DNA of 64,000 nucleotides from Aquabacterium humicola (GTDB lineage Bacteria > Pseudomonadota > Gammaproteobacteria > Burkholderiales > Burkholderiaceae_C). Position 1 is the stretch's first letter; each line of letters starts with the position of its first letter. The translations under genes were made by a program, and so were the position numbers. The stretch covers positions 124,001-188,000 of the forward strand of contig NZ_JARGNB010000006.1 of NCBI RefSeq assembly GCF_030167915.1, written 5' to 3'. Below, in pieces: positions 1-64,000 of the stretch. The notes under the pieces are model-generated. The model was not told where the DNA came from. It made no database searches and saw only the letters and a list, made by a program, of their open reading frames with translations.

Positions 1-350
1 CGATTGAGCGCGAGCAGCGTGCTGGCGGCATCCGAGCTGCCGCCGCCGAGGCCCGCGCCCCAGGGCACCTGCTTCTGCACTGCGATGTCGGCACCGAGCG
101 CCGTGCCGCTGGCCAGCTGCAATGCGCGCGCGGCACGCAGGCTCAGGTCGTCCGCGGGCAGCGCTGCCCCGAGGTCTTGGCGTGCGAGCTGCCCGTCGTG
201 CCGCAGCTCGAAGTGCAGCGTGTCGCACCAGTCGAGCAGCACGAACACCGATTGCAGCAGGTGGTAGCCGTCGGCGCGCCGGCCGACCACGTGCAGGAAC
301 AGGTTCAGCTTGGCCGGGGCCGGGACGTCGAGCAGCGCGCGCAAGCCCAC
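1..350 (-). CDS. ispE: 4-diphosphocytidyl-2-C-methyl-D-erythritol kinase (partial)
   Basis: GHMP-family kinase of the MEP isoprenoid pathway, which phosphorylates CDP-methylerythritol in the cytoplasm. The gene runs off the window edge, so only about the first 116 residues are present. The N-terminal motif [18 protein letters not shown] and the ATP-binding glycine-rich motif [12 protein letters not shown] are both visible. A GTG start at 350 lies 3 nt after the lolB stop, so the gene is translationally close to lolB. The order TPR gene-lolB-ispE is standard in Burkholderiales. Confidence 0.93.
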
Positions 351-353
351 GGT

Positions 354-896
354 CTACGAGCCGGCGCCGTCCAGCTTCGCGCGCACCGTGACCACCGGCG
401 CGGCCGGCCGCCGCGCCTCGACCCAGCCCTCGGACCAGCGCGCGAGGCTGATGCGCCAGCCCAGCTGCTCGAAGCCCGCTTCGCCGTCGCTGCGCGGTGT
501 GGATTTCGCGCCCGGCCAGGCGCGGCCGCGCAGCCAGTCGAACAGCGCGGCGATCGGAATGCGTTCGCCGAGGGCCTCGACCGCCAGGCTGTCGAGGTCG
601 GGATAGGCGGTGCGGCCGTCGCTGGTGATCAGCGCGGCTTCGCCGGGCGCCCAGCGCGCCTGCGCCGCGGTGGCGCCGAGCGGGCCGCTCAGCACGAGCA
701 GGCCTTGCGCCGGCGTGCCGGTGAGCTCGAAGCTGGCGCTCATGCTGCGCGGCGGCTGGCTGTCCACACGCACCGCGAGCCGGCCGGACAGTGTTTCCGC
801 GGCGCCCGGTGCACCGGGCCGGGGCGGCGTCGCGCAGCCGGCCAGCAGTGCTGCCATGCCGAAGGCCAGCAGGTCGCGGCGCGGCGGACGCATCAC
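354..896 (-). CDS. lolB: outer-membrane lipoprotein LolB
   Basis: LolB accepts lipoproteins from the periplasmic carrier LolA and inserts them into the outer membrane. This 180-residue protein has a type II signal peptide with lipobox LLAGC near residue 21, followed by a LolB-like beta-sandwich (LSGRLAVRVDSQP, later FDWLRGRAWPG). The length fits the family. Its start overlaps the end of the upstream TPR gene by 4 nt and ispE follows immediately, so the three are probably one transcript. A second ATG one codon downstream is an equally possible start. Confidence 0.92.
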   Translation of the reverse strand: MMRPPRRDLLAFGMAALLAGCATPPRPGAPGAAETLSGRLAVRVDSQPPRSMSASFELTGTPAQGLLVLSGPLGATAAQARWAPGEAALITSDGRTAYPDLDSLAVEALGERIPIAALFDWLRGRAWPGAKSTPRSDGEAGFEQLGWRISLARWSEGWVEARRPAAPVVTVRAKLDGAGS

Positions 897-2671
897 AGCC
901 CGACCTTCAGGCGAGTGAGCGTCTCGCGCAGCACTTCGTTCTCGGCGTCGCGGCCGCGCGCGTCCTGCCAGATGCGGCGCGCTTCATCACGTTCGCCCAT
1001 CGACCAGAGCACCTCGCCCAGGTGCGCGGCGATCTCGGTGTCGGGGCGCGCCCGGTAGGCCTGGCGCAGCAGGCGCGCCGCTTCCTCGCGGTTGCCGAGG
1101 CGGTACTCGACCCAGCCGAGGCTGTCGGTGATGAACGGGTCGCCGGGCGACAGGTCGAGCGCCTTGCGGATCAGGTCGCGCGCTTCGGGCAGGCGCTGCC
1201 CGCGATCGGCCAGCGAGTAGCCGAGCGCGTTGTGCGCATGCGGATGTTCGGGCTTGAGCTCGATCACGCGGCGCAGCAGGCGTTCCATCTCGCTGAAGCG
1301 TTCGACCTTCTCCTCGGCCATCGCCTGCTCGTAGATCAGGTCGGCGTCGTCGGCGAAGCGCCGGTTCGCGGCGGCCAGGACGTCGACCGCGTCGCGCCAG
1401 CGCTTGCCGTCGCGCAACAGCTGGGCTTCGGCCAGCAGCTTGGCGCGCACGTCGTCGGCATTGCGCTCGGGCACGGCCTGGATCAGCGCGCGGGCCTCCT
1501 TGACCTTGCCCTGGCGCAGCAGCATCGATGCGCGCCGGCTCTGCACCTCGAGCGCGCGCTGCGGGCTGTCGACACGCGAGAGCCACTGCTCGGCGGCCTT
1601 CATGTCGCCGCGCTGTTCGGCGACCTGCGCCAGCAGCAGCCAGGCCTGCGTGGTCGCACGGTCGGCGATCGTCGCCGGCGTATCGTCGTCGTCGTCTTCG
1701 CGCACCTCGGCCTGGGCCTCGCCGCGCTGGGCGATCTCGACGAAGCGCATCAAGGCGGCCTCGGCTTCGCGCAGCTGCTTCAGTTCCAGCCGCAGCGCGC
1801 CCAGCGACAGCCAGGGTTCCGCCAGCTGAGGGCGTTCGCGCGTCAAGGTCTCGAGCTGGATCGCGGCATCGGTGTAGCGCTGGGCCTGGGTCAGCAGGCG
1901 CACGTAGGCCAGGCGCACCGCCGGCTCGGCCGTCGGCTTCGACAGGTGATCCAGCACGATGGCTTCGGCCGCCGTCGTCGCCGGCAGCATGTCCAGCGCG
2001 ACCAGTGCCGGCCCCGGCGCCACCGGATCGGCGGCCTGCGCTTCGCGCAGGCGTTCCAGCGCCGCGGCGTTCTCGCCGGCGTTGACCTGCGCGCGGGCCA
2101 GGGCGACGAGGCTCGGAATGCGCGTCGCGGGCTGGTTCGCGTACGGGGCGAGGGCCTGCTCGGTGATCGCCAGCGCACGCTTGCGGTCGGCCGCGCGCTG
2201 CAGCATGCGGGGCAGCGAGGCGATCAGCAACGGCCGGTCCGCCGGCGACACCGCGCCCAGCCAGGCCTGCAGCGGTTCGCCGATGTCGTCGATGCGGTTC
2301 AGCGCCAGCAGGATCTGCACCTCGTAGCGCATCGCCTCGACCACCTGCGGTCGGGCAACGCGCCACGCGCGAGCAGCCGCGAGCGCCTGGTCGCCGGCGC
2401 GGGCCTGCAGCGCGATCTCGACGGCGCGGCGGAACAGCGCGTCGTCGTTGTGCCGGCGGGCGGCGTCGAGCATCACCTCGAACGCACTGCCGGCACGGCC
2501 CGCGCTCAGCTCGAGCTCGCCGATCAGCAGCTGGTAGAACAGCGGCGCATCGAGCGGCGAGTTGACGGTGGGCGACTCGTCCTGGGCGAGAACGGCGCCA
2601 GCGCCGATCGTGAGCACCGCGCTGGCGATCCAGGACCGCAGGCGGCGCGAAGGCGCAAGGCAACGGGGCAT
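893..2671 (-). CDS. secreted tetratricopeptide-repeat protein
   Basis: A 592-residue protein with a Sec signal peptide (about residues 1-29, ending near VLAQDES) and many TPR-like helices. The clearest are in the C-terminal third: HPHAHNALGYSLADRG, LDLSPGDPFITDSLGWVEYR and EIAAHLGEVLWSMGERDEA. A short acidic run (EDDDDD) lies near the middle. Members of this family sit directly upstream of lolB in Burkholderiales. They are periplasmic or outer-membrane-associated scaffold proteins of unproven function. It heads the lolB-ispE cluster and is divergent from mutM. Confidence 0.85.
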   Translation of the reverse strand: MPRCLAPSRRLRSWIASAVLTIGAGAVLAQDESPTVNSPLDAPLFYQLLIGELELSAGRAGSAFEVMLDAARRHNDDALFRRAVEIALQARAGDQALAAARAWRVARPQVVEAMRYEVQILLALNRIDDIGEPLQAWLGAVSPADRPLLIASLPRMLQRAADRKRALAITEQALAPYANQPATRIPSLVALARAQVNAGENAAALERLREAQAADPVAPGPALVALDMLPATTAAEAIVLDHLSKPTAEPAVRLAYVRLLTQAQRYTDAAIQLETLTRERPQLAEPWLSLGALRLELKQLREAEAALMRFVEIAQRGEAQAEVREDDDDDTPATIADRATTQAWLLLAQVAEQRGDMKAAEQWLSRVDSPQRALEVQSRRASMLLRQGKVKEARALIQAVPERNADDVRAKLLAEAQLLRDGKRWRDAVDVLAAANRRFADDADLIYEQAMAEEKVERFSEMERLLRRVIELKPEHPHAHNALGYSLADRGQRLPEARDLIRKALDLSPGDPFITDSLGWVEYRLGNREEAARLLRQAYRARPDTEIAAHLGEVLWSMGERDEARRIWQDARGRDAENEVLRETLTRLKVGL

Positions 2672-2757
2672 CGTGATTCCTCGAACAGGCGTCGATTCTA
2701 TGGGGGTGGTTTCGGTCGGGATAATGCCGAGATGTCATGCCCCCAGCTCACCATGTT

Positions 2758-2809
2758 CGCGGCCCCCGAGGGGCGCTCAGCGCCCTTCGGGCGGCCGGGC
2801 GGGCGCTGA
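2758..2809. repeat. palindromic intergenic element between divergent genes
   Basis: The 138-bp gap between the TPR gene and mutM holds a GC-rich imperfect palindrome: CCCCCGAGGGGCGCT facing AGCGCCCTTCGGGCGG. Its inner arms GGCGCT/AGCGCC are perfect. It abuts the mutM ATG. The genes are divergent, so it is not an ordinary terminator. It resembles the small palindromic repeats scattered in Burkholderiales genomes; a related one sits inside recN in this window. Confidence 0.5.
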
Positions 2810-3637
2810 ATGCCGGAGCTGCCCGAGGTCGAAGTGACACGCATCACGCTGGCCGAGCGCCTGCGTGGCGGGCGGGTGCAATCGGCGCGCCTGGGCAAGC
2901 CGCTGCGCTGGCCGCTGGGCTGTGCGCCCGAGGCGCTGGCCGGCCTGCAGGTGGGTGAGCTGCAGCGCCGCGGCAAGTACCTGTGGATGCCGCTGGCCGG
3001 TCCGGCGCGGCGGGGCGGGCTGCTGCTGCACCTGGGCATGTCCGGCTCGCTGAACCTGGCCGATGCACCACCACCGGCCGGCGTGCACGACCACTTCGAG
3101 CTGCGCACCGACCGCGGCACCTTGCGGCTGACCGATCCGCGCCGCTTCGGCGCCGTCGTCTGGTCCGACGGGCTGGACGCGGCGCCCGCATCGACGCTGC
3201 TCGCCCGGCTCGGCCCCGAGCCCTTCGATCCGGCGTTGACGCCCGAAAGCTTTCACCGCGCGCTGCATGCCCGCCGCTGCAACGTCAAGGCGGCGCTGCT
3301 CGGCGGTGAGCTGATCGTCGGCGCCGGCAACATCTACGTCAGCGAGGCGTTGTTCCTCGCCGGCATCGATCCGCGCGCCCGCTGCGACCGCATCAGCCGT
3401 CCGCGTGCGGAAAAGCTGCTGGCGGCGCTGCGGCAGACGCTGGCGCGGGCGATCGCGCTCGGCGGCTCGACCCTGCGCGACTTCCGCGACGCCCACGGCA
3501 TGAGCGGCGCTTTCCAGGACCAGGCCCATGTCTACGGGCGCGAAGGCGATGGCTGCACGCGCTGCAGCGGCACGGTGCGCCGGATCGTCCAGGGCCAGCG
3601 CTCGACCTTCTTCTGCCCCGGCTGCCAACGGCGCTGA
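2810..3637 (+). CDS. mutM: formamidopyrimidine-DNA glycosylase
   Basis: Bifunctional glycosylase/AP lyase that removes 8-oxoguanine and formamidopyrimidines from DNA. The 275-residue protein begins [11 protein letters not shown], with the catalytic proline at position 2 and Glu3. Conserved [16 protein letters not shown] and a C-terminal zinc finger ([11 protein letters not shown]...FCPGCQRR) are present. Length is normal. The ATG follows the palindromic repeat directly with no obvious Shine-Dalgarno, but the fixed N-terminal Pro decides the start. mutY, which handles the same lesion opposite adenine, lies one gene downstream. Confidence 0.97.
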
Positions 3638-3757
3638 CCGGTTCGTCGTGGCGGCGCGACGCCGGTCACGCTGAATGCACCGAGCGCGCCTTTTGCACGC
3701 CGATGGAAAGAATGCATGCGCTAGCATCTTTTGCATCTCCGTCCGCCACCTGATCGC

Positions 3758-5752
3758 ATGTCGTCGACCCTGTCGCGTGAGCTCGATTCCCTGGCCGATT
3801 GGCGCCGGTCGCTCGACCGCCGCATCGACCAGTTCGCCGCCCTGCTCACCGACCACGACCTGCTCGATCCGGAAGCCTCGGCGCTCGCCACCACGCTGCG
3901 CCAGCGGCTCGCGTCGGACCGGCTGGTGCTGGCCTTCGTCGCCGAGTTCTCGCGCGGCAAGTCCGAGCTGATCAACGCGCTGTTCTTCGCCGACAACGGC
4001 CGCCGCGTGCTGCCCGCGACCCCGGGGCGCACGACGATGTGCCCGGTCGAGCTGGCCTGGGACCCGCAGGAATCGCCGGGCCTGTCGCTGCTGCCGATCA
4101 ATACCCGGCGCGGTGGCCAGCCGGTGTCGGCGCTGCGGACGCGGCCCGAGCTGTGGGAGACGCGCAGCCTGCCGGCCGGCGACCCGGCGGGCCTGGCGAA
4201 GGTGCTGGAGGAAGTCACCCGCACGCAGCGCGTGCCGATCGACGACGCCCGCGGCCTGGGTCTGTGGGACGACGAGACGCCCGAGGACAACCCGCCGCGC
4301 GACGAGAACGACATGGTCGAGGTGCCGGCCTGGCGCCACGCGCTGATCAACTACCCGCACCCGCTGCTCAAGCGCGGGCTGGTGGTCGTCGACACGCCGG
4401 GCCTGAACGCGATCGGCGCCGAGCCCGAGCTGACCCTGGGCCTGTTGCCGTCCGCGCATGCCATCGTCTTCCTGCTGGCCGCCGACACCGGCGTGACCCG
4501 CTCCGACCTGTCGATCTGGCGTGACCACCTCGGCGACCGTTCGCTCGAGCGCTTCGTCGTGCTGAACAAGATCGACATCCTCAACGATCCGCTGCTCGAC
4601 GCCGCGCAGATCCAGGCCCAGGTCACGCACCAGTGCCAGACGGTGGCCGAGACGCTCGGCATGCCGCCGCAGCGCATCTTCCCGATGTCGGCGCGCGAGG
4701 CGCTGCTGTCGCGCCTGGGCGATGCCGACGTCGGCGACGGCGGCCTGCCGGCGCTGGAGCAGGCGCTGTCCACCGAACTGCTGCCGCAGCGCAGCGCGGT
4801 GATCGGCCGCCTCGTCGAGGACGGCGTGCTGGTGCTGCAGCAGCGGGCGCTGAAGCGCCTGACCGACCGCCGGCGGCAGGTCACCGAGCAATTGCTCGAC
4901 CTGCGCGGCCTGCGCGGCAAGAGCAGCACGAAGCTGCAGATGGTCACGCGGCGCTTCGAGGCCGATGCGCAGGCCTTCGAACAATGCATGCCGCGGCTTG
5001 CGGCGCTGCGTGCGGTGCAGTCGCGCCAGCTGCGCGACGTGCTGAAGCTGCTGGCCAGCGACCGCGTGCGCGCCGAGACCCAGCGCATGCAGCACGACAG
5101 CGAATCGAGCTTCTTCAAGCTCGGCGCCGGCAAGGCCTTCGCGCAGCTGGGCGAACGGCTGCGCTCGATGCTCGACGCGGCCCAGATCGGCATCGACGAG
5201 ATCGACCAGATGCTCGGCGCGAGCTACCGCCAGCTCAACGCCGACTTCGGCTTCGCGCTGGCCGCGTCGCCGAAGCCGGACATCGACAGCGCCCGCCGCG
5301 AGCTGCAGCGCATCGAGGCCAGCTACAGCCGCTACTTCGGGCTGACGAAGCTGTGGCGCCTGTCGGAACCGGGGTTCCTCACCCAGTTCCAGCAGGTGCT
5401 GCTGTCGCGACTGCGCGTGGTGTTCGAGAGCGCCGCGGTCGAGATCGAGCTGTGGGGCAAGGCGGCGACGTCGCAGCTGGAATCGCAGCTGCGCGAACGC
5501 CGCCGCAGCCTGCGCCACCGGCGCGAAGCCTATGCGCGCATCCAGGCTGCCGAGGGCGAACTCGAGTCGCGCATCAGCGAGGTCGAAGGCCAGGAGCAGC
5601 GCCTGCAGCAGACGGTTGAACGGGTTGAGGCGGCGGTCGATGCGCTGCGCATCCTCGCCGCATCGCCGCCGCGCGCCGATGCGGCGCACGAGCCGGCGCC
5701 GCGGCTGTCGCTGGTGCACTCGAGCGCCCAGGCCTCGCGCGGCGCCGCGTGA
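3758..5752 (+). CDS. dynamin-like GTPase
   Basis: A 664-residue large GTPase. The P-loop AEFSRGKSE is at about residues 62-70, the G3 motif VVDTPGLNA near 210 and the G4 motif NKID near 269. The remainder is long helices typical of dynamin/BDLP-like proteins (QTVERVEAAVDALRIL at the C terminus). Bacterial dynamin-like proteins bind membranes, but no role for this one can be read from sequence. An upstream in-frame TTG exists; the ATG at 3758 is preferred because it begins MSSTLSRELDSL, as expected for the domain. It overlaps mutY by 4 nt (GTGA), so the two are co-transcribed. Confidence 0.88.
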   Translation: MSSTLSRELDSLADWRRSLDRRIDQFAALLTDHDLLDPEASALATTLRQRLASDRLVLAFVAEFSRGKSELINALFFADNGRRVLPATPGRTTMCPVELAWDPQESPGLSLLPINTRRGGQPVSALRTRPELWETRSLPAGDPAGLAKVLEEVTRTQRVPIDDARGLGLWDDETPEDNPPRDENDMVEVPAWRHALINYPHPLLKRGLVVVDTPGLNAIGAEPELTLGLLPSAHAIVFLLAADTGVTRSDLSIWRDHLGDRSLERFVVLNKIDILNDPLLDAAQIQAQVTHQCQTVAETLGMPPQRIFPMSAREALLSRLGDADVGDGGLPALEQALSTELLPQRSAVIGRLVEDGVLVLQQRALKRLTDRRRQVTEQLLDLRGLRGKSSTKLQMVTRRFEADAQAFEQCMPRLAALRAVQSRQLRDVLKLLASDRVRAETQRMQHDSESSFFKLGAGKAFAQLGERLRSMLDAAQIGIDEIDQMLGASYRQLNADFGFALAASPKPDIDSARRELQRIEASYSRYFGLTKLWRLSEPGFLTQFQQVLLSRLRVVFESAAVEIELWGKAATSQLESQLRERRRSLRHRREAYARIQAAEGELESRISEVEGQEQRLQQTVERVEAAVDALRILAASPPRADAAHEPAPRLSLVHSSAQASRGAA

Positions 5753-6804
5753 CGGCGGCAAAGCCGTCGGCGGCGGCGCTGATCGCCTGGCAGCGCACGC
5801 ACGGCCGTCACGAGCTGCCGTGGCAGCGCACGCGCGATCCGTACCGCGTCTGGCTGTCGGAGATCATGCTGCAGCAGACACAGGTGTCGACGGTGGTCGG
5901 CTACTACGAGCGCTTCCTGCAGCGCTTTCCCGACGTGCAGGCGCTGGCCGCCGCGCCGCAGGACGAGGTGCTGGCGCTGTGGAGCGGCCTGGGCTACTAC
6001 AGCCGCGCGCGCCATCTGCATGCGTGCGCGAAGGCGGTGGTCGAGTGCCATGGTGGCGCCTTCCCGCGCAGCAGCGCGGCGCTGGCAAAGCTGCCCGGCA
6101 TCGGCCGCTCCACCGCGTCGGCGATCGCCGCGTTCTGCTTCGGCGAGCGCACCGCCATCCTCGACGGCAACGTCAAGCGCGTGCTGACGCGTGCGCTCGG
6201 CTTCGATGCCGACCTGACCGTCGCGGCCAATGAGAAGCGCCTTTGGCAGCACGCCGAAGCGCTGCTGCCTAAGGACGGCATCGAGGCCTATACGCAAGGC
6301 CTGATGGACCTGGGCGCGACGATATGCACGCTGCGCCGGCCGGCCTGCGACGCCTGCCCGTGGCGAGCGCCCTGCGTCGCAAGGGCGCAGGGCCGTCCCG
6401 AGGCCTATCCGGTCAAGACGCGCAAGCTCAAACGCGGCCAGCGCGACAACAGCCTGCTGCTGCTCAGCGCCGGCCGCCAGCTGTGGCTGGTGCAGCGTCC
6501 GACGCCGGGCGTGTGGGCCGGCTTGTGGAGCCTGCCCGAGTACGACGCCGAGGCCGTCGCGCTGCTGTTGCTGGCCGACCGCGGGCCCGGCGAGATCGAG
6601 CGCCTGCCGGCGGTGCGGCATGTGCTGACGCACTTCGACTGGCAGTTGCGCCCCTGGCACTGGCGCCTGCCGGAGAAGGTGGCGGCGTCCACGCGGTCGC
6701 GCATCGAGCGCTCGCTTCCGCCAGGGCGCTGGTTTCACGTCGACGAAGCGTTGGCCGCCGGGCTGCCGGCGCCGGTGCGCAAGCTGATCGAGGCGCTGGC
6801 CTGA
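5749..6804 (+). CDS. mutY: A/G-specific adenine glycosylase
   Basis: Removes adenine mispaired with 8-oxoguanine. The 351-residue protein shows the substrate motif LPWQRTRDPYRVWLSEIML, the helix-hairpin-helix LPGIGRSTASAIAAF, the catalytic-region motif ILDGNVKRVLTRA, and a [4Fe-4S] cluster motif with spacing C-X6-C-X2-C-X5-C (CTLRRPACDACPWRAPC). A NUDIX-like C-terminal domain (WLVQRPTPGVWAGLWSLPE) follows. Translation begins at a GTG overlapping the stop of the dynamin-like gene. Confidence 0.97.
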   Translation: MTAAKPSAAALIAWQRTHGRHELPWQRTRDPYRVWLSEIMLQQTQVSTVVGYYERFLQRFPDVQALAAAPQDEVLALWSGLGYYSRARHLHACAKAVVECHGGAFPRSSAALAKLPGIGRSTASAIAAFCFGERTAILDGNVKRVLTRALGFDADLTVAANEKRLWQHAEALLPKDGIEAYTQGLMDLGATICTLRRPACDACPWRAPCVARAQGRPEAYPVKTRKLKRGQRDNSLLLLSAGRQLWLVQRPTPGVWAGLWSLPEYDAEAVALLLLADRGPGEIERLPAVRHVLTHFDWQLRPWHWRLPEKVAASTRSRIERSLPPGRWFHVDEALAAGLPAPVRKLIEALA

Positions 6805-6837
6805 ATTGAAGAGCGGACGGGCGGCTCCGCCGCCGCT

Positions 6838-7473
6838 TCAGCGGTTGCCCTGGATCACGCCCTTGCCGCGCAGGTACTCGTCGACGAGCTTGAGCCGCAT
6901 CTCCGGTTCGGGCAGCTCCATCAGCTTCTGCTTCGCCGCCAGCGAGATCGGCAGGATCTCGCACCAGCGGTTGGCGACCCAGGCGGCATCGTCGAGGCGG
7001 TAGGGTTCGGCGAATGGCACGTGGCCCTGCTGGCGCAGCGATTCGATCGCGTTCGTCAGCGCAACCACCGTCGCCGCCTGCTCCGGCGGCGGCGGCTGGA
7101 TGGCATCGGCCGGCAGCAACTGCGCTTCGGCGGTCCACAGCCCGTCGGTCTGCTGCTTCGGCATGCCGGTGCGAAAGCGCAGCCCGCCGCGGCAGCGCAC
7201 GCGCAGGATGCCGGTCTGCTCGGCATCGACATCCTCCAGGTGCGCCAGCACGCCGACGGCCTCGAAGCGCACACGCTCGCCGCCGGCGAGCTGCACGTCC
7301 GAGCCCTGGTTCAGGCAGACGACGCCGAAGGGCGTGGCCTGGCGCAGGCAGCGGCTGACGAGGTCGAGGTAGCGCGCCTCGAACACCTTCAGGCTCAGCA
7401 GGCCGCCCGGGAAGAGCACCGTCTGCAGCGGGAACAGGGGCAGACCGGCGAGGCGCTTGGCCGATTCAGTCAA
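6838..7473 (-). CDS. LON substrate-binding-domain protein
   Basis: A stand-alone LON (PUA-like) N-terminal domain of about 211 residues with no protease or ATPase part. The family signature [22 protein letters not shown] lies near the start, and [20 protein letters not shown] near the end corresponds to the family's terminal helix. The likely start is a TTG at 7473 overlapping the rapZ stop (ATTGA). No ATG lies upstream in frame before the rapZ coding region. Function is unknown; presumably it is cytoplasmic. Confidence 0.8.
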
Positions 7474-8375
7474 TCGATGGCATCCAGTTCGCGGTGGCGT
7501 GTCAGCGTAGCACCGTGGTCGACGAAACGTTCGCGCAATTGCTCGACGATGTACACGGAGCGGTGCTGGCCGCCGGTGCAGCCGATCGCCACGGTGACGT
7601 AGGCTCGCTGGTCGGTGGCCAGCGCCGGCAGCCAGCGGCGCAGGAAGGCCTCGATCTGGTCGAGCATCTCGCCGGCCTCCGGCTGCTCGGCGAGGAACTG
7701 CGCCACCGGCGCGTCGCGGCCCGACAGCGGCCGCAGCGCGCGCACGTAGTACGGGTTCGGCAGCATGCGCACGTCGAACACGTAGTCGGCATCTAGCGGC
7801 ACACCGTACTTGAAGGCGAAGGATTCGAACACCAGCGTCAGCCGGTCGTGACGCGCCTCGACCAGGTTGCGCACCTGCTGCCGCAGGCCCGCCGGGCGCA
7901 AGGTGCTGGTGTCGATGACCGTCGACACCTCGCGCAGCTCGGCCAGCAGCAGGCGCTCGAGCTCGATCGCCTCGATCAGCGCGTGGTGCGTACCGCCGGC
8001 CGCATCGGGCTGCGACAACGGGTGCGGGCGGCGCGTCTCGGAGAAGCGCCGCACCAGCGTATCGGTGCTGGCATCGAGGAACAGCGGGCGGATGGTCACG
8101 CCTTCGCTGCGCAGCTCGAAGATCAACGGCACCAGCGCCGGCAGCGAGCGGGCGGCGCGCGCATCGACGGCGATCGCCACGCGCTCGGTGTAGCGCGGGT
8201 GGTCCAGCCGCATGTACTCGCGCAGCAGCTCGGGCGGCAGGTTGTCGACGCAGAAATAGCCGGCGTCCTCCAGCGCATGCAGCGCGACCGACTTGCCCGA
8301 GCCGGAGATGCCGGTGATCAGGATCAGCTCGCGCGAGACGTCCTCGGCCCGGCGTGATGCGTTGGCGTCGTTCAT
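7470..8375 (-). CDS. rapZ: RNase adapter protein RapZ
   Basis: P-loop protein that in enterobacteria binds GlmZ-type sRNAs and presents them to RNase E to control glucosamine-6-phosphate synthase. This 301-residue protein has the Walker A motif GISGSGKS near residue 25, [35 protein letters not shown] and the C-terminal [14 protein letters not shown]. Length is as expected. The start overlaps the recN stop by 4 nt. GlmZ-type sRNAs are not known in most betaproteobacteria, so the partner here is uncertain. Confidence 0.93.
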
Positions 8376-10129
8376 GCCTTGGTCTTGCGCTTGGGCGCGG
8401 GCGCCGCATCGCCGCCAAGCAGCGCCTGCGCATGGGCGAGGCTGGTGCCGGCCAGGTGCTCGCCGCCGAGCATGCGCGCGATCTCGGCGACGCGGGACTC
8501 GCCGGCCACCAGCTGCACGTCGCTGGTCGTATGGCCGCGCTGCTCGGACTTCGAGACGACATAGTGCTGGTCGGCACAGGCGGCGACCTGCGCGAGGTGC
8601 GTCACCGCCAGCACCTGGCGCTCGCGGCCGAGCTGCTTCATCAGCGCGCCGACGGTGTCGCCGACGGCGCCGCCGATGCCCGCATCGATCTCGTCGAAGA
8701 TCAGCGTCGCGGCACCGCCGTCACGCCGCCCCTTGGCCGTCGCTTCGCTCCGTCCGTCCCCCGAGGGGATGGCGGGAAGTGGCAGAGCCACATTCCCGCC
8801 GCCGCGCACCGTGGTGACCGCGATCGCCAGCGCGAGGCGCGACAGCTCGCCGCCCGAGGCCACCTTGGCGAGCGGCCGCGGCGTGCTGCCGGCATGGCCG
8901 GCGACGGTGAACTCGACCGACTCCATGCCGAAGCTCTGCGGTGCGCTGACCGCCGGCAGCGTGACCTCGAAACGGCCGCCCGCCATGCCCAGCGTCTGCA
9001 TTGCCTGGGTCACGGCGCTCGACAGGGCCGCGGCCGCCTTCCTGCGGGCGGCGCTGACCTTCTTCGCTTCGTCAAGATAACGTGCATCGGCCGTGGCCAG
9101 GGCGTGCTCCAGCGCGGCCGTGTCGGTCGCGGCGTCGAGCGCCCGCTGTTCGTCGCGCCAGCCGGCCAGCAGCGCCGGCAGCTCTTCCGGCGGCCGGCGG
9201 TAGCGGCGCGCCAGGCCCAGCCACGCCGCCAGGCGCGCATCGACCTCGGCGAGGCGATCGGGGTCGAGCTCGGCATGGCCGAGGTAGCCGTTCAGCGAGT
9301 GGGCGGCATCCTGCAGCTGCGCCATCGCGCCCTGCAGCACCTCCATCACCGGCTGCAGCCGCGCGTCGTGCGCGACGACGTCGGCCAGCGCGTCGATCGC
9401 GCGCTGCGTCAGCCCGGCGGCGGGCGCTTCGCCGTCGTCGATCGCATCGAGCGCACCGCGTGCGGCGTCGATCAGCGCCTGCGCATGCGACAGGCGCTGG
9501 TGCTCGGCGCTCAAGTCGGTCCATTCGTCGTCGCCTGGCGCCAGCTTGTCGAGCTCGCCGATCTGCCAGGCCAGGCGCTCGCGCTCGCGCTCGATCTCGT
9601 CGCTGCGTTCACGCGCACGCTGCAGCGCATCGGCCGCGGCCTTGCGCGCGAGGTACGCGTGCGCCAGCGGTGCCGTGTCGATACCGGCCTGGCCGTCGAG
9701 CAGCTCGCGCGTCGCGGCCGGCCGCGTCAGGCCCTGCCAGGCATGCTGGCCGTGGATGTCGAGCAGCGCGTCGGCCAGCTCGCGCAATTGCGCGATCGTC
9801 GCCGGGCTGCCGTTGATCCACGCGCGGCTCTTGCCCTGCGCATCGATCGTGCGGCGCAGCAGCAGCGTGTCGTCTGCAGCGAAACCGGCTTCGTCGAGCC
9901 AGCCGGCCAGCGAGGGCAGCGCGTCGAACTCGGCGCTGACCTCGGCGCGGGGCGCGCCTTCGCGCACGACGCCGGCATCGCCGCGGCTGCCCAGCGCGAG
10001 CTGCAGCGCGTCGATCAGGATCGACTTGCCGGCGCCGGTCTCGCCGGTCAGCACCGAGAAGCCCGCGTGGAACTCCAGTTCCAGCGTCGGGACGATCACG
10101 AAATCCCGCAGCGCGAGGCGGCGCAGCAC
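8372..10129 (-). CDS. recN: DNA repair protein RecN
   Basis: SMC-like ATPase for double-strand-break repair. The 585-residue protein has Walker A GETGAGKS near residue 32, long coiled-coil arms, an ABC signature region ([16 protein letters not shown]) and Walker [14 protein letters not shown]. Between the signature and Walker B there are roughly 25 extra residues rich in Gly, Arg and Ala, compared with the short loop of E. coli RecN. They are encoded by a palindromic element (listed separately). The GTG start overlaps the nadK stop by one base (TAGTG). Confidence 0.95.
8714..8805. repeat. palindromic element inserted in frame in recN
   Basis: Inside recN lies a block with a near-perfect inverted repeat at 8771-8800 (GGCGGGAAGTGGC facing GCCACATTCCCGCC) next to a CCCCCGAGGGG motif. 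It matches the style of the intergenic palindromes at 2758 and elsewhere. It keeps the reading frame and adds about 25-30 residues before Walker B. The element boundaries are estimated. Confidence 0.6.
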
Positions 10130-11004
10130 TAGACCACTCCTTCGTACCAGCGCAGCTTGCGCCGCAGCGTGGCGTAGTAGCTCCAGCCGCGCGGATGCAG
10201 GAAGCGCACCTTGCGCGCCGAGCGCTGCATGCGCACCTGGTCGCCGTGCAGCAGGCTGGCCAGGCGCTGCATGTCGAAATTCGCCGACGCGTCGCGGCCG
10301 GCGACGACGGTGATGCGCACCTCGCCGCTGTCCGGCAGCACGATCGGCCGGTTGGACAGCGTGTGGGACGCGATCGGCACCAGCACCCAGCCGGCGATGC
10401 CGGGGTGCAGGATCGGTCCGCCGGCGGACAGCGAATAGGCGGTGGAGCCGGTCGGCGATGCCACGATCAGGCCGTCGGCGCGGATGTTGGCGACGAATTC
10501 GTCGCCGATGTCCACGCGCAGCTCGACCATGCCCGCGGTGGCGCCGCGGCTGACGACCACGTCGTTCATCGACAGGCCTTCGAAGATGCGCTCACCGTCG
10601 CGCCAGACCTCGCCCTCGATCATCGCGCGGTGTTCCTCGGCATAGTCGCCGGCGATCATCGGTGCCAGCGCGTCGCGGAACTGGCCGATCGGCACGTCGG
10701 TGATGAAGCCCAGGCGGCCCTGGTTGATGCCCACCAGCGGAATGTCGAAGCGGGCGAGCTCGCGCGCGAAGCCGAGCATCGTGCCGTCGCCGCCGACGAC
10801 GACGGCCAGGTCGCAGCGCGCACCGATGGCCTCGGCGTCGAGTGCGTCGTAGTCGGTGACGCCGGTGTTGTGCGCGGTCTGCTGCTCGAACGAGACTTCG
10901 AGCCCCTGGCGGACGAGGAACTGCGCAATCTCTTCCAGCACCGGCCGGATGCCTTCGGCCTGGTACTTGCCGACCAGAGCGGCATGCTGAAAACGTCGGC
11001 CCAT
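10129..11004 (-). CDS. nadK: NAD kinase
   Basis: Phosphorylates NAD to NADP in the cytoplasm. The 291-residue protein carries the diagnostic GGDGTMLG motif, the NE/D-type motif [11 protein letters not shown], and the glycine-rich region [19 protein letters not shown]. The ATG at 11004 ([15 protein letters not shown]) gives the normal family length; the frame is open far upstream, but that stretch has no family similarity. It overlaps recN by one base and is divergent from hrcA. Confidence 0.95.
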
Positions 11005-11100
11005 CGGCGGCGCGAGTTGCGGGGAATGCGAGGCATTACACCACAGCAAACCCGGCGCAACGACGCGCCGCCGAGGGGCGGCCGCGGGCGGATTCGTACA

Positions 11101-12141
11101 ATGAAAACCGAGATGGACGAGCGTTCCCGTACCCTGCTGAAAGCGCTGGTCGAGCGTTACATCGCCGATGGTCAGCCGGTGGGCTCGCGCACGCTGTCGA
11201 AGGCCTCCGGGCTGGAGCTGTCGCCGGCCACCATCCGCAACGTGATGGCCGACCTCGAGGACCTGGGGCTGATCGCCAGCCCGCACACCTCGGCCGGCCG
11301 CGTGCCGACGCCGCGCGGCTATCGGCTGTTCGTCGACACGATGCTCACCGCGCGCCCGGTCGACCTGGCGCATGCGCCGCCCGAGATGGCGGGCGTGCGC
11401 GAGCAGCTGCAGCCCGACCAGCCGCAGCGGGTGATCGCCCAGGCCGCGCAGTTGCTGTCGAACCTGTCGCACTTCGTCGGCGTGGTCACCGCGCCCAAGC
11501 GCGCCGGCGTGTTCCACCACATCGAGTTCATGCGCCTGGGCGAGAAGCGCGTGCTGGTGATCCTGGTGTCCTCCGACGGCGACGTGCAGAACCGCGTGAT
11601 CTTCACGCGGCGCGACTACTCGCCCTCCGAGCTCTCCGAAGCCACCGCGCTGCTGAACACGCACTACGCGGGCCTGGCGATCGACGAGATGCACACCCGG
11701 CTGCACGGCGAGATCGAGTCGCTGCGCGGCGAGATCGCGGTGCTGATGCAGGCCGCGGTGCAGGCCGGCACCGATGCGCTGCAGCAGGGCAGCGAGCAGG
11801 TGGTGGTGTCCGGCGAGCGCAACCTGCTGGGCGTCGAGGACTTCGGCCACGACCTCGGCTCGCTGCGCAAGATGTTCAACCTGTTCGAGCAGAAGACGGA
11901 GCTGATGCGGCTGCTCGAAAGCTCCGGCCGCGCCGAGGGCGTGCGCATCTACATCGGCGGCGAATCGGGCGTCGTGCCCTACGAATCGCTGTCGGTGGTG
12001 TCGGCGCCCTACGAGGTCGACGGCCGGGTCGTCGGCACGCTGGCCGTCGTCGGGCCGACGCGCATGGCCTACGACCGCATGATCCAGCTGGTCGACATCA
12101 CCGCGCGCCTGGTCGGCAACGCGTTGTCGGGACCTCGCTAA
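11101..12141 (+). CDS. hrcA: heat-inducible transcription repressor HrcA
   Basis: Repressor of class I heat-shock genes (groESL, dnaK), which binds CIRCE operators. The 346-residue protein has an N-terminal winged helix ([21 protein letters not shown], then [20 protein letters not shown]) and the C-terminal GAF-like domain ending [16 protein letters not shown]. The start [13 protein letters not shown] at 11101 is chosen because the frame upstream is antisense to nadK. No CIRCE element was found in the 96-bp gap to nadK. Its stop overlaps the convergent LysR gene. Confidence 0.95.
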
Positions 12142-13073
12142 CTCAATTCGAGCGCGTCCATCAGCGTGCGCGTGCGCGCCGCTTCTTCGAGCAGCCAGTC
12201 GACGAAGCGCCGCCGCGAGGCTGAATCGCCGCCGCGGCGCTCGATCAGCCAGTAGCCGTAGTCGGCGCTCAAGGGCCGGCCGCGGGACTTCAGCGCGACC
12301 AGGCGCCCGTCGGCGATCAGCTGCGCCACCAGCGGCGCCCGGCCGAGCGCAACGCCGTTGCCGGCGAGTGCGGCGAAGATCACCTGGTCGTACTGGCTGA
12401 AGCCGAGGCGCGCGCGAGGTTTCAGCCGGCCGAGGCCGAGTGGCCGGATCCAGTCGGTCCAGCGCAACCAGGGCTGCGCGATCTCGTCGTACTCCAGCAG
12501 CGTCAGCCGGCTGAAGTCGTTGTCCTCCAGCGTGGCCTCGAGCCCGAGCGCGGGGCTGGCGACCGCGACGATGGTCTCGCCGAAGCAGCGCACCGCGCCG
12601 TACGGTGCCCGTTCGGGCGGGCCGTAGCGCAGCGCCAGGTCGACGCCCTCGCGCTCCAGGTCGACTGCGCGGTTGCCGGCCGAGACCCGCACGTCGAGCG
12701 ACGGGTGCGCGGCCTGGAACTCGCCCAGCCGCGGCAGCAGCCACAGCGAGATGGCGCCGATCGTCGAGGTCAGCGTCACCGGCGTCTCGGCGTGGCGCTG
12801 GCGCAGCGACTCGACATGCTCGGCCAGCTGCACGAACCACGCGTCGGCCAGGCGGAACAGCCGCTCGCCTTCCGGCGTCAGCTCGATCGCGCGGTGGCGG
12901 CGCAGGAACAGCGGCACGCCGAGGTGCTCTTCCAGCCCGCGGATCTGTCGGCTCACCGCCGACTGCGTCAGGAACAGGTCGGCCGCCGCCAAGGTGACGC
13001 TGCCGCGCCGCGCGACCGCGACGAAGCCGCGCAGCAGATCCAGCGACGGCAGGCGGGCGAGGGCGCTATCCAT
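12138..13073 (-). CDS. LysR-family transcriptional regulator
   Basis: 311 residues with a GcvA-like layout. The N-terminal winged helix-turn-helix [19 protein letters not shown] followed by [19 protein letters not shown] is characteristic; the rest is a periplasmic-binding-fold effector domain ([19 protein letters not shown]). The ATG at 13073 gives the usual LysR N terminus. It is divergent from a DUF2917 gene across about 100 bp, a pairing common in Burkholderiales that suggests the regulator controls that neighbour and itself. The effector is unknown. Confidence 0.9.
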
Positions 13074-13173
13074 GAGCCTGATGCATGCGAAGCGTGCGAA
13101 TTGATCGTTCGACGGGAAGCGGATGCTCAGGTGAAATGCCGTCACCGTCAACGCGAATCCCGAAGGGAAGATC

Positions 13174-13533
13174 ATGAACCTGATGCATGTCATTCCGAAC
13201 CGTGGCGAACTGCCGTCGACGACGGCGATGCGGCTTCAGTCCTCGGACCTGATCGCACTGGACCTGCAGGCCGGCGACCGCCTGCGCAGCGATGCCGGCA
13301 CGCTCTGGATCACCGTCGACGGCGAGCCCGACGACCTGATGCTGCAGGCGGGCGACGTGCACACCGTCGCGGCCGACAGTCGGCTCAACGTCTCGGCGCT
13401 GCGCAGCGCCAGTCTCGTCGTGCTGGGCCGCGGGCCGCTGCGCTGGCAGCGCGCCAGCGAGGCCGGCCGCGGCGTCGCGGACCGCATCGCCGACGCCTTC
13501 AGGGCGCTGTCTTCACGACCTGCGTGGCATTGA
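13174..13533 (+). CDS. DUF2917 domain protein
   Basis: A 119-residue protein with one cupin-like DUF2917 domain: LDLQAGDRLRSDAGTLWITV, then DLMLQAGDVHTV. No signal peptide and no catalytic motif are visible. A good Shine-Dalgarno (GAAGGGAAG) precedes the ATG. It is divergent from the LysR regulator, its probable controller. Its 3' end overlaps the convergent secreted-protein gene by 35 bp. Function unknown. Confidence 0.8.
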   Translation: MNLMHVIPNRGELPSTTAMRLQSSDLIALDLQAGDRLRSDAGTLWITVDGEPDDLMLQAGDVHTVAADSRLNVSALRSASLVVLGRGPLRWQRASEAGRGVADRIADAFRALSSRPAWH

Positions 13534-14173
13534 AGCTCGTCGCCTGCGGCGGCCTGGCCAGGGTCGTGTAGGTCCCGGTCAGCCCGCCACTGCCGTTGAA
13601 GGCGAGTCGCGACGTCAGGCCGGCGCCGTTGGCCGACACGCCGGTGAACTGGCTGCCGACCAGCGCGCCGGTGAAGATCTGCTGGCTCACCGTCTTGTCG
13701 GCGTTCAGCGTGACGTCGATCTGCAGTCCGATGCGGCCGCTGCCGGTCTCGAGCACGCAGAAGACGAGGTAGGCGTTGGCCGGCGACGTCTTCTGCCAGA
13801 TGCCCGCGTATTCCGTGCCGACCCAGGCCAGCGCGAGCGACGCGTTGAACGGCTGCTGCACGCCGCCGAGCGTCATCGAGCCGTTCATCGCCGAGCCGGC
13901 GACGTTGGCGACCAGCAGGTCGTTCGGCTGCACCAGCCCCTGCAGGCTGAGCGCCGACGCCGAGCCCGTGCCCAGCCAGACGCGCAGGCCGTCGAGCGTC
14001 GACGGCACCTGCAGCGCGAAGGTCGAGCCGCTGGTGGCGTCCTGCAGGAAGAGCGCGTAGTCGCCGCTCGACGTGGTCCACAGCCCGTTGAAACCGGCTG
14101 CCTGCGCGGTCGAGGCGAGGGCGCTGCAGGCGAGCAGCCAGAAGGTCAGCAGGCAGCGGCGCAGCAGCGGCAT
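13499..14173 (-). CDS. hypothetical secreted protein
   Basis: 224 residues with a clear Sec signal peptide (cleavage after STAQAA near residue 26). The body is Gly/Ser/Thr-rich and looks all-beta, with repeated phrases such as FNGLWTTSSGDYALFLQ and AGIWQKTSPANAYLVFC. One Cys is present after the signal. I do not recognise the family. The gene overlaps DUF2917 tail to tail by 35 bp. Confidence 0.7.
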   Translation of the reverse strand: MPLLRRCLLTFWLLACSALASTAQAAGFNGLWTTSSGDYALFLQDATSGSTFALQVPSTLDGLRVWLGTGSASALSLQGLVQPNDLLVANVAGSAMNGSMTLGGVQQPFNASLALAWVGTEYAGIWQKTSPANAYLVFCVLETGSGRIGLQIDVTLNADKTVSQQIFTGALVGSQFTGVSANGAGLTSRLAFNGSGGLTGTYTTLARPPQATSFNATQVVKTAP

Positions 14174-14312
14174 GGTGGTCGTCTCCGGGATCGGATGGGG
14201 GCTGGCATCGATTGGACCGCGCGCGGCGGCCGGGCAATGCGATGAAATCCGACGCCTTCACCCGCCTTTGTGACGTCCGGGCCCCTCCTACAATCGGCCG
14301 CCTTCGCCCGGG

Positions 14313-14389
14313 GGGCCGTTAGCTCAGTCGGTTAGAGCAGAGGACTCATAATCCTTTGGTCGCAGGTTCGAGCCCTGCACGGCCTACCA
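14313..14389 (+). tRNA. tRNA with CAU anticodon, probably tRNA-Ile2
   Basis: A 77-nt cloverleaf: acceptor GGGCCGT/ACGGCCT, D arm GCTC/GAGC, anticodon loop CTCATAA, T arm GCAGG/CCTGC, CCA encoded. The first acceptor pair is G-U. Pairs 4-69 and 5-68 are C-G, the identity pairs that TilS uses to select tRNA-Ile2 for lysidine in E. coli, and the variable/T region resembles ileX. Elongator tRNA-Met is the alternative. Confidence 0.9.
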
Positions 14390-14478
14390 GAACGATGCGG
14401 CAAATTGCTCGCGCTGGCGCGCAGCGAGCCCCAGCGGGCAGGTCCGACCGCGTCGCCCGTCCGCCGTAAAGTCGATCC

Positions 14479-15945
14479 ATGCGCCCCGCCGACGCAGAAC
14501 CCACGCCGCTGCACGCCAGCGCGGCGGACCAGTCGCCCGAACTGCGGCCGTGGTCCATCCGTCGCCGCATGCTGGGCATCGCTCTCGGCGTCGCATTGCT
14601 CGCTTGGCTGGTGGGCGGCGTGGCGGCGTACCTGGCCGACCAGCAAGCCGATGCCCAGCTGCGCGACGGCCGGCTGGCCCACCTCGCGGAGACGCTGGCG
14701 GCGCTCTCCGAGCATGAGCTCGGCGAGCAGGCAGCCGATGCGCCCGGCGCGGAAGGGCACGGCACCGTGCGGCTGGAGCGCGACGTGCTCGGCGGCCGCT
14801 ACCTGTTCCAGGTCTGGCGCGCCGATGGCCGCCTGGTGCTGCGCAGCCGCAGCGCGCCGGCCGATGTTCCGCTGATCGCACGCGCCGAGCCCGGCTTCGG
14901 CGCGTCCGTGCAGGGTGGCGATCGCCTGCGCACGTACCTGATGCGCAGCCGCGGCGGCGGTGGACCCGATGCGCTCGAGATCCACGTGGCCGAACGGCTC
15001 GACCCGGCTGAGAACAACTTCGCCACCTTGGGCGCCGGGCTGGTGGCCGCCATGCTGCTGTCGATGGGTGCCGTGGCGCTGCTGGCCGGATGGCTCGTGG
15101 TGCGTGCGCTGCGGCCCATGGGCGTGATCGAGGCGGCATTGAGGGGGCGCCAGCCTGCCGACGTCGCACCGCTGCCGGCCCACGACGTGCCGGAGGAGAT
15201 GCGACCCATGCTGGCCGCCTTGAACGGCCTGATCCGTCGTGGTGGCGAGCGCCTCTCGCGCGAGCGTGGCTTCACCGCGCTGGCCGCGCACGAGCTGCGC
15301 ATGCCGCTGGCCACGCTGCGGCTGCGGGCGCAGGTGGCGCTGCGCGAGACCGATCCCGACAAACGCGCGGCCCAACTCGCCGCGCTGCTGCCGGTGGTCG
15401 ATCGCTGCGATCACCTGATCGCGCAATTGCTGACGCTGGCGCGTCTGGAGCAGGACGAACGCGCCGAGGCGCCCGAGCCGGTCGATCTGCGTGCGCTGGC
15501 CGACGAGTTGCTCGACGAGCTGGAGCCCATGGCCGCGAAGCGCCGTGTCCGGACGGTGCTCGAGCTCGACGCGCCGCAGTTGCGAGGCCGCCGCTTCGGC
15601 CTGCAGATGCTGCTGCGCAACCTGGTGGTCAACGCGCTGCGCCACAGCCCCGAAGGCGGCACCGTGCGCATCGCCAGCCGGCACGAGCCCGGCGCGACGC
15701 TGATCGAGGTCGACGATGCCGGTCCGGGCATTGCGCCCGCCGACCGTGAGCGCGTGTTCGAGCGCTTCGTGCGCCTCGATCGCGATGCCGCGGGCGTCGG
15801 CCTCGGGCTGTCGATCGTGCGCGCGGTGGCCGAGGCCCATGGCGCGAGCACGGCCCTGCTCGAGGCGCCCGGCGGCGGCCTGCGCGTGCGCGTCAGCTTT
15901 CCGGATGGGCCGGGCCCAGCCGGTAGCCCAGGCCCCGCACCGTGA
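14479..15945 (+). CDS. two-component sensor histidine kinase
   Basis: A 488-residue QseC/TctE-like kinase. The first membrane segment is at about residues 30-50 (MLGIALGVALLAWLVGG), a periplasmic sensor extends to about 175, the second membrane segment follows (LVAAMLLSMGAVALLAGWLV), then HAMP, the H-box FTALAAHELRMPLATLR with the phosphorylated His, the N-box LLRNLVVNALRHSPEGG and the G boxes DDAGPGIAPADRERVF and GVGLGLSIVRAVAEAHG. Unusually, its regulator is not in the same operon but convergent, overlapping by 53 bp at the 3' ends. Confidence 0.93.
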   Translation: MRPADAEPTPLHASAADQSPELRPWSIRRRMLGIALGVALLAWLVGGVAAYLADQQADAQLRDGRLAHLAETLAALSEHELGEQAADAPGAEGHGTVRLERDVLGGRYLFQVWRADGRLVLRSRSAPADVPLIARAEPGFGASVQGGDRLRTYLMRSRGGGGPDALEIHVAERLDPAENNFATLGAGLVAAMLLSMGAVALLAGWLVVRALRPMGVIEAALRGRQPADVAPLPAHDVPEEMRPMLAALNGLIRRGGERLSRERGFTALAAHELRMPLATLRLRAQVALRETDPDKRAAQLAALLPVVDRCDHLIAQLLTLARLEQDERAEAPEPVDLRALADELLDELEPMAAKRRVRTVLELDAPQLRGRRFGLQMLLRNLVVNALRHSPEGGTVRIASRHEPGATLIEVDDAGPGIAPADRERVFERFVRLDRDAAGVGLGLSIVRAVAEAHGASTALLEAPGGGLRVRVSFPDGPGPAGSPGPAP

Positions 15946-16570
15946 CGATGATGTCCGGCGCGAGCTTGCGGCGCAGGTAGTGCACGTAGACCTCGATCGT
16001 ATTGCTCTCGATGCCGGTGGGGCCGCCGTAGAGCGCAGCTTCCAGCTGCGTGCGCGAGAAGAGGTGCGTCGGATGACGCATGAACTGCTCCAGCAGCCAG
16101 CGCTCGCGTTCGCGCAGCACGATGCGGCGGCCACGCCAGGACACCGTGCCCTGCGCCGGGTCGAGTCGCAGCGCGCCGTGCTGCAGCGCGCTGCCGCGGC
16201 CCGGCTGCGCATGCACGCGGCGCGTCACCGCGCGCAGGCGGGCGCTCAGCTCGCCGAGGTCGATCGGCTTGACCAGGTAGTCGTCCGCGCCGAGGTCGAG
16301 CATGTCGATGCGGTCGCTGTGCTGGCCACGCGCGGAGATCACGATCAGCGGCGTCGTGTCGCGGCGCTGGCGCATCTCGCGCAGCAGCACCTGGCCGTCG
16401 GCGTCGGGCAGCGTCAGGTCGAGCAGCACCGCGTCGAAGCGGTCGGACAGCAGCATCGATTCGAAGCGTGCGCCGCCGCGGACCCACAGCACCTCGTGAC
16501 CCTCCTGCTGCAGGCCGTCGCGCAGCGCGGCGCCGAAGTCCTCGTCATCCTCGATCAGCAGCAGCTTCAT
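15893..16570 (-). CDS. OmpR-family response regulator
   Basis: 225 residues: a receiver domain (acidic pair EDDED near residue 7-11, phospho-acceptor in DAVLLDLTLPDADG, Lys in YLVKP) and a C-terminal OmpR winged helix (IESNTIEVYVHYLRRKL, VRGLGYRLG). QseB-like. It is the likely partner of the convergent histidine kinase. It lies 4 nt downstream of the Fe-S flavoprotein gene on the same strand, so it may be transcribed with the cytochrome biogenesis block. Confidence 0.93.
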   Translation of the reverse strand: MKLLLIEDDEDFGAALRDGLQQEGHEVLWVRGGARFESMLLSDRFDAVLLDLTLPDADGQVLLREMRQRRDTTPLIVISARGQHSDRIDMLDLGADDYLVKPIDLGELSARLRAVTRRVHAQPGRGSALQHGALRLDPAQGTVSWRGRRIVLRERERWLLEQFMRHPTHLFSRTQLEAALYGGPTGIESNTIEVYVHYLRRKLAPDIIVTVRGLGYRLGPAHPES

Positions 16571-16574
16571 TGCG

Positions 16575-17864
16575 CTACGCGGTCCCGAACTTGGTTTCGA
16601 AGCGGATGCCGACCTTCTGCAGCAGCGGCGTCGGCAGCAGGCCGCCGGCGCAGACGATCACCGCGTCGTTGGGCAGCTCCCGGCGGCCCTCGGCCAGGCG
16701 CAGCGTGACGCGGTCGGCCGCGATGGCCTCGACCTGCGAGGACAGCAGCACCTCGATGCGGCCGTCGCGCTGCGCCAATTGCAGCGCGTCGCGGTTCCTG
16801 GCCTTCACGCGCGAGAAGGCCTCGCTGCGGTAGGACAGCGTGACCGTGGTGCCGGGCTCGGCGGCCAGCGCGAGCGCGGCTTCGAGCGCGCTGTCCCCGC
16901 CGCCGACGACCAGCACGCGCTGGCCGCCGTACTGGGCCGCGTCGATCAGGCGATAGCAGACCTTGGGCGAGTCCTCGCCGGGCACATCCAGCTTGCGCGG
17001 CGTGCCGCGCCGGCCCATCGCGAGCAGCACGCAGCGCGTGCGGTACGCGTGCTGCTGGGTGTGCACGACGAAGCCTTCGCCGTCGGCGACGATGTCCTGC
17101 AGGCACTCGCGAAACTCGATGCGCAAGCCGGTCTTGTCCACGACACCGTTCCAGAACTCCAGCAGCGCTTCCTTCTGCACTTCGCCGAAGCGCACCTGCC
17201 CGACGACGGCCAGCTTCACCGGCGCGGTCATCGCGATCTTCTGGCGAGGATAGTGGAACACCGCCCCGCCCAGCGAGTCTTCCTGCTCCAGCAGCTTGTA
17301 GCGCAGCCCGTGCTCGATGCAGGCCAGGCCCGCCGACAGCCCGGCCGGCCCGCAGCCGACGATCACCACGTCGAGCTCGAAGCCGCTGCCGCCGCGGCGG
17401 CGGATCGCGTCGACCGCCTGCCGGCCCTGCTCGGCGGCCTTGCGGATCAGGCCCATGCCGCCGAGCTCGCCGGCGATGAACAGGCCCGGCACGTTGCTCT
17501 CGAACTGCGGCGAGACGTCGGGGATGTCGATGCCGCGGCGCTCGGTGCCGAAGACGAGGCGGATCGCCTCGAACGGGCAGGCGGCGTGGCAGGCGCCATG
17601 GCCGATGCAGGCGGCGGCATTGACCAGCGTCGCCTTGCCGCCGACCATGCCGAGCGCGCCTTCGGGACAGGCCTTGACGCACGAGCCCGAGCCGATGCAG
17701 GTCAGCGGGTCCACCACCGGATGCAGCGACGGCGGCTCGATCAGGCCGGCCTCCAGCGCCTGCTGCAGCTCCGCCGCATGCGCGCGCTGCTGCCGCTGTC
17801 GGCGCACGACGTAGAACGCCAGCACCAGTGCGAGCGCGACGGCGTACAGCGGCAGCCAGTTCAT
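16575..17864 (-). CDS. membrane-anchored Fe-S flavoprotein oxidoreductase
   Basis: A 429-residue protein with an N-terminal membrane helix (WLPLYAVALALVLAFYVV), then two [4Fe-4S] ferredoxin motifs (CIGSGSCVKACPEGALG and CIGHGACHAACPFEAIR). A thioredoxin-reductase-like fold follows, with an FAD-binding GxGxxG (VVIVGCGPAGLSAGLA) and an NAD(P) Rossmann motif (VLVVGGGDSALEAALALA). It probably passes electrons between a pyridine nucleotide and a membrane or periplasmic carrier. It is the last gene after ccmI, overlapping it by 4 nt, and so is tied to the multiheme cytochrome cluster. No CxxC redox disulfide of thioredoxin reductase is visible. Confidence 0.82.
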   Translation of the reverse strand: MNWLPLYAVALALVLAFYVVRRQRQQRAHAAELQQALEAGLIEPPSLHPVVDPLTCIGSGSCVKACPEGALGMVGGKATLVNAAACIGHGACHAACPFEAIRLVFGTERRGIDIPDVSPQFESNVPGLFIAGELGGMGLIRKAAEQGRQAVDAIRRRGGSGFELDVVIVGCGPAGLSAGLACIEHGLRYKLLEQEDSLGGAVFHYPRQKIAMTAPVKLAVVGQVRFGEVQKEALLEFWNGVVDKTGLRIEFRECLQDIVADGEGFVVHTQQHAYRTRCVLLAMGRRGTPRKLDVPGEDSPKVCYRLIDAAQYGGQRVLVVGGGDSALEAALALAAEPGTTVTLSYRSEAFSRVKARNRDALQLAQRDGRIEVLLSSQVEAIAADRVTLRLAEGRRELPNDAVIVCAGGLLPTPLLQKVGIRFETKFGTA

Positions 17865-19228
17865 CGTGGCGGGGTCGGCGGCGTGACCGCCTGATCGATC
17901 TCGATGCGCAGGTCGCCGCTGCCCGGCGCGATTGCGGGCGACAGGCCCTGCAGGTCCCCGGGCTGCGGCTGCGCCTGGCCGCTGCGGCTGACGCGCGCGC
18001 CGACCACCACGCGTGCATCCCGCGGCAGCGCCGACAGCCGCGCGGCCGGCGACATCGCATGGCGGTCGTCGAGCGTGAAGCGCAGCGGCAGGTCGCGCAC
18101 CCGGTGGCGCGTGATCGCCAGCGGCATGCGCCCGCCCTCGGCAGCGCGGGCGAAGACGAAGACGGTGTCGTCCGGCGCGGCCTGCGCGCGCAGCGCGGGT
18201 GACAGCGTGACCAGGCCGGCCAACGTGGCGGGCGACGGCTTGGCCGACGCGGTGACTGTCGCTGTCGCGGCCGTCCCGGCTGTCGCCGATGCGTCGGGTG
18301 TTGCCCGTGCCGCGGGTGCAGCGGGCGCCCCGGCCATGGTGCGCGCCTCGTCGATGGCCGGCAGGACCTGGCGGCGCATCGGGTTGTCGGCGGGCGCGGT
18401 GTCACGCAGGTGCTCCCAGTGCGCGAGTGCGCCGGCCGGGTCGCCGCGGTCGAAGGCTTCGGTGCCGGCGAGGAACAGGGCCTTCGGGTTGTCGGGCTGC
18501 AGCTCGAGCGCGCGCCGCACCAGGCGGATCGGCTCGCCGTCCAGCCGCCGCTGCTGCGTCATCGCCAGCGCATCGGCGAAGTCGGCCAGCAGCATGGCGT
18601 CGTCGGGCTGGCGCTTGCTGGCCTGGCGGAAGGCCGGCACGGCCTGGTCGTGGCGGCCGGTCACCGCGTACGAGCGCGCCAGCATCGCCCAGCCGGCGGC
18701 GTCGTCGGGCTGCTGCTGCAGGCGGGCGGCGAGGCGCTCGGTCATGCCGGCGATCTGCTCGCGGCCCAGCTCGTGTGGCGCGGCCGGGTCGCCGGCGGTG
18801 GCCGCCTCGGGGCCGAGCGACGGATGGCCGGCGGGCATCGCGCCCGCGGTGGGTGGCGCGGCGTCCAGGGCCGCCAGATCGCCGAGCCATGAATAACCGC
18901 CGATCAGCACGGCCATCGCCATCGCCACGATCGTGCCGATCAGCCGCCGCGGCAGCGGCCGTCGTGCGGCGGCGGCGGACGCCGGCACCGCGGCAGCGAC
19001 GTGCGCGCCGATCTGGCGCTCGAGCGCGGCGCGGGCCTCGGCGTGCGCCGGGTCGCCCAGCGCGCCGGCGGCGTGCAGGCCGTCGAGCTGGTGCAACTGC
19101 TCGCGCCAGCGCGGCAGCGGATCGTCGATCGCCGGCGTGCGGTGCGGCGCGGCATGCCACAGCGGGCGGGTCAGCACCAGCAGGGTCAGCGCGGCCAGCG
19201 CGGCGGCGAGCATCAGGAAGGTGGTCAT
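17861..19228 (-). CDS. ccmI: cytochrome c biogenesis protein CcmI
   Basis: Apocytochrome chaperone of System I maturation. It holds the C terminus of apocytochrome c for heme ligation. 455 residues: two membrane segments (TTFLMLAAALAALTLLVL near the start; LIGTIVAMAMAVLIGGYSW near 95-115), then TPRs (AGWAMLARSYAVTGRHDQAV), an Ala/Thr-rich linker and a C-terminal domain. The ATG at 19228 overlaps the ccmH stop by 4 nt. Longer than E. coli's equivalent region because the linker is extended. Confidence 0.92.
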   Translation of the reverse strand: MTTFLMLAAALAALTLLVLTRPLWHAAPHRTPAIDDPLPRWREQLHQLDGLHAAGALGDPAHAEARAALERQIGAHVAAAVPASAAAARRPLPRRLIGTIVAMAMAVLIGGYSWLGDLAALDAAPPTAGAMPAGHPSLGPEAATAGDPAAPHELGREQIAGMTERLAARLQQQPDDAAGWAMLARSYAVTGRHDQAVPAFRQASKRQPDDAMLLADFADALAMTQQRRLDGEPIRLVRRALELQPDNPKALFLAGTEAFDRGDPAGALAHWEHLRDTAPADNPMRRQVLPAIDEARTMAGAPAAPAARATPDASATAGTAATATVTASAKPSPATLAGLVTLSPALRAQAAPDDTVFVFARAAEGGRMPLAITRHRVRDLPLRFTLDDRHAMSPAARLSALPRDARVVVGARVSRSGQAQPQPGDLQGLSPAIAPGSGDLRIEIDQAVTPPTPPR

Positions 19229-19716
19229 CGCGCGGCCTCCGGCTCGTCGTCCATCTCGGTGTCGAAGCGGCCGGGGTCCAGCCGCGCGCGCCGGCGCAGC
19301 GTCAGCGCCAGCGTGCCGAGCGCACCGGCCAGCAGCAGCCCGGGGCCGGCCCACAGCAGCCACGTCGCCGGCTTCAGCGGCGGGCGGTAGAGCACGAAGT
19401 CGCCGTAGCGCTCGGTCATGTAGCGGCGCACCTCGTCGTCGCTGGCGCCGCGCTTCAATTGCACGCGCAGCTCGCGCCGCAGGTCCTCGGCCAGGCCCGA
19501 ATGCGAGTCGGCGATGGTCTGGTTCTGGCACACCAGGCAGCGCAGCTCGGCCGCGACGGCGAGCATGCGCGCCTCGAGCGCCGGGTCGTCGGCCGCGGGG
19601 GCCGCCTCGCCGGCATGGGCGGGCAGCAGCGCGGCCAGGCACAGCGCCACGGCGGCCGACCGGAGGGTGTGGCGCAGGCAGGGCAGGGGGCGCAGAGCCT
19701 CAAGGCGTCTTCGCAT
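19225..19716 (-). CDS. ccmH: cytochrome c biogenesis protein CcmH (CcmL)
   Basis: Periplasmic thiol-disulfide protein that reduces the apocytochrome CXXCH cysteines. 163 residues: signal peptide (ending near PAHAGEA), the redox motif LRCLVCQNQTIADSHS, and a C-terminal membrane helix (LLWAGPGLLLAGALGTLALTL). The ATG at 19716 lies inside the end of ccmG, a 17-nt overlap. A longer frame upstream is open but runs antisense to family expectation. Confidence 0.93.
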   Translation of the reverse strand: MRRRLEALRPLPCLRHTLRSAAVALCLAALLPAHAGEAAPAADDPALEARMLAVAAELRCLVCQNQTIADSHSGLAEDLRRELRVQLKRGASDDEVRRYMTERYGDFVLYRPPLKPATWLLWAGPGLLLAGALGTLALTLRRRARLDPGRFDTEMDDEPEAAR

Positions 19717-20239
19717 GCAGTGTCTCCAGCAGCGGCACCAGCTGGCCGCGAATGATCTCGGCATCGAGCGGACCGACGTGCTTGAACCGCACCACGCCGG
19801 CGCGGTCGATCACGAAGGTCTCCGGCACGCCATAGACGCCGAAGTCGATGCCGGCGCGGCCGTCGCCGTCGTGCAGCGACATCGCATACGGATCGCCGTG
19901 GCGCGCCAGCCAGCGCGTGGCGGCGCCGCGCTCGTCCTTGTAGTTGAGGCCGACGATGCGTACCGCCCGCTGCCGGGCGAACGCCAGCAGCGCCGGGTGT
20001 TCCGCCGCACAGCCGGTGCACCAGGAGGCCCACACGTTGAGCAGCCAGACCTCGCCGGCGAAGTCCTCGCGCCGTATGGTGCGCGCGGCGTCGTCCAGCC
20101 GCCCCAGCGCGAACGCCGGCGCCGGCTTGCCGACCAGCGGGCTCGGCACCGCGCGCGGGTCGAGTTGCAGGCCGCGGCCGAGGAAGAAGACCAGCACGGC
20201 GAACACCGCCAGCGGGATCGCGAAGCGCAGCCACTTCAT
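19700..20239 (-). CDS. ccmG: thiol:disulfide interchange protein CcmG/DsbE
   Basis: Membrane-anchored thioredoxin-like reductant for cytochrome c maturation. 179 residues: N-terminal anchor (LRFAIPLAVFAVLVFFLG), active site WASWCTGCAAEHPAL with the CXXC, the cis-Pro region GVYGVPETFVIDRAGVV, and the family's GVYG motif. It overlaps ccmF by 4 nt. Confidence 0.94.
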   Translation of the reverse strand: MKWLRFAIPLAVFAVLVFFLGRGLQLDPRAVPSPLVGKPAPAFALGRLDDAARTIRREDFAGEVWLLNVWASWCTGCAAEHPALLAFARQRAVRIVGLNYKDERGAATRWLARHGDPYAMSLHDGDGRAGIDFGVYGVPETFVIDRAGVVRFKHVGPLDAEIIRGQLVPLLETLHAKTP

Positions 20240-22305
20240 GCGGCGGCCTCCTGCGGATGAGCGGCGGACGGCGGCCCGGCTGTGGTGGCCGGTGACGCTG
20301 CGACGGCGGTCATCTCCGCCGCGGCACCGGCGGCCGCCGCGGTCGCGGCGTCGACAACGCCGGCCTTGGCCGCGTTCTTCGCGCGATAGCGACGGTCGCT
20401 CGCCGCCAGCGCGCCGCCCAGCGCCATCAGCACGCAGCCGCCCCAGATCCAGTCGATGAAGGGCTTGACGTACAGCCGCACGATCCAGGTGCGGTCGTCG
20501 ACCGGCTCGCCCAGCGACACGTACAGGTCGCGCAGCAGGCCGGGCGCGATCGCCGCCTCGGTCATCGGGTTGCGCTGCACGCGGTAGACGCGCTTCTCCG
20601 GCGCCAGCCGCGCGATGACGCGGCCGTCGCGCTCGACCGTCACCTCGCCGCGCACGGCGTCGTAGTTCGGCCCCGGCACGTCGCGCAGCGCGGCGAGCGT
20701 GAAGCGCAGGCCGTCGAGCTCGGCATGGTCGCCGACGCCCATGCGCAGGTCGCGCTCGACCTCGTGGCTGCGCACCACCGTGACGCCCAGCACGAAGGCG
20801 GCGACGCCCAGGTGCGCCAGCATCATGCCGGCGCTCGCGCGCGGCAGGCTGCGCAGCCGCGCCAGGCGGGAGCCGGCGGCACCCGGTGCGAGCCAGCGCG
20901 CGAAGTCCGCGACCGTCGTCGCGACGATCCACAGCGCGACGACGAGGCCCACGGTCGTCAGGCTGGCCAGCCGGCCGCCCAGCGCGGCGATCGTCACGCC
21001 GGCGCCGATCGCGAGGCCGGCGCACCAGGCCAGCGGCCGCGCGAGCTGGCGCCACGAGGCCTGCTTCCACGCCGCCAGCGGGCCGATGCCCAGCAGCAGC
21101 AGCAGCGGCAGCATCACGGGCACGAACACGGTGTCGAAGTAGGGCGGGCCGACCGAGATCTTGCCCAGCCCCAGGGCATCCAGCGCCAGCGGGTACAGCG
21201 TGCCCAGCAGCACGCTGGCCATCGCGGCGACCAGCATCACGTTGTTGGCCAGCAGCATCGACTCCTTCGATACCAGCCCGAAGCGCGCGCCCAGGCCGAT
21301 GCGCGGCGCGCGCCAGGCGTACAGCGCGAGCGACGCGCCGACCACCAGCGCGAGGAAGCCGAGGATGAACAGCCCGCGCCGCGGATCGGTGGCGAAGGCA
21401 TGCACCGACGACAGCACGCCCGAGCGCACGAGGAAGGTGCCCAGCAGCGACAGCGAGAAGCCGAGGATCGCCAGCAGCACGGTCCAGCTCTTGAACGCGC
21501 CGCGCTTTTCGGTCACCGCCAGCGAGTGGATCAGCGCGGTGCCGACCAGCCACGGCATGAAGGAGGCGTTCTCCACCGGGTCCCAGAACCACCAGCCGCC
21601 CCAGCCCAGCTCGTAGTAGGCCCACGCGCTGCCGAGCGCGATGCCCAGCGTCAGGAAGCACCAGGCCGCGGTGGTCCAGGGCCGGGTCCAGCGCGCCCAG
21701 CGGTGGTCGAGGTCGCCGCCGATCAGCGCCGCGACCGCGAACGCGAACGCCACCGAGAAGCCGACGTAGCCCATGTACAGCAGCGGCGGATGGAACACCA
21801 TGCCCGGGTCCTGCAGCAGCGGGTTGAGGTCGCGCCCATCGGGCGGCACCGGCCACAGGCGGTCGAACGGGTTCGACGTGACGAGCAGGAAGACGAGGAA
21901 GCCGACCGACAGCATGCCCATCACCGCGAGGATGCGCGCCAGAACCGGCGCCGGCAGCGCGCGGCCGAGGCGGCTGACGGCCAGCGTCCAGCCCTGCAGC
22001 ATCAGCAGCCACAGCAGCATCGAGCCCTCGTGGCCGCCCCAGACGGCGGCGATGCGGTACGGCAGTGGCAGCAGCCGGTTCGAGTTCTGCGCGACGTAGG
22101 CGATCGAGAAGTCATGCCGCACGAAAGACGCGGCCAGCAGCGCGAAGGCCAGCACCACCAGCAGCGCCTGCGCGTCGGCGGCGCTGCGGCCCAGCGCCAT
22201 CCAGTCGTCGCGCGCGCGCGCGGCACCCGCCAGCGGCAGCGTGGCCTGCACGAGGGCCGCGCCGAGCGCGAGCAGCAAGGCCACCTGGCCCAGTTCAGCG
22301 ATCAC
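20236..22305 (-). CDS. ccmF: heme lyase subunit CcmF
   Basis: Large polytopic membrane protein of the CcmFHI heme ligation complex. 689 residues with roughly 15 hydrophobic segments. The tryptophan-rich heme-handling motif ([19 protein letters not shown]) and conserved [11 protein letters not shown] are present. The C terminus is extended by an Ala-rich tail. It overlaps ccmE and ccmG by 4 nt each. Confidence 0.95.
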
Positions 22306-22721
22306 TTGCGCGCCTCCTGCAGGGCCTGCGCCGCTTCCGGCGGCATGTAGTTCTCGTCGTGCTTGGCCAGCACTTCCTGCGCGACGAAGACCCCGTCGGC
22401 GCCCAGCCGGCCCTGCGCGACGACGCCTTTGCCCTCCTTGAACAGGTCCGGCAGGATGCCCTCGTAGCGCACGGCGATCGTGCGCGCGGTGTCGGTGACG
22501 CGGAAGTGCACCGTCAGGTCGCGCCGCTGCACGCTGCCGCGCTCGACCAGGCCGCCGAGGCGGAAGGTGCGGGCCGCGGGCGCCTCCTGCGCCGCCACCT
22601 GGCTGGGCGAGTAGAAGAACACGAGGTTGCGGTTGAACGCGTTGAGCACCAGCGCGACGGCGGTGCCGAGCACCGCGAGCCCCGCGGCAATGGCCGCCAT
22701 GCGGCGGTGGCGTGGTTTCAT
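22302..22721 (-). CDS. ccmE: heme chaperone CcmE
   Basis: Binds heme covalently through a histidine and hands it to CcmF. 139 residues: N-terminal anchor ([20 protein letters not shown]), the OB-fold body, and the heme-binding motif [12 protein letters not shown] with the conserved His and Tyr. The ATG overlaps the ccmD TGA by one base. Confidence 0.95.
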
Positions 22722-22900
22722 CAGCGGGTCTCCGTGTCCAGGTCGTCGAAGTCGCGCGGCGCCTCGCCGCGGCGCTCGGTGCGCCGCGCCGCCCAGGCCT
22801 CGGCCAGCAGCGCGAGCAGCGTCAGGCCGTAGGCACCCCAGACGAAGACGCCATGGCCGCCGAGCGCCAGCCATGCGGGCCAGTCGGCAACGGCACTCAT
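22721..22900 (-). CDS. ccmD: heme exporter accessory protein CcmD
   Basis: A 59-residue single-span membrane protein, typical of CcmD, which helps release holo-CcmE from the CcmABC complex. The helix is [21 protein letters not shown], followed by a basic then acidic tail. It was called by position between ccmC and ccmE, overlapping both by 1-4 nt, and by its hydrophobic profile. Confidence 0.88.
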
Positions 22901-23676
22901 GCGCGATGCTCCTGATGGGCGCGGGCCCAGTCGTGGACCGCTTCGCGCGCCAGCGCGAGGCCGCGCGCGCGGGTGAAGACGGCGGCGAAGGCGAAGGCCC
23001 AGAAGGCCAGCGTCATCACCAGCATGGCCGCCAGCATCGTTCGCGCCATCGTCGGCGCGGCCGTGATGCTGACGCTCGCGCCCTGGTGCAGCGTGCTCCA
23101 CCAGCGCACCGAGAAGTAGATGATCGGCACGTTCAGCGCGCCGACGATCGCCAGCAGCGCGGTCGCCGCGTCGGCGCGGCGGCGGTCGTCGATGGCCGCG
23201 CGCAGCGTGATCACGCCGAGGTAGAGGAACAGCAGGATCAGCTCCGAAGTCAGCCGCGCGTCCCAGACCCAGTAGGTGCCCCAGGTCGGCCGGCCCCACA
23301 GCGCGCCGGTGACCAGCGCGACGGCGGTGAACATCGCCCCGGTGGGCGCGATCGCCTCGGCCAGGATCGCGGCCATGCGCACGCGCCAGGCCCAGCCGAC
23401 CGCCGCCCAGCCGGCCATCGCCAGGTACAGCAGCATCGACATCCAGGCCGCCGGCACGTGGATGTAGATGATCCGGTAGGCCTCGCGCTGCACCGCGTCG
23501 GTCGGCGCGACGGCGAAGCCGAGCCACAGGCCCACCAGCGCGAGCGCGATGCAGGCGGCCCAGAGCCAGGGTACGACGGTCCTTGCCAGCGCACAGAAGC
23601 GCACCGGCGCGGCCCAGGTGGTCAGGCGCCAGCGCGCGCCGGGGGCGGGCGAGGGCAGGTCGAGGGCGGGAAACAT
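22897..23676 (-). CDS. ccmC: heme transporter subunit CcmC
   Basis: Inner-membrane protein that loads heme onto CcmE. 259 residues with six membrane segments and the tryptophan-rich periplasmic motif [17 protein letters not shown]. Flanking conserved histidines are present (YIHVPAAW and [10 protein letters not shown]). The ATG at 23676 ([13 protein letters not shown]) lies a few bases after ccmB. Confidence 0.94.
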
Positions 23677-23681
23677 GCGAG

Positions 23682-24422
23682 TCACTCCATGGCGATGCGC
23701 AGCGCGTGCGCGGTGGCCCAGGGGGCGAGCACGGCGCTGAAGAGCGCGAAGGCGCCCAGCAGCGACAGGTGCGCCGCCGCGCTCAGGCCGTCCTGCGCCG
23801 CGGCCACCGCGGCGGCGCCGAACACCAGCACCGGCGTCAGCAGCGGCAGGATCAACAGCACCAGCAACATGCCGCCGGCGCGCAGGCCCAGCGTCAGCGC
23901 GGCACCCAGGCCGCCCAGCAGGCTGAGCACCGGTGTGCCGAGCGCGAGCGAGGCCACCAGGACGCCCAGCGCCGCGGCGTCGAGCCCGAAGACCAGGCCG
24001 ATCACCGGCGCGGCCAGCAGCAGCGGCACGCCGGTCACGCACCAGTGCGCCATGGCCTTGGCCGCGGCGAGCGCGAAGCCGCTGCGCGGCGCCAGCAGCA
24101 TCTGCTCCAGCGAGCCGTCGGCGGCATCGGAGGCGTACAGCGTGGCTACCGACAGCATCGCCGCCAGCAGCGCCGCGACCCACAGCACGCCGGCCGCCAT
24201 CTGGCGCAGCACCGCGGCCTCCGGCCCCACGCCGAGCGGGAACAGGCTGGTGGCGATGACGAAGAAAGTGAGCGGCAGAACGATGTCGATGCGGCGGCGC
24301 GAGGCGAGCAGCAGGTCGCGCTGCAGCAGCGCGGCGAAGCCGAGCTCGTCGTCGACCTCGTCGGCCGGCATCGCGTCGCCCGCCAGCGATTCGGCCGGCA
24401 GCGCCGGCACGGCTGTCCTCAT
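23682..24422 (-). CDS. ccmB: heme exporter membrane subunit CcmB
   Basis: Membrane partner of the CcmA ATPase. 246 residues with six hydrophobic segments and the conserved phrases LQRDLLLASRRR (N terminus), ASDAADGSLEQMLLAPRS and LPLLTPVLVFGAAAV. The N terminus carries about 28 extra residues before the usual start; an internal ATG about 18 codons in is an alternative. It overlaps ccmA by 4 nt. Confidence 0.92.
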   Translation of the reverse strand: MRTAVPALPAESLAGDAMPADEVDDELGFAALLQRDLLLASRRRIDIVLPLTFFVIATSLFPLGVGPEAAVLRQMAAGVLWVAALLAAMLSVATLYASDAADGSLEQMLLAPRSGFALAAAKAMAHWCVTGVPLLLAAPVIGLVFGLDAAALGVLVASLALGTPVLSLLGGLGAALTLGLRAGGMLLVLLILPLLTPVLVFGAAAVAAAQDGLSAAAHLSLLGAFALFSAVLAPWATAHALRIAME

Positions 24423-25072
24423 GGCCGCACCTCGTCCAGGTCGAGCACGTCCACGGCCGGCATGCCCTGCGGCGGCGGCTGGTGGCTCGCGAACATCAGG
24501 CTGCCGCCGCGCGCCACATGCGCCGCGGCCAGGCGGGCGAGCCAGCGCAGCGCGTCGGCATCGAGTGCGTCGAAGGGCTCGTCGAGCAGCCACAGCCCCG
24601 GTGCGTCCTCCAGCGCCAGACGCGCCAGCGCGACGCGCCGGCGCTGGCCTTGCGACAGCGTGCGCACCGGCCGCACCGCGTGCGTGGCGACGCCGGCGCC
24701 CTCCAGCGCCGCGGCGATGCGCGGCGCGTCGAAGCGGCGGCCGTGCAGCCGCGCGACGAAGCGCAGGGCCTCGGCGGCACTCAGGTCGTCCTTCAGCGCG
24801 TTGCCGTGGCCGATCCAGACCCGCTCGCGCCGGAAGCGCGCGCTGCGCGCCAGCGGCTCGTCGCCCCACTGCAGCGTGCCGGCGGCCGGCTCCGCCAGGC
24901 CCGCGGCCAGCCGCAGCAGGCTGGTCTTGCCGCGGCCGTTGCGCCCGCGCAGCCACAGCGCGCGGCCGGCCGGCAGCGTCAGGGCGAGGCCGTGGAACAG
25001 CCAGCGCTCGCCGCGCCGGCAGGCCAGCGCCTGGGCGCTCAGCGTGGGCAGTCGATGGTGCTCAGAACTCAA
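24419..25072 (-). CDS. ccmA: heme exporter ATP-binding protein CcmA
   Basis: ABC ATPase of the CcmAB complex, needed to release heme-loaded CcmE. 217 residues: Walker A GRNGRGKTSLL, signature LSQGQRRRVALARL, Walker B LWLLDEPFDALD, and the H-loop FASHQ. It opens the ccmABCDEFGHI run and overlaps the outer-membrane protein gene by 11 nt. Confidence 0.95.
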   Translation of the reverse strand: MSSEHHRLPTLSAQALACRRGERWLFHGLALTLPAGRALWLRGRNGRGKTSLLRLAAGLAEPAAGTLQWGDEPLARSARFRRERVWIGHGNALKDDLSAAEALRFVARLHGRRFDAPRIAAALEGAGVATHAVRPVRTLSQGQRRRVALARLALEDAPGLWLLDEPFDALDADALRWLARLAAAHVARGGSLMFASHQPPPQGMPAVDVLDLDEVRP

Positions 25073-27449
25073 TGCGCACCCCCAGCGAGTAATTGACGCG
25101 GCGCGTGGACTCCTGCGTCGTCGTCAGCGCGCCGTCGACGGCGTTCTGGTGCCGCGTCGCGCGGCCGATCTCCCAGGTCACGGCCGACTCGACCGCCAGC
25201 CGCTTCCAGCCGCGATAGGTCACGCGCAGGCCGGGCGACCAGCGGCGATTGCTGCTGCCGGTGCTGGTGGTGTCGCGGTACCACTGCAGCGTCGGCTCGA
25301 CCAGCCATGAACCCAGCAGCGACGAGTTGTTGTAGCTGACGAGCGTGCCGTCGAGCAGCACGCTGGCGATGCGGCTGACCGACAGCACGTGCGTGTCGCG
25401 CGCCGAGTACAGGTTCAGCCCGATCAGCTGCGCGCTGGTGGTGACGATGTCGCCGGTGGCCGGGCGGCCGTTCTCGAAGCCGGCGACCTCGGGCACCGGC
25501 GGGATTGCGCCGGTGTTGGTCAGCTGCACGCTGCCGGCGACCTGCCAGTTCTTGTTCAGCGGCTTGGTGACGCCGACCTGCGCCTGCGTGATGTCCGGCG
25601 TGATGCGCCTGACCTGGTCGCGCAGCGCCGCCACCGTGGTGCCGGCCAGCCGGTCGCGGATGCGCCGCATCAGCACGCCGGGCTGGGCCGGGTCCTCGAA
25701 GGTCAGCGCGTTGCCCAGCGCCAGCGTGCTGAGCTTGCGCCGGTCGTAGAGCGCGTTCCACACCGTGTTGTCCTCGGTGATCAGGGTCGCCTGCACGCTG
25801 GCGGTGTTCAGCGCGCCGATCGCCACGTCGTAGTCGAACTGCGAGAACACCGTGGTGCCGGCGCGGAAGAAGCGCAGGTCCAGGCCGACCGCGCGGCGAT
25901 CGGTCAGGCCGTCGATGCGCTGCTCGATCGCGTAGACGCCGAGGCCGAAGCCGCCGGGCAGCCGCTCCGCGTCGACCGACGCGCCGAGGAAGCGGCGCTT
26001 CGAGTCGAAATAGCGGTCGGTCGGCTCGCCGGCCACGGCGCCGATCTTCAGGCGCGGCGTCAGCTGGTAGCTGCCCCTGGCGCCGTCGAAGCGGCTCGTC
26101 ACGCCGCCGCCGGTGGGCGACTGGCGGCCCAGGCGCACGCTCCAGCCGCCGGCGATCGAGCGGTGGTCGAAGTACAGCGCCGACAGGCGGTTGCGGCTCT
26201 TGTCGGGACGCAGCTGGTCGCGCGTGTACGAGTCGCGGAAGACGAAGCGCTGTTCGAGCGCGCTGTTGCGGCGGCGCCAGTTGAGGTCGACGTCGGTGTA
26301 GAGCTGGCGCGAGCGATCGGCGCTCAGCGTCGGGTCGCCGGCGACCTGCGGCACGCCGGCGATCGGCGAGTCCAGGAAGTCGCGGCTGCGCACCTGGCCG
26401 TTGCCGCCGTACGCGGTGAGCGAGGTCGAGCCGTTGATGGTGACCTCGGGCTCGGGTGGCGGTGCGGTGATGGCCTCGGCCATGGACGGGGCGCCCGGCA
26501 TGCCCGGAGTGGCCAGCGTGGGTGCCGCCGGCAGCGTGGCCAGCAGCGCGCGCACGCGGTCGCTGCCCTCGCCCTGCGGCCACAGCGTCAGGTAGGTCTC
26601 CAGCTCGGCGCGGGCGCGCGCGGGGTCGCCGGCGGCCAGGTGCACGCGGCCGGCGAGCTCCTGGGCGTCGCGCGTCGACGTCGTCGGCGGCAGCTCGAGC
26701 AGCTGGTTCAGCGCCTCGATCGCCTCGGCATGGCGGCCGGCGTCGAAGGCGGCGCGGGCGCGGGCGAGAAGCTCGGCGGTGCGGGCTTCGAGCTCGGGCG
26801 ACGCGGCGGCCGTCGCGGGCGCCGCGGCGGTGCCGGGCGCGGCGCCTGCCGGCGGCGCGACCGGAGGCCCGGCCGTGGGGGCGGTAGTGGGTGGTGCGGT
26901 GATGGGTGCGGTGGTGGGCGCGGCTGTCGGGGCGGGCGCGGGGACGGGTGCCGGGGCCGGGGCCGGGGGGCGTGCGGGTGCGGCGCGTGCGGCCGGGGAC
27001 GCGGGCAGCGGCAGGCCGCGTCCTTTGCCCGTCAGCACGACGTCGATCGCGCGGTTGCCGCGGCCTGCCCGCACACGCAGCTGCACCGGCTCGCCGAAAC
27101 GCAGCACCAGGCGGCGCAGCTGGTCGCCGGGTTCGCTGCGGTCGGCCTCGTCGGTCAGCTCGATCTCCGGCACGCCGGCGGCAGCGCGCAGCCGCCGCGC
27201 CTGCATCGGCGTCGCCAGCTGGCGGTTGGTCGTCGTCAGCAGCGAGTAGACGACCTGCGTCAGGTCGCCCGAACGGGTGGTGGCGGAGCGCTGGAACTGC
27301 ACTTCGGTGGCGAAGCGCACCTGCAGCACGGCATCGTCGCCTTCGCGCCGGATGTCGACCTCGTCGATGACCTGCGAGCAGGCGGCGCCGGCAGCGAACA
27401 GCAAAGGCGCGGCAAAGGCGCAGGGCAGGATCGGGAATGGTGGCTTCAA
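25062..27449 (-). CDS. outer-membrane beta-barrel protein with TPR linker
   Basis: About 795 residues. An N-terminal export signal (LPCAFAAPLLFAAGAACSQ, possibly a lipobox) is followed by an AMIN-like beta domain (DEVDIRREGDDAVLQVRF), a long Pro/Ala/Thr linker near 155-225, TPRs (ARAAFDAGRHAEAIEALNQL), and a C-terminal domain of roughly 450 residues rich in alternating aromatic strands ending YSLGVRIEF, the terminal-Phe signature of outer-membrane barrels. It lies between the giant cytochrome gene and ccmA. By position it may be the pore or sheath that lets the cytochrome exchange electrons across the outer membrane (inference). A TTG at 27449 is the best start I see; no ATG fits. Confidence 0.78.
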   Translation of the reverse strand: MKPPFPILPCAFAAPLLFAAGAACSQVIDEVDIRREGDDAVLQVRFATEVQFQRSATTRSGDLTQVVYSLLTTTNRQLATPMQARRLRAAAGVPEIELTDEADRSEPGDQLRRLVLRFGEPVQLRVRAGRGNRAIDVVLTGKGRGLPLPASPAARAAPARPPAPAPAPVPAPAPTAAPTTAPITAPPTTAPTAGPPVAPPAGAAPGTAAAPATAAASPELEARTAELLARARAAFDAGRHAEAIEALNQLLELPPTTSTRDAQELAGRVHLAAGDPARARAELETYLTLWPQGEGSDRVRALLATLPAAPTLATPGMPGAPSMAEAITAPPPEPEVTINGSTSLTAYGGNGQVRSRDFLDSPIAGVPQVAGDPTLSADRSRQLYTDVDLNWRRRNSALEQRFVFRDSYTRDQLRPDKSRNRLSALYFDHRSIAGGWSVRLGRQSPTGGGVTSRFDGARGSYQLTPRLKIGAVAGEPTDRYFDSKRRFLGASVDAERLPGGFGLGVYAIEQRIDGLTDRRAVGLDLRFFRAGTTVFSQFDYDVAIGALNTASVQATLITEDNTVWNALYDRRKLSTLALGNALTFEDPAQPGVLMRRIRDRLAGTTVAALRDQVRRITPDITQAQVGVTKPLNKNWQVAGSVQLTNTGAIPPVPEVAGFENGRPATGDIVTTSAQLIGLNLYSARDTHVLSVSRIASVLLDGTLVSYNNSSLLGSWLVEPTLQWYRDTTSTGSSNRRWSPGLRVTYRGWKRLAVESAVTWEIGRATRHQNAVDGALTTTQESTRRVNYSLGVRIEF

Positions 27450-27481
27450 GGCGGTGCTGCGGGCGGGTTGGAGGAGGCGGG

Positions 27482-30400
27482 TCAGTCCCACTTGGTGTAC
27501 GGGCTGCCCTTGGTGCCGAGCGGGCGGTGGCAGCCGGACTGCGAGCAGTCGGTGACGCCGGTGGACTTCTCGTGCGTCAGCGACTTGCGCTCCATGCCGC
27601 CGGCGTAGCTGGTGCCGCTCTGGTGGCAGGCCTTGCACCAGCCGGCGCCGTTGCCGAGCGAGCCGTTGTGGTTCATCTTCTGCGTGCCCCAGCTCGTCGT
27701 GCTGCTGTGGCAGGCGTTGCAGTCCATGCCCGCGCCGTTGAGCAGCTGCACCTCGGGAATGTGGTTCGCCGGCTTGGCCAGCGCGTTCGAGCCGGTGTAG
27801 CTGCCGTTGTGGCAGGACTTGCACAGCCCGGTGGTGACCACGCTGTGGTTCATCGTCACCGAGGTGGTCCACGAGGCCTGCGACTTGTGGCAGGAATCGC
27901 AGCGCGCGATGCCCGACGGGATCGGCAGGTGCGTGGCGGGCTTGCCCTTCGCGGTGCTGCCGTTGTGGCAGGTGTCGCAGGTGCCGGTGCCCACCGCATT
28001 GCTGGGCGAGTGCGCGAACGACACGTTGGCCCAGCTGGCGGTGGACTTGTGGCAGCTCTCGCAATTGCCGGTGACGGTGGCGTGCAGCGGCGTCGGGGGC
28101 TTGCCGACGGCGTTGAGGTAGCTGCCGGTGTGGCACGAGAAGCAGCCGGTGGAGACGCTGTAGGACGCGTGGAACTTGCCGTTGGCCCAGGTCGTGGTGC
28201 TGCCCTTGTGGCAGGCGTCGCAATTGGCGGCGGCGGACACGGCGACCGTCTGATAGGGGATGTGGTTGCCCGGGCGGCCGTCCGCAGGTGGGTAGCCGCC
28301 CGTGTGGCAGCTGGCGCATTGCGCGGCGACCAGCACTTGCGTGTGGTTCCACTTCGACGGCACCCATGCGGTGGTGCCGTGGCAGGCGAAGCAGTTGGTC
28401 GCGCCCACGGGGATGTGCGTGCCGGGCTTGCCGGTGGCGCTGCTGCCGTTGTGGCAGTTGGCGCAGATCGTCGCGTCGTTGAAGCCGGTGTGGTCGACCT
28501 TGGCGCCGGCCCAGGTGGTGGTGGACTTGTGGCAGCTCTCGCAGTTGCCGGTGACGGTGGCGTGCACGGACGTGGCGGGCTTGCCGACGGCGTTGAGGTA
28601 GCTGCCGGTGTGGCACGAGAAGCAGCCGGTGGAGACGCTGTAGGACGCGTGGAACTTGCCGTTGGCCCAGGTCGTGGTGCTGCCTTTGTGGCAGGCGTCG
28701 CAGTTGGCGGACGACGACACGGCGACGGTCTGGTACGGGATGTGATTGCCCGGCCGGCCATCGGCAGGCGGATAGCCGCCGGTGTGGCAGGACGCGCATT
28801 GCGCGGCGACCAGCGTCTGGGTGTGGTTCCACTTCGATGGAATCCACGAGGTCGTGCCATGGCAGGCGAAGCAGTTGGTCGCGCCCACGGGGATGTGCGT
28901 GCCCGGCTTGCCGGTGGCGCTGCTGCCGTTGTGGCAGTTGGCACAGATGGTCGCGGCGGTGAAGCCGCTGTGATCGACCTTGGCGCCGGCCCAGGTGGTG
29001 GTGGACTTGTGGCAGCTTTCGCAGTTGCCCGTGACGCTGGCGTGCACGGCGGTCGCCGGCTTGCCCACCGCATTGAGGTAGCTGCCGGTGTGGCAGGAGG
29101 CGCAGCCGGTGGAGACGCTGTAATACGCGTGGAACTTGCCGTTGGCCCAGGTCGTAGTGCTGCCCTTGTGGCAGGCGTCGCAGTTGGCGGACGACGACAC
29201 GGCGACGGTCTGGTACGGGATGTGATTGCCCGGCCGGCCATCGGCAGGCGGATAGCCGCCGGTGTGGCAGGACGCGCATTGCGCGGCGACGGCGGTCTGG
29301 GTGTGGTTCCGCTTCGACGGTACCCAGCCGCTGGTGCCGTGGCAGGTGAAGCAACTGGTCGAGCCCGCGGGGATGTGCGTCCCGGACTTGCCGGTGGCCG
29401 ACGAGCCGTTGTGGCAGCTCGCGCAGTTGGTCGCGTCGTTGAAGCCCGTGTGGTCGACCTTGGCGCCGCCCCACGTGGTGGTGGACTTGTGGCAGCTCTC
29501 GCAATTGCCGGTGACGCTGGCGTGGATCGGCGTCGAGGGCTTGCCGACGGCATTGAGGTAGTTGCCGGTGTGGCAGGCGGCACAGCCCGACGAGACGCCG
29601 TAGTAGGCGTGGAACTTGCCATTGGCCCAGGTCGTGGTGCTGCCCTTGTGGCAGGCGTCGCAATTGGCCGACGACGACACGGCCACGGTCTGGTAGGGGA
29701 TGTGGTTCGCCGGCCGGCCATCGGCAGGCGGATAGCCGCCGGAGTGGCAGGACGCGCATTGCGCGGCGACGGCGGTCTGCGTGTGGTTCCACTTCGATGG
29801 AATCCACGACGTCGTGCCATGGCAGGCGAAGCAGTTGGTCGCCCCGACGGGGATGTGCGTGCCGGACTTGCCGGTGGCGCTGCTGCCGTTGTGGCAGCTC
29901 GCGCAGTTGGTCGCGCCATTGAAGCCGCTGTGGTCGACCTTGGCGCCGGCCCACGTGGTTGTCGACTTGTGGCAGCTCTCGCAATTGCCGGTGACGCCGG
30001 CATGGATCGGCGTCGAGGGCTTGCCGACGGCATTGAGGTAGTTGCCGGTATGGCAGGAGGCACAGCCGGACGAGACGCCGTAGTACGCGTGGAACTTGCC
30101 ATTGGCCCAGGTGGTGGTCGATCCCTTGTGGCAACCGTCGCAATTGGCCGATGACGAGACCGAGACCGTCTGGTACGGGATGTGGTTCGCCGGCCGGCCA
30201 TCGGCAGGCGGATAGCCACCCGAGTGGCAGGACGCGCATTGCGCGGCCACAGCGGTCTGCGTGTGATTCCACTTCGACGGCGTCCAGCCACTGGTGCCGT
30301 GGCACGCGAAGCAGTTGGTCGAGCCCGCCGGGATGTGCGAACTCGACTTGCCAGTGGCCGACGAGCCGTTGTGGCAGCTCGCGCAGTTGGTCGCGTCGTT

Positions 30401-33334
30401 GAAGCCGGCGTGGTCGACCTTGGCACCGGACCAGGTCGTCGTCGACTTGTGGCAGCTCTCGCAGTTGCCGGTGACGCCGGCGTGGATCGGCGTCGAGGGC
30501 TTGCCGACGGCATTGAGGTAGTTGCCGGTATGGCAGGAGGCACAGCCGGACGAGACGCCGTAGTACGCGTGGAACTTGCCATTGGCCCAGGTGGTGGTCG
30601 ATCCCTTGTGGCAACCGTCGCAATTGGCCGATGACGAGACCGAGACCGTCTGGTACGGGATGTGGTTCGCCGGCCGGCCATCGGCAGGCGGATAGCCACC
30701 CGAGTGGCAGGACGCGCATTGCGCGGCGACGGCGGTCTGCGTGTGATTCCACTTCGACGGCGTCCAGCCACTGGTGCCGTGGCACGCGAAGCAGTTGGTC
30801 GAACCCACCGGGATGTGCGAGCTCGACTTGCCGGTGGCCGACGAGCCGTTGTGGCAGCTCGCGCAGTTGGTCGCGTCGTTGAAGCTGGCGTGGTCGACCT
30901 TGGCGCCGGACCAGGTGGTGGTGGACTTGTGACAGCTCTCGCAGTTGCCGGTGACGCTGGCGTGGATCGGCGTCGAGGGCTTGCCGACGGCGCTCAGGTA
31001 GTTGCCGGTATGGCAGGAGGCGCAGTTGGACGAGGCGCCGTAGTACGCGTGGAATTTGCCGTTGGCCCAGGTCGACGTCGACCCCTTGTGGCACCCGTCG
31101 CAATTGGCCGACGACGACACGGCGACGGTCTGGTACGGGATGTGGTTCGCCGGCCGGCCATCGGCGGGCGGATAGCCGCCGGAGTGGCAGGACGCGCATT
31201 GCGCGGCGACGGCGGTCTGCGTGTGGTTCCACTTCGATGGAGCCCAACCGCCGGTACCGTGGCAGGCGAAGCAGTTGGTCGAGCCCGCCGGGATGTGCGT
31301 GCCGGACTTGCCGGTGGCCGACGAGCCGTTGTGGCAGCTCGCGCAGTTGGTCGCGTCGTTGAAGCCCGTGTGGTCGACCTTGGCGCCGGCCCACGTGGTG
31401 GTGGACTTGTGGCAGCTCTCGCAGTTGCCGGTGACGCTGGCGTGGATCGGCGTCGACGGCTTGCCGACGGCATTGAGGTAGTTGCCGCCATGGCAAGCCG
31501 CGCAGCCGGCCGAGACGCCGTAGTACGCATGGAACTTGCCGTTGGCCCAGGTCGTGAACGAACCCTTGTGGCAGGCGTCGCAGTTGGCCGATGCCGCCGC
31601 CGCGATGTTCTGGTACGGGATGTGGTTGGCGGGTCGCCCGTCGGCCGGCGCATAGCCCCCCGTGTGGCAGGCGCTGCATTGCGCGGTGACGGTGGCCTGC
31701 GTGTGGTTCCATTTCGATGGCAGCCAGCCCGTGGTCGTGTGGCAGCTGGCGCAGTTGGCGCTGCCCACCGGGACGTGCGTCGCCGCCTTGCCCGCGGCGG
31801 CCGTGCCGTCGTGGCAGCTCGCGCAGGCGGTGCCGGCGCTGAAGCCGGCGTGGTCGACCTTGGTGCCGGCCCAGGTGCCGGTGGACTTGTGGCAGCTCTC
31901 GCAGTTGCCGCTGACGTTGGCGTGGACCGCATTGGACGGCTTGGCCGTGGCGGCCAGCCGGGTGCCGTCGTGGCAGGCGGCGCAGCCGGTGGCGACGGTG
32001 AAGTTCGCATGCAGCCGGCCGTTGGCCCAGCTCGTCGTGCTGCCCTTGTGGCAGGCATCGCAGTTGGCGGAGGCCGTCGCGGCGACGCTCTGGTTAGGGA
32101 TGTGCCTGGCCGGGCGGCCGTCGGCGGGCGGGAAGCCCCCAGAGTGGCAGCTGGCGCATTGCGCTGCCACCGCGAACTGCGTGTGGTTCCAGGTCGACGG
32201 CTTCCAGCCGGTCGTCGCGTGGCAGGCGCCGCAGGTCGCCGCGCCGGCGGGCATGTGCGTGGCCGGCTTGCCCGCGGCGGCCGCGCCGTCGTGGCAGCGC
32301 GCGCAGGCGGTCGATGCGTCGAACACGGCATGGTCGACCTTGGCGCCGGCCCAGCTGGTGGTGGACTGGTGGCAGCGCTCGCAGGTGCCGCTCACATTGG
32401 CGTGTATCGTGTCGGCCGGCTTCGCTGCGGCATTGGCGACGCCGCCGCCGTGGCAGGTGGCGCAGCCGCCGGACAGCGCGACGCCGGCATGCACGCGCGC
32501 GCCGGACCAGCTCGCATACCCGGCCTTGTGGCAGGCGCCGCAGTCCGCGCCGGCGATCGCGGCCACGCTCTGGTAGGGCACGTGGTTCGCCGGCTTGCCG
32601 TCGGCCGGCGGGTAGCCGCCCGAGTGGCAGCCGGCGCACTGGCCGGCGACCGGCAGCTGCGTGTGGTTCCACGCGGTCGGCCGCCACTGCGCGTACGAGC
32701 GGTGGCAGTCGTCGCAGGCCGCCGCGCCGGTAGGCACGTGCTGTGCCGGCCTGGCCGTCGCGCGGCTGCCGTTGTGGCAGCTCGCACAGCTGCCCGGCGC
32801 GACGCCGGCGTGGTCGAAGGCGACCAGCGGCAGCCAGGCGCCGCTGCGGTGGCAGCTGTCGCACGAGGCACGTGTGGCGACGTGGTTCGCGGGCTTGCCC
32901 GGCGCGGCGCTGCCGTTGTGGCAGGTGGCGCAGCCGCCGTTGGCAGCGGCGGCATGGTTGAAGCGCGCGCCGGCGAAGGACTTGGTGCCGTGGCAGCTGT
33001 CGCAGGCCAGCGTCGTGGGCAGGTGGTTGGCCGGCATCACCACGTTGCCGCGCGCGAAGCGCTGGCCGGCACGGTGGCAGGCGGCACAGTCGCGCGGCGT
33101 GCCCTGCAGGATGCCGTCCTGGTGGCAGGCCTCGCAGCGCGCCTGCGCATGCTGGCCGCTCAGCGCGAAGCCGGTGCGCAGGTGGTCGAAGCCGGACGTG
33201 CCCGCCTGGCCGCGCGCCGCGGTGGCCGCGGCCAGCACCGCCAGCACCAGCAGCAGCAACCCCAGCCACAGGCGCGCGCGCCGGCCGGAACCCGGCGGCG
33301 CCCCGGCGCCCAGGCGGTGCCGACGGCCCGTCAT
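27482..33334 (-). CDS. giant multiheme cytochrome c (about 71 heme sites)
   Basis: A 1950-residue protein with an N-terminal membrane/signal segment (LWLGLLLLVLAVLAAATAA, about residues 22-40). I count 70 CXXCH motifs plus one CX4CH (CSQSGCH) near the C terminus. Most of the length is a 160-residue module with six hemes, repeated with exact 480-bp spacing. Recurrent phrases are KSTTTWAGAKVDH, NGSSATGKSGTHIPVG, SGGYPPADGRPANHIPYQ and KGSTTTWANGKFHAYYG. Histidines outside the motifs (HTQ, VDH, NHIP, KFHA, PIHA) could be the second axial ligands. The likely role is long-range electron transport in the periplasm or across the outer membrane. Its start overlaps the stop of the 27-heme gene by 4 nt. 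Confidence 0.93.
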   Translation of the reverse strand: MTGRRHRLGAGAPPGSGRRARLWLGLLLLVLAVLAAATAARGQAGTSGFDHLRTGFALSGQHAQARCEACHQDGILQGTPRDCAACHRAGQRFARGNVVMPANHLPTTLACDSCHGTKSFAGARFNHAAAANGGCATCHNGSAAPGKPANHVATRASCDSCHRSGAWLPLVAFDHAGVAPGSCASCHNGSRATARPAQHVPTGAAACDDCHRSYAQWRPTAWNHTQLPVAGQCAGCHSGGYPPADGKPANHVPYQSVAAIAGADCGACHKAGYASWSGARVHAGVALSGGCATCHGGGVANAAAKPADTIHANVSGTCERCHQSTTSWAGAKVDHAVFDASTACARCHDGAAAAGKPATHMPAGAATCGACHATTGWKPSTWNHTQFAVAAQCASCHSGGFPPADGRPARHIPNQSVAATASANCDACHKGSTTSWANGRLHANFTVATGCAACHDGTRLAATAKPSNAVHANVSGNCESCHKSTGTWAGTKVDHAGFSAGTACASCHDGTAAAGKAATHVPVGSANCASCHTTTGWLPSKWNHTQATVTAQCSACHTGGYAPADGRPANHIPYQNIAAAASANCDACHKGSFTTWANGKFHAYYGVSAGCAACHGGNYLNAVGKPSTPIHASVTGNCESCHKSTTTWAGAKVDHTGFNDATNCASCHNGSSATGKSGTHIPAGSTNCFACHGTGGWAPSKWNHTQTAVAAQCASCHSGGYPPADGRPANHIPYQTVAVSSSANCDGCHKGSTSTWANGKFHAYYGASSNCASCHTGNYLSAVGKPSTPIHASVTGNCESCHKSTTTWSGAKVDHASFNDATNCASCHNGSSATGKSSSHIPVGSTNCFACHGTSGWTPSKWNHTQTAVAAQCASCHSGGYPPADGRPANHIPYQTVSVSSSANCDGCHKGSTTTWANGKFHAYYGVSSGCASCHTGNYLNAVGKPSTPIHAGVTGNCESCHKSTTTWSGAKVDHAGFNDATNCASCHNGSSATGKSSSHIPAGSTNCFACHGTSGWTPSKWNHTQTAVAAQCASCHSGGYPPADGRPANHIPYQTVSVSSSANCDGCHKGSTTTWANGKFHAYYGVSSGCASCHTGNYLNAVGKPSTPIHAGVTGNCESCHKSTTTWAGAKVDHSGFNGATNCASCHNGSSATGKSGTHIPVGATNCFACHGTTSWIPSKWNHTQTAVAAQCASCHSGGYPPADGRPANHIPYQTVAVSSSANCDACHKGSTTTWANGKFHAYYGVSSGCAACHTGNYLNAVGKPSTPIHASVTGNCESCHKSTTTWGGAKVDHTGFNDATNCASCHNGSSATGKSGTHIPAGSTSCFTCHGTSGWVPSKRNHTQTAVAAQCASCHTGGYPPADGRPGNHIPYQTVAVSSSANCDACHKGSTTTWANGKFHAYYSVSTGCASCHTGSYLNAVGKPATAVHASVTGNCESCHKSTTTWAGAKVDHSGFTAATICANCHNGSSATGKPGTHIPVGATNCFACHGTTSWIPSKWNHTQTLVAAQCASCHTGGYPPADGRPGNHIPYQTVAVSSSANCDACHKGSTTTWANGKFHASYSVSTGCFSCHTGSYLNAVGKPATSVHATVTGNCESCHKSTTTWAGAKVDHTGFNDATICANCHNGSSATGKPGTHIPVGATNCFACHGTTAWVPSKWNHTQVLVAAQCASCHTGGYPPADGRPGNHIPYQTVAVSAAANCDACHKGSTTTWANGKFHASYSVSTGCFSCHTGSYLNAVGKPPTPLHATVTGNCESCHKSTASWANVSFAHSPSNAVGTGTCDTCHNGSTAKGKPATHLPIPSGIARCDSCHKSQASWTTSVTMNHSVVTTGLCKSCHNGSYTGSNALAKPANHIPEVQLLNGAGMDCNACHSSTTSWGTQKMNHNGSLGNGAGWCKACHQSGTSYAGGMERKSLTHEKSTGVTDCSQSGCHRPLGTKGSPYTKWD
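28261..32600. repeat. tandem 480-bp coding repeats in the giant cytochrome gene
   Basis: The anchor sequence encoding the SGGYPPADGRPANHIPY phrase recurs at 28261, 28741, 29221, 29701, 30181, 30661, 31141, 31621, 32101 and 32581. Every step is exactly 480 bp, with no indel even in the diverged terminal copies. Positions 30003-30247 and 30483-30727 are identical over 245 bp. Confidence 0.92.
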
Positions 33335-35343
33335 GACGGCGCCCTCGGTGCCGGCGTCTCGCTGCCGCGGTGGCGGATGCGCTTCCAGTCGCCGGTGTCG
33401 TGGCAGCGCTCGCATTGCGCGCCGAAGGCGCCGTCGTGGCGGTCGTCGCGTTGGTGGCAGGCCAGGCAGCCGCCGCCGATGGGCGCGATCGGCTGGCCGC
33501 GTGGCGCGGGCGCCGCGTGGCAGCGCTCGCAGGCCAGCTTCAGGTGCGCGCCGTCGAGCGCGAAGCGCGTGCGCCGCGCATGGTCGAAGGACCACAGCCG
33601 CCAGCTTCGTGCGTTATGACAGCTGTCGCAGGCGCTGCCCAGGCGCAGCTGGTGGCGGTCGTCGGCGCGGTGGCAGCCGTCGCAGTCGCGCGGCGCCTCG
33701 CGGTAGCGCTTGCTCTTGTGGCAGGCGCCGCACTCGACCGCCAGGTGTCGTCCCAGCAGCGCAAACCGGGCGCGCGCATGGTCGAAGCGCACGTCGAGCC
33801 AGCGCGTGTCGGCATGGCAGGCCTCGCAGCGCTCGCCGAGCTGGCCGGCGTGGCTGTCGTCGCGGCGATGGCAGGCGATGCAGTCGCGTGGCGTGTCGCG
33901 GTAGTGCTTCGCGTCGGCATGGCAGTCGCGGCAGGCGATGCGCGGTGCCGCATGCGCGCCGCGCAGCGCGAAGCGGGTGCGCTGGTGGTCGAAGGCCGGC
34001 GCCGGCTTCCAGGCCGCCTCGCCATGGCAGTCGGCGCAGCGCGGGCCCAGCGTGCCGGCATGACGGTCGTCCGTGCGGTGGCAGGCCGCGCAGTCCGTCG
34101 GCGTGGCGCGGTAGTCGGCACTGCGGTGGCAGGCGGCGCACTTCGTGTCGCGATGGCGGCCGCGCAGCACGAAGCGGGTCTTGTCGTGGTCCAGGCGCGC
34201 GACGTCCTTCCAGCCGCGCTCGGCGTGGCAGGCGGCACAGTCCTCGCCCAGGCTCGGCCGGTGCCGGTCGTCCTGGCGGTGGCAGGCGATGCAGGTCGAC
34301 GGCGTGTCGCGGTAGCGCGTGTCGCGGTGGCAATCGGCGCAGCGCACGTCGCGGTGCCGGCCCAGCAGCGCGAAGCGCGTGCGGTCATGGTCGAAGCGGC
34401 CGCCGGTCTCCTTCCAATCGCGCTCGCCGTGGCAGGCCTGGCAGTCGCGGCCCAGCGCACCCTGGTGCTTGTCGTCGCGGCGGTGGCAATCGATGCAGGC
34501 GCTGCCGAGCTTGTCGCGGTACAGCGCCCCGGTGTGGCAGGCGCCGCACTCGGCGCTGCGGTGCTTGCCGCGCAGCGCGAAGCGCGTCTCGGCCTCGTGG
34601 TTGAAGCGGTGCGGCTTCCAGGCCTGCGTGCCGTGGCAGCTCTCGCACTTGGGGCCGTAGCGGCCGCGGTGGCCGCGCGCGCCGTCGTCGTCCTTGCGGT
34701 GGCAGCCGATGCACTCGCGCGGGGTCTCGCGCAGCGCGCCGCCGCGGTGGCAGTCGGCGCACTTGGCGTCGGCATGGCGGCCGGCCAGCGCGAAGCGCGT
34801 GCGGTCGTGGTCGAAGCGCGCGGGTTTCCAGCCGGCTTCGCCGTGGCAGTCGGCGCAGGCGTTGCCGAGGCTGCCCTTGTGCACGTCGTCGCGGCGGTGG
34901 CACGAGGCGCAGTCGGCGGGCGCCTGGCGGTGCTTGCGGCCGGCCGGGTGGCACTGGCTGCACGCCACCTCGCGGTGGCGGCCGCGCAGCGCGTAGTCGG
35001 TCTGGGCATGGTCGAAGCGCTTCTCGTCGAGCAGGACGATGCGCGCGTCGCGCCCCTTGTGGTCGGTGTGGCAGCCGCGGCAGGGCTGCGGCCGCTGGCG
35101 GCCATGGAACCCGGTGTGCTGCCGCACGTCAGCCCCGACGTCCTGGTGGCAGGCCATGCAGCGCTCGTTCTGCGCGGCGCGGTCGAAGCGCACGTGGCAT
35201 TGCGCGCAGTCGTCGTCCCACTTCGCATGGCCGCGGATGAGCTCGCCCGGACGCAGCACCGATTCGATGCCCTGCGCCGGCGCCGCGGCCGCGGCCAGCA
35301 GCAGGGCGCAGGCGGCGATCAGCCGGCGCAGCGCGGAGTGCAT
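33331..35343 (-). CDS. 27-heme cytochrome c
   Basis: 670 residues with a signal peptide (cleaved near APAQGIE, about residue 24). I count 27 CXXCH motifs. The body repeats a three-heme unit of about 65-70 residues: FDHDRTRFALAGRH, then KCADCHRGG, then ECIGCHRKDD, then KCESCHGTQAWKP. The unit pattern (FDH...TRFAL.G.H and RDDxH) differs from the giant neighbour's modules. A periplasmic electron wire is likely, linking the b-type membrane cytochrome upstream with the giant cytochrome downstream. Confidence 0.93.
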   Translation of the reverse strand: MHSALRRLIAACALLLAAAAAPAQGIESVLRPGELIRGHAKWDDDCAQCHVRFDRAAQNERCMACHQDVGADVRQHTGFHGRQRPQPCRGCHTDHKGRDARIVLLDEKRFDHAQTDYALRGRHREVACSQCHPAGRKHRQAPADCASCHRRDDVHKGSLGNACADCHGEAGWKPARFDHDRTRFALAGRHADAKCADCHRGGALRETPRECIGCHRKDDDGARGHRGRYGPKCESCHGTQAWKPHRFNHEAETRFALRGKHRSAECGACHTGALYRDKLGSACIDCHRRDDKHQGALGRDCQACHGERDWKETGGRFDHDRTRFALLGRHRDVRCADCHRDTRYRDTPSTCIACHRQDDRHRPSLGEDCAACHAERGWKDVARLDHDKTRFVLRGRHRDTKCAACHRSADYRATPTDCAACHRTDDRHAGTLGPRCADCHGEAAWKPAPAFDHQRTRFALRGAHAAPRIACRDCHADAKHYRDTPRDCIACHRRDDSHAGQLGERCEACHADTRWLDVRFDHARARFALLGRHLAVECGACHKSKRYREAPRDCDGCHRADDRHQLRLGSACDSCHNARSWRLWSFDHARRTRFALDGAHLKLACERCHAAPAPRGQPIAPIGGGCLACHQRDDRHDGAFGAQCERCHDTGDWKRIRHRGSETPAPRAPS

Positions 35344-35372
35344 CGATGTCCGTCATCGGCGCGCATCGGCGG

Positions 35373-36371
35373 TCAATAGGCATGCACCGCGACCACGTGC
35401 ACCACCGCGCTGATGCCCAGCAGCACCACGAAGGGCAGGTGCGCGACGTGCCACAGCGCGAACACGCGTTCGTAGGCGCTGAACTGCGCCACGCGCACCA
35501 CGGCCTCCAGGTAGCGCGCGACGAGCCGGCGCGCGTGGCGGCGCCGGCGCTGCAGCACGCCGCGCGGCGCGGGGTCGCGCACGGCGCGCTCGGCCAGCGG
35601 TCGTTCGAGCGCGCGGCTGCACTGCAGGCGGACGTGCCACTGCTGCAGCGGCAGCCACAGCACGTGCCGCAGCGCGGTGGCCAGGCCCGGCGGCGCGGCG
35701 AGCACGCGCTGCTCGAAGGCGAGCAGCGCCGACTCGACGTCCGGCGCGAAGGCCAGCCGGGAGCGGGCATTGTTCTCGATGAAGCCGGCGCGCGCCTGCA
35801 GCTCGCGCAGCGACGTGCGCTCGCCGTCGAGCCCGCGGTGGACCCGCACGTACAGGTAGCGGCCGACGAGGCCGCTGATCACCACGATCACCATGCTCCA
35901 CAGCGCGACGCCGGCATTGAGCGAGCCGATGCGCCATGTCGAGTGCACGAGGATCAGCCAGGGGCCCAGCAGGCCGCAGGCCATGTGCATCAGGAACCAG
36001 CCGCGCACGCGGCCCCATTCGCGCATGAAGCGCAGGTGCTTGCGCGCCGGGTACAGCAGCAGCACCGCCATCATCGAGCCACCGAGCACGGCCATCCAGT
36101 AGCTGATGTCGTCCCCGGAGCGGAACCAGCCGGAGCGGCCTATCCACCACGCCGAGGCGGTCATCAGCATCAAGGCCACGGCGATCGGGCTGCCGTGCCC
36201 CCTGCGGCCGCGGTCGGCCCGTTCGCGTGCCGGCGGTGCCACCGCCGGGCCGCTGCCCTTGCTCGCCACGCTGGTTCCCATCGTCGCCCTCGCCGCCGGC
36301 GACAAGCCCTGGCCCCTCGGGCCATGCGTCGCCCGAGATGCCGGCGTCGCGCCGTTCCCAACGTCTTTCAT
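35373..36371 (-). CDS. b-type cytochrome-like integral membrane protein
   Basis: About 332 residues. Membrane segments include IAVALMLMTASAWWIG, ISYWMAVLGGSMMAVLLLY, WFLMHMACGLLGPWLILVHS, LWSMVIVVISGLVGRYLYV and FALWHVAHLPFVVLLGISAVVHVVAVH. Histidines spaced within helices (LMHM/LVHS and LWHVAH/VVHVV) look like heme b ligand pairs. A basic cytoplasmic loop lies between the fourth and last segments. It is the first gene of the cytochrome block, so it probably moves electrons between the quinone pool and the multiheme proteins. The N-terminal 55 residues look unstructured and the true start may be further in. Confidence 0.75.
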   Translation of the reverse strand: MKDVGNGATPASRATHGPRGQGLSPAARATMGTSVASKGSGPAVAPPARERADRGRRGHGSPIAVALMLMTASAWWIGRSGWFRSGDDISYWMAVLGGSMMAVLLLYPARKHLRFMREWGRVRGWFLMHMACGLLGPWLILVHSTWRIGSLNAGVALWSMVIVVISGLVGRYLYVRVHRGLDGERTSLRELQARAGFIENNARSRLAFAPDVESALLAFEQRVLAAPPGLATALRHVLWLPLQQWHVRLQCSRALERPLAERAVRDPAPRGVLQRRRRHARRLVARYLEAVVRVAQFSAYERVFALWHVAHLPFVVLLGISAVVHVVAVHAY

Positions 36372-36641
36372 TCGACCGCAGACCCTGCACCGGGCTGCGA
36401 GCCGATGATCGGGCGCCCGACGACAGGTGCGACTAAGGCGAATTAAGGGATGAAGCGGAGTGTTTCAGGGCGCGAGGATTCCACTGCAGGCAGTCGAGGA
36501 GCGTCTGCTGCACATCCACGGGGATGGCGCTTCCGGTCTCTCCGAAGGGCTGCCGAAGCGTTGCGGAACAGAAATGACCCGCGAGCCTCGGGGCGGACGT
36601 GTTCCGACTTGCCCAGGTTCTGGACCGTCCTCTCGTCCATT

Positions 36642-36704
36642 TCTCTACATGGATGTAGAGATAAGCACTTGTAGATATGCGGACAAGTATGTATCGTTCG
36701 CTAC
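36642..36704 (+). promoter_or_regulatory. chrB promoter/operator region with inverted repeats
   Basis: The 333-bp gap between the cytochrome block and chrB contains a perfect 9-bp inverted repeat TCTCTACAT-GG-ATGTAGAGA (36642-36661) and a second one, ACTTGT...ACAAGT (36667-36688), just before the chrB ATG. The region is locally AT-richer than its surroundings. They are likely operator sites overlapping the chrB promoter, with ChrB itself a candidate ligand. No further gene is seen in 36372-36641. Confidence 0.6.
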
Positions 36705-37679
36705 ATGGCCAACGAAGATCCACCGGGCTGGCTGCTGCTGGTCGTCTCGCTGCCCACCGACGGCGCGACCGCGCGAATGCGCATATGGCGGGCCCTGAAG
36801 GCCCTCGGGTGCGTAGCGCTGCGCGACGGCGCCTATCTGATGCCAGGTGGTGATGAACGTGCCCAGGCGCTGAAGGACCTGGCCGATGAGTGCATCCGCG
36901 AGCGCGGCAACGCATGGTTGATGGCCGTGCAGCCTCGCCTGGCCGACGAGGACGAGACCTGGCGCGCGCTCTTCGATCGCTCGAACGAGTACGCCGAACT
37001 GCGCAAGACGTGGAAGGAAGCGAACCGCGGCCTCGCGGCCCTTTCAGCGGCCGAGCTCGCTCGCCTGCAGCGCAAGCTGCAGCGTGAGTTCGATGCGCTG
37101 AAGGCCATCGACTTCTTCCCGGGCGATGCTTCGGCCGAGTCCGAGGCGGCATGGACGGACTTCTGCCGCCGCATCGACTCCGTGCTGTCGCCCGACGAGC
37201 CGCACGAGATGGCCGGCAGCATCCCGCGGCTCGACCCCGCGCAGTACCAGGGCCGCACCTGGGCCACGCGGCGTCGCCTGTGGGTCGACCGCGTGGCCAG
37301 CGCCTGGCTGATCAGGCGCTTCATCGATTCCGAGGCGCGCTTTCGCTGGCTCGCCGCGCCGTCCGATTGCCCCAAGAGCGCGCTGGGGTTCGACTTCGAT
37401 GGCGCGCGCTTCACGCACGTCGGCAACCGCGTGACCTTCGAGACGCTGATGGCGAGCTTCAGTCTCGACGGCGACCCCGCGCTGCAGCGGCTGGCCACCA
37501 TCGTGCACCACCTCGACGTCGGCGGCGATCCCGTGCCCGAAGCCAGTGGCTTCGAGGCCGTGATGGCCGGCGCTCGGGAACGCCTGGACGATGACGACGC
37601 CTTGCTGGCGGAAATGAGCACGGTGCTCGATTCGTTGTACGCGCACTTCGAGCGCGCTGCGCACAAGGCCAAGACCTGA
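36705..37679 (+). CDS. chrB: chromate resistance regulator ChrB
   Basis: A 324-residue full-length ChrB: N-terminal winged-helix-like regulatory part (WLLLVVSLPTDGATARMRIW, ALRDGAYLMP) and C-terminal ChrB domain (TWATRRRLWVDRVASAWLIR, FIDSEARFRWL, TIVHHLDVGGDPVPEA). ChrB is the chromate-sensing repressor of chr operons. The ATG follows the operator repeats. The chromate efflux gene chrA, usually adjacent, is not in this window; the next gene is a superoxide dismutase, as in chrBAC arrangements. Confidence 0.9.
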   Translation: MANEDPPGWLLLVVSLPTDGATARMRIWRALKALGCVALRDGAYLMPGGDERAQALKDLADECIRERGNAWLMAVQPRLADEDETWRALFDRSNEYAELRKTWKEANRGLAALSAAELARLQRKLQREFDALKAIDFFPGDASAESEAAWTDFCRRIDSVLSPDEPHEMAGSIPRLDPAQYQGRTWATRRRLWVDRVASAWLIRRFIDSEARFRWLAAPSDCPKSALGFDFDGARFTHVGNRVTFETLMASFSLDGDPALQRLATIVHHLDVGGDPVPEASGFEAVMAGARERLDDDDALLAEMSTVLDSLYAHFERAAHKAKT

Positions 37680-37792
37680 GGACGACCCTGCCATGAACGA
37701 GACGGCAAGCCCTTCGGATGGCGGAGGCACCTCATCGGGCTGGTGCCGCACCCCTTGATGACCCGCTGAACCAACCATTGAAAGAGAGCCGC

Positions 37793-38698
37793 ATGGACTC
37801 GCTCATCCAAGACCTGCCGTTCGACCCCGCTTCCCTCGAGGGACTGTCCGAGAAGCTGCTGCGCAGCCACCATGCGAACAACTACAGCGGTGCGGTGAAG
37901 CGGCTGAATGCGCTGCGCGCGCGACTGGCGCAGACCACGATGGCCACGGCGCCCGGCTTCGAGCTCAACGGGCTGAAGCGCGAGGAGCTGATCGCGACCA
38001 ACTCGATGCTGCTGCACGAGCTGTACTTCGCGAGCCTCGCCGGCGGCGGCAAGGTCATGGAGCCGGCGATGGCGCTTGCGCTCGCGGCCAGCTTCGGCAG
38101 CGTCGACCGCTGGCGCGAGGAGTTCGTTGCCTGCGCCAAGGCGCTGGGTGGCGGCTCGGGCTGGATGCTGCTGCAGTTCCAGCCGCGCGAGGGCAGCCTC
38201 GTCAACCAATGGGCGGCCGACCACACACATGCGCTCGCCGGTGGCGTGCCGATCCTGGCACTTGACATGTACGAGCACGCCTACCACCTGGACTTCGGCG
38301 CCGCCGCCGGCGCCTACGTCGACGCCTTCATGGGCAACATCGACTGGGCCGCGGTGTATCAGCGCTACCAGGTCGCAGTGCATGCGGCCAGCGAGCCGTT
38401 CGCTGCGACGCAGGACGACGCGGCCTCGGCGCTCGTGATCGACGTGCGCCGAGCCGGTGTCTTCGAGAAGGCCAAGCAGATGCTTCCAGGCGCGCGCTGG
38501 TTCGACCCCGCGTCCGTGGCCCAGTGGGCCGGGGAGTTGCCCAAGGACCGCGACGTCGTCGTCTACTGCGTCTACGGCCACGAGGTCGGCCGCTCCACGG
38601 CCATGCGCCTGCGTGCGGCCGGTGTCAATGCGCGTTATCTGCAGGGCGGCTTCGACGGCTGGCAGGCCGCCGGCCGATCACTTGCGCCGAAGTCCTGA
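37793..38698 (+). CDS. Fe/Mn superoxide dismutase-rhodanese fusion (ChrC-like)
   Basis: 301 residues. The first about 200 form an Fe/Mn-SOD: N-terminal HHANNYSGAVKRLN, LLHELYFASL, and the metal-binding LDMYEHAYHLDFG. The last about 100 are a rhodanese domain (ALVIDVRRAGVFEKAKQ) with active-site Cys in VVYCVYGHEVG. SOD proteins are called ChrC in chromate operons; the sulfurtransferase fusion suggests combined oxidative and thiol repair (inference). The ATG at 37793 has the Shine-Dalgarno GAAAGAGAG. Confidence 0.88.
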   Translation: MDSLIQDLPFDPASLEGLSEKLLRSHHANNYSGAVKRLNALRARLAQTTMATAPGFELNGLKREELIATNSMLLHELYFASLAGGGKVMEPAMALALAASFGSVDRWREEFVACAKALGGGSGWMLLQFQPREGSLVNQWAADHTHALAGGVPILALDMYEHAYHLDFGAAAGAYVDAFMGNIDWAAVYQRYQVAVHAASEPFAATQDDAASALVIDVRRAGVFEKAKQMLPGARWFDPASVAQWAGELPKDRDVVVYCVYGHEVGRSTAMRLRAAGVNARYLQGGFDGWQAAGRSLAPKS

Positions 38699-38749
38699 GC
38701 AGGCCAGCGCCGGCGCGCGCGTCGCTCATCCTTGCCCAGGGCGGCCGTC

Positions 38750-39679
38750 ATGCTGATCTCGTCGGAACAAGTGCTGCGCGACATCCAGATCGGCCAGGCC
38801 ATCACGGCTGTCGAGCAAGCCCTCCTGCGCATGGGAGCCGGGCTGGTGAGCGCCCCGGTGTCGATGGGGGTGGCGGTCGCCGATGGCACGTTTCATGTCA
38901 AGGCCTGCACATCGACGCCACCGGACGCTGCCGGCCTCTTCGTGGCCAAGATCAACGCGAACTTCCCGGCCAATTCCGCCACGGGCAGGCCGACGATCCA
39001 GGGCGCGATCGCCGTGTTCGACACACGCCACGGCGATCTGCTCGCGATCGTGGACTCACCCTCGATCACCGCACTTCGCACCGCAGCGACGACCGCCCTG
39101 GTGATCCGGCACCTGGCGCCGCGCGACGCCCGTGTGGCAACCGTCGTCGGGTGCGGCATGCAGGGGCGCTTCCACCTGGAAGCCCTCCAGGCCTGCGGCA
39201 TTCAACGCGTCCATCTCTTCGACACGGTGTCGCCGCAGGCTCGCGCGCTGGCGCAGTGGGCGCGCGTCACGCTCGGCATCAATTGCGAGGCCGTCGACGA
39301 CATGCGGCGTGCAACGCTGGCAAGCCGGGTCATCGTCACCTGCACGCCGTCGCGCCAAGCGTTTCTCGGCGCCGACGACGTGGGGCCGGGCACGCTGGTC
39401 GCGGCAGTCGGTGCGGACAACGAAGGCAAGTCGGAGATCGATCCGGCATTGCTCACGCGGGCGCGCGTGGTGACCGACCTCACCGCGCAGTGCCTCAAGG
39501 CCGGCGACCTCCATCACGCGCCGACATCCGTTGTCTGCGGCGAACTGGCCGACGTCGTGGCGGGCCGGGTGGCGCGAACCGCAGCGGACGACATCGTGGT
39601 CTTCGATTCGACCGGGCTGGCAGTGCAGGACCTGGCGCTCTGCGAATTGCTCGTCTCGGCCCGCCCGCCGTTCGCATGA
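38750..39679 (+). CDS. ornithine cyclodeaminase/mu-crystallin family protein
   Basis: About 309 residues in the OCD/mu-crystallin fold. The NAD-binding GxGxxG is VVGCGMQGRFHLEAL. Conserved substrate-domain phrases are FVAKINANFPANS and GAIAVFDTRHGDLLAIVDS, and VAAVGADNEGKSEIDPALL and VVCGELADVVAG follow. Enzymes of this family reduce or deaminate amino or imino acids; the substrate cannot be told. The start is ATG 38750 rather than an upstream TTG. It sits 51 bp after the SOD fusion. Confidence 0.85.
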   Translation: MLISSEQVLRDIQIGQAITAVEQALLRMGAGLVSAPVSMGVAVADGTFHVKACTSTPPDAAGLFVAKINANFPANSATGRPTIQGAIAVFDTRHGDLLAIVDSPSITALRTAATTALVIRHLAPRDARVATVVGCGMQGRFHLEALQACGIQRVHLFDTVSPQARALAQWARVTLGINCEAVDDMRRATLASRVIVTCTPSRQAFLGADDVGPGTLVAAVGADNEGKSEIDPALLTRARVVTDLTAQCLKAGDLHHAPTSVVCGELADVVAGRVARTAADDIVVFDSTGLAVQDLALCELLVSARPPFA

Positions 39680-39739
39680 GCGCGCTGCAATGACCGCCCG
39701 GCACCTGCCGTCGATGAACACGACCACCCGGAGGCCATC

Positions 39740-41383
39740 ATGAAGTCCTGCGCGCTTGCCTGCGTGATCTCGTGCGCCCTGTCGACGGGCGCGTTGGCCG
39801 CGGTCGGCGATGCGGACCCAGCCACGATCAAGGCGCATGTCGAGTTCCTGGCGGACGATCTGATGGAAGGCCGGGAGGCGGGAACCCGCGGCTACGACAT
39901 CGCGGCCCGCTATGTCGCGAGCCAGTTCGCACGCATCGGCCTTCGACCTGGCGGCGACGCGGGCACGTTCCTGCAGCGGGTGCCGTTGCGTTCCACGCAG
40001 TTGCTGCCGAACACATCGGAGTTCGAGGTGGCCGGGCCTGGACAGGTAGGGCCATACAAGTTCGGCGAAGACTTTGTCGTGCTTCCCAGCCGCCATGCCG
40101 ACAGCACGGACGCGAGTGCCGAGGTCGTCTATGCCGGTCACGGCATCGTGGCCCACCACCTCGGCGTCGACGACTATGCAGGCCTCGATGCCAAGGGAAA
40201 GTTCGTCGTCGTGCTGGCAGGCAGTCCGCCCCTTCTGTCCGGCGACCAGGCGGCGCACTTCGCGAACCCGCGGCTGAAACAGGAGTTCGCCGCCGCGCGC
40301 GGTGCAGTCGGCGTGATCACGCTGCAGACGCCGGCCAACGAAGCACTCTTCCCCTTCGCGCAGATCCCGCGAACGCTGCACTTGTTCCGTTCATTCGCCT
40401 GGCTCGACGCCAACGGAACGCCCCACGGCGGCGGCACCGCGGTTCCCCACCTGGCCACCTTGTCGATCGCCGGCGCGGAGAAGTTTCTCGGCCATGCAGG
40501 CCTGAAACTGGCGGACCTCGTCGCACGGGCCGGGCAGGGACTGCCACCGCGCACCGTCGAGATGACCGCCAAGGTCCGGATCGCACGCAAGAGCCGCATG
40601 CAGGACGTGGCCAGCGCCAACGTCGTCGGGGTCATCGAAGGCAGCGACGCGCTGCTGAAGCACGAGCACATCGTGGTGTCGGCGCACCTGGACCACCTGG
40701 GCATGGTGCCGGGAACGACCGGCGACACCATTCATAACGGCGCCCTGGACAACGCCACCGGCGTCGCCGTGATCACCGAGGCGGCGCGCCTGCTTGCCGC
40801 GATGCCGAGCCGGCCGAAGCGCTCCATCGTCTTCGTAGCCTTGACCGGCGAAGAGGCCGGCCTGCTGGGGTCCGAGCACTTCGTGAGCCGCTCGCACGCG
40901 GCGGGAACGGCGCTGGTGGCCAATCTCAACGTCGACATGCCGATACTGACCTACGACTTCCGCGACATCTGCGCCTTCGGCGCGGAACATTCGAGCATCG
41001 GCGAACTCATCGCCAGGGTCGCGCAGTCCAAAGGCGTGCAGGTATCGCCGGACCCCAAGCCGGAGCGGCGCCGATTCACACGCTCGGACCAGTACTCGTT
41101 CGTGAAGGCCGGGATTCCGGCGGCGTTCCTGAACACCGGCGTGCACTCGATGAACGAGGACGGCGCGGGTCAGAGGGCCCGGGACGAGATCGAGGCGAGG
41201 CACTACCACCGCGTCAGCGACGACACCTCCCTGCCGATCAACTACGGCGCCGCGGCGCGGTTCGCGGGGCTGGGCGCGGCGATCCTCGTCGAACTGGCGA
41301 ATGCGCCGACACGCCCGCATTGGAAGCCGGGGAACTTCTTCGGCGAGACCTTTGGTCGAGGCAGCGGCGAACTGGCGCGCTGA
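39740..41383 (+). CDS. secreted M28-family metallopeptidase
   Basis: 547 residues with a signal peptide (ends near GALAAVGD), a protease-associated insert domain (about 130-270), and an M28 zinc peptidase domain. The metal ligands are visible: SAHLDHLG (His), NGALDNATG (bridging Asp), ALTGEEAGLLGS (catalytic Glu pair), LNVDMP (Asp) and ARHYHRVSD (His). It is probably a periplasmic aminopeptidase. It is convergent with rtcA, 33 bp apart. Confidence 0.92.
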   Translation: MKSCALACVISCALSTGALAAVGDADPATIKAHVEFLADDLMEGREAGTRGYDIAARYVASQFARIGLRPGGDAGTFLQRVPLRSTQLLPNTSEFEVAGPGQVGPYKFGEDFVVLPSRHADSTDASAEVVYAGHGIVAHHLGVDDYAGLDAKGKFVVVLAGSPPLLSGDQAAHFANPRLKQEFAAARGAVGVITLQTPANEALFPFAQIPRTLHLFRSFAWLDANGTPHGGGTAVPHLATLSIAGAEKFLGHAGLKLADLVARAGQGLPPRTVEMTAKVRIARKSRMQDVASANVVGVIEGSDALLKHEHIVVSAHLDHLGMVPGTTGDTIHNGALDNATGVAVITEAARLLAAMPSRPKRSIVFVALTGEEAGLLGSEHFVSRSHAAGTALVANLNVDMPILTYDFRDICAFGAEHSSIGELIARVAQSKGVQVSPDPKPERRRFTRSDQYSFVKAGIPAAFLNTGVHSMNEDGAGQRARDEIEARHYHRVSDDTSLPINYGAAARFAGLGAAILVELANAPTRPHWKPGNFFGETFGRGSGELAR

Positions 41384-41416
41384 CGAGAGCGATGGCGGGA
41401 CCCGGGCGCGAGGCGC

Positions 41417-42475
41417 TCATCGTTCAGTCGCCTGCCCGGCAATCACACGCACGCGAGGGCACGAGCCCGTCGAGTGCACATCGAACCTCACCGGCAGGAA
41501 CTGCTCGATCACGCCGATGTTGGTCGTGGCATGGTCGGTCATCGTGGTGCAGGTGAATGACGCCTCGCCGCCTCGTGCCGCGACGGCGAGTGCCAGCGGC
41601 AACATCCACTGGTCCGCCAGGTGCTGCCCCAGAGCACCCTCGCTCGCCTGGTGCGCCCTGATCTCCTGGACCAAGGCATCCGCCACCTGCTCGGCACGCA
41701 CGCCCTTCTCGCCGAAACTCGTCACGACCTCGTTCACATGCGCATAGCCCAGCGTGGCCATCAGCGCGTTGCCCGGGCCTTCGTTCTGCCGCACGGCCGG
41801 CGTGCGCAGCTGCTCACCCGACCAGCCCAGTGCGCGCGACAGCGCCGCGAGTTCGCGCGCCGCCACGGCGCTCGGCAAGGCCGGCGCGAAACACTCTGCG
41901 TACGCCTCCTGCAGCGGTCCGCGATCGGTCAGGTCGAAGGGTTGCAGGCCCGCGGCGGCCGGATGCACCACGGCTGAAATCTCGCCGCCGCCCGCCGGAT
42001 AGAAGCCCAGCCGGCGCAGGTCCAGGTCGAGACCCACACCGAGGCGCCGCAGCAGCGGTGCGAAGCTGCGTTCGAGGAAGTGAAACGGCGGCGCCATCGG
42101 GTTGTGCGTGCCGCCGCTGAGCGACACGCGGCTGGGCTCGGCACCGAGCATCAGGGCCGGCAGCACCGTCTGCAGCACCAGCGTGCAACTGCCCGCGGTG
42201 CCGACATTGAAGGCGTAGTCGCCGGCGCGCACGGCGCCAGGCTCGAAGACCACGGTCTGCGAGCCGAGCTCCGCCCCCTCCACCCGCGCGCCGCAGACGG
42301 CCACGGCCGCCTGCACGCAGGTCAGGTGCTGGCGCATCAAGCCCGGCTTCGCACGCTTCGCACGGATGCGTTGGATCAGCATGGGCTGGCCGGTGCACAT
42401 CGACAGGGCCAGGCCCGTGCGCAGGATCTGGCCACCACCTTCACCGGTCGAGCCATCAAGTTCGATCACGTTCAT
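41417..42475 (-). CDS. rtcA: RNA 3'-terminal phosphate cyclase
   Basis: Converts RNA 3'-phosphate ends to 2',3'-cyclic phosphate with ATP, preparing ends for RtcB. 352 residues: N-terminal ELDGSTGEGGGQILRTGLAL, RAKRAKPGLMRQHL, the glycine-rich FYPAGGGEI, and the catalytic-His motif GQHLADQ near the C terminus. It overlaps rlaP by 20 nt and is the last gene of the RNA repair unit. Confidence 0.95.
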   Translation of the reverse strand: MNVIELDGSTGEGGGQILRTGLALSMCTGQPMLIQRIRAKRAKPGLMRQHLTCVQAAVAVCGARVEGAELGSQTVVFEPGAVRAGDYAFNVGTAGSCTLVLQTVLPALMLGAEPSRVSLSGGTHNPMAPPFHFLERSFAPLLRRLGVGLDLDLRRLGFYPAGGGEISAVVHPAAAGLQPFDLTDRGPLQEAYAECFAPALPSAVAARELAALSRALGWSGEQLRTPAVRQNEGPGNALMATLGYAHVNEVVTSFGEKGVRAEQVADALVQEIRAHQASEGALGQHLADQWMLPLALAVAARGGEASFTCTTMTDHATTNIGVIEQFLPVRFDVHSTGSCPRVRVIAGQATER

Positions 42476-43289
42476 TCTTCTCTCGTTCTTCCCTCAGGAC
42501 CGTCTCGGCCAGGAAGGCGTCCAGCATCGTGGTGTCAGCGCGAGACGGATCCACGACCACCTGGGTCGCGGCCGTAGCGAGCTCGCTCTCGATGAAGGCG
42601 TGGATGGCGGTCCACCGAGGACTCGTGGCCGCTTCACCGGCACGCATCTTCACTTCGAGCAGTCGGTTGATCTCGTCCAGCAGTGCGTGGTCGTCGAGCG
42701 TGGCCTGCGCCAACGCCGCAAAGCGCATCGGCGGCACACCTCGCCCGTCGCGAATCCACCGGGCGGCCAGCAACGGCCGCAGCACGTACAGGTATTTCTT
42801 GTAGCGAACCTCTTCCCCACGCAGATGCTCGCGGAAGTTCTTCTTCGCCATCGACACGTAGTGGTGGTAGCCGCGCACGGCCGAGAAGCCGTCTTTCGCC
42901 AGCACACGCAGGCGCGCTGCCGCGTCGACCTCTTCGCGGTAGATGATCGGCGAGCGCAACCATTCGAGCAGCGTCGGGTTCGACTGGCGCAGCAACAGCA
43001 GCGTCTTGCGCAGGTCCCAGCCGTTCACGTCGAGGTCGCCGCTGATCGGCTGCTCGATCACGTCGCGCCCCGGCTCGACAGTCAGGTACCACGACAGGCG
43101 GTTCACATAGATGAAGCGCACGTCGTAGTCGCTGTCGGGCGACGCGAAACCCCAGCCGCGACTGCCGGACTCGCAGGCGAACAGCACCTTCACATCGTTA
43201 GCGGCCTCGATCTGCCGCAGACAGTCGAGGATCCGATCGCGCATCGCCGGGTCGATCGGGTGCGCACTGATCAGTGTTTCGTTCTTCAT
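42456..43289 (-). CDS. rlaP: RNA-repair-associated polymerase-beta-fold nucleotidyltransferase
   Basis: A 277-residue protein of the RlaP (RNA ligase-associated) family. The nucleotidyltransferase active site is GSRGWGFASPDSDYDVRF, with the GS motif and the DxD pair, followed by FIYVNRLSWYL. Helical C-terminal segments (AKKNFREHLRGEEVRYKKYLY) follow. Members travel with rtcB or other RNA ligases and are predicted to modify or rebuild RNA ends. The ATG at 43289 (MKNETLISAHP) is 57 bp downstream of the rtcB stop; an upstream in-frame start is less likely. Confidence 0.85.
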   Translation of the reverse strand: MKNETLISAHPIDPAMRDRILDCLRQIEAANDVKVLFACESGSRGWGFASPDSDYDVRFIYVNRLSWYLTVEPGRDVIEQPISGDLDVNGWDLRKTLLLLRQSNPTLLEWLRSPIIYREEVDAAARLRVLAKDGFSAVRGYHHYVSMAKKNFREHLRGEEVRYKKYLYVLRPLLAARWIRDGRGVPPMRFAALAQATLDDHALLDEINRLLEVKMRAGEAATSPRWTAIHAFIESELATAATQVVVDPSRADTTMLDAFLAETVLREEREKNERDRT

Positions 43290-43346
43290 GACTCTCTCCC
43301 CATCCTCTTCAGAAGGGGAGGGAGCCACCCGGCCCGACCTCCCCAA

Positions 43347-44579
43347 CTAGCCCTTCACACACACCACCTGCTTCAAGGTGTGGACGACTTCCACCAGGTC
43401 CTTCTGCGCCTCCATCACCGCATCGATGTCCTTGTAGGCCATCGGGATCTCGTCGATCACGTCCTTGTCCTTGCGGCACTCGACACCTTCGGTCGCCTTG
43501 ATCTGGTCGTCGATCGTGAACAGCTTCTTCGCCTTGGTGCGGCTCATCACGCGGCCGGCACCGTGGCTGCAGCTCTCGAAGCTCTCGGCGTTTCCCAGGC
43601 CGCGCACGATGTAGCTGCGCGCACCCATGCTGCCGGGAATGATGCCCAGCTGACCACGCTTCGCGCTCACCGCGCCCTTGCGCGTCACGAACACGTCCTC
43701 GCCGAAGTGATGCTCCTGCTGCACATAGTTGTGGTGGCAGTTCACCGCCTCGACATGCGATTCGAACGGCTTCGTGATCACCTTGCGCACCGTCGCGATC
43801 AGGTTGCTCATCATCACCTCGCGGTTGCGCGCCGCGAACTTCTGCGCCCAGCCCACGCCGCGCACGTAGTCGCCGAAGTACTGCGCACCTTCCTCGAAGT
43901 ACGCCAGGTCCTGGTCCGGCAGGTTGCGTTGGTGCAGTTCGGCGTCCTTCTTCGCCAGTTCGATGAAGTGCGTGCCGATCGCATTGCCCACGCCGCGCGA
44001 ACCCGAGTGAAGCATGAACCACACGAAACCGTCCTCGTCGAGGCAGACCTCGATGAAGTGGTTGCCGGTGCCCAGCGTTCCCAGGTGCTTGCGGTTGTTC
44101 GTGTTCTTGAGGCGCGGGTGCAGCTCGCACAGCGCGTCGAACTCGTCCGCCAGCATCGCCCAGACCTGGTCCACCGCCTCGGGCGGGTTCTCCCAGCTGC
44201 CCTGGTCGCGGCCACGGTTGCGCGGTGACGAGCCGTGCGGCACGGCACGCTCGATCGCGGCACGCAGCGGCGCCAGGTTGTCGGGCAGGTCGTTCGCGTG
44301 CAGCGTGGTCTTGCAAGCCATCATGCCGCAGCCGATGTCCACGCCGACGGCGGCCGGGATGATCGCGCGCAGGGTCGGGATCACCGAACCCACGGTCGCA
44401 CCGATGCCCAGGTGCACGTCGGGCATCGCGGCGATGTGCTTGAACACGATGGGCAGGCGCGCCGCGTTGGCGAGCTGCTGCTTCGCTTCGTCTTCCACGG
44501 GCACGCCGCGCGTCCACATCTTGATGGGCACGCCGCCTTCGGGTTGCTCGGTGTAGTAGTTCTGTTCCATGTTCATCAT
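43347..44579 (-). CDS. rtcB: RNA-splicing ligase RtcB
   Basis: GTP- and Mn-dependent ligase that joins RNA 2',3'-cyclic phosphate (or 3'-phosphate) to 5'-OH ends. 410 residues of the shorter bacterial type. Metal-binding DIGCGMMA (Asp81, Cys84), GTGNHFIEV, LHSGSRGVGN, and the guanylated-His motif SCSHGAGRVMSR near 340 are all present, so it should be active. Its ATG is 20 nt downstream of the fourth Y-RNA-like element; the Shine-Dalgarno is weak. Confidence 0.96.
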   Translation of the reverse strand: MMNMEQNYYTEQPEGGVPIKMWTRGVPVEDEAKQQLANAARLPIVFKHIAAMPDVHLGIGATVGSVIPTLRAIIPAAVGVDIGCGMMACKTTLHANDLPDNLAPLRAAIERAVPHGSSPRNRGRDQGSWENPPEAVDQVWAMLADEFDALCELHPRLKNTNNRKHLGTLGTGNHFIEVCLDEDGFVWFMLHSGSRGVGNAIGTHFIELAKKDAELHQRNLPDQDLAYFEEGAQYFGDYVRGVGWAQKFAARNREVMMSNLIATVRKVITKPFESHVEAVNCHHNYVQQEHHFGEDVFVTRKGAVSAKRGQLGIIPGSMGARSYIVRGLGNAESFESCSHGAGRVMSRTKAKKLFTIDDQIKATEGVECRKDKDVIDEIPMAYKDIDAVMEAQKDLVEVVHTLKQVVCVKG

Positions 44580-44599
44580 CTACCGCAAAAATGGTGCCT

Positions 44600-44730
44600 C
44601 GTTGCGACAAGGGTTGGTGAAACGTCGTGCTCTACCGGACTGAGCTACGGCCCCCCTGATGTGAGACCGGCGGGATTCGAACCCGCGACCACGAGATTAA
44701 GAGTCTGTAGTTCCACCTGCATTCGCAACG
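44600..44730 (-). ncRNA. Y-RNA-like element 4, carrying a permuted tRNA-Lys
   Basis: Outer stem CGTTGCGA/TCGCAACG, internal loop ATGCA opposite AACCCTTG, inner stem GGTGGAAC/GTTTCACC, then TACA. The loop holds a tRNA in swapped order. The 3' half comes first (44705-44662: anticodon loop CTCTTAA, T arm GCGGG/CCCGC, acceptor strand CGGTCTC). A short linker follows, then the 5' half (44654-44625: acceptor GGGGCCG, D arm GCTC/GAGC, ending ACGA). Joining CGA to GA restores a perfect 5-bp anticodon stem CGAGA/TCTCG. YrlA-type Y RNAs are known to carry tRNA-like modules. Confidence 0.8.
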
Positions 44731-44744
44731 CGACATCAATACAA

Positions 44745-44844
44745 ACGCGACAAGGGACGGCAAGACGTCTTGCCATTGCCGGTTTCCCGGCAACGGGGGA
44801 TCGAACCCCCATGGCTCCCGATGTAGTCCTGCCTGCATTCGCGT
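44745..44844 (-). ncRNA. Y-RNA-like element 3, with T-arm and acceptor module
   Basis: Outer stem ACGCGA/TCGCGT, internal loop ATGCA opposite GTCCCTTG, inner stem GGCAGGAC/GTCTTGCC, then TACA. The insert has a perfect T arm GGGGG-TTCGATC-CCCCC and an acceptor-like stem TTGCCGG/CCGGCAA capped by a GAAA tetraloop, plus a D-like stem GGC/GCC. It has no anticodon arm. This is a permuted tRNA mimic. Confidence 0.75.
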
Positions 44845-44870
44845 CAAAACCTCAATTCCTTCGAATGCTC

Positions 44871-44946
44871 TCGAGTGGCGACTAGAAATCCGGTGAAACC
44901 TTGAGCGTGGACAACGATGTAGTTCCACCAGGCATTCGCCACTCGA
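44871..44946 (-). ncRNA. Y-RNA-like element 2, minimal form
   Basis: Outer stem TCGAGTGGCGA/TCGCCACTCGA (11 bp, perfect), internal loop ATGCCT opposite GGATTTCTAG, inner stem GGTGGAAC/GTTTCACC identical to element 4, then TACA and a short terminal loop of about 18 nt. It carries no tRNA-like module and so shows the bare Ro60-binding-type stem. Confidence 0.72.
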
Positions 44947-44965
44947 CAACATTCACGGTCAGGTC

Positions 44966-45094
44966 GGTACCGCACGCGACCAGATTCGCAAGAGTTGCCG
45001 GCCAGCGTCTTGATCAAAAGAGCGCTGGCTGCGGGCTTGCAGGCCCGCGTGGCAGTGTGGTGCTGTACTCCTGCGCGCATTCGCATGCGGCACC
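44966..45094 (-). ncRNA. Y-RNA-like element 1, with two-hairpin insert
   Basis: Outer stem of 14 bp (GGTGCCGCATGCGA/TCGCGTGCGGTACC, two G-U pairs), internal loop ATGCGC opposite GAATCTGG, inner stem GCAGGAGT/ACTCTTGC, then ACA. The insert folds into GCGGGC-CTGCAA-GCCCGC and a long CCAGCG...CGCTGG hairpin, with no T arm. It begins 29 nt after the rsr stop. Confidence 0.72.
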
Positions 45095-45122
45095 TTCCTT
45101 ACTTCACTTCCTTCCCTTCTTG

Positions 45123-46697
45123 CTACTGTGCGGCCAGCGAGACCTTCTCGATCTCGCCCACCCAGTGTTCCGGGCCCGTCTTGCCCTCGGCGAACGCGGC
45201 CATCACCGAGAACACCGCATCCGAGAAGCCGCCGACATTCATGATGTCGTGCCGCTCCGCCGCCTGCGTCGTGCCGTGCGGCTGGACGTCGATGCACACG
45301 AGCCGTGCTTGCGGGTTGCGCTGCTTCAGCACTTCCCACTCGCGCATCGTCTGCGTCGCACCGCGCCGCGTGGCATCGACCCACGACTCGTTGTCCGAGA
45401 CGAGGATCACCAGTTCCACCTTCGCACGCTCCTTGTTGAGCAAGGCCAGCGGCGCGCTGCAGTTGGTGCCACCGCCTCCGATGGCGGCCAAGGCTTGCGC
45501 ATTGGTCATCACCGAGTCGCGGGTGTTCAACGACAGCTTCACCACGTCCTGCTCGAACGGCAGAACACGCGCCGCCGGGTTCTTGCGCAACACCGCTGCC
45601 GAGACCAGGGCCGCGACATCGATGCAACGCACGCTCGACGTTGCCGAGCCGCGGTGACCCGTCACTGACGAGCTCATCGAGCCCGACACGTCGGGGCACA
45701 CCACCACACGGCCATCGAACGCCGGCACGTTGGCCAGCGCCGCCTCCATCGCGTCCTGCAGCGCATCACGAACCACCGCCGGCACACCTTCTCCCGTCGC
45801 CTTGAAGGCCGACATCAGCTGGTACGGCAGCACGCGCGCGTGAACCACAGCCTTCGGGTCCCGCAGCTTGGCTGCGATCGCCTCGGCCATGCCGTCAAGC
45901 TCGAACACGCCGTGACGCGCGAAGGTGTTCAGGTTCTGGCGCACCATCTGCCACGAACCCGCACGCGCGATCTGCGCCCACTTCGCGGTGCTCAGCGCCA
46001 GCGCGGTCAGCATCTGGAACGGAACGTCCGGCACCTCGCACACCGCGCCATCGGCCACGGCCCGCTTGAAGCGCTCGAAAGCTTGCGTGATGGGCGGCAG
46101 CGCCGTCTCATCGACGGCCTTGCCGATCAACCACGCGAACCACGCAGCGCGCCAGGCCTCTGCCGGCTTCGGGTGAACCATCTTCACCACGTCGGCCAGC
46201 GACGGCGTGTTGCCCACCGCGGCGTTCAACAGCTGCTTCTCGCTGGCGGTCAGCAGCCAGTGCTGAACGAGCTTCTTCGGACGCGAACCCAGCGACCTGC
46301 GGCCCACCGAGCCACTGCGCACGATCTGCACGAAGTTGCGCAGCATCTTGCCGTTGTCGACCACGCGGCCGAACACCTGGCCCAGCAGTGCCACGTCGCG
46401 CACGGCAAGCGTGGCGGCCAGCACGGCCGGCATGTCCTTCATGTGGCCGGCCTGGCGTGCGTAGATGGCGGTCTTGGCCACGAACGCTGCGTCCACGGTT
46501 TGCGCCAGGGCACGCACCGTGTCCAGCTGCGAGTCCGCGCTCGCATAGAAGGTCTGGTTCAGGCAGCCGGTCGCAGCGAGCTGCGCCAACTGATGGCGCG
46601 CGCTCAGGGCATAGGCCGGCGCCTGCTCGTGGTTGCGAGCGGTGGCATCCGGCAGCAGCACGCCCTTGAGCGTCTTGAAGAGTTGGGTGTTGACCAT
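45123..46697 (-). CDS. rsr: TROVE-domain Ro60 ortholog (Rsr)
   Basis: 524 residues. An N-terminal HEAT-like TROVE ring (LKTLKGVLLPDATARN, AVVHARVLPYQLMSAF, RDALQDAMEAAL) binds Y RNAs and misfolded RNA ends. A C-terminal von Willebrand A domain follows, with the metal-dependent adhesion motif PDVSGSMSSS, plus GGGTNCSAPL and VSDNESW. Rsr works with Y RNA and PNPase in RNA quality control. The ATG at 46697 has a strong GAGGAG Shine-Dalgarno; an upstream ATG in frame is less well placed. It lies 5' of the Y-RNA-like elements, as in Salmonella. Confidence 0.95.
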   Translation of the reverse strand: MVNTQLFKTLKGVLLPDATARNHEQAPAYALSARHQLAQLAATGCLNQTFYASADSQLDTVRALAQTVDAAFVAKTAIYARQAGHMKDMPAVLAATLAVRDVALLGQVFGRVVDNGKMLRNFVQIVRSGSVGRRSLGSRPKKLVQHWLLTASEKQLLNAAVGNTPSLADVVKMVHPKPAEAWRAAWFAWLIGKAVDETALPPITQAFERFKRAVADGAVCEVPDVPFQMLTALALSTAKWAQIARAGSWQMVRQNLNTFARHGVFELDGMAEAIAAKLRDPKAVVHARVLPYQLMSAFKATGEGVPAVVRDALQDAMEAALANVPAFDGRVVVCPDVSGSMSSSVTGHRGSATSSVRCIDVAALVSAAVLRKNPAARVLPFEQDVVKLSLNTRDSVMTNAQALAAIGGGGTNCSAPLALLNKERAKVELVILVSDNESWVDATRRGATQTMREWEVLKQRNPQARLVCIDVQPHGTTQAAERHDIMNVGGFSDAVFSVMAAFAEGKTGPEHWVGEIEKVSLAAQ

Positions 46698-46747
46698 GAG
46701 TGTGTTCTCCTCTCTGTGCATTCAACTTGTATGGCGATGCGCGCGGC

Positions 46748-47320
46748 TCAGTTCAGTCGCGAGCCCTTCGGCAGCCTCGCGGTGAGCCACTCGTGCACGT
46801 CCGCCCGGATGTGCCGGCCTTCGAGCAGGAAGTCCTCGAAGCGGCTCGGCACGTAGGGCAGGTACAGCAGCGGCATGCTCGCTTCCTCGGGCGTGCGGTC
46901 GGCCTTGCGGCCGTTGCAGGCACCGCAGGCGGTGACCAGGTTCATCCAGGTCCAGCGGCCGCCGCGCGATTCCGGCACGATGTGTTCGCACTGCAGGTCA
47001 CGCTCGTTGAAGCGCTGGCCGCAGTAGGCGCACGTCAGCCGGTCACGCCGGAACAGCTTGCCCTTGCTGAACGCGGGCACCACGTCGAACAGGTTGACCT
47101 TGGACGCGCCGTGCAGCGCGATGATCGGGTGCACATCGATGATCGACTGCCGGCCGCGCCCGACGTTGAAGCCCCCACGCAGCGTCGCTAGCGGGCCATC
47201 GCCGTCGACCCACGCCACCGAGTCCGTGGCCACATGCAGGGCCGCGTGCTCGAGCGAGATCCACGCCTGCGGCGTGCCCTGGATGTCGAGTTGCAGCACA
47301 TGGCTGTGGCGTGGGTGCAT
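46748..47320 (-). CDS. HNH endonuclease
   Basis: 190 residues. The C-terminal half has a complete HNH zinc/catalytic module: CAYCGQRFNERDLQCEHIVP (CxxC, catalytic His), then SRGGRWTWMNLVTACGACNG (Asn, CxxC). The N-terminal half (LQLDIQGTPQAWISLEHAAL) is of unknown fold. Such proteins cut DNA or RNA; here the gene is between the tRNA array and rsr, 50 bp upstream of rsr, suggesting a role in RNA processing or defence (inference). The ATG at 47320 is used. Confidence 0.87.
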   Translation of the reverse strand: MHPRHSHVLQLDIQGTPQAWISLEHAALHVATDSVAWVDGDGPLATLRGGFNVGRGRQSIIDVHPIIALHGASKVNLFDVVPAFSKGKLFRRDRLTCAYCGQRFNERDLQCEHIVPESRGGRWTWMNLVTACGACNGRKADRTPEEASMPLLYLPYVPSRFEDFLLEGRHIRADVHEWLTARLPKGSRLN

Positions 47321-47372
47321 GGGTGGCCTCCCTTCTTGGCCGCTTCGTGGATGATTTCGGTTTGGCACGTGA

Positions 47373-47448
47373 TGGCGGGGGTGACAGGATTCGAACCTGT
47401 GTGCACCGGGTCAAAGCCGGCTGTCTGAGGCCACTCGACTACACCCCG
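47373..47448 (-). tRNA. tRNA-Gln(TTG)
   Basis: Anticodon loop CTTTGAC, T arm ACAGG/CCTGT, discriminator G, CCA encoded. The first acceptor pair is a C-C mismatch (CGGGGTG/CACCCCC). Last tRNA of the array, 52 bp upstream of the HNH gene and separated from the others by a broken SEC-C gene. Confidence 0.9.
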
Positions 47449-47487
47449 TCGTCCGTTCAACGCTGATAGTGATCGCGGTTCACGCCG

Positions 47488-47696
47488 TCAAAAGCGACCG
47501 CTGCGCATGCAGCAACGCTTGAAACGACTTCGCGGAGCCGCATGGGCACGGATCGTTGCGCCCGAGCTTCTCGATGAGTTCCTTCGCGCCGCCGACGATG
47601 CGGTCACCGCGCTTCACACCCGTCTCGGACGGGAAGCCTTTGCGCCGTTTGCTCGTAGTCGTGAAAGCTCACGTCGTCTTCATGGATCGGTTTCAT
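47488..47696 (-). pseudogene. SEC-C motif small protein, frameshifted
   Basis: Reading from a well-placed ATG (Shine-Dalgarno GGGAGGT) gives [15 protein letters not shown]. Then a frame change is needed to continue [19 protein letters not shown] and [17 protein letters not shown], the metal-binding SEC-C signature. A second shift is needed for the final [11 protein letters not shown]. Two frameshifts in about 200 bp suggest decay rather than error, but sequencing error cannot be excluded. Similar small SEC-C proteins, as I recall them, end in CPCGSGKxFKxCC. It fills the gap between tRNA-Val and tRNA-Gln. Confidence 0.72.
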
Positions 47697-47739
47697 GGCA
47701 TACCTCCCGGGTGGTTGATGTTCTCGGCTCTGCTGTAGT

Positions 47740-47814
47740 TGGTGGTCCGGGGTGGGCACGATCCACCGGCCTTCGCCTTGTGAGGGCGCTGCTCTGCCGC
47801 TGAGCTACCGGACT
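47740..47814 (-). tRNA. tRNA-Val(CAC), atypical
   Basis: Anticodon loop CTCACAA; CCA encoded. The T loop reads ATCGTGC instead of TTCNANN (position 54 is A), the first acceptor pair is A-C and the top anticodon-stem pair is G-A. It may be a degenerating or specialised tRNA. Confidence 0.8.
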
Positions 47815-47820
47815 GCTGCC

Positions 47821-47905
47821 TGGTCCCCTCGGTCCGAGTCGAACGGACATGCCCTGCGGCTCCGGTTTCTGAGACCGGTGCGTCTGCCTATTCCGCCACG
47901 AGGGG
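47821..47905 (-). tRNA. tRNA-Leu(CAG)
   Basis: 85-nt type II tRNA: acceptor CCCCTCG/CGAGGGG, anticodon loop CTCAGAA in a perfect stem CCGGT/ACCGG, long variable arm, T arm GTCCG/CGGAC, CCA encoded. Confidence 0.92.
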
Positions 47906-47914
47906 GTTGATGGG

Positions 47915-47990
47915 TGGTGCGTCGCCACGGGCTTGAACCCTGACCATCCGGGGTAAGAGCCCGGTACTCTGCCGCTCGAGTTCGCGACGC
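47915..47990 (-). tRNA. tRNA-Lys(CTT)
   Basis: Acceptor GCGTCGC/GCGACGC, anticodon loop CTCTTAC in stem CCGGG/CCCGG, CCA encoded. The T stem has an internal G-G mismatch (CAGGG/CCGTG). It has the same anticodon as the permuted tRNA at 44600. Confidence 0.9.
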
Positions 47991-48011
47991 GTTGAAAGGC
48001 ATGCGCTTGGG

Positions 48012-48082
48012 GGTGACCAGCCGGAGTCGAACCGGCACCAGCGGGTCCACAACCCACGGCTCTGCCATTGAGCTACGGCCAC
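48012..48082 (-). tRNA. tRNA-His(GTG)
   Basis: Acceptor GTGGCCG/TGGTCAC with two G-U pairs, anticodon loop TTGTGGA, T arm GCCGG/CCGGC, discriminator C as usual for His. The 3' end reads CCC rather than CCA, and the -1 position is T rather than G. Confidence 0.88.
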
Positions 48083-48127
48083 ACCCAAACGCACGACATG
48101 CGGTGCACTTCGGTGTCCTGGAACTGA

Positions 48128-48203
48128 TGGTCTCGGCGGCAGGGATCGAACCTGCGACCTGATGCTCCCAAAGCACCCGCGCTTCCAACTGCGCTACACC
48201 GAG
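48128..48203 (-). tRNA. tRNA-Pro(TGG)
   Basis: Acceptor CTCGGTG/CGCCGAG, anticodon loop TTTGGGA in stem GGTGC/GCATC, T arm GCAGG/CCTGC, CCA encoded. Confidence 0.92.
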
Positions 48204-48214
48204 AAGGTTGAGAA

Positions 48215-48292
48215 TGGTCGGCGTGGGCGGATTTGAACCGCCGGTCTTCGCGTCCCGAACGCGACGGATTGGCCAGGCTTTCCCACACGCCG
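48215..48292 (-). tRNA. tRNA-Pro(CGG)
   Basis: Acceptor CGGCGTG/CACGCCG (perfect), anticodon loop TTCGGGA in stem TCGCG/CGCGA, T arm GGCGG/CCGCC, CCA encoded. The D arm is unusually large with a short GGA/TCC stem. Second proline tRNA of the array. Confidence 0.88.
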
Positions 48293-48308
48293 TGGAACTG
48301 GTTGATGA

Positions 48309-48385
48309 TGGTGGCCACAGTTGGACTCGAACCAACGACTCCCGCCTTATCAAGACGGTGCTCTACCGGGCTGAGCTATGCGACC
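48309..48385 (-). tRNA. tRNA-Ile(GAT)
   Basis: Acceptor GGTCGCA/TGTGGCC with two G-U pairs, anticodon loop TTGATAA, T arm GTTGG/CCAAC, CCA encoded. Confidence 0.92.
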
Positions 48386-48393
48386 CCGAATGG

Positions 48394-48469
48394 TGGCTCC
48401 CCGAGACGGCCTCGAACCGCCGCGCTTCCGGTTAACAGCCGGACGCTCTACCCACTGAGCTATCGGGGA
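48394..48469 (-). tRNA. tRNA-Asn(GTT)
   Basis: Acceptor TCCCCGA/TCGGGGA, anticodon loop CTGTTAA in stem TCCGG/CCGGA, T arm GGCGG/CCGTC with one G-U pair, discriminator G, CCA encoded. Confidence 0.93.
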
Positions 48470-48503
48470 AAAGGTGCGGCAACATGCTGCCGCAGGTGCA
48501 AGA

Positions 48504-48590
48504 TGGACTCGACGGACGGATTCGAACCGACGCGGGCTGGACGCCGACAGTTTTGCAGACTGCGGCCTTCGACCACTTGGCTACGTCGAG
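48504..48590 (-). tRNA. tRNA-Cys(GCA) with long variable arm
   Basis: 87 nt: acceptor CTCGACG/CGTCGAG, anticodon loop CTGCAAA in stem GCAGT/ACTGT, T loop TTCGAAT, discriminator T, CCA encoded. The variable region is 15 nt (CGGCGTCCAGCCCGC), long enough for a GGC/GCC stem, unlike a normal class I tRNA-Cys. One T-stem pair is mismatched. Confidence 0.85.
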
Positions 48591-48601
48591 TGAGGAAACT
48601 G

Positions 48602-48677
48602 TGGCGGGGGTGCACGGACTCGAACCGCGTACCTTCGGTTTTGGAGACCGACGCTCTGCCTGTGGAGCTTCACCCCC
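48602..48677 (-). tRNA. tRNA-Trp(CCA)
   Basis: Acceptor GGGGGTG/CACCCCC, anticodon loop CTCCAAA in stem TCGGT/ACCGA, T arm CGCGG/CCGTG (one G-U pair), discriminator G, CCA encoded. Confidence 0.93.
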
Positions 48678-48719
48678 TCTTTGACACGCTGAGCGAACAC
48701 GGTTGCTACGTATTCGGTC

Positions 48720-48796
48720 TGGAGCCTCGTGCACGATTCGAACGTGCGACCTCCGATTTCGTAGACCGGCGCTCTGGTCCGCTGAGCTAACGAGGC
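48720..48796 (-). tRNA. tRNA-Arg(ACG)
   Basis: Acceptor GCCTCGT/ACGAGGC (perfect), anticodon loop CTACGAA (A34 to be deaminated to inosine by TadA), T arm GCACG/CGTGC, discriminator T, CCA encoded. Confidence 0.93.
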
Positions 48797-48814
48797 GTGT
48801 GATGGTGTAAGACC

Positions 48815-48890
48815 TGGCGCCCCGTGCGGGAGTCGAACCCGCGGCTTCCGGCTAGACAGGCCGGCACTCTGGCCACTGAGTTAACGGAGC
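48815..48890 (-). tRNA. tRNA-Asp(GTC)
   Basis: Acceptor GCTCCGT/ACGGGGC with one G-U pair, anticodon loop CTGTCTA in stem CCGGC/GCCGG, T arm GCGGG/CCCGC, discriminator G, CCA encoded. Confidence 0.93.
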
Positions 48891-48930
48891 ATGCGAGAAC
48901 CGGCGGCCGGCCGGGTCGGGTGTTGATGAG

Positions 48931-49014
48931 TGGTGGGCGCTGATGGATTCGAACCACCGTGTCCTTGGAAACTGCTTTACAGGCAGCCGCATTCGACCTC
49001 TCTGCCAAACGCCC
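48931..49014 (-). tRNA. tRNA-Tyr(GTA)
   Basis: 84-nt type II tRNA: acceptor GGGCGTT/AGCGCCC, anticodon loop CTGTAAA, long variable arm, T arm GGTGG/CCATC, CCA encoded. Confidence 0.92.
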
Positions 49015-49021
49015 GGCGAAC

Positions 49022-49097
49022 TGGTGGAGATGGCCGGCTTCGAACCGACGACCCTCTGCTTGCAAAGCAGGCGCTCTGCCATCTGAGCTACACCCCC
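49022..49097 (-). tRNA. tRNA-Ala(TGC)
   Basis: Acceptor GGGGGTG/CATCTCC with two G-U pairs, anticodon loop TTTGCAA with a C-A mismatch at the top of the stem, T arm GTCGG/CCGGC, CCA encoded. The usual alanine G3-U70 identity pair is present. Confidence 0.9.
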
Positions 49098-49152
49098 TGT
49101 GAAGTGTCCGGTGACGGGTTCCGGCGCCGCCCAATCGTTGCGGCCGATTTCC

Positions 49153-49180
49153 GCCCTCGAGGCGCGCTTGCGCCGAGGGC
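49153..49180 (-). other. inter-tRNA hairpin
   Basis: Between tRNA-Ala and tRNA-Glu, GCCCTCG-A-GGCGC-GCTT-GCGCC-GAGGGC forms a stem of about 11-12 bp with one bulge. No T-run follows on either strand, so an RNA-processing or stability element is more likely than a terminator. The surrounding spacer holds nothing else I can name. Confidence 0.6.
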
Positions 49181-49187
49181 TCCTGTC

Positions 49188-49265
49188 TGGCATCCCGTAC
49201 GGGAAGTCGAACCCGTGATCTCCGAGTTGAAAGCCCGGTGTCCTTGACCACTAGACGAACGGGAC
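49188..49265 (-). tRNA. tRNA-Glu(TTC), T loop enlarged
   Basis: Acceptor GTCCCGT/ACGGGAT, anticodon loop CTTTCAA in stem CCGGG/CTCGG, T stem ACGGG/CCCGT, CCA encoded. The T loop has 8 nt (TTCGACTT) instead of 7, an insertion that would disturb the elbow. Confidence 0.85.
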
Positions 49266-49273
49266 ATGGGAAT

Positions 49274-49400
49274 CCATGTCGGCTGTGCCCACACGCGCGG
49301 CGCCCGGTGCACCAGGCGCATCGCTGCACGTGCCCCGCAGCGTGGCCACGCACATGCACGCCGGCGGACCGGCGCTTGTGCACGGACACACCCGACATGG
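49274..49400 (-). ncRNA. multi-hairpin structured spacer fused to the tRNA-Gly 3' end
   Basis: CCATGTCGG at one end pairs with CCGACATGG at the other (9 bp, extendable by TGTG/CACA). The enclosed stretch forms four successive hairpins: GCCGGTCCGCCGGC, GCGTGGCCACGC, CGCTGC...GCAGCG and GCGCC...GGCGC. The stem uses the CCA of tRNA-Gly (49398-49400). It could be a structured RNA or an insertion element; identity unknown. Confidence 0.5.
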
Positions 49401-49473
49401 AGCGGATGACGAGTCTCGAACTCGTGGCCCCGACCCTGGCGAGGTCGTGCTCTGCCAACTGAGCTACATCCGC
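49398..49473 (-). tRNA. tRNA-Gly(GCC)
   Basis: First tRNA of the array. Acceptor GCGGATG/CATCCGC (perfect), anticodon loop TCGCCAG in stem CGACC/GGTCG, T arm ACGAG/CTCGT, discriminator T, CCA encoded. It starts 50 nt downstream of the boxA motif. Confidence 0.93.
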
Positions 49474-49523
49474 ATGTTGCGAAAACGACCTGCCGGCCAG
49501 TACCGGCGTCGCCTCGCTGCAAC

Positions 49524-49537
49524 TTGTTAAAGAGCCA
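49524..49537 (-). promoter_or_regulatory. boxA antitermination motif
   Basis: TGGCTCTTTAACAA on the minus strand matches the rRNA-operon boxA (TGCTCTTTAACAA in E. coli) at nearly every position. A 7-bp hairpin CACCTGC/GCAGGTG (49536-49559) lies just upstream, the boxB-boxA order of rrn leaders. It would let NusB/S10-modified polymerase read through the structured tRNA array. Confidence 0.8.
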
Positions 49538-49585
49538 CCTGCAGCCAATGCGGCAGGTGTCGCGGACCAAACAGCCTCGGTCCGC

Positions 49586-49601
49586 TGCGACCTGCCTGCC
49601 A
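49586..49601 (-). promoter_or_regulatory. sigma-54 promoter candidate
   Basis: TGGCAGGCAGGTCGCA matches the -24/-12 consensus TGGCACG-N4-TTGCW at all but two defined positions, with exact GG-GC spacing. It lies inside a perfect 25-nt palindrome (49587-49611) and would start transcription near 49575, ahead of hairpin GCGGACC/GGTCCGC and boxA. E. coli rtcBA is sigma-54/RtcR dependent, which fits. No RtcR gene is in this window. Confidence 0.65.
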
Positions 49602-49651
49602 GGCAGGTCGCGGTTGGGTTGATGACGCCTGGGCAGCGCCTGGAATGACAA

Positions 49652-49680
49652 AGGCCCGGATCCTTTCGGATTCCGGGCCT
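49652..49680 (-). terminator. hairpin terminator upstream of the array leader
   Basis: AGGCCCGGATCC-TTTC-GGATTCCGGGCCT forms a stem of about 12 bp with one bulged T. On the minus strand it is followed by TTTGTCATT, on the plus strand by CTTTC, so it may act in either direction. It insulates the sigma-54 leader from upstream transcription. Confidence 0.65.
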
Positions 49681-49719
49681 CTTTCGAGCCTGCTCTCGCG
49701 AGCTGGGAGGGATGTGCGT

Positions 49720-49929
49720 CTACGCGCTCCCCTCGCCCGGTTGCATCTGGTCCTCATACGCTGCCAGTTCAAGCCTGGCGGCGACGACGCACGGATGCAG
49801 GTTGGTGCACCGATCCAATGCCTTGGCATTGACCATGACCTTCGAGAACGCCGGCCAACCGGCGCGCACGGCCGCACCGCAACCCGATGCGGGTCGAATG
49901 CTGGTCGTTGCAAATCGGCTGGCGTTCAC
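49720..49929 (-). CDS. small hypothetical protein
   Basis: A 69-residue frame from GTG 49929, with GAGGA six bases upstream. The C-terminal half (WPAFSKVMVNAKALDRCTNL, then HPCVVAARLELAAYE) looks protein-like and has two cysteines. It ends about 40 nt before the terminator at 49680. I do not recognise it; the call rests on codon appearance, ribosome-binding site and terminator. Confidence 0.4.
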   Translation of the reverse strand: MNASRFATTSIRPASGCGAAVRAGWPAFSKVMVNAKALDRCTNLHPCVVAARLELAAYEDQMQPGEGSA

Positions 49930-50028
49930 GGCGTGTCCTCGATGGGTCCTGGTGGTTCGGTCGGTTGTTCGGTCCTGGTTCCGTCGGACAAGTCTTTGAC
50001 CTGACGTCCGGAACCGATGGGCTGAAGT

Positions 50029-50078
50029 GTGAAGACTCTTCACGCGGGCGTCAACCCCTTTCTGTGAAGAATCTTCAC
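50029..50078 (+). promoter_or_regulatory. paired operators GTGAAGA-N-TCTTCAC
   Basis: Two perfect 7-1-7 palindromes, GTGAAGACTCTTCAC (50029-50043) and GTGAAGAATCTTCAC (50064-50078), are 35 bp apart centre to centre, about 50-100 bp upstream of the HTH regulator. Matching paired sites strongly suggest an autoregulatory operator for that protein. Confidence 0.75.
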
Positions 50079-50126
50079 GTTGATGCGAAAATCCCATCTT
50101 CGCTTCCAAGACCGTCCGCTGCTCCC

Positions 50127-50489
50127 GTGACCGACCCCCACCACGTCCGCCGCAACAACGCCCACGCGGCGTTCCAGGCCTTCGCAGAGCAGCGCCTGGC
50201 ATCTGGCCATGCGCCGAAGGGGCTCGAACAGGCATTCGCCGAGGTGCTGGAGATCAGCCCGGCACTGTGGTCGATGACCAAGTCCGGCTCGCGCCCGATG
50301 AGCGACAAGCTCGCTCGCCAGTTCGAGGTGCGGCTGGGCAAGCCGGTCGGCTGGATGGATGAGGAGCGCGAGCCGCATGGGCTGACGCAGGCGGAGCAGC
50401 ACACGATGGCACTTGCGCTGGCGGCGTATCGACGCACCAACGCCGAGGGGCGCCGGCGCCTGCGCGCCTTGCTGAAGGATTTCACTTGA
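50127..50489 (+). CDS. HTH-type phage/ICE-like regulator
   Basis: 120 residues from GTG 50127. The central region EQAFAEVLEISPALWSMTKS and the phrase MSDKLARQFEVRLGKPVGWM are typical of small Cro/C1-type repressors of phages and integrative elements. A basic tail (RRRLRALLKDF) follows. Two palindromic operators lie upstream, so it probably represses itself and perhaps the small gene or array leader on the other strand. Target beyond its own promoter is inferred. Confidence 0.72.
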   Translation: MTDPHHVRRNNAHAAFQAFAEQRLASGHAPKGLEQAFAEVLEISPALWSMTKSGSRPMSDKLARQFEVRLGKPVGWMDEEREPHGLTQAEQHTMALALAAYRRTNAEGRRRLRALLKDFT

Positions 50490-50566
50490 GCTGCGCGGGG
50501 TCGCTCACGTGCACCACCGGGTAGGCCGGACGTCGATACGATCGAACCCGTCGATGGAGCGTGAAC

Positions 50567-50704
50567 ATGGCAAAGCTTGTCGACTACCCGTTCGAGGTTC
50601 GTCCGCTGGGTCAAGAAGAAGGCGGGGGCTATCTCGTCTCCTTCCCCGACTTCGCTGAGTGCATCTCAGACGGCGAAACGATTGAAGAAGCAATCGTGCA
50701 GTGA
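50567..50704 (+). pseudogene. truncated HicB-type antitoxin
   Basis: 45 residues: MAKLVDYPFEVRPLGQEEGG, then YLVSFPDFAECISDGETIEE and AIVQ, then stop. This is the N-terminal half of a HicB antitoxin (ribonuclease-H-like fold). The rest of the fold, the DNA-binding domain and the partner toxin hicA are missing. It stops exactly where mobC begins (CAGTGA/GTG), so a deletion probably fused the two regions. Confidence 0.75.
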
Positions 50705-51027
50705 AGGCCATGCTCGACGAGACACCGCGCGACGCAGGCGACGGCAGCCCGATCGATTGCGCCGCCGACACCCAGGCCATCAGGGTCACCTTGCGCATGT
50801 CCGGCTCACATGCCGTGACGCTCGCCAGCCGCGCCCGCGCGGCCGACGTCTCGCAAGGAACGTACGTCGCCAGGCTCATCGACGGCACGCCGGCCCAGCC
50901 GCTTTCGCCGGATCACACGCAGGCCATTACCGCGCTGATGGCGTCGACCGACCGACTCGCCGCCCTCAGCGTCGATCTCAATGCCTTCATGCGCCTCCTG
51001 GGCCGCGCACAGAAGAGCGAACTCTAG
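50701..51027 (+). CDS. mobC: MobC-like mobilisation protein
   Basis: 108 residues. A ribbon-helix-helix-like N-terminal part (IRVTLRMSGSHAVTLASRAR, VSQGTYVARLIDG) and a helical C terminus (DRLAALSVDLNAFMRLLGRA) resemble relaxosome accessory proteins that help the relaxase open the transfer origin. It precedes the relaxase gene by about 100 bp. The GTG at 50701 overlaps the hicB remnant; ATG 50710 is an alternative. Confidence 0.7.
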   Translation: MKAMLDETPRDAGDGSPIDCAADTQAIRVTLRMSGSHAVTLASRARAADVSQGTYVARLIDGTPAQPLSPDHTQAITALMASTDRLAALSVDLNAFMRLLGRAQKSEL

Positions 51028-51127
51028 CCCTACCGCACCGCCTCCAGTCCCTGATCAAGGACGTTCGTGTGCACCTTGAAGCCGCCGCGGCGCTGGTTGC
51101 TGCGCTGCGCGCAGCGAGAGGACGGCG

Positions 51128-52036
51128 ATGAGCTCGGGACCCACCGTCGACGGTGTGCTCGTGCAATGGGGCGAGCGGCTCTTCTATCCATCCAACCGGA
51201 TCGTCAAGCCAGCGCCGACCCCGCGCCTGAACACGCTGACGCGACGCAAGGCTGCCGTGATCCGCCGGCGCATCGAAGCGACGGCCACATGGCGAGCGCC
51301 ACAGGTGATGGTCAAAGTGACGGGCGGAGGTCGGGACATGAAGGCGATCGCCGCTCACTTCCGCTACATCAGCAAGAACGGCCGGCTCGCCATCGAAGAC
51401 GATCGAGGTGTCGTGCGAGACGGCAAGGAAGCGCTGCACGACCTGGCCGAGCAGTGGCGCTACGGCGGATCGTTGATCGGCGACGTGGGGCACCGGCGCG
51501 AGGCCTTCAACATCATGCTGTCGATGCCGCACGGCACCGATCCGCGCCTGGTGCAGAAGGCAGCGCGCGAGTTCGCGCAGGCCGAGATGTCGGAGCATCG
51601 CTACGTGATGGTTCTGCACGAGCACCAGGCCAATCCCCACGTGAACCTGAGCGTTCGTGCGGAGTCGCGGACGGGCGAACGCCTGAACCCGCGCAAGACC
51701 GACCTTCACCGTTGGCGAGAGACGTTCGCCGAGAAGCTGCGAGGGTGTGGCGTCGAGGCCGAGGCGACGCGTCAGGCCACGCGCGGCGGGAACCGCAACT
51801 TCGATCCGCTGTGGCGCGTGAAGGCCAGGCAGGACGGTCGCCTGCGCCAGACCGGTGCCGCGACGAAGGCCGGCCAGCGCTACTGGGACAGCCGGGCCGA
51901 CGCCATGAGGGGCTGGGCGCACATCATGAAGGCGTTGGCAGCCTCCGAGAGTCCTGAGGCCCGCAAGCTGGCCGAGCACGTCTCGCGCTTCGTGCGAGGC
52001 GCGCCCTTCGTGCGGGAGGCGGTGCGTCAGCGGTAA
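51128..52036 (+). CDS. relaxase/mobilisation nuclease
   Basis: 302 residues. It has the relaxase three-histidine type motif in the form LHEHQANPHVNLSVRAES, an upstream FRYISKNGRL, and a likely nucleophile Tyr in the N-terminal half. It nicks plasmid or ICE DNA at oriT for conjugative mobilisation. It pairs with mobC upstream and is followed by inverted repeats that could be the oriT. Shorter than plasmid MobA proteins, with no primase domain, typical of integrative mobilisable elements. Confidence 0.8.
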   Translation: MSSGPTVDGVLVQWGERLFYPSNRIVKPAPTPRLNTLTRRKAAVIRRRIEATATWRAPQVMVKVTGGGRDMKAIAAHFRYISKNGRLAIEDDRGVVRDGKEALHDLAEQWRYGGSLIGDVGHRREAFNIMLSMPHGTDPRLVQKAAREFAQAEMSEHRYVMVLHEHQANPHVNLSVRAESRTGERLNPRKTDLHRWRETFAEKLRGCGVEAEATRQATRGGNRNFDPLWRVKARQDGRLRQTGAATKAGQRYWDSRADAMRGWAHIMKALAASESPEARKLAEHVSRFVRGAPFVREAVRQR

Positions 52037-52406
52037 GCGGAGGTGGCCGTCGCATCCCGGCAGCCGCCCGGCCCGCAGCCACAGAGCGGCAAGGCGATCG
52101 ACCGACCCGGCCCTGAGCTCGAGCGTTGACCCCACCCCACCCCCTCACCCCGCCCCCGCGGGGCGGGGCAGTCCTTGCCGCCGGACGGGCTCGGGGGCTG
52201 GCCTCACCTGGTGACGCCAGCCCCCAGTCAGCGTGCAGCTTGCCACTCCCCGTCAAGGGTTCGCTGCGCCGGGCGCTGCCCGCCCTTGACCGGGCGCGGC
52301 CAGCTGGAGAGTGCGTGTCGCTGCGCACAGGGATTGCAGCACTGCGCCAGCGGCAAAGCCTTGGGGCACAAACTGACCGACAGTCCAGGCCTCGATTTCC
52401 GAGATT
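52037..52406. other. non-coding region with strong inverted repeats (possible oriT)
   Basis: No convincing gene. Three inverted repeats stand out: CGCCCCGCGGGGCG near 52153; GGGGGCTGGC...GCCAGCCCCC (52193-52225, almost symmetrical throughout); and GTCAAGGG...CCCTTGAC around 52255-52292. Position after the relaxase makes a transfer origin or element end plausible; not proven. Confidence 0.5.
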
Positions 52407-52964
52407 TCAAACTGCACCCGCCTGGTCCTGGCCCGCAATTGCGCGCACGGAATTCAGAACGTCCTGCGCCCACAGTGCGACGCGCCCTTGTCTAGGGTTG
52501 ACTGCGCCCTTTGATGCCACGACTGGTGGGTATGTGCTGTTCAGGCCGCTGTTTCCTGGGTGAGCTACCTTGACTACTCGCTTCCCGTACGGGCCAAGTT
52601 TCCCGGCGAGGAGTTGAGCCTTCCTTCCGCAGAGGACCACCAGATCGCAGCCATTCAGTTCCTCGATCACTCGTGCCACGTTCTGGGCCTCGACGACCTC
52701 AGCGTCTCGTGCTTCCGAGGAACTGTCGCCGAGCGATTTGGCGCGGGCCTTGGCGAATGCGTTTGTGATTCTGTACTCGTAGCGTCCTGTGGAAGGGAAG
52801 TTCGTCGGGTCTTCCGCATGCAGGAGATGCAACGCGGCGTCAAGGTTTGCTCCCGTGTCCCCAGAGACCGGCCGTCCGGCGGCAGCTTCTGCAGCGCCCG
52901 GTACGCTCAGGACGAAGGCCGTAGATTGCGTGCCATGACAGTAGTGAGGGGAGAAGGCAGGCAT
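52407..52964 (-). CDS. uracil-DNA-glycosylase-superfamily-like protein
   Basis: 185 residues. The N-terminal phrase FVLSVPGAAEAAAGRPVSGD resembles the UDG motif A (PG..E...GRP..G); VVLCGRKAQLL and KVAHPGNSGLNSTY resemble the central strand and motif B (HPS..LN). The UDG catalytic Asp is not evident, so activity on uracil is doubtful. It is followed by the mobile-element repeats and lies 10 bp downstream of the NYN gene, probably one operon. Confidence 0.6.
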   Translation of the reverse strand: MPAFSPHYCHGTQSTAFVLSVPGAAEAAAGRPVSGDTGANLDAALHLLHAEDPTNFPSTGRYEYRITNAFAKARAKSLGDSSSEARDAEVVEAQNVARVIEELNGCDLVVLCGRKAQLLAGKLGPYGKRVVKVAHPGNSGLNSTYPPVVASKGAVNPRQGRVALWAQDVLNSVRAIAGQDQAGAV

Positions 52965-52974
52965 CTGGTGCGGC

Positions 52975-53685
52975 CTAACGCAGTTTCACCGACAGGTGCA
53001 CGAACCCAGAGGCGTCCGTCGTCTCCTTGACCTCCAGGTAAACCTGCTTGCGCACGAGTTCGCTCAGCTTGGTGAAGCCGTAGTTCCGAGGATCGAAGGA
53101 GGTGTTGTTCTTATTGATGAAAGATCCGACCGCAGACAGCGGGGCCCAACCACTGTCTCGCAACGTCTCCCGGACAGCGTGCATCAGCAATGCCTTCAGA
53201 TCCGGCATCCCCGCCACTTGCACCGGAGGAGCAGCGTCCGAGGGCCTGTGAAGAACTTCGAAGAAGATGAACTTGTCGCACGCGGCGATGAAGGGCTCAG
53301 GCGTCTTGCGTTCACCCAGCCCGTAGACGATCTTGCCTGCTTCGCGCATCCGCGTGGCGAGGCGAGTCAAGTCACTGTCGCTCGAAACCAGGCAGAAGCC
53401 GTCGACGTTGCCGGCGTACAGCAAGTCCATGGCGTCGATGATGAAGGCCGAGTCGGTGGAGTTCTTGCCCTTGGTGTAGGCGAACTGCTGCATCGGCTGG
53501 ATCGCGTGGCGATGCAGGTGCTCCTTCCAGCCCACAAGGTTCTGCGTGGTCCAGTCGCCGTAGGCACGTTTGATCGTGGCCGTGCCGTACTTCGCGACCT
53601 CTTCAAGCAGCTCCTTGACGACAGATGCCGTGGCGTTGTCAGCGTCGATCAGTACCGCCAGGCGCGCGGTCTCCGTTGCAGCCAT
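52975..53685 (-). CDS. NYN-domain ribonuclease with OST-HTH/LOTUS domain
   Basis: 236 residues. The N-terminal NYN (PIN-like) nuclease has its acidic residues in place: AVLIDADNA, STDSAFIIDAMDLLY and VSSDSDLTRLATRMREAG. The C-terminal domain (SAVGSFINKNNTSFDPRNYG, FTKLSELVRKQ) is an OST-HTH/LOTUS RNA-binding fold. This LabA/MARF1-type layout predicts an RNase. It is on the opposite strand to the broken restriction gene, across 269 bp. Confidence 0.88.
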   Translation of the reverse strand: MAATETARLAVLIDADNATASVVKELLEEVAKYGTATIKRAYGDWTTQNLVGWKEHLHRHAIQPMQQFAYTKGKNSTDSAFIIDAMDLLYAGNVDGFCLVSSDSDLTRLATRMREAGKIVYGLGERKTPEPFIAACDKFIFFEVLHRPSDAAPPVQVAGMPDLKALLMHAVRETLRDSGWAPLSAVGSFINKNNTSFDPRNYGFTKLSELVRKQVYLEVKETTDASGFVHLSVKLR

Positions 53686-53815
53686 GTCGTGAGCTTCCTC
53701 CCGTCGTGGCCCACGTTACGCCGGACCGGTGCCTTCCGTCAAACCGGCCGAGCTGATCGAGAGGGAAGCCGGCAGGCCGTCGACCGCCTCTCTCGCGGCG
53801 CCCGGCAGGGCCGTG

Positions 53816-53830
53816 GTCGGACTGTCCGAC
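53816..53830. repeat. 15-bp palindrome in divergent intergenic region
   Basis: GTCGGAC-T-GTCCGAC, a perfect 7-1-7 palindrome, lies between the NYN gene and the truncated restriction gene. It could be an operator for a dimeric regulator. Nothing else was seen in 53686-53954. Confidence 0.45.
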
Positions 53831-53954
53831 TCGCAGGCTCGAGACGCGACCGACTGCATGGATGACTTCTTGGTGATTGCAGGATAGGCTGCCCGCCAGC
53901 AATTGGCTGCCACGCAGCCTGGTACAAGAGCGACCAGAGGGAGGCGACGCCGCG

Positions 53955-54053
53955 ATGGCAAGACGGAAGAAGTCCAGTCCTATCGAGGACCTCGTCGAAC
54001 TGGTCGCCATGCTGCCGTGGTGGGCTGGTGTCGTCCTCGCTCTGCTGAGCTAG
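53955..54053 (+). pseudogene. N-terminal remnant of a membrane restriction-endonuclease-like gene
   Basis: A 32-residue frame: MARRKKSSPIEDLVELVAML then PWWAGVVLALLS and stop. This is recognisable as the first part of a widespread Mrr-type restriction endonuclease-like protein with an N-terminal membrane helix, normally far longer. A good Shine-Dalgarno (GAGGCGAC) precedes it. It is cut off at the point where the integrase remnant on the other strand also ends. Confidence 0.7.
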
Positions 54054-54262
54054 ATGCCGATGGGCTCGCGGGATGTCTTGCCCTCGAGCGAGTAGCGCCA
54101 GTAGAACTGCACCGCCTTGCCGGACAGCATGCGCACCTGCAGCGAGCCGCCATGCGGCAGCTGCTCCACCGTCACGAAGGTTCCGGGGGGTGCGTACTTC
54201 AGCAGCGAGGGGATGCCGCCCGGCTTGTTCGAGCTCATGTCGGTTGCTATCGTTCGACCCAC
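54050..54262 (-). pseudogene. N-terminal remnant of a tyrosine integrase
   Basis: A 70-residue frame with the arm-type DNA-binding domain of DUF4102 phage integrases (LPHGGSLQVRMLSGKAVQFY, then WRYSLEGKTSREPIGI). It stops abruptly; the core-binding and catalytic domains are absent. Its end overlaps the end of the restriction-gene remnant by 4 bp, marking a deletion or recombination junction. Confidence 0.75.
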
Positions 54263-54344
54263 GAGAGGGCGTCCCGGTGGTCATCAACGCACTGCGCTTT
54301 CTGGCGTACAAGTCGGCCGTGGCCACAGCAGCGGACGCCGGTTC

Positions 54345-54818
54345 ATGAAGCGACCTCACCTCGACCCGCCGCCCACGACAGCCAGCGCCGAGCGCTCGGC
54401 GAAGCACGCGACCTGGACGCTGTTGTTTCTCGCGTGGTCGATTGCCTTGTCCGCGACCGCCGGTGCGCTGTTCCTGGGCGAGGTGATGGGCATGACGCCG
54501 TGCGTGTTGTGCTGGTACCAGCGCATCGCGATGTTCCCGCTGGTGATGATCCTCGGCGTCGGCCTGCTGGAGCCCGATGCTCGCGCCATTCGATACGCGT
54601 GGCCGCTTGCGTGGGTCGGCTGGATCCTCGCGGCCTACCACTGCCTCGTCTTCTGGGGCGTCGTGTCTGAAGCCCTGGTGCCGTGCGGCAAGGGCACGTC
54701 GTGTGCAGACGTCGACGTGCAGGTGGCCGGCGTGGTCCCGATCCCGTTGGTATCGCTGGGCGCCTTCACGGCCATCCTGGCCCTGTTGTGGGTTGCACGA
54801 AGAAGGGAGACATCGTGA
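54345..54818 (+). CDS. dsbB: disulfide bond formation protein DsbB
   Basis: 157 residues with four membrane segments. The first periplasmic cysteine pair is CVLCWYQR and the second pair is CGKGTSC, as in the BdbC/DsbB family that re-oxidises DsbA using quinones. The ATG at 54345 gives the family N terminus with a basic start. Its stop overlaps the GTG of the DsbA-like gene (GTGA), so the pair is co-translated. Confidence 0.88.
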   Translation: MKRPHLDPPPTTASAERSAKHATWTLLFLAWSIALSATAGALFLGEVMGMTPCVLCWYQRIAMFPLVMILGVGLLEPDARAIRYAWPLAWVGWILAAYHCLVFWGVVSEALVPCGKGTSCADVDVQVAGVVPIPLVSLGAFTAILALLWVARRRETS

Positions 54819-55912
54819 ACTGGAAGCTGCTGGTCGCCTCGACGCTGGCTGTGGTCGTGGTGGCCTTCGTCGCCGCCGTCGTGATCTATCGGGGTCGCGC
54901 CGACCAGGTGGCGGCGACGGTCGTGCAGAACAACAACCAGGCGCTGGTCAGGGCACATTCGCCGGTCTACGGCAATCCCGCCGCGCAGGTCACCATCGTC
55001 GAGTTCTTCGATCCCGCCTGCGAGACCTGTCGTGCGTTCTATCCGCTCGTCAAGCGCATCGTCAACGCGAGCTTCGGCCAGGTGCGGCTGGTGATGCGAT
55101 ATGCGCCGCTGCACCAGGGCTCGGACACGGCCGTCAAGATCCTGGAAGCGGCCCGGGAGCAGGGCAAGTACTGGGAGGCGCTCGAACGGACGCTCGGCGA
55201 GCAGCCCCGGTGGGCCTCGCACCACAAGCCTGAGCCCGAGCTGATCTGGAGCCTGATCTCCGATCTCGGCATCGACATGGCAAAGGCGCGGGCCGATGCA
55301 GCCGGCCCGGCCATCGCCCAGCGGCTGAGCCAGGACGTCGCCGACATGCAGGCCTTGAAGGTCGACAAGACGCCTGGCTTCTTCGTCAACGGCACGCCGC
55401 TGCGCGACTTCGGGCACGAGCAGTTGAAGGCCCTGGTCGAGCAGGAGACCCGGAAGTCAAGGCGCCGTAGGTCCGCTGCAGGGGCGCGGTGGGTTCCCGC
55501 TCGGCGCCGGCGGCCGCCTTGCGCCCGCTTCGCGCGCCGCGGCGGTTCCAAAGTGACGCGGGCGCTGCCACCGGTGGTGGAAGCGCCCGCGGGTCTGGTC
55601 GAGACCTGGCTACATCACGTAGAGAGGTCCCTCTCGGACCAAGAGAATGAAGACATATCACCTCCTTTCGCTGTTGCCGGGAGGACTGAAGCGTACTCCT
55701 TCTCGGAATCCCCGGTGGCCGAGCGGGGTCGTTCCAGTCGGATATTCGGGCCGTCCTTCACGCCGCGCTGCGCAGCGCCGCCAGATCCAGCACCTCGATC
55801 GCCGCGCGGCTGCGCCGGATCGCCCCGGTCGCTTCCAGTTCCTTCAGCGCCTGGTTCACGGTCTGCCGCGACAGCGCCAGCATCTGCGCGAGCTGTTCCT
55901 GCGAGACCTTGA
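54815..55912 (+). CDS. DsbA-family thioredoxin-like protein with anomalous C-terminal run-on
   Basis: From GTG 54815: membrane anchor (LLVASTLAVVVVAFVAAVVI), then a thioredoxin fold with active site FFDPACETCRAFYP and cis-Pro KTPGFFVNGTPL. About 220 residues resemble DsbA/DsbG-like oxidases. The frame then continues for another about 145 residues of low-complexity Arg/Pro/Ala sequence that is antisense to the crp-like gene. A shift by one base near 55455 would end the protein at TAG 55468-55470. I suspect a frameshift, and the functional product is probably the first about 215 residues. Confidence 0.78.
   Translation: MNWKLLVASTLAVVVVAFVAAVVIYRGRADQVAATVVQNNNQALVRAHSPVYGNPAAQVTIVEFFDPACETCRAFYPLVKRIVNASFGQVRLVMRYAPLHQGSDTAVKILEAAREQGKYWEALERTLGEQPRWASHHKPEPELIWSLISDLGIDMAKARADAAGPAIAQRLSQDVADMQALKVDKTPGFFVNGTPLRDFGHEQLKALVEQETRKSRRRRSAAGARWVPARRRRPPCARFARRGGSKVTRALPPVVEAPAGLVETWLHHVERSLSDQENEDISPPFAVAGRTEAYSFSESPVAERGRSSRIFGPSFTPRCAAPPDPAPRSPRGCAGSPRSLPVPSAPGSRSAATAPASARAVPARP
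55615..55656 (-). CDS. tiny leader-like ORF with perfect Shine-Dalgarno
   Basis: AAAGGAGGTGAT immediately precedes ATG 55656, an extended complement to the 16S rRNA 3' end. The frame encodes 13 residues, MSSFSWSERDLST, then stops; a small GGTCC/GGACC hairpin overlaps it. No gene follows on this strand nearby, so a leader peptide is not obviously useful. Spurious or relic origin is possible. Confidence 0.35.
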   Translation of the reverse strand: MSSFSWSERDLST

Positions 55913-56447
55913 GCACGCGCGCGCCGCCGCGGTCGAGCGCGCCGTGGCCGGTGGCCATCAGCGCCAGGCGGCCGGCGACGCGCGGGGTCGGCGGCAGCAG
56001 CACCAGGCCTTCCATCGCGACGAATGACACGCGCAGTTTGTGTGTCAGCAACCGGCCGAAGTGGCGCCAGTGCGCGGGCTGCTGCGACAGCAGCTCGTCG
56101 AGCGCGAACTGCGGCACGTGCCGCAGCGTGGCGTCGGTCTGCGCCCAGGCGTCATGCGTGCGCGGCTCGTTGTCGAAGAGCGCGATCTCGCCGAACCACT
56201 GCGGCGCTTCGCAGATCGCGAGGATCGCTTCCTGCCCGGTTTCAGTGATGCCGGTGAAGCGCATCTGCCCGGCCGTGATGCCGTAGAGGCCGTCCGGTTG
56301 GTCGCCGCGGGCGAACAGGCGCTGGCCGGCGCGCAGCGCGACGGGCCGGGCCGTGCCCAGCAGCCATTGCCGCAGCGATGCCGGCAGCGACTGCAGCCAC
56401 GGATCGGGAGCGGCTTCGCAGACATCAAGTCCGGCACCCGGGTTCAT
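55758..56447 (-). CDS. Crp/Fnr-family transcriptional regulator
   Basis: 229 residues: N-terminal cyclic-nucleotide-binding-like barrel (LFARGDQPDGLYGITAGQMR, FGEIALFDNEPRTHD) and a C-terminal winged helix (VSQEQLAQMLALSRQTVNQA, LKELEATGAIRRSR). There is no cysteine cluster like that of FNR, so a Crp-type sensor is more likely. The ATG at 56447 gives normal length. It is divergent from the FAD dehydrogenase operon across about 140 bp and is a candidate regulator of it. Confidence 0.88.
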   Translation of the reverse strand: MNPGAGLDVCEAAPDPWLQSLPASLRQWLLGTARPVALRAGQRLFARGDQPDGLYGITAGQMRFTGITETGQEAILAICEAPQWFGEIALFDNEPRTHDAWAQTDATLRHVPQFALDELLSQQPAHWRHFGRLLTHKLRVSFVAMEGLVLLPPTPRVAGRLALMATGHGALDRGGARVLKVSQEQLAQMLALSRQTVNQALKELEATGAIRRSRAAIEVLDLAALRSAA

Positions 56448-56589
56448 GCGGGGGCCTTGTGTCGAAGCCCCGACAGACGGCCGGCCGGGCCGTCGGCAAG
56501 ATGCGGTGGCACTGCAAAGCACATGACGCGAGACGCTGCGTGGGATCGCTGATCGTAGCGGCCGCAGCGGCCGGCTCGCCCACAACGCC

Positions 56590-58209
56590 ATGCCTGTTCC
56601 GTCCTCCCCTTCGTCCGATGTCGTGGTCGCCGGCGGCGGCCTCGCGGGCATCGTCACCGCGCTGGAAGCGCTGCGCGCCGGCCTGCGCGTCACGCTGATC
56701 GACCGCGACAGCCCCGAGCGCCTCGGCGGCCTCGCGTTGTGGGCCTTCGGTGGCATGGCGCTGGTGGGCACGCCGCTGCAGGCGCGCATGAAGATTCCCG
56801 ACACCCCGGAGATTGCGCTGCGCGACTGGCTGCGCTTCGGCGAGCTCGATGCCGACGACGTGCACGCGATGCAATGGGCACGGCACTACGTCGAACAGTC
56901 GCGCGGCGGCGTGCACGACTGGCTGGTCGGCGAGGGCCTGTCGTTCATGCCCGCGGTGAACTGGGTCGAGCGCGGACTGCATGGCGAGGGCAACAGCCTG
57001 CCGCGCTATCACATTGTCTGGGGCACGGCGCGCGAGCTGGTGCGCCGCCTGGTCGCCGCGATGCGCCGCGCGGGCAGCGGCGGGCGGCTGACCGTGCTGC
57101 ACCGCTGCCGCGTCTCGGCGGTGGAGCGCGCGGGCGGACGCATCGCCGGCGTGCAGGTGTGCGATGACACCACCGGCGCGACGGCGCTGGTGCGCGCGCC
57201 GGTGGTGGTGCTGGCGATGGGCGGGCTCAACGGCAGCCATGCGCAGGCGCGCGCGAACTGGCCGGCGGCACGGGCGCGGCCGGCGACGATGCTCAACGGC
57301 GCGCACCCGTATGCCGATGGCCTCCTGCACGAACATGTGCGCGACACGTTCGGCGGCCGCATCGTGCGCGCCGGCGAGATGTGGAACTACGCCGCCGGCA
57401 TCCCGCATCCCTATCCGCACTTCGACGGTCATGGCCTGTCGCTGATCCCGTGCAAGTCGGCGCTGTGGCTGGACCACCGCGGCCGGCGCATCGGCCCCGA
57501 GCCGCTGGTCACCGGCTTCGACACCCACTGGCTGTGCCAGCGCGTCGCGCAGCAGGAGAAGCCCTGGACCTGGCACCTGCTGAACTGGCGCATCGCCACG
57601 AAGGAACTCGCGCTGTCCGGCGCCGAGCACAACCCGCGCATCCGCGACCGGCAGTTCCCGCTGTTCGTCAAGGAGACGCTGCTCGGCAACCACCGCCTGG
57701 TGCGGCAGATGGCGCGCCAGAGCCCGCAGTTCCTGGTCGACGATAGCCTGAGCGGCCTGGCCGCGAAGATGAATGCGCTGACCTGCTCGCACGACATCGA
57801 TCTGACCGTGCTGCAGGCCACCGCCGATGCCTTCGATGCCAACTTCGCCGGCGGCCGTCGGCTGCACAACGACGACCAGATCCGCCGCATCCTGCATGCG
57901 CGCCAGTGGGGCCCGGACCGCTTGCGCACCTGCGCGCCGGCGCCGCTGCAGCAGCGCTGGGCGGGGCCCTTCATCGCGATCCAGGTGCAGCTGATCACCC
58001 GCAAGAGTCTGGGCGGGCTGCGCACCGACCTGCAAAGCCGCGTGCTCGATGCCGATCAACGGCCGATCGATGGCCTCTACGCCGTCGGCGAGGCCGCGGG
58101 CTTCGGCGGCGGCGGTGCCTGCGGCCGGCGCTCGCTCGAAGGCACCTTCCTGCCCGGCTGCATCCTCACCGCGCGCGCGGCGGCGCGGTCGATCGCCGCC
58201 GGACGCTGA
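56590..58209 (+). CDS. FAD-binding dehydrogenase (fumarate reductase/ketosteroid dehydrogenase type)
   Basis: 539 residues. N-terminal FAD motif DVVVAGGGLAGIVTALEAL, RLGGLALWAFGGMALVGTP, a second nucleotide-binding strand VVLAMGGLNGSHAQ, and the C-terminal FAD motif GLYAVGEAAGFGGGGACGRR with SLEGTFLPGCILTAR. Such enzymes introduce or reduce C=C bonds in steroids or organic acids; the substrate is unknown. It begins a plus-strand run with the ThDP enzyme 24 bp downstream. Confidence 0.88.
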   Translation: MPVPSSPSSDVVVAGGGLAGIVTALEALRAGLRVTLIDRDSPERLGGLALWAFGGMALVGTPLQARMKIPDTPEIALRDWLRFGELDADDVHAMQWARHYVEQSRGGVHDWLVGEGLSFMPAVNWVERGLHGEGNSLPRYHIVWGTARELVRRLVAAMRRAGSGGRLTVLHRCRVSAVERAGGRIAGVQVCDDTTGATALVRAPVVVLAMGGLNGSHAQARANWPAARARPATMLNGAHPYADGLLHEHVRDTFGGRIVRAGEMWNYAAGIPHPYPHFDGHGLSLIPCKSALWLDHRGRRIGPEPLVTGFDTHWLCQRVAQQEKPWTWHLLNWRIATKELALSGAEHNPRIRDRQFPLFVKETLLGNHRLVRQMARQSPQFLVDDSLSGLAAKMNALTCSHDIDLTVLQATADAFDANFAGGRRLHNDDQIRRILHARQWGPDRLRTCAPAPLQQRWAGPFIAIQVQLITRKSLGGLRTDLQSRVLDADQRPIDGLYAVGEAAGFGGGGACGRRSLEGTFLPGCILTARAAARSIAAGR

Positions 58210-58233
58210 AGACGAACACCCAGGAGACATGCG

Positions 58234-59913
58234 ATGCCCGACCGACCGGCCCCCCCGACGAATGGCGCGCAGGCGCTGATGAAGACGCTGGTGGAGGCCG
58301 GCATCGAGGTCTGCTTCACCAACCCCGGCACCAGCGAGATGCATTTCGTCGCCGCGCTCGACAAGGAGCCGAAGATGCGCGCGGTGCTCACGCTGTTCGA
58401 AGGCGTGGCCACCGGCGCGGCCGATGGGTATGCCCGCATGGCCGACAAGCCGGCGGCCACGCTGCTGCACCTGGGCTGCGGGCTGGGCAACGGCCTGGCC
58501 AACCTGCACAACGCGCGCAAGGGCAAGGTGCCCGTCGTCAACATCGTCGGCGACCACGCCACCTTCCACGTGCCGCTGGACGCGCAGCTGCAGTCGGACA
58601 TCGAGACCGTCGCGCGCAATGTCTCGCCCGGCTTCGTGCGCACGTCGCGCAGCACCGCCGAGCTGTGCCGCGACGCGGCCGACGCGGTCGCCGCCGCGCG
58701 TGGCCTGCCGGGCAGCGTGGCCACGCTGATCCTGCCGGCCGACGTGTCCTGGGGCGCGGGCGGCCAACCCTGCGCGGTGGCGCCCGTCACCGCGGCCCCG
58801 GTGGCCGACGACACGGCCGTCGCGGCCGTGGCCACCGCCATCCGCTCCGGCGGCAAGGTGGCGCTGCTGCTGGGCGGACGCTCACTTCGAGAGTCATCCC
58901 TGATCGCCGCCGCCCGCATCGCCGCGCACAGCGGCGTGGTGCTGCTGGCCGAAGTCTTCCCGACGCGGCTGACCCGCGGCGCCGGCTTGCCGGCGGTCGA
59001 GCGCATCGCCTACCTCGCCGAGATGGCCGGGGTGCAGCTGGCCGACCTCCAGCACCTCGTGCTCGTCGATGCCAAGGCGCCGGTGTCCTTCTTCGCCTAT
59101 CCCGGCAAGCGCAGCCAGCTGGTGCCCGAGGGCTGCACCGTGCACACGCTGGCCACGCCGGCGCAGGATGCCGGCGCCAGCCTGCAGAAGCTGGCCGACG
59201 CGCTGGGTGCCGGGCATGCCGAGCCGCGGCTGCAGCCCGCGCTGCGCCCGGGCCGGCCGCGCGGCCGGCTCAGCGCGGCGAAGGTCTGCAAGGCCGTCGG
59301 CCACCTGCTGCCCGAGAACGCGATCCTGGTCGACGAGGCGATCACCTCCGGCCTGATGCTGTCGGTGATGACCGCCGGGGCGCCGCGCCACGACCTGATC
59401 ACGCTGACCGGCGGCGCGATCGGGCAGGGCCTGCCGAACGCCATCGGCGCGGCCATCGCCTGCCCGGACCGGCCGGTGCTCGCGCTGGTGGGCGACGGCA
59501 CCGCGATGTACACGATCCAGGCGCTGTGGACGATGGCGCGCGAACGGCTGCCTGTCATCTGCATCGTCTTCAACAACGCGTCGTACTCGGTGCTCAACGT
59601 CGAGCTCGAGCGCGTGGGCGCCGACGAGGTGGGCCCGAAGGCACGTTCGCAGCTCGACCTGCGCGGGCCGGTGCTGAACTTTGCGCAGCTCGCGCAGGGC
59701 ATGGGCGTGCATGCGGTGCGCACCGATTCGGCGGACGAGTTCAGCGCGGCGCTCGAGTACGCGCTGGCCCAGCCCGGTCCGCACCTGATCGAAGCCGTGG
59801 TGCCCGAAGCGCTGTCCGGCGCCAAGCGCAGGCTGCTGCCGTGGCTGCTGCGCTCGATGCCGCGCCTGCCGCAGCCGGTGGCACGGGCGCTGAAGCGCAA
59901 AATCGCGCCCTGA
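58234..59913 (+). CDS. thiamine-diphosphate enzyme, acetolactate synthase large-subunit-like
   Basis: 559 residues. ThDP-binding Glu region ALTLFEGVATGAADGYARM, GCGLGNGLANLHNARKGKVP, and the C-terminal ThDP motif beginning GDGTAMYTIQALWTMARERL with the Mg-binding NNASYSVLNVE. It resembles the stand-alone large-subunit-like or benzoylformate-decarboxylase-like branch; no regulatory small subunit follows. Substrate not determined. Together with the FAD dehydrogenase it suggests a small catabolic operon. Shine-Dalgarno CAGGAGAC. Confidence 0.87.
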   Translation: MPDRPAPPTNGAQALMKTLVEAGIEVCFTNPGTSEMHFVAALDKEPKMRAVLTLFEGVATGAADGYARMADKPAATLLHLGCGLGNGLANLHNARKGKVPVVNIVGDHATFHVPLDAQLQSDIETVARNVSPGFVRTSRSTAELCRDAADAVAAARGLPGSVATLILPADVSWGAGGQPCAVAPVTAAPVADDTAVAAVATAIRSGGKVALLLGGRSLRESSLIAAARIAAHSGVVLLAEVFPTRLTRGAGLPAVERIAYLAEMAGVQLADLQHLVLVDAKAPVSFFAYPGKRSQLVPEGCTVHTLATPAQDAGASLQKLADALGAGHAEPRLQPALRPGRPRGRLSAAKVCKAVGHLLPENAILVDEAITSGLMLSVMTAGAPRHDLITLTGGAIGQGLPNAIGAAIACPDRPVLALVGDGTAMYTIQALWTMARERLPVICIVFNNASYSVLNVELERVGADEVGPKARSQLDLRGPVLNFAQLAQGMGVHAVRTDSADEFSAALEYALAQPGPHLIEAVVPEALSGAKRRLLPWLLRSMPRLPQPVARALKRKIAP

Positions 59914-59967
59914 GCATTCGACGGCGGCCCGCCTCGGGTCGCTGCGCTCGCCGAGGGATCCCAGGCG

Positions 59968-62900
59968 ATGGTGATGCGCTGCAGCGGCTGCGGTTTCGAA
60001 GCCCCGCCGGCCTTTGCGTTCTGCCCACAGTGCGGGCAGCGGCTCGCGGGCGCGGCGGCGATGCCGGTCGGTGCCGTCGCCCCGGTTGCGCCCGCCCTCC
60101 CGGTCGCCCCGGTCGCCGCACCCGTCCCCAGCGTCGCGCCGGCCGACGCCACCGACGGCGCCGACCGCCGCCCGGTCACCGTGCTGTTCGCGGACCTCAC
60201 CGGCTTCACCTCGCTGTCCGAGTCGCTGGACCCCGAGCACGTTCGCGCCTTCCAGAACGCGATGTTCTCGATGCTGGCGCAGGCGATCGAGCGCCATGAC
60301 GGCTTCGTCGAGAAGTTCGTCGGCGACGCGGTGATGGCGGTGTTCGGCGCACCGGTCGCGCACGAGGACGACCCCGCGCGCGCCTTGGCCGCGGCGCTGG
60401 CGATGCAGCAGGGCATGGCCGCGCTCGCCGAGCGCTGGGCCGCGCGCCTGGGCCGCAGCGTGCAGCTGCACATCGGCGTGCATACCGGCCCGGTCGTCGC
60501 CGGCCACCTCGGCGCCGGCGCCGGCAGCGCCTACGCGGTGACCGGAGACACGGTGAACACCACCGCGCGGCTGCTGTCGGCCGCCGACCCGGGCACGGTG
60601 CTGGTGTCCGAGGTCACGCAGCGGCTCGCGAACCACCGCTTCGCCTTCGCGCCGCCGATCGAGCTCGAACTGCGCGGCAAGGCGCGCACGGTGCGTGCGC
60701 ACCGCCTGCTGCAGCCGCTGGATCAACCGGGCAACGCGCGCGGGCTCGCCGCGCTGGGGCTCGCGGCGCCGCTGGTCGGCCGCGCGGACGAGCTGGCGGC
60801 GCTGCGAACGGCCTTCGACCGCATGCAGGCCGGCCGTGCGCAGCTGGCGGTGCTGGCCGGCGAAGCGGGCAGCGGCAAGTCGCGCCTGCTCGCCGAGTGG
60901 CTCGCGGGCCTCGGCGCCGACGGCCGGCTGGCGGGCCTCGCCGTGCGCCGCATGGCCTGCTCGTCGCTGGGCGAACCGACCTACGGCGTGTTCGCCGCGC
61001 TGTTTCGCGAGGCCTACCAGGTCGACCAGGCCGATTCGCTGGCCGCGGCCCATGACAAGCTCGATGCCGGCCTGCGTGCGCTGGGGGCCCTGCCCGACGA
61101 AGCGGCGTCGATCGCCGGCGTGCTGCAGCACCTGCTCGGGCTGGCGCCGATCGGCGCGGCCGACATCGATCCCGAACAGCTGCAGCGCCAGATCGGCCTG
61201 GCCGCCGTCGCGCTGGTCGAGCGCCGCCTGCAGCAGCAGCCGCTGCTGGTGATCGTCGAGGATCTGCATTGGGCCGACGCGGCGTCCGTGGACCTGCTCG
61301 GCGTGGTGCTGGACCGGCTGGCCGACCGGCCGCTGATGCTGCTGGCGACGCAGCGCCCGGAGGCGCGCAGCGTGCACGCACCGGCGGCCGGCGAGACCCG
61401 GCTGCCGCTGTCCGCGCTGCCGACCGCGCAGGCGCAGGCCCTGGTCGGCGCGCTGCTCGGCTGCGGCGCCGACGCGGCGCTGCAGGCCTTCGTCGCGCGG
61501 CGCTCGGGCGGCAACCCGCTCTTCGTCGAGGAGATCCTGCGCAGCCTGATCGCCGACGGCCGGCTGGCGCGCGATGGCGAGGGCTGCTGGCGCGGCGCGC
61601 CGTCGCTCGAGCAGGCCGACGTGCCCGATACGCTGCACGGCCTGCTGCTGTCGCGCATCGACCGGCTCGATGGCGCCGCGCGGCAACGGCTGCAGGTGGC
61701 CGCGGCGCTGGGGGCGGAGTTCGACGCCGCGCTGTGGCGGCAGGTGGGCGGCGCGCCCGCGGACGCCGCCGCGACGGCGCTGGCCGATGAAGCCGTCGAT
61801 GCGCTGGTGCGCAGCGACCTGCTGCAGCCGGCGGGCGAGGGCCGCTGGCGCTTCAGCCATGCGCTGCTGCACGAGGTGGTCTACCGCAACCTGCTGCTGG
61901 CGCGCCGCACCGAGCTGCACCGGCGCATCGGCTGTGCGCTGGAGGCGGCGGTCGGGCCGGTGCCGCAGCGCCTGGCCGACCTGGAGGCGCTGGGCCACCA
62001 CTGGAGCCTGTCGGACGAGCCGCGCAAGGGCGCCGGCTACCTGCTGTCGGCCGGGGAGCGTGCACGGGTGCTGTACGCGAACGACGACGCGATGCGGCAC
62101 TTCGAGCGCGTGCTGCACACGCTGGGCGAGGAGTCGGCGCTGGCCGAAGCGCTGGCCGCCCGCGAGGCGCTGGCCGACCTCTGCGGCCTCGTCGGCCGCC
62201 GCGACGACGCGCTGGCGCACTACGGCGCCTTGCTCGCGCGGCGCAGCGACCGCGACGACCCCGTGCGCACGGCCCGCCTGCAGCGCAAGATCGGCGGCCT
62301 GCAGTGGGAAGCCGGTGAACGCGAGCGTGCACTGGCCTGCTTCGACGCCGGCCTGACCGCGCTCGGTGTCGAAGCGTCGCCCGTCGCGGCGATCGAACGC
62401 GGGTGGCTGCTGCAGGAGCGTGGCCGCCTCGCGTTCCGCGCCGGCGACCACCCGTCGGCGATCGCGCTGGCCGAACAGGCGCTGCGGTCCATCGCGGGCG
62501 TCGAGGGCCGCGATGCCGTCATGGTCGAGGTGCAGGCGCGCAACACGCTGGGCATCGCGCTCGCGCGCAGCGGCCGGCCCGCCGATGCGGTGGCGCAGAT
62601 CGAGCGCAGCATCGCGCTCGCCGAACGCCACGAGCTGCTGCAGACGGCCTGCCGCGGCCACACCAACCTCGGCGTGCTGTACGCGTCGCTCGACCCGCCG
62701 CGCAGCATCGAGACCTGCCAGCGCGGCCTGGCGCTGGCGCGCCAGGTCGGCGACCTGGGCTTCCAGTCGCGCCTGTACGCGAACCTCGCGGTCGCCTACT
62801 GCGCGCTGACGAACCGCTGCGAGGCCGAAGGCATCGAGGCCGCGCAGGCGGCCGTTCAGCTCGACCGCCGGCTCGGGCTGCTGGACCACCTGGCCGTGCC

Positions 62901-63159
62901 GCTGATCGTGCTGGGCCAGATCGCGCAATGCCACGGCGACCTCGGCCAGGCGCTGGCCTGCTACCGCGAAGCGCTGGCGCTGGCCGAACGCATCGGCGAA
63001 CCACAGCTGCTCTTCCCTTGCTACGATGGCCTGGCGACCCTGCATCTCGACGCGGGCGACCCGGCCCAGGCCGAGGCCTACCTGGCGCAGGCACAGGCGG
63101 TGTGCGAGCGCGCGGGCCTCGACCCCGACGCGCTGACGCTGCTGCCCTTCCTGTGCTGA
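59968..63159 (+). CDS. class III nucleotide cyclase with zinc ribbon, AAA and TPR regions
   Basis: 1063 residues. N-terminal zinc ribbon (CSGCGFEAPPAFAFCPQCGQ), a Pro/Ala/Val linker, a class III cyclase domain with metal-binding Asp in VLFADLTGFTSLSESLD and EKFVGDAVMAVFGAP, and the G-rich TGPVVAGHLGAGAG (to about residue 230). A STAND/AAA ATPase follows, with Walker A LAGEAGSGKSRLLAEW near 300 and LLVIVEDLHWADAASVDLL, and finally long TPR-like repeats. It is presumably a large cytoplasmic signalling protein. Whether the cyclase makes cAMP or is degenerate cannot be decided here. Confidence 0.9.
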   Translation: MVMRCSGCGFEAPPAFAFCPQCGQRLAGAAAMPVGAVAPVAPALPVAPVAAPVPSVAPADATDGADRRPVTVLFADLTGFTSLSESLDPEHVRAFQNAMFSMLAQAIERHDGFVEKFVGDAVMAVFGAPVAHEDDPARALAAALAMQQGMAALAERWAARLGRSVQLHIGVHTGPVVAGHLGAGAGSAYAVTGDTVNTTARLLSAADPGTVLVSEVTQRLANHRFAFAPPIELELRGKARTVRAHRLLQPLDQPGNARGLAALGLAAPLVGRADELAALRTAFDRMQAGRAQLAVLAGEAGSGKSRLLAEWLAGLGADGRLAGLAVRRMACSSLGEPTYGVFAALFREAYQVDQADSLAAAHDKLDAGLRALGALPDEAASIAGVLQHLLGLAPIGAADIDPEQLQRQIGLAAVALVERRLQQQPLLVIVEDLHWADAASVDLLGVVLDRLADRPLMLLATQRPEARSVHAPAAGETRLPLSALPTAQAQALVGALLGCGADAALQAFVARRSGGNPLFVEEILRSLIADGRLARDGEGCWRGAPSLEQADVPDTLHGLLLSRIDRLDGAARQRLQVAAALGAEFDAALWRQVGGAPADAAATALADEAVDALVRSDLLQPAGEGRWRFSHALLHEVVYRNLLLARRTELHRRIGCALEAAVGPVPQRLADLEALGHHWSLSDEPRKGAGYLLSAGERARVLYANDDAMRHFERVLHTLGEESALAEALAAREALADLCGLVGRRDDALAHYGALLARRSDRDDPVRTARLQRKIGGLQWEAGERERALACFDAGLTALGVEASPVAAIERGWLLQERGRLAFRAGDHPSAIALAEQALRSIAGVEGRDAVMVEVQARNTLGIALARSGRPADAVAQIERSIALAERHELLQTACRGHTNLGVLYASLDPPRSIETCQRGLALARQVGDLGFQSRLYANLAVAYCALTNRCEAEGIEAAQAAVQLDRRLGLLDHLAVPLIVLGQIAQCHGDLGQALACYREALALAERIGEPQLLFPCYDGLATLHLDAGDPAQAEAYLAQAQAVCERAGLDPDALTLLPFLC

Positions 63160-63197
63160 CCGCGCCGCGACGTCACCCGGCCGCGAAGGAGATCGTC

Positions 63198-63863
63198 ATG
63201 TCGACCCCCGCACCCCGACCGCCCGTCGGCCCCGGCGAAGCGGCGCCACCGTTCGCGCTGCCGGCCGTCGCCCGGCCCGACCGCTTGGTCACGCTCGACG
63301 ACTACCGCGATCAGAGCCCCTTGTTCCTGGCGCTGATGGTCGGGCTGTGGTGCCCGTTCTGCCGCCGCCAGCTGGTGCAGCTGGCCGCTGTCGACCAGAA
63401 GCTGAAGGCGCTGGGCGTGCAGAGCCTGGCGGTCGTCGCGACGGCGCCGGAGAACGCGCAGGTCTACTTCCGCTTCCGCCCGACGACGCTGATGCTCGCG
63501 TCCGACCCGGCGCTGGCCACGCACCGCGCCTATGGCGTGCCGAAGCCGGAGGTCACGCCGGCCCTGCTGTCGGAGATGGAGGCGACGCGCATCAACCCCT
63601 TCGGCGATGCGCCCGCGCCGATGGCGCCGAGCCAGCTCGGCGCCTGGATGCAGCAGCGCGACGGCTACCAGCCCACGCCGTCCGACCAGGGCGACGTCGA
63701 CCGCCAGTGGCCGCAGCTGAAGGGCCAGTTCCTGATCGACCGCCACGGCATCGTGCGCTGGGCCTACATCGAATGCGCCACCGAGGGGCTGGCGGGCCTG
63801 GGCAAGCTGCCGACCGACGAGACGATCCTGGCCGCGGCGCAGTCGGTGCTGAATCCCCATTGA
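63198..63863 (+). CDS. peroxiredoxin/thioredoxin-like (AhpC/TSA) protein
   Basis: 221 residues from ATG 63198 with Shine-Dalgarno GAAGGAG. Redox motif GLWCPFCRRQLVQLAAVDQK shows a CXXC, placing it in the AhpC/TSA redoxin group that includes thioredoxin-like reductases; the C terminus GQFLIDRHGIVRWAYIEC is typical. An insert (about 120-165) is longer than in classical peroxiredoxins. It ends the plus-strand run of four genes. Confidence 0.85.
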   Translation: MSTPAPRPPVGPGEAAPPFALPAVARPDRLVTLDDYRDQSPLFLALMVGLWCPFCRRQLVQLAAVDQKLKALGVQSLAVVATAPENAQVYFRFRPTTLMLASDPALATHRAYGVPKPEVTPALLSEMEATRINPFGDAPAPMAPSQLGAWMQQRDGYQPTPSDQGDVDRQWPQLKGQFLIDRHGIVRWAYIECATEGLAGLGKLPTDETILAAAQSVLNPH

Positions 63864-63936
63864 GCGCTGCAGGGGCATCGCCGACCGATCGCACAATGGT
63901 CCGATCGCGGGCACGGCGCCTGCAACGCCACCCGCC

Positions 63937-64000
63937 ATGCCCGCGAACCTGCCTCTGCCTTTCCATCCGGCCGTCGCCGGCTGGTTCCTCGACCGTTTCG
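63937..64000 (+). CDS. start of an Lhr-like DEAD/DEAH helicase (partial)
   Basis: Only 21 residues lie inside the window: MPANLPLPFHPAVAGWFLDR and F. The phrase LPFHPAVAGWF matches, from memory, the N terminus of Lhr-type, ligase-associated ATP-dependent helicases. The call is tentative because no helicase motif is reached. Confidence 0.5.
   Translation, partial: MPANLPLPFHPAVAGWFLDRF

What the first reader, a model, noticed from the sequence alone, without database searches (positions are those of the whole stretch)
44600..44730. Circularly permuted tRNA-Lys(CUU) inside a Y-RNA-like element, directly upstream of rtcB
On the minus strand the 3' half of a tRNA (anticodon loop CTCTTAA, variable loop, T arm GCGGG-TTCGAAT-CCCGC, acceptor strand CGGTCTC) precedes the 5' half (acceptor GGGGCCG, TA, D arm GCTC/GAGC, then ACGA). 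The acceptor strands pair over 7 bp (two G-U) across a short linker. Joining the 5' half at CGA to the 3' half at GA regenerates a perfect 5-bp anticodon stem CGAGA/TCTCG with a Lys CUU loop. The cut sites are flanked by a helix GGTGGAAC/GTTTCACC. Known YrlA RNAs mimic tRNA but are described as lacking an aminoacyl stem; here every arm is intact. RtcB, the next gene, is the ligase class that joins spliced tRNA exons in archaea and animals. Whether a mature tRNA is made is inference.
Basis: partly seen in the sequence, partly recalled or inferred. Interest (0 to 1): 0.92.

Follow-up and report, generated by a model that had tools for sequence, protein, structure and literature searches.

The report
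Y RNA folded like complete tRNA
Next to an RNA-repair operon, a bacterial Y RNA carries every arm of a transfer RNA in rearranged order, including an anticodon arm whose shape is kept by evolution while its code letters change freely, so it looks like a tRNA mimic and not a hidden tRNA gene.

Summary
At 44598-44729 (-) lies a YrlA Y RNA (Rfam RF02553, 73.7 bits) between rsr and rtcB. It holds a complete canonical tRNA in permuted order: 7-bp acceptor sealed by an 8-nt loop, D arm, T arm, 5-nt variable loop, and a split anticodon arm (5 bp, 7-nt loop).

The anticodon arm is no accident. 73 of 95 YrlAs examined, in 71 of 77 loci, have it with tRNA geometry and at least 4 of 5 pairs. Pair 31-39 is standard in all 64 loci tested, with at least 17 changes on an Rsr tree. 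Rfam's model has no hairpin there.

The tRNA-Lys/RtcB maturation reading is not supported. The anticodon is the fastest-changing part counted (17 kinds, at least 36 changes), with A34 and UCA forms unsuited to decoding. 21 of 73 acceptors are 14-nt hairpins, and 0 of 38 complete copies encode CCA. Cardiobacterium hominis carries the same CUU form but gave no RtcB match.

Circular permutation of a Salmonella Y RNA relative to tRNA is in print (PMC11472068); the conserved anticodon arm I did not find. Best reading: a sealed tRNA mimic tethered to Ro60. Boldest: bait for anticodon nucleases.

The parts
44598..44729 (-). YrlA Y RNA, whole element
   Evidence: Rfam RF02553, 73.7 bits against gathering score 69; own model R1 142 bits (the window is in the model's seed)
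44723..44729 (-). outer Ro-binding stem, 5' strand GTTGCGA
   Evidence: pairs with 44601-44607
44601..44607 (-). outer Ro-binding stem, 3' strand TCGCAAC
44710..44717 (-). inner stem GGTGGAAC
   Evidence: pairs with 44616-44623; 100% paired in 16 sequences
44706..44709 (-). UACA following the inner stem; the tRNA-like 3' half begins directly after it
   Evidence: 66 of 95 YrlAs have a 19-nt and 7 a 20-nt leader from here to the T arm, the lengths that fit a canonical arm
44687..44705 (-). tRNA positions 30-48: G30 A31, loop CTCTTAA, TC, TCG, variable loop TGGTC
   Evidence: pair 31-39 standard in 64 of 64 loci with at least 17 changes
44670..44686 (-). T arm GCGGG-TTCGAAT-CCCGC
44663..44669 (-). 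acceptor 3' strand CGGTCTC (66-72)
   Evidence: 5 of 7 pairs change on both sides among 16 sequences
44655..44662 (-). linker ACATCAGG sealing the acceptor; no CCA
44648..44654 (-). acceptor 5' strand GGGGCCG (1-7)
44629..44645 (-). D arm GCTC-AGTCCGGTA-GAGC
44625..44628 (-). A26 and C27 G28 A29, 5' part of the split anticodon stem
   Evidence: C27-A29 pair with 44692-44694 in 16 of 16
44616..44623 (-). inner stem 3' strand GTTTCACC
45123..46721 (-). Rsr (Ro60 orthologue), presumed partner of the RNA
   Evidence: Pfam vWA_Ro60 2.4e-19 and TROVE 2.4e-07
43347..44579 (-). RtcB RNA ligase
   Evidence: Pfam PF01139, 4.6e-128
42456..43346 (-). RlaP nucleotidyltransferase of RNA repair
   Evidence: Pfam PF10127, 1.2e-96
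41417..42475 (-). RtcA RNA 3'-phosphate cyclase
   Evidence: Pfam PF01137, 3.7e-78

Best explanation
It is a YrlA Y RNA whose effector module is a complete, class-I tRNA shape. The two acceptor strands are joined by a loop, so there is no free CCA end. The tRNA backbone is open inside the 5' strand of the anticodon stem (between 29 and 30), where the Ro-binding stem is attached. The 2-bp tip hairpin with its 7-nt loop stacks on the 3 bp CGA/UCG to rebuild the anticodon arm.

Mechanism, inferred: Rsr holds the stem and the RNA presents a tRNA look-alike, in effect a tRNA nicked in the anticodon stem, to an enzyme that recognises tRNA shape, such as PNPase, a tRNA-modifying enzyme or the neighbouring repair enzymes. 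The arm's shape is under selection. Which anticodon it shows matters little or is free to change. It is not matured into a translating tRNA.

Shown here: structure by covariation, conservation, anticodon switching, sealed acceptor, a carrier without detectable RtcB. Inferred: stacking, Rsr binding, effector, function.
For: Rfam YrlA match. Gene order rsr - Y RNAs - rtcB - rlaP - rtcA on one strand. Canonical split anticodon arm (at least 4 of 5 pairs) in 73 of 95 YrlAs and 71 of 77 loci. In places found by Rfam, whose model has no hairpin there: 28 of 30 (loci), 3 of 5, 4 of 11 and 2 of 4, all counted. U33 in 71 of 73, A37 in 67 of 73, C or U at 32 in 70 of 73. Pair 31-39 standard in 64 of 64 loci with at least 17 changes at each side. 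Anticodon changes as freely as a linker: 10, 9, 7 changes at 34-36 against 1-12 at the eight linker positions in the same 26 loci. Acceptor hairpins range from 14 to 47 nt, 14 nt in 21 of 73. Cardiobacterium hominis carries YrlA with this arm but gave no RtcB match.
Against: No expression, structure probing or binding data. The 2-bp tip is not predicted by energy folding, so the arm rests on covariation and geometry. 22 of 95 YrlAs lack the canonical arm; 16 of these lie in loci that also hold a canonical copy, but six loci have none, so it is dispensable to the family. Of the five genomes I searched in which no rtcB lies within 6 kb, four do have an RtcB elsewhere; the RtcB-less case is one genome. 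Anticodons seen are more often ones present in the window's genome than column shuffles give (59 against 48.5; loops 33 against 25.2, p 0.006), though distinct loops show no clear excess (8 against 6.3, p 0.24). A bias toward real loops is therefore not excluded.
Confidence: 0.72

Rival explanations
1. Bait or fuse for anticodon nucleases. The arm offers a real anticodon loop to toxins or phage-defence nucleases. Cutting it spares real tRNAs, leaves ends that RtcB/RtcA can mend, and may mimic the broken tRNA that switches on RtcR. The anticodon changes quickly because the attacking nucleases change.
For: Fold kept while the anticodon switches: at least 36 changes in 64 loci, close to shuffled labels (mean 40.8, lowest 36 of 500). 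Setting in an RNA-repair operon. tRNA arrays beside several such operons. Hughes 2020 (PMC7790460, passages read) proposed that the YrlA tRNA-like domain may act as a competitive inhibitor of the nuclease.
Against: Free drift explains the same pattern: anticodon rates are like those of the linker. Salmonella YrlA fragments were not detected when tRNAs were cut (PMC7790460), though the Salmonella-type arm read here looks like a 4-bp, 6-nt-loop version. Canonical arms also occur in 6 loci with full 6-kb downstream flanks and no rtcB match in them (L124, L125, L127, L128, L140, L142).
Confidence: 0.18
2. [quoted passage not shown]
For: Perfect cloverleaf on paper. Known algal and archaeal permuted tRNAs run 3' half, intervening sequence, 5' half, and their anticodons are not conserved among organisms (PMC3978253, passages read). 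rtcB is next door.
Against: Anticodon varies within a genus (Variovorax: CUU, CCA, UCA, AUU), with A34 in 13 of 73 (11 not ACG) and UCA in 3. 21 of 73 acceptors are 14-nt hairpins; 0 of 38 complete copies encode CCA after position 73 (by itself weak, since CCA can be added). No tRNA-splicing endonuclease found in the own genome. Same CUU form in C. hominis without an RtcB match. Own genome has ordinary tRNA-Lys(CUU). ARAGORN of 81 joined forms, but also 313 of 405 with the arm shuffled, so that test says little.
Confidence: 0.04
3. Fossil of a tandem tRNA pair, with arm and acceptor merely inherited from tRNA ancestry and decaying.
For: Real tandem tRNAs in the same genome score 31.5-36.6 bits with the YrlA model (loci L002 and L003, read), so such an origin is easy to picture.
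Against: Changes on both sides in 5 of 7 acceptor pairs and 64 of 64 paired at 31-39 after many switches point to ongoing selection.
Confidence: 0.04

Closest known systems
YrlA of Salmonella (Rfam RF02553; PDB 6CU1, Wang et al. 2018, known here only through citing papers)
   Same: Ro stem; T arm before D arm; capped acceptor-like hairpin; reported to superpose on tRNAs with a circular permutation (PMC11472068, passages read); substrate of tRNA enzymes DusA and TruB (PMC8394870, passages read).
   Different: The Salmonella-type copy read here (L159, a phage-labelled unverified record, probably host DNA) has a 16-nt leader, which I read by eye as a 4-bp stem and 6-nt loop (sequence), not the exact 5/7/5 arm with U33 and A37 of the window.
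Circularly permuted tRNA genes of algae and Thermofilum pendens (PMC3978253, passages read)
   Same: Order 3' half, intervening sequence, 5' half; acceptor strands joined by a short linker.
   Different: Those have bulge-helix-bulge junctions thought to be cut by a tRNA-splicing endonuclease, and the algal ones yield charged tRNA. Here no such endonuclease was found in the own genome, the break is at 29/30 or 28/29, and the acceptor is a 14-nt hairpin in 21 of 73 copies.
tmRNA
   Same: A bacterial RNA with tRNA-like arms (PMC8394870 groups it with Y RNA as tRNA mimics).
   Different: tmRNA has a charged acceptor and no anticodon arm (recalled); here the acceptor is sealed and the anticodon arm present.

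Membership tests
YrlA Y RNA (RF02553) | reaches Rfam gathering score | tested here: met
   73.7 against 69 bits
YrlA Y RNA (RF02553) | encoded beside a Ro60/Rsr gene | tested here: met
   Rsr at 45123-46721, vWA_Ro60 2.4e-19
YrlA Y RNA (RF02553) | tRNA-like D and T arms in permuted order | tested here: met
YrlA Y RNA (RF02553) | binds Rsr; tRNA-type modified bases | not testable with these tools
   needs biochemistry
Circularly permuted tRNA gene | 3' half precedes 5' half, complete cloverleaf after joining | tested here: met
Circularly permuted tRNA gene | conserved amino-acid identity at one locus within a genus | tested here: not met
   Variovorax copies read CUU, CCA, UCA, AUU; 17 anticodons in 64 loci. 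My own criterion; the review reports non-conservation only between organisms
Circularly permuted tRNA gene | tRNA-splicing endonuclease of known type in the genome | tested here: not met
   PF01974: no match in G000; positive in 4 of 14 control genomes, all archaea
Circularly permuted tRNA gene | bulge-helix-bulge at the junction | tested here: inconclusive
   by eye only: 4-nt UACA on one side, 0-9 nt on the other; no strict motif seen, not searched by program
Circularly permuted tRNA gene | mature, charged tRNA | not testable with these tools
   needs RNA

The most novel reading that the evidence does not exclude
The anticodon arm of these Y RNAs is a switchable lure. Selection keeps a perfect, cleavable anticodon loop on a Ro60-bound RNA, while the three anticodon letters turn over to track anticodon nucleases from rivals or phage defence. 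A cut Y RNA is then a rechargeable fuse that RtcB re-seals.
Probability: 0.17. Interest if true: 0.87.

Novelty: new variant of a known kind. Interest (0 to 1): 0.55.

Why it matters
Hughes 2020 left open what Rsr and Y RNAs do in RNA-repair operons. A conserved anticodon arm with constant shape and changing anticodon is a strong clue: whatever binds it seems to read the arm as a tRNA, not as a given codon reader. It also makes the decoy idea for Y RNAs directly testable, because the anticodon differs between close species. And it warns that annotation misses this arm: ARAGORN does not report the element in the window and the Rfam model treats the arm as an insertion.

Tried and rejected
Tried without use: ARAGORN on joined halves as a test of tRNA quality (80 of 81 called, but 313 of 405 with shuffled arms too, so not informative; 1 of 81 in genomic order). 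Energy folding for the arm. Search for a sigma-54 activator motif and sigma-54 sites in the window (no GAFTGA-like motif; four sigma-54-like strings, none upstream of the operon). Phage relatives: Myxococcus phage Mx1, the highest-ranked row (99% of Rsr covered), gave a tRNA but no YrlA match at E 0.01.

Rejected: alternative hairpin of the 3' half; chance; copying from real host tRNA loops as a general rule (distinct loops 8 of 35, p 0.24; but counting all 73 loops p 0.006, so this is not closed).

Limits. R1 was built from arm-bearing copies, so its 73 of 95 leans toward the arm; the Rfam-found places are the check (37 of 50 in all, 28 of 30 in the family). For one search only the 30 fetched loci (best scores) were looked at, of 46 genomes with matches among 399 searched. 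Of 246 matches, the 151 under 65 bits were dropped (mostly smaller Y-like elements, some tandem tRNAs). The YrlA model also gives weak matches in 7 of 14 control genomes, none over its cut-off, which is why I used a high score. The Rsr tree is a quick one, and two tips (L084, L129) had shifted frames (22 and 20 stops), so their placement is poor. The rate table used 64 loci of one geometry and 61 tRNA positions (D loop and acceptor ends left out). The RtcB absence rests on one genome, C. hominis, whose record is titled chromosome 1, complete sequence. Three key YrlA papers (PMC4201824, PMC6281776, PMC6047535) are not held. Not finding the conserved arm in print rests on searches and 59 of an open-licence library and on passages of a few papers, so it may be in those three.

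Full report
What is there. On the minus strand at 44598-44729 the window holds a YrlA Y RNA (RF02553, 73.7 bits) between rsr (45123-46721) and rtcB (43347-44579), followed by rlaP and rtcA. The window lies in G000, a 7.39-Mb genome; the loci found with its Rsr are mainly from Burkholderiales. Numbered as a tRNA, the RNA reads: Ro stem, UACA, positions 30-72, an 8-nt loop whose first A would be position 73, positions 1-29, one C, and the other strand of the Ro stem. The Rfam consensus has the same order but no anticodon hairpin: the window carries a 13-nt insertion there.

Is it more than chance? The window and fifteen relatives aligned with the proposed structure pair in 99.6% of cells (shuffled 94.3%, slid partners at most 47.6%); 26 cells show changes on both sides (shuffled 7.0). 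I built a covariance model and searched the window and 79 Rsr loci. Of 95 matches of at least 65 bits, all were segmented: 73 have the 5-bp, 7-nt, 5-nt arrangement with at least 4 of 5 anticodon pairs, 63 with all 5. Shuffling each leader gives 5 pairs in 0.6% and 4 in 5.7%. By locus it is 71 of 77 with a YrlA (80 loci given, 3 with none at that score: L065, L121, L133). The loci without it are L098, L103, L130, L134, L135 and L136. Because the model was trained on arm-bearing copies, I repeated the count on places found by Rfam: 28 of 30, 3 of 5, 4 of 11 and 2 of 4 (all). The arm is thus nearly always present in the best-scoring YrlAs of this bacterial family and patchy further out. Outside Burkholderiales it also occurs in Neisseria, Cardiobacterium, Rhizobium and a Phycisphaerales bin, mostly with 4 of 5 pairs.

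What is conserved and what is not. On a tree of Rsr proteins with 64 loci of one geometry, positions 34, 35 and 36 change at least 22, 20 and 20 times, more than any other of the 61 tRNA positions counted (next 38 with 19, 44 with 18). Positions 31 and 39 change at least 17 times each, yet every locus keeps a Watson-Crick pair there (C-G 35, A-U 28, G-C 1). In the 73 arms U33 is kept in 71, A37 in 67, and C or U at 32 in 70. The anticodon shows 17 kinds with at least 36 changes, against 40.8 expected for randomly placed labels (lowest 36 of 500), so it carries little trace of descent. In the 26 loci with a 22-nt acceptor hairpin, the anticodon letters change 10, 9 and 7 times, and the eight linker letters 1 to 12 times: the anticodon behaves like free sequence. 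The acceptor has at least 7 contiguous bp in 45 of 73, is a 14-nt hairpin in 21 (20 with 5 contiguous bp, 17 with a GNRA loop), and reaches 19 contiguous bp in 2.

Why it is probably not a hidden tRNA gene. Thirty-eight copies have 5 of 5 anticodon and 7 of 7 acceptor pairs, the window among them; none has CCA after position 73. A34, which bacteria use almost only in tRNA-Arg(ACG) (established knowledge), occurs in 13 of 73, 11 of them not ACG; UCA, which would read a stop codon, in 3. Within Variovorax alone the anticodon reads CUU, CCA, UCA or AUU. Cardiobacterium hominis holds the same form with a CUU loop, 5 of 5 anticodon and 7 of 7 acceptor pairs (L127), yet neither the RtcB family model nor the window's RtcB finds a match in its genome, while the YrlA model finds 14 places there, 4 over its cut-off. 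Of the six genomes given to the other five do have an RtcB. The window's genome has no detectable tRNA-splicing endonuclease, a second rtcB elsewhere, and an ordinary tRNA-Lys(CUU). ARAGORN accepts 80 of 81 joined forms, but it also accepts 313 of 405 with scrambled arms, so I give that no weight.

What is known. That a bacterial Y RNA is a circular permutation of tRNA is in print: PMC11472068 (passages read) reports 81 permuted structure pairs of PDB 6CU1 with tRNAs; PMC13355120 (passages) repeats it. PMC8394870 (passages) describes D, T and acceptor mimicry by YrlA, names 6CU1 as the Salmonella RNA, and mentions modification by DusA and TruB. Hughes 2020, PMC7790460 (passages), found no YrlA fragments in Salmonella under tRNA cleavage and suggested that the RNA may inhibit the nuclease. 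The Salmonella-type YrlA read here has a shorter leader, which I read as a 4-bp, 6-nt-loop arm. I did not find the conserved canonical anticodon arm, or its anticodon turnover, in the searches made, but the three main YrlA papers could not be read.

How it most likely works. Shown: the RNA's design by covariation, its conservation, the free anticodon, the sealed acceptor. Inferred: Rsr holds the stem; the complete L-shape, with an opening in the anticodon stem, offers itself to a protein that knows tRNAs by shape. A purely structural role needs only what is shown. The lure model adds that the loop is meant to be cut; it explains why a full U33 loop is kept in an RNA-repair operon, but drift explains the changing letters as well. 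I give the structural mimic 0.72, the lure 0.18 and tRNA maturation 0.04.

Setting. In 67 of 79 relatives a sigma-54 activator motif (GAFTGA type) sits 958-1071 bp upstream of the rsr match on the other strand, as expected for RtcR; 3 have it further away and 9 have none in the stretch held (two of those lack the flank). None was found in the window or in L084. Both instead have tRNA arrays upstream of rsr (17 tRNAs in the window; 23 in L084). Groups of at least 5 tRNAs occur in 8 of the 60 loci scanned, of 79 (L064, L068, L070, L071, L072, L082, L084, L138); four of those with arrays upstream (L064, L070, L071, L072) also have the motif at the usual place, so array and RtcR do not exclude each other. 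A silent tRNA operon and rtcB under one repressor are known in Anabaena (PMC10272220, passages).

Noticed in passing
window 47373-49473 (-): Array of 17 tRNAs directly upstream of the HNH-rsr-YrlA-rtcB-rlaP-rtcA genes. By alignment score per length they are 0.49-0.84 like the nearest same-isotype tRNA among 54 distinct ones fetched from the rest of the genome, and several anticodon loops differ (Asp CTGTCTA against CTGTCAC, Lys CTCTTAC against CTCTTAA, Gly TCGCCAG against TTGCCAA). tRNA groups lie near rsr in 8 of 60 relatives scanned. Possibly a spare tRNA set for times of tRNA damage.
   Followed up: partly
window 44740-44850 (-): A second conserved Y-like RNA just upstream: Ro-stem motifs around a T-arm-like hairpin (GGGGGTTCGATCCCCC) and a capped hairpin, without D arm; it looks like a tRNA top-half minihelix. 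Similar sequences in the 9 relatives chosen for printing.
   Followed up: partly
window 44870-44950 (-): A third, shorter Y-like element (GAATGC...GGTGGAACTACA...GTTTCACC...) without tRNA arms.
   Followed up: no
window upstream of rsr; L084: The RtcR-type activator motif found near rsr in 67 of 79 relatives was not found in the window or L084, both of which carry long tRNA arrays there.
   Followed up: partly
L127, L128 (Cardiobacterium hominis): Two Rsr loci with nine clustered YrlA-model matches (six and three) in a genome without detectable RtcB.
   Followed up: partly
window 51128-52036 (+): Relaxase (MobA/VirD2-like, Pfam PF03432, 2.1e-09) near the tRNA array, suggesting a mobile element next to it.
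   Followed up: no
L148 1432-1557, L149 1702-1836: Two neighbouring YrlAs together match the tRNA model with a long insert (32.5 and 33.1 bits): 5' half of one plus 3' half of the next. A trap for tRNA annotation; ARAGORN also reports a tRNA or tmRNA overlapping or between YrlAs in L126, L128 and L120.
   Followed up: no
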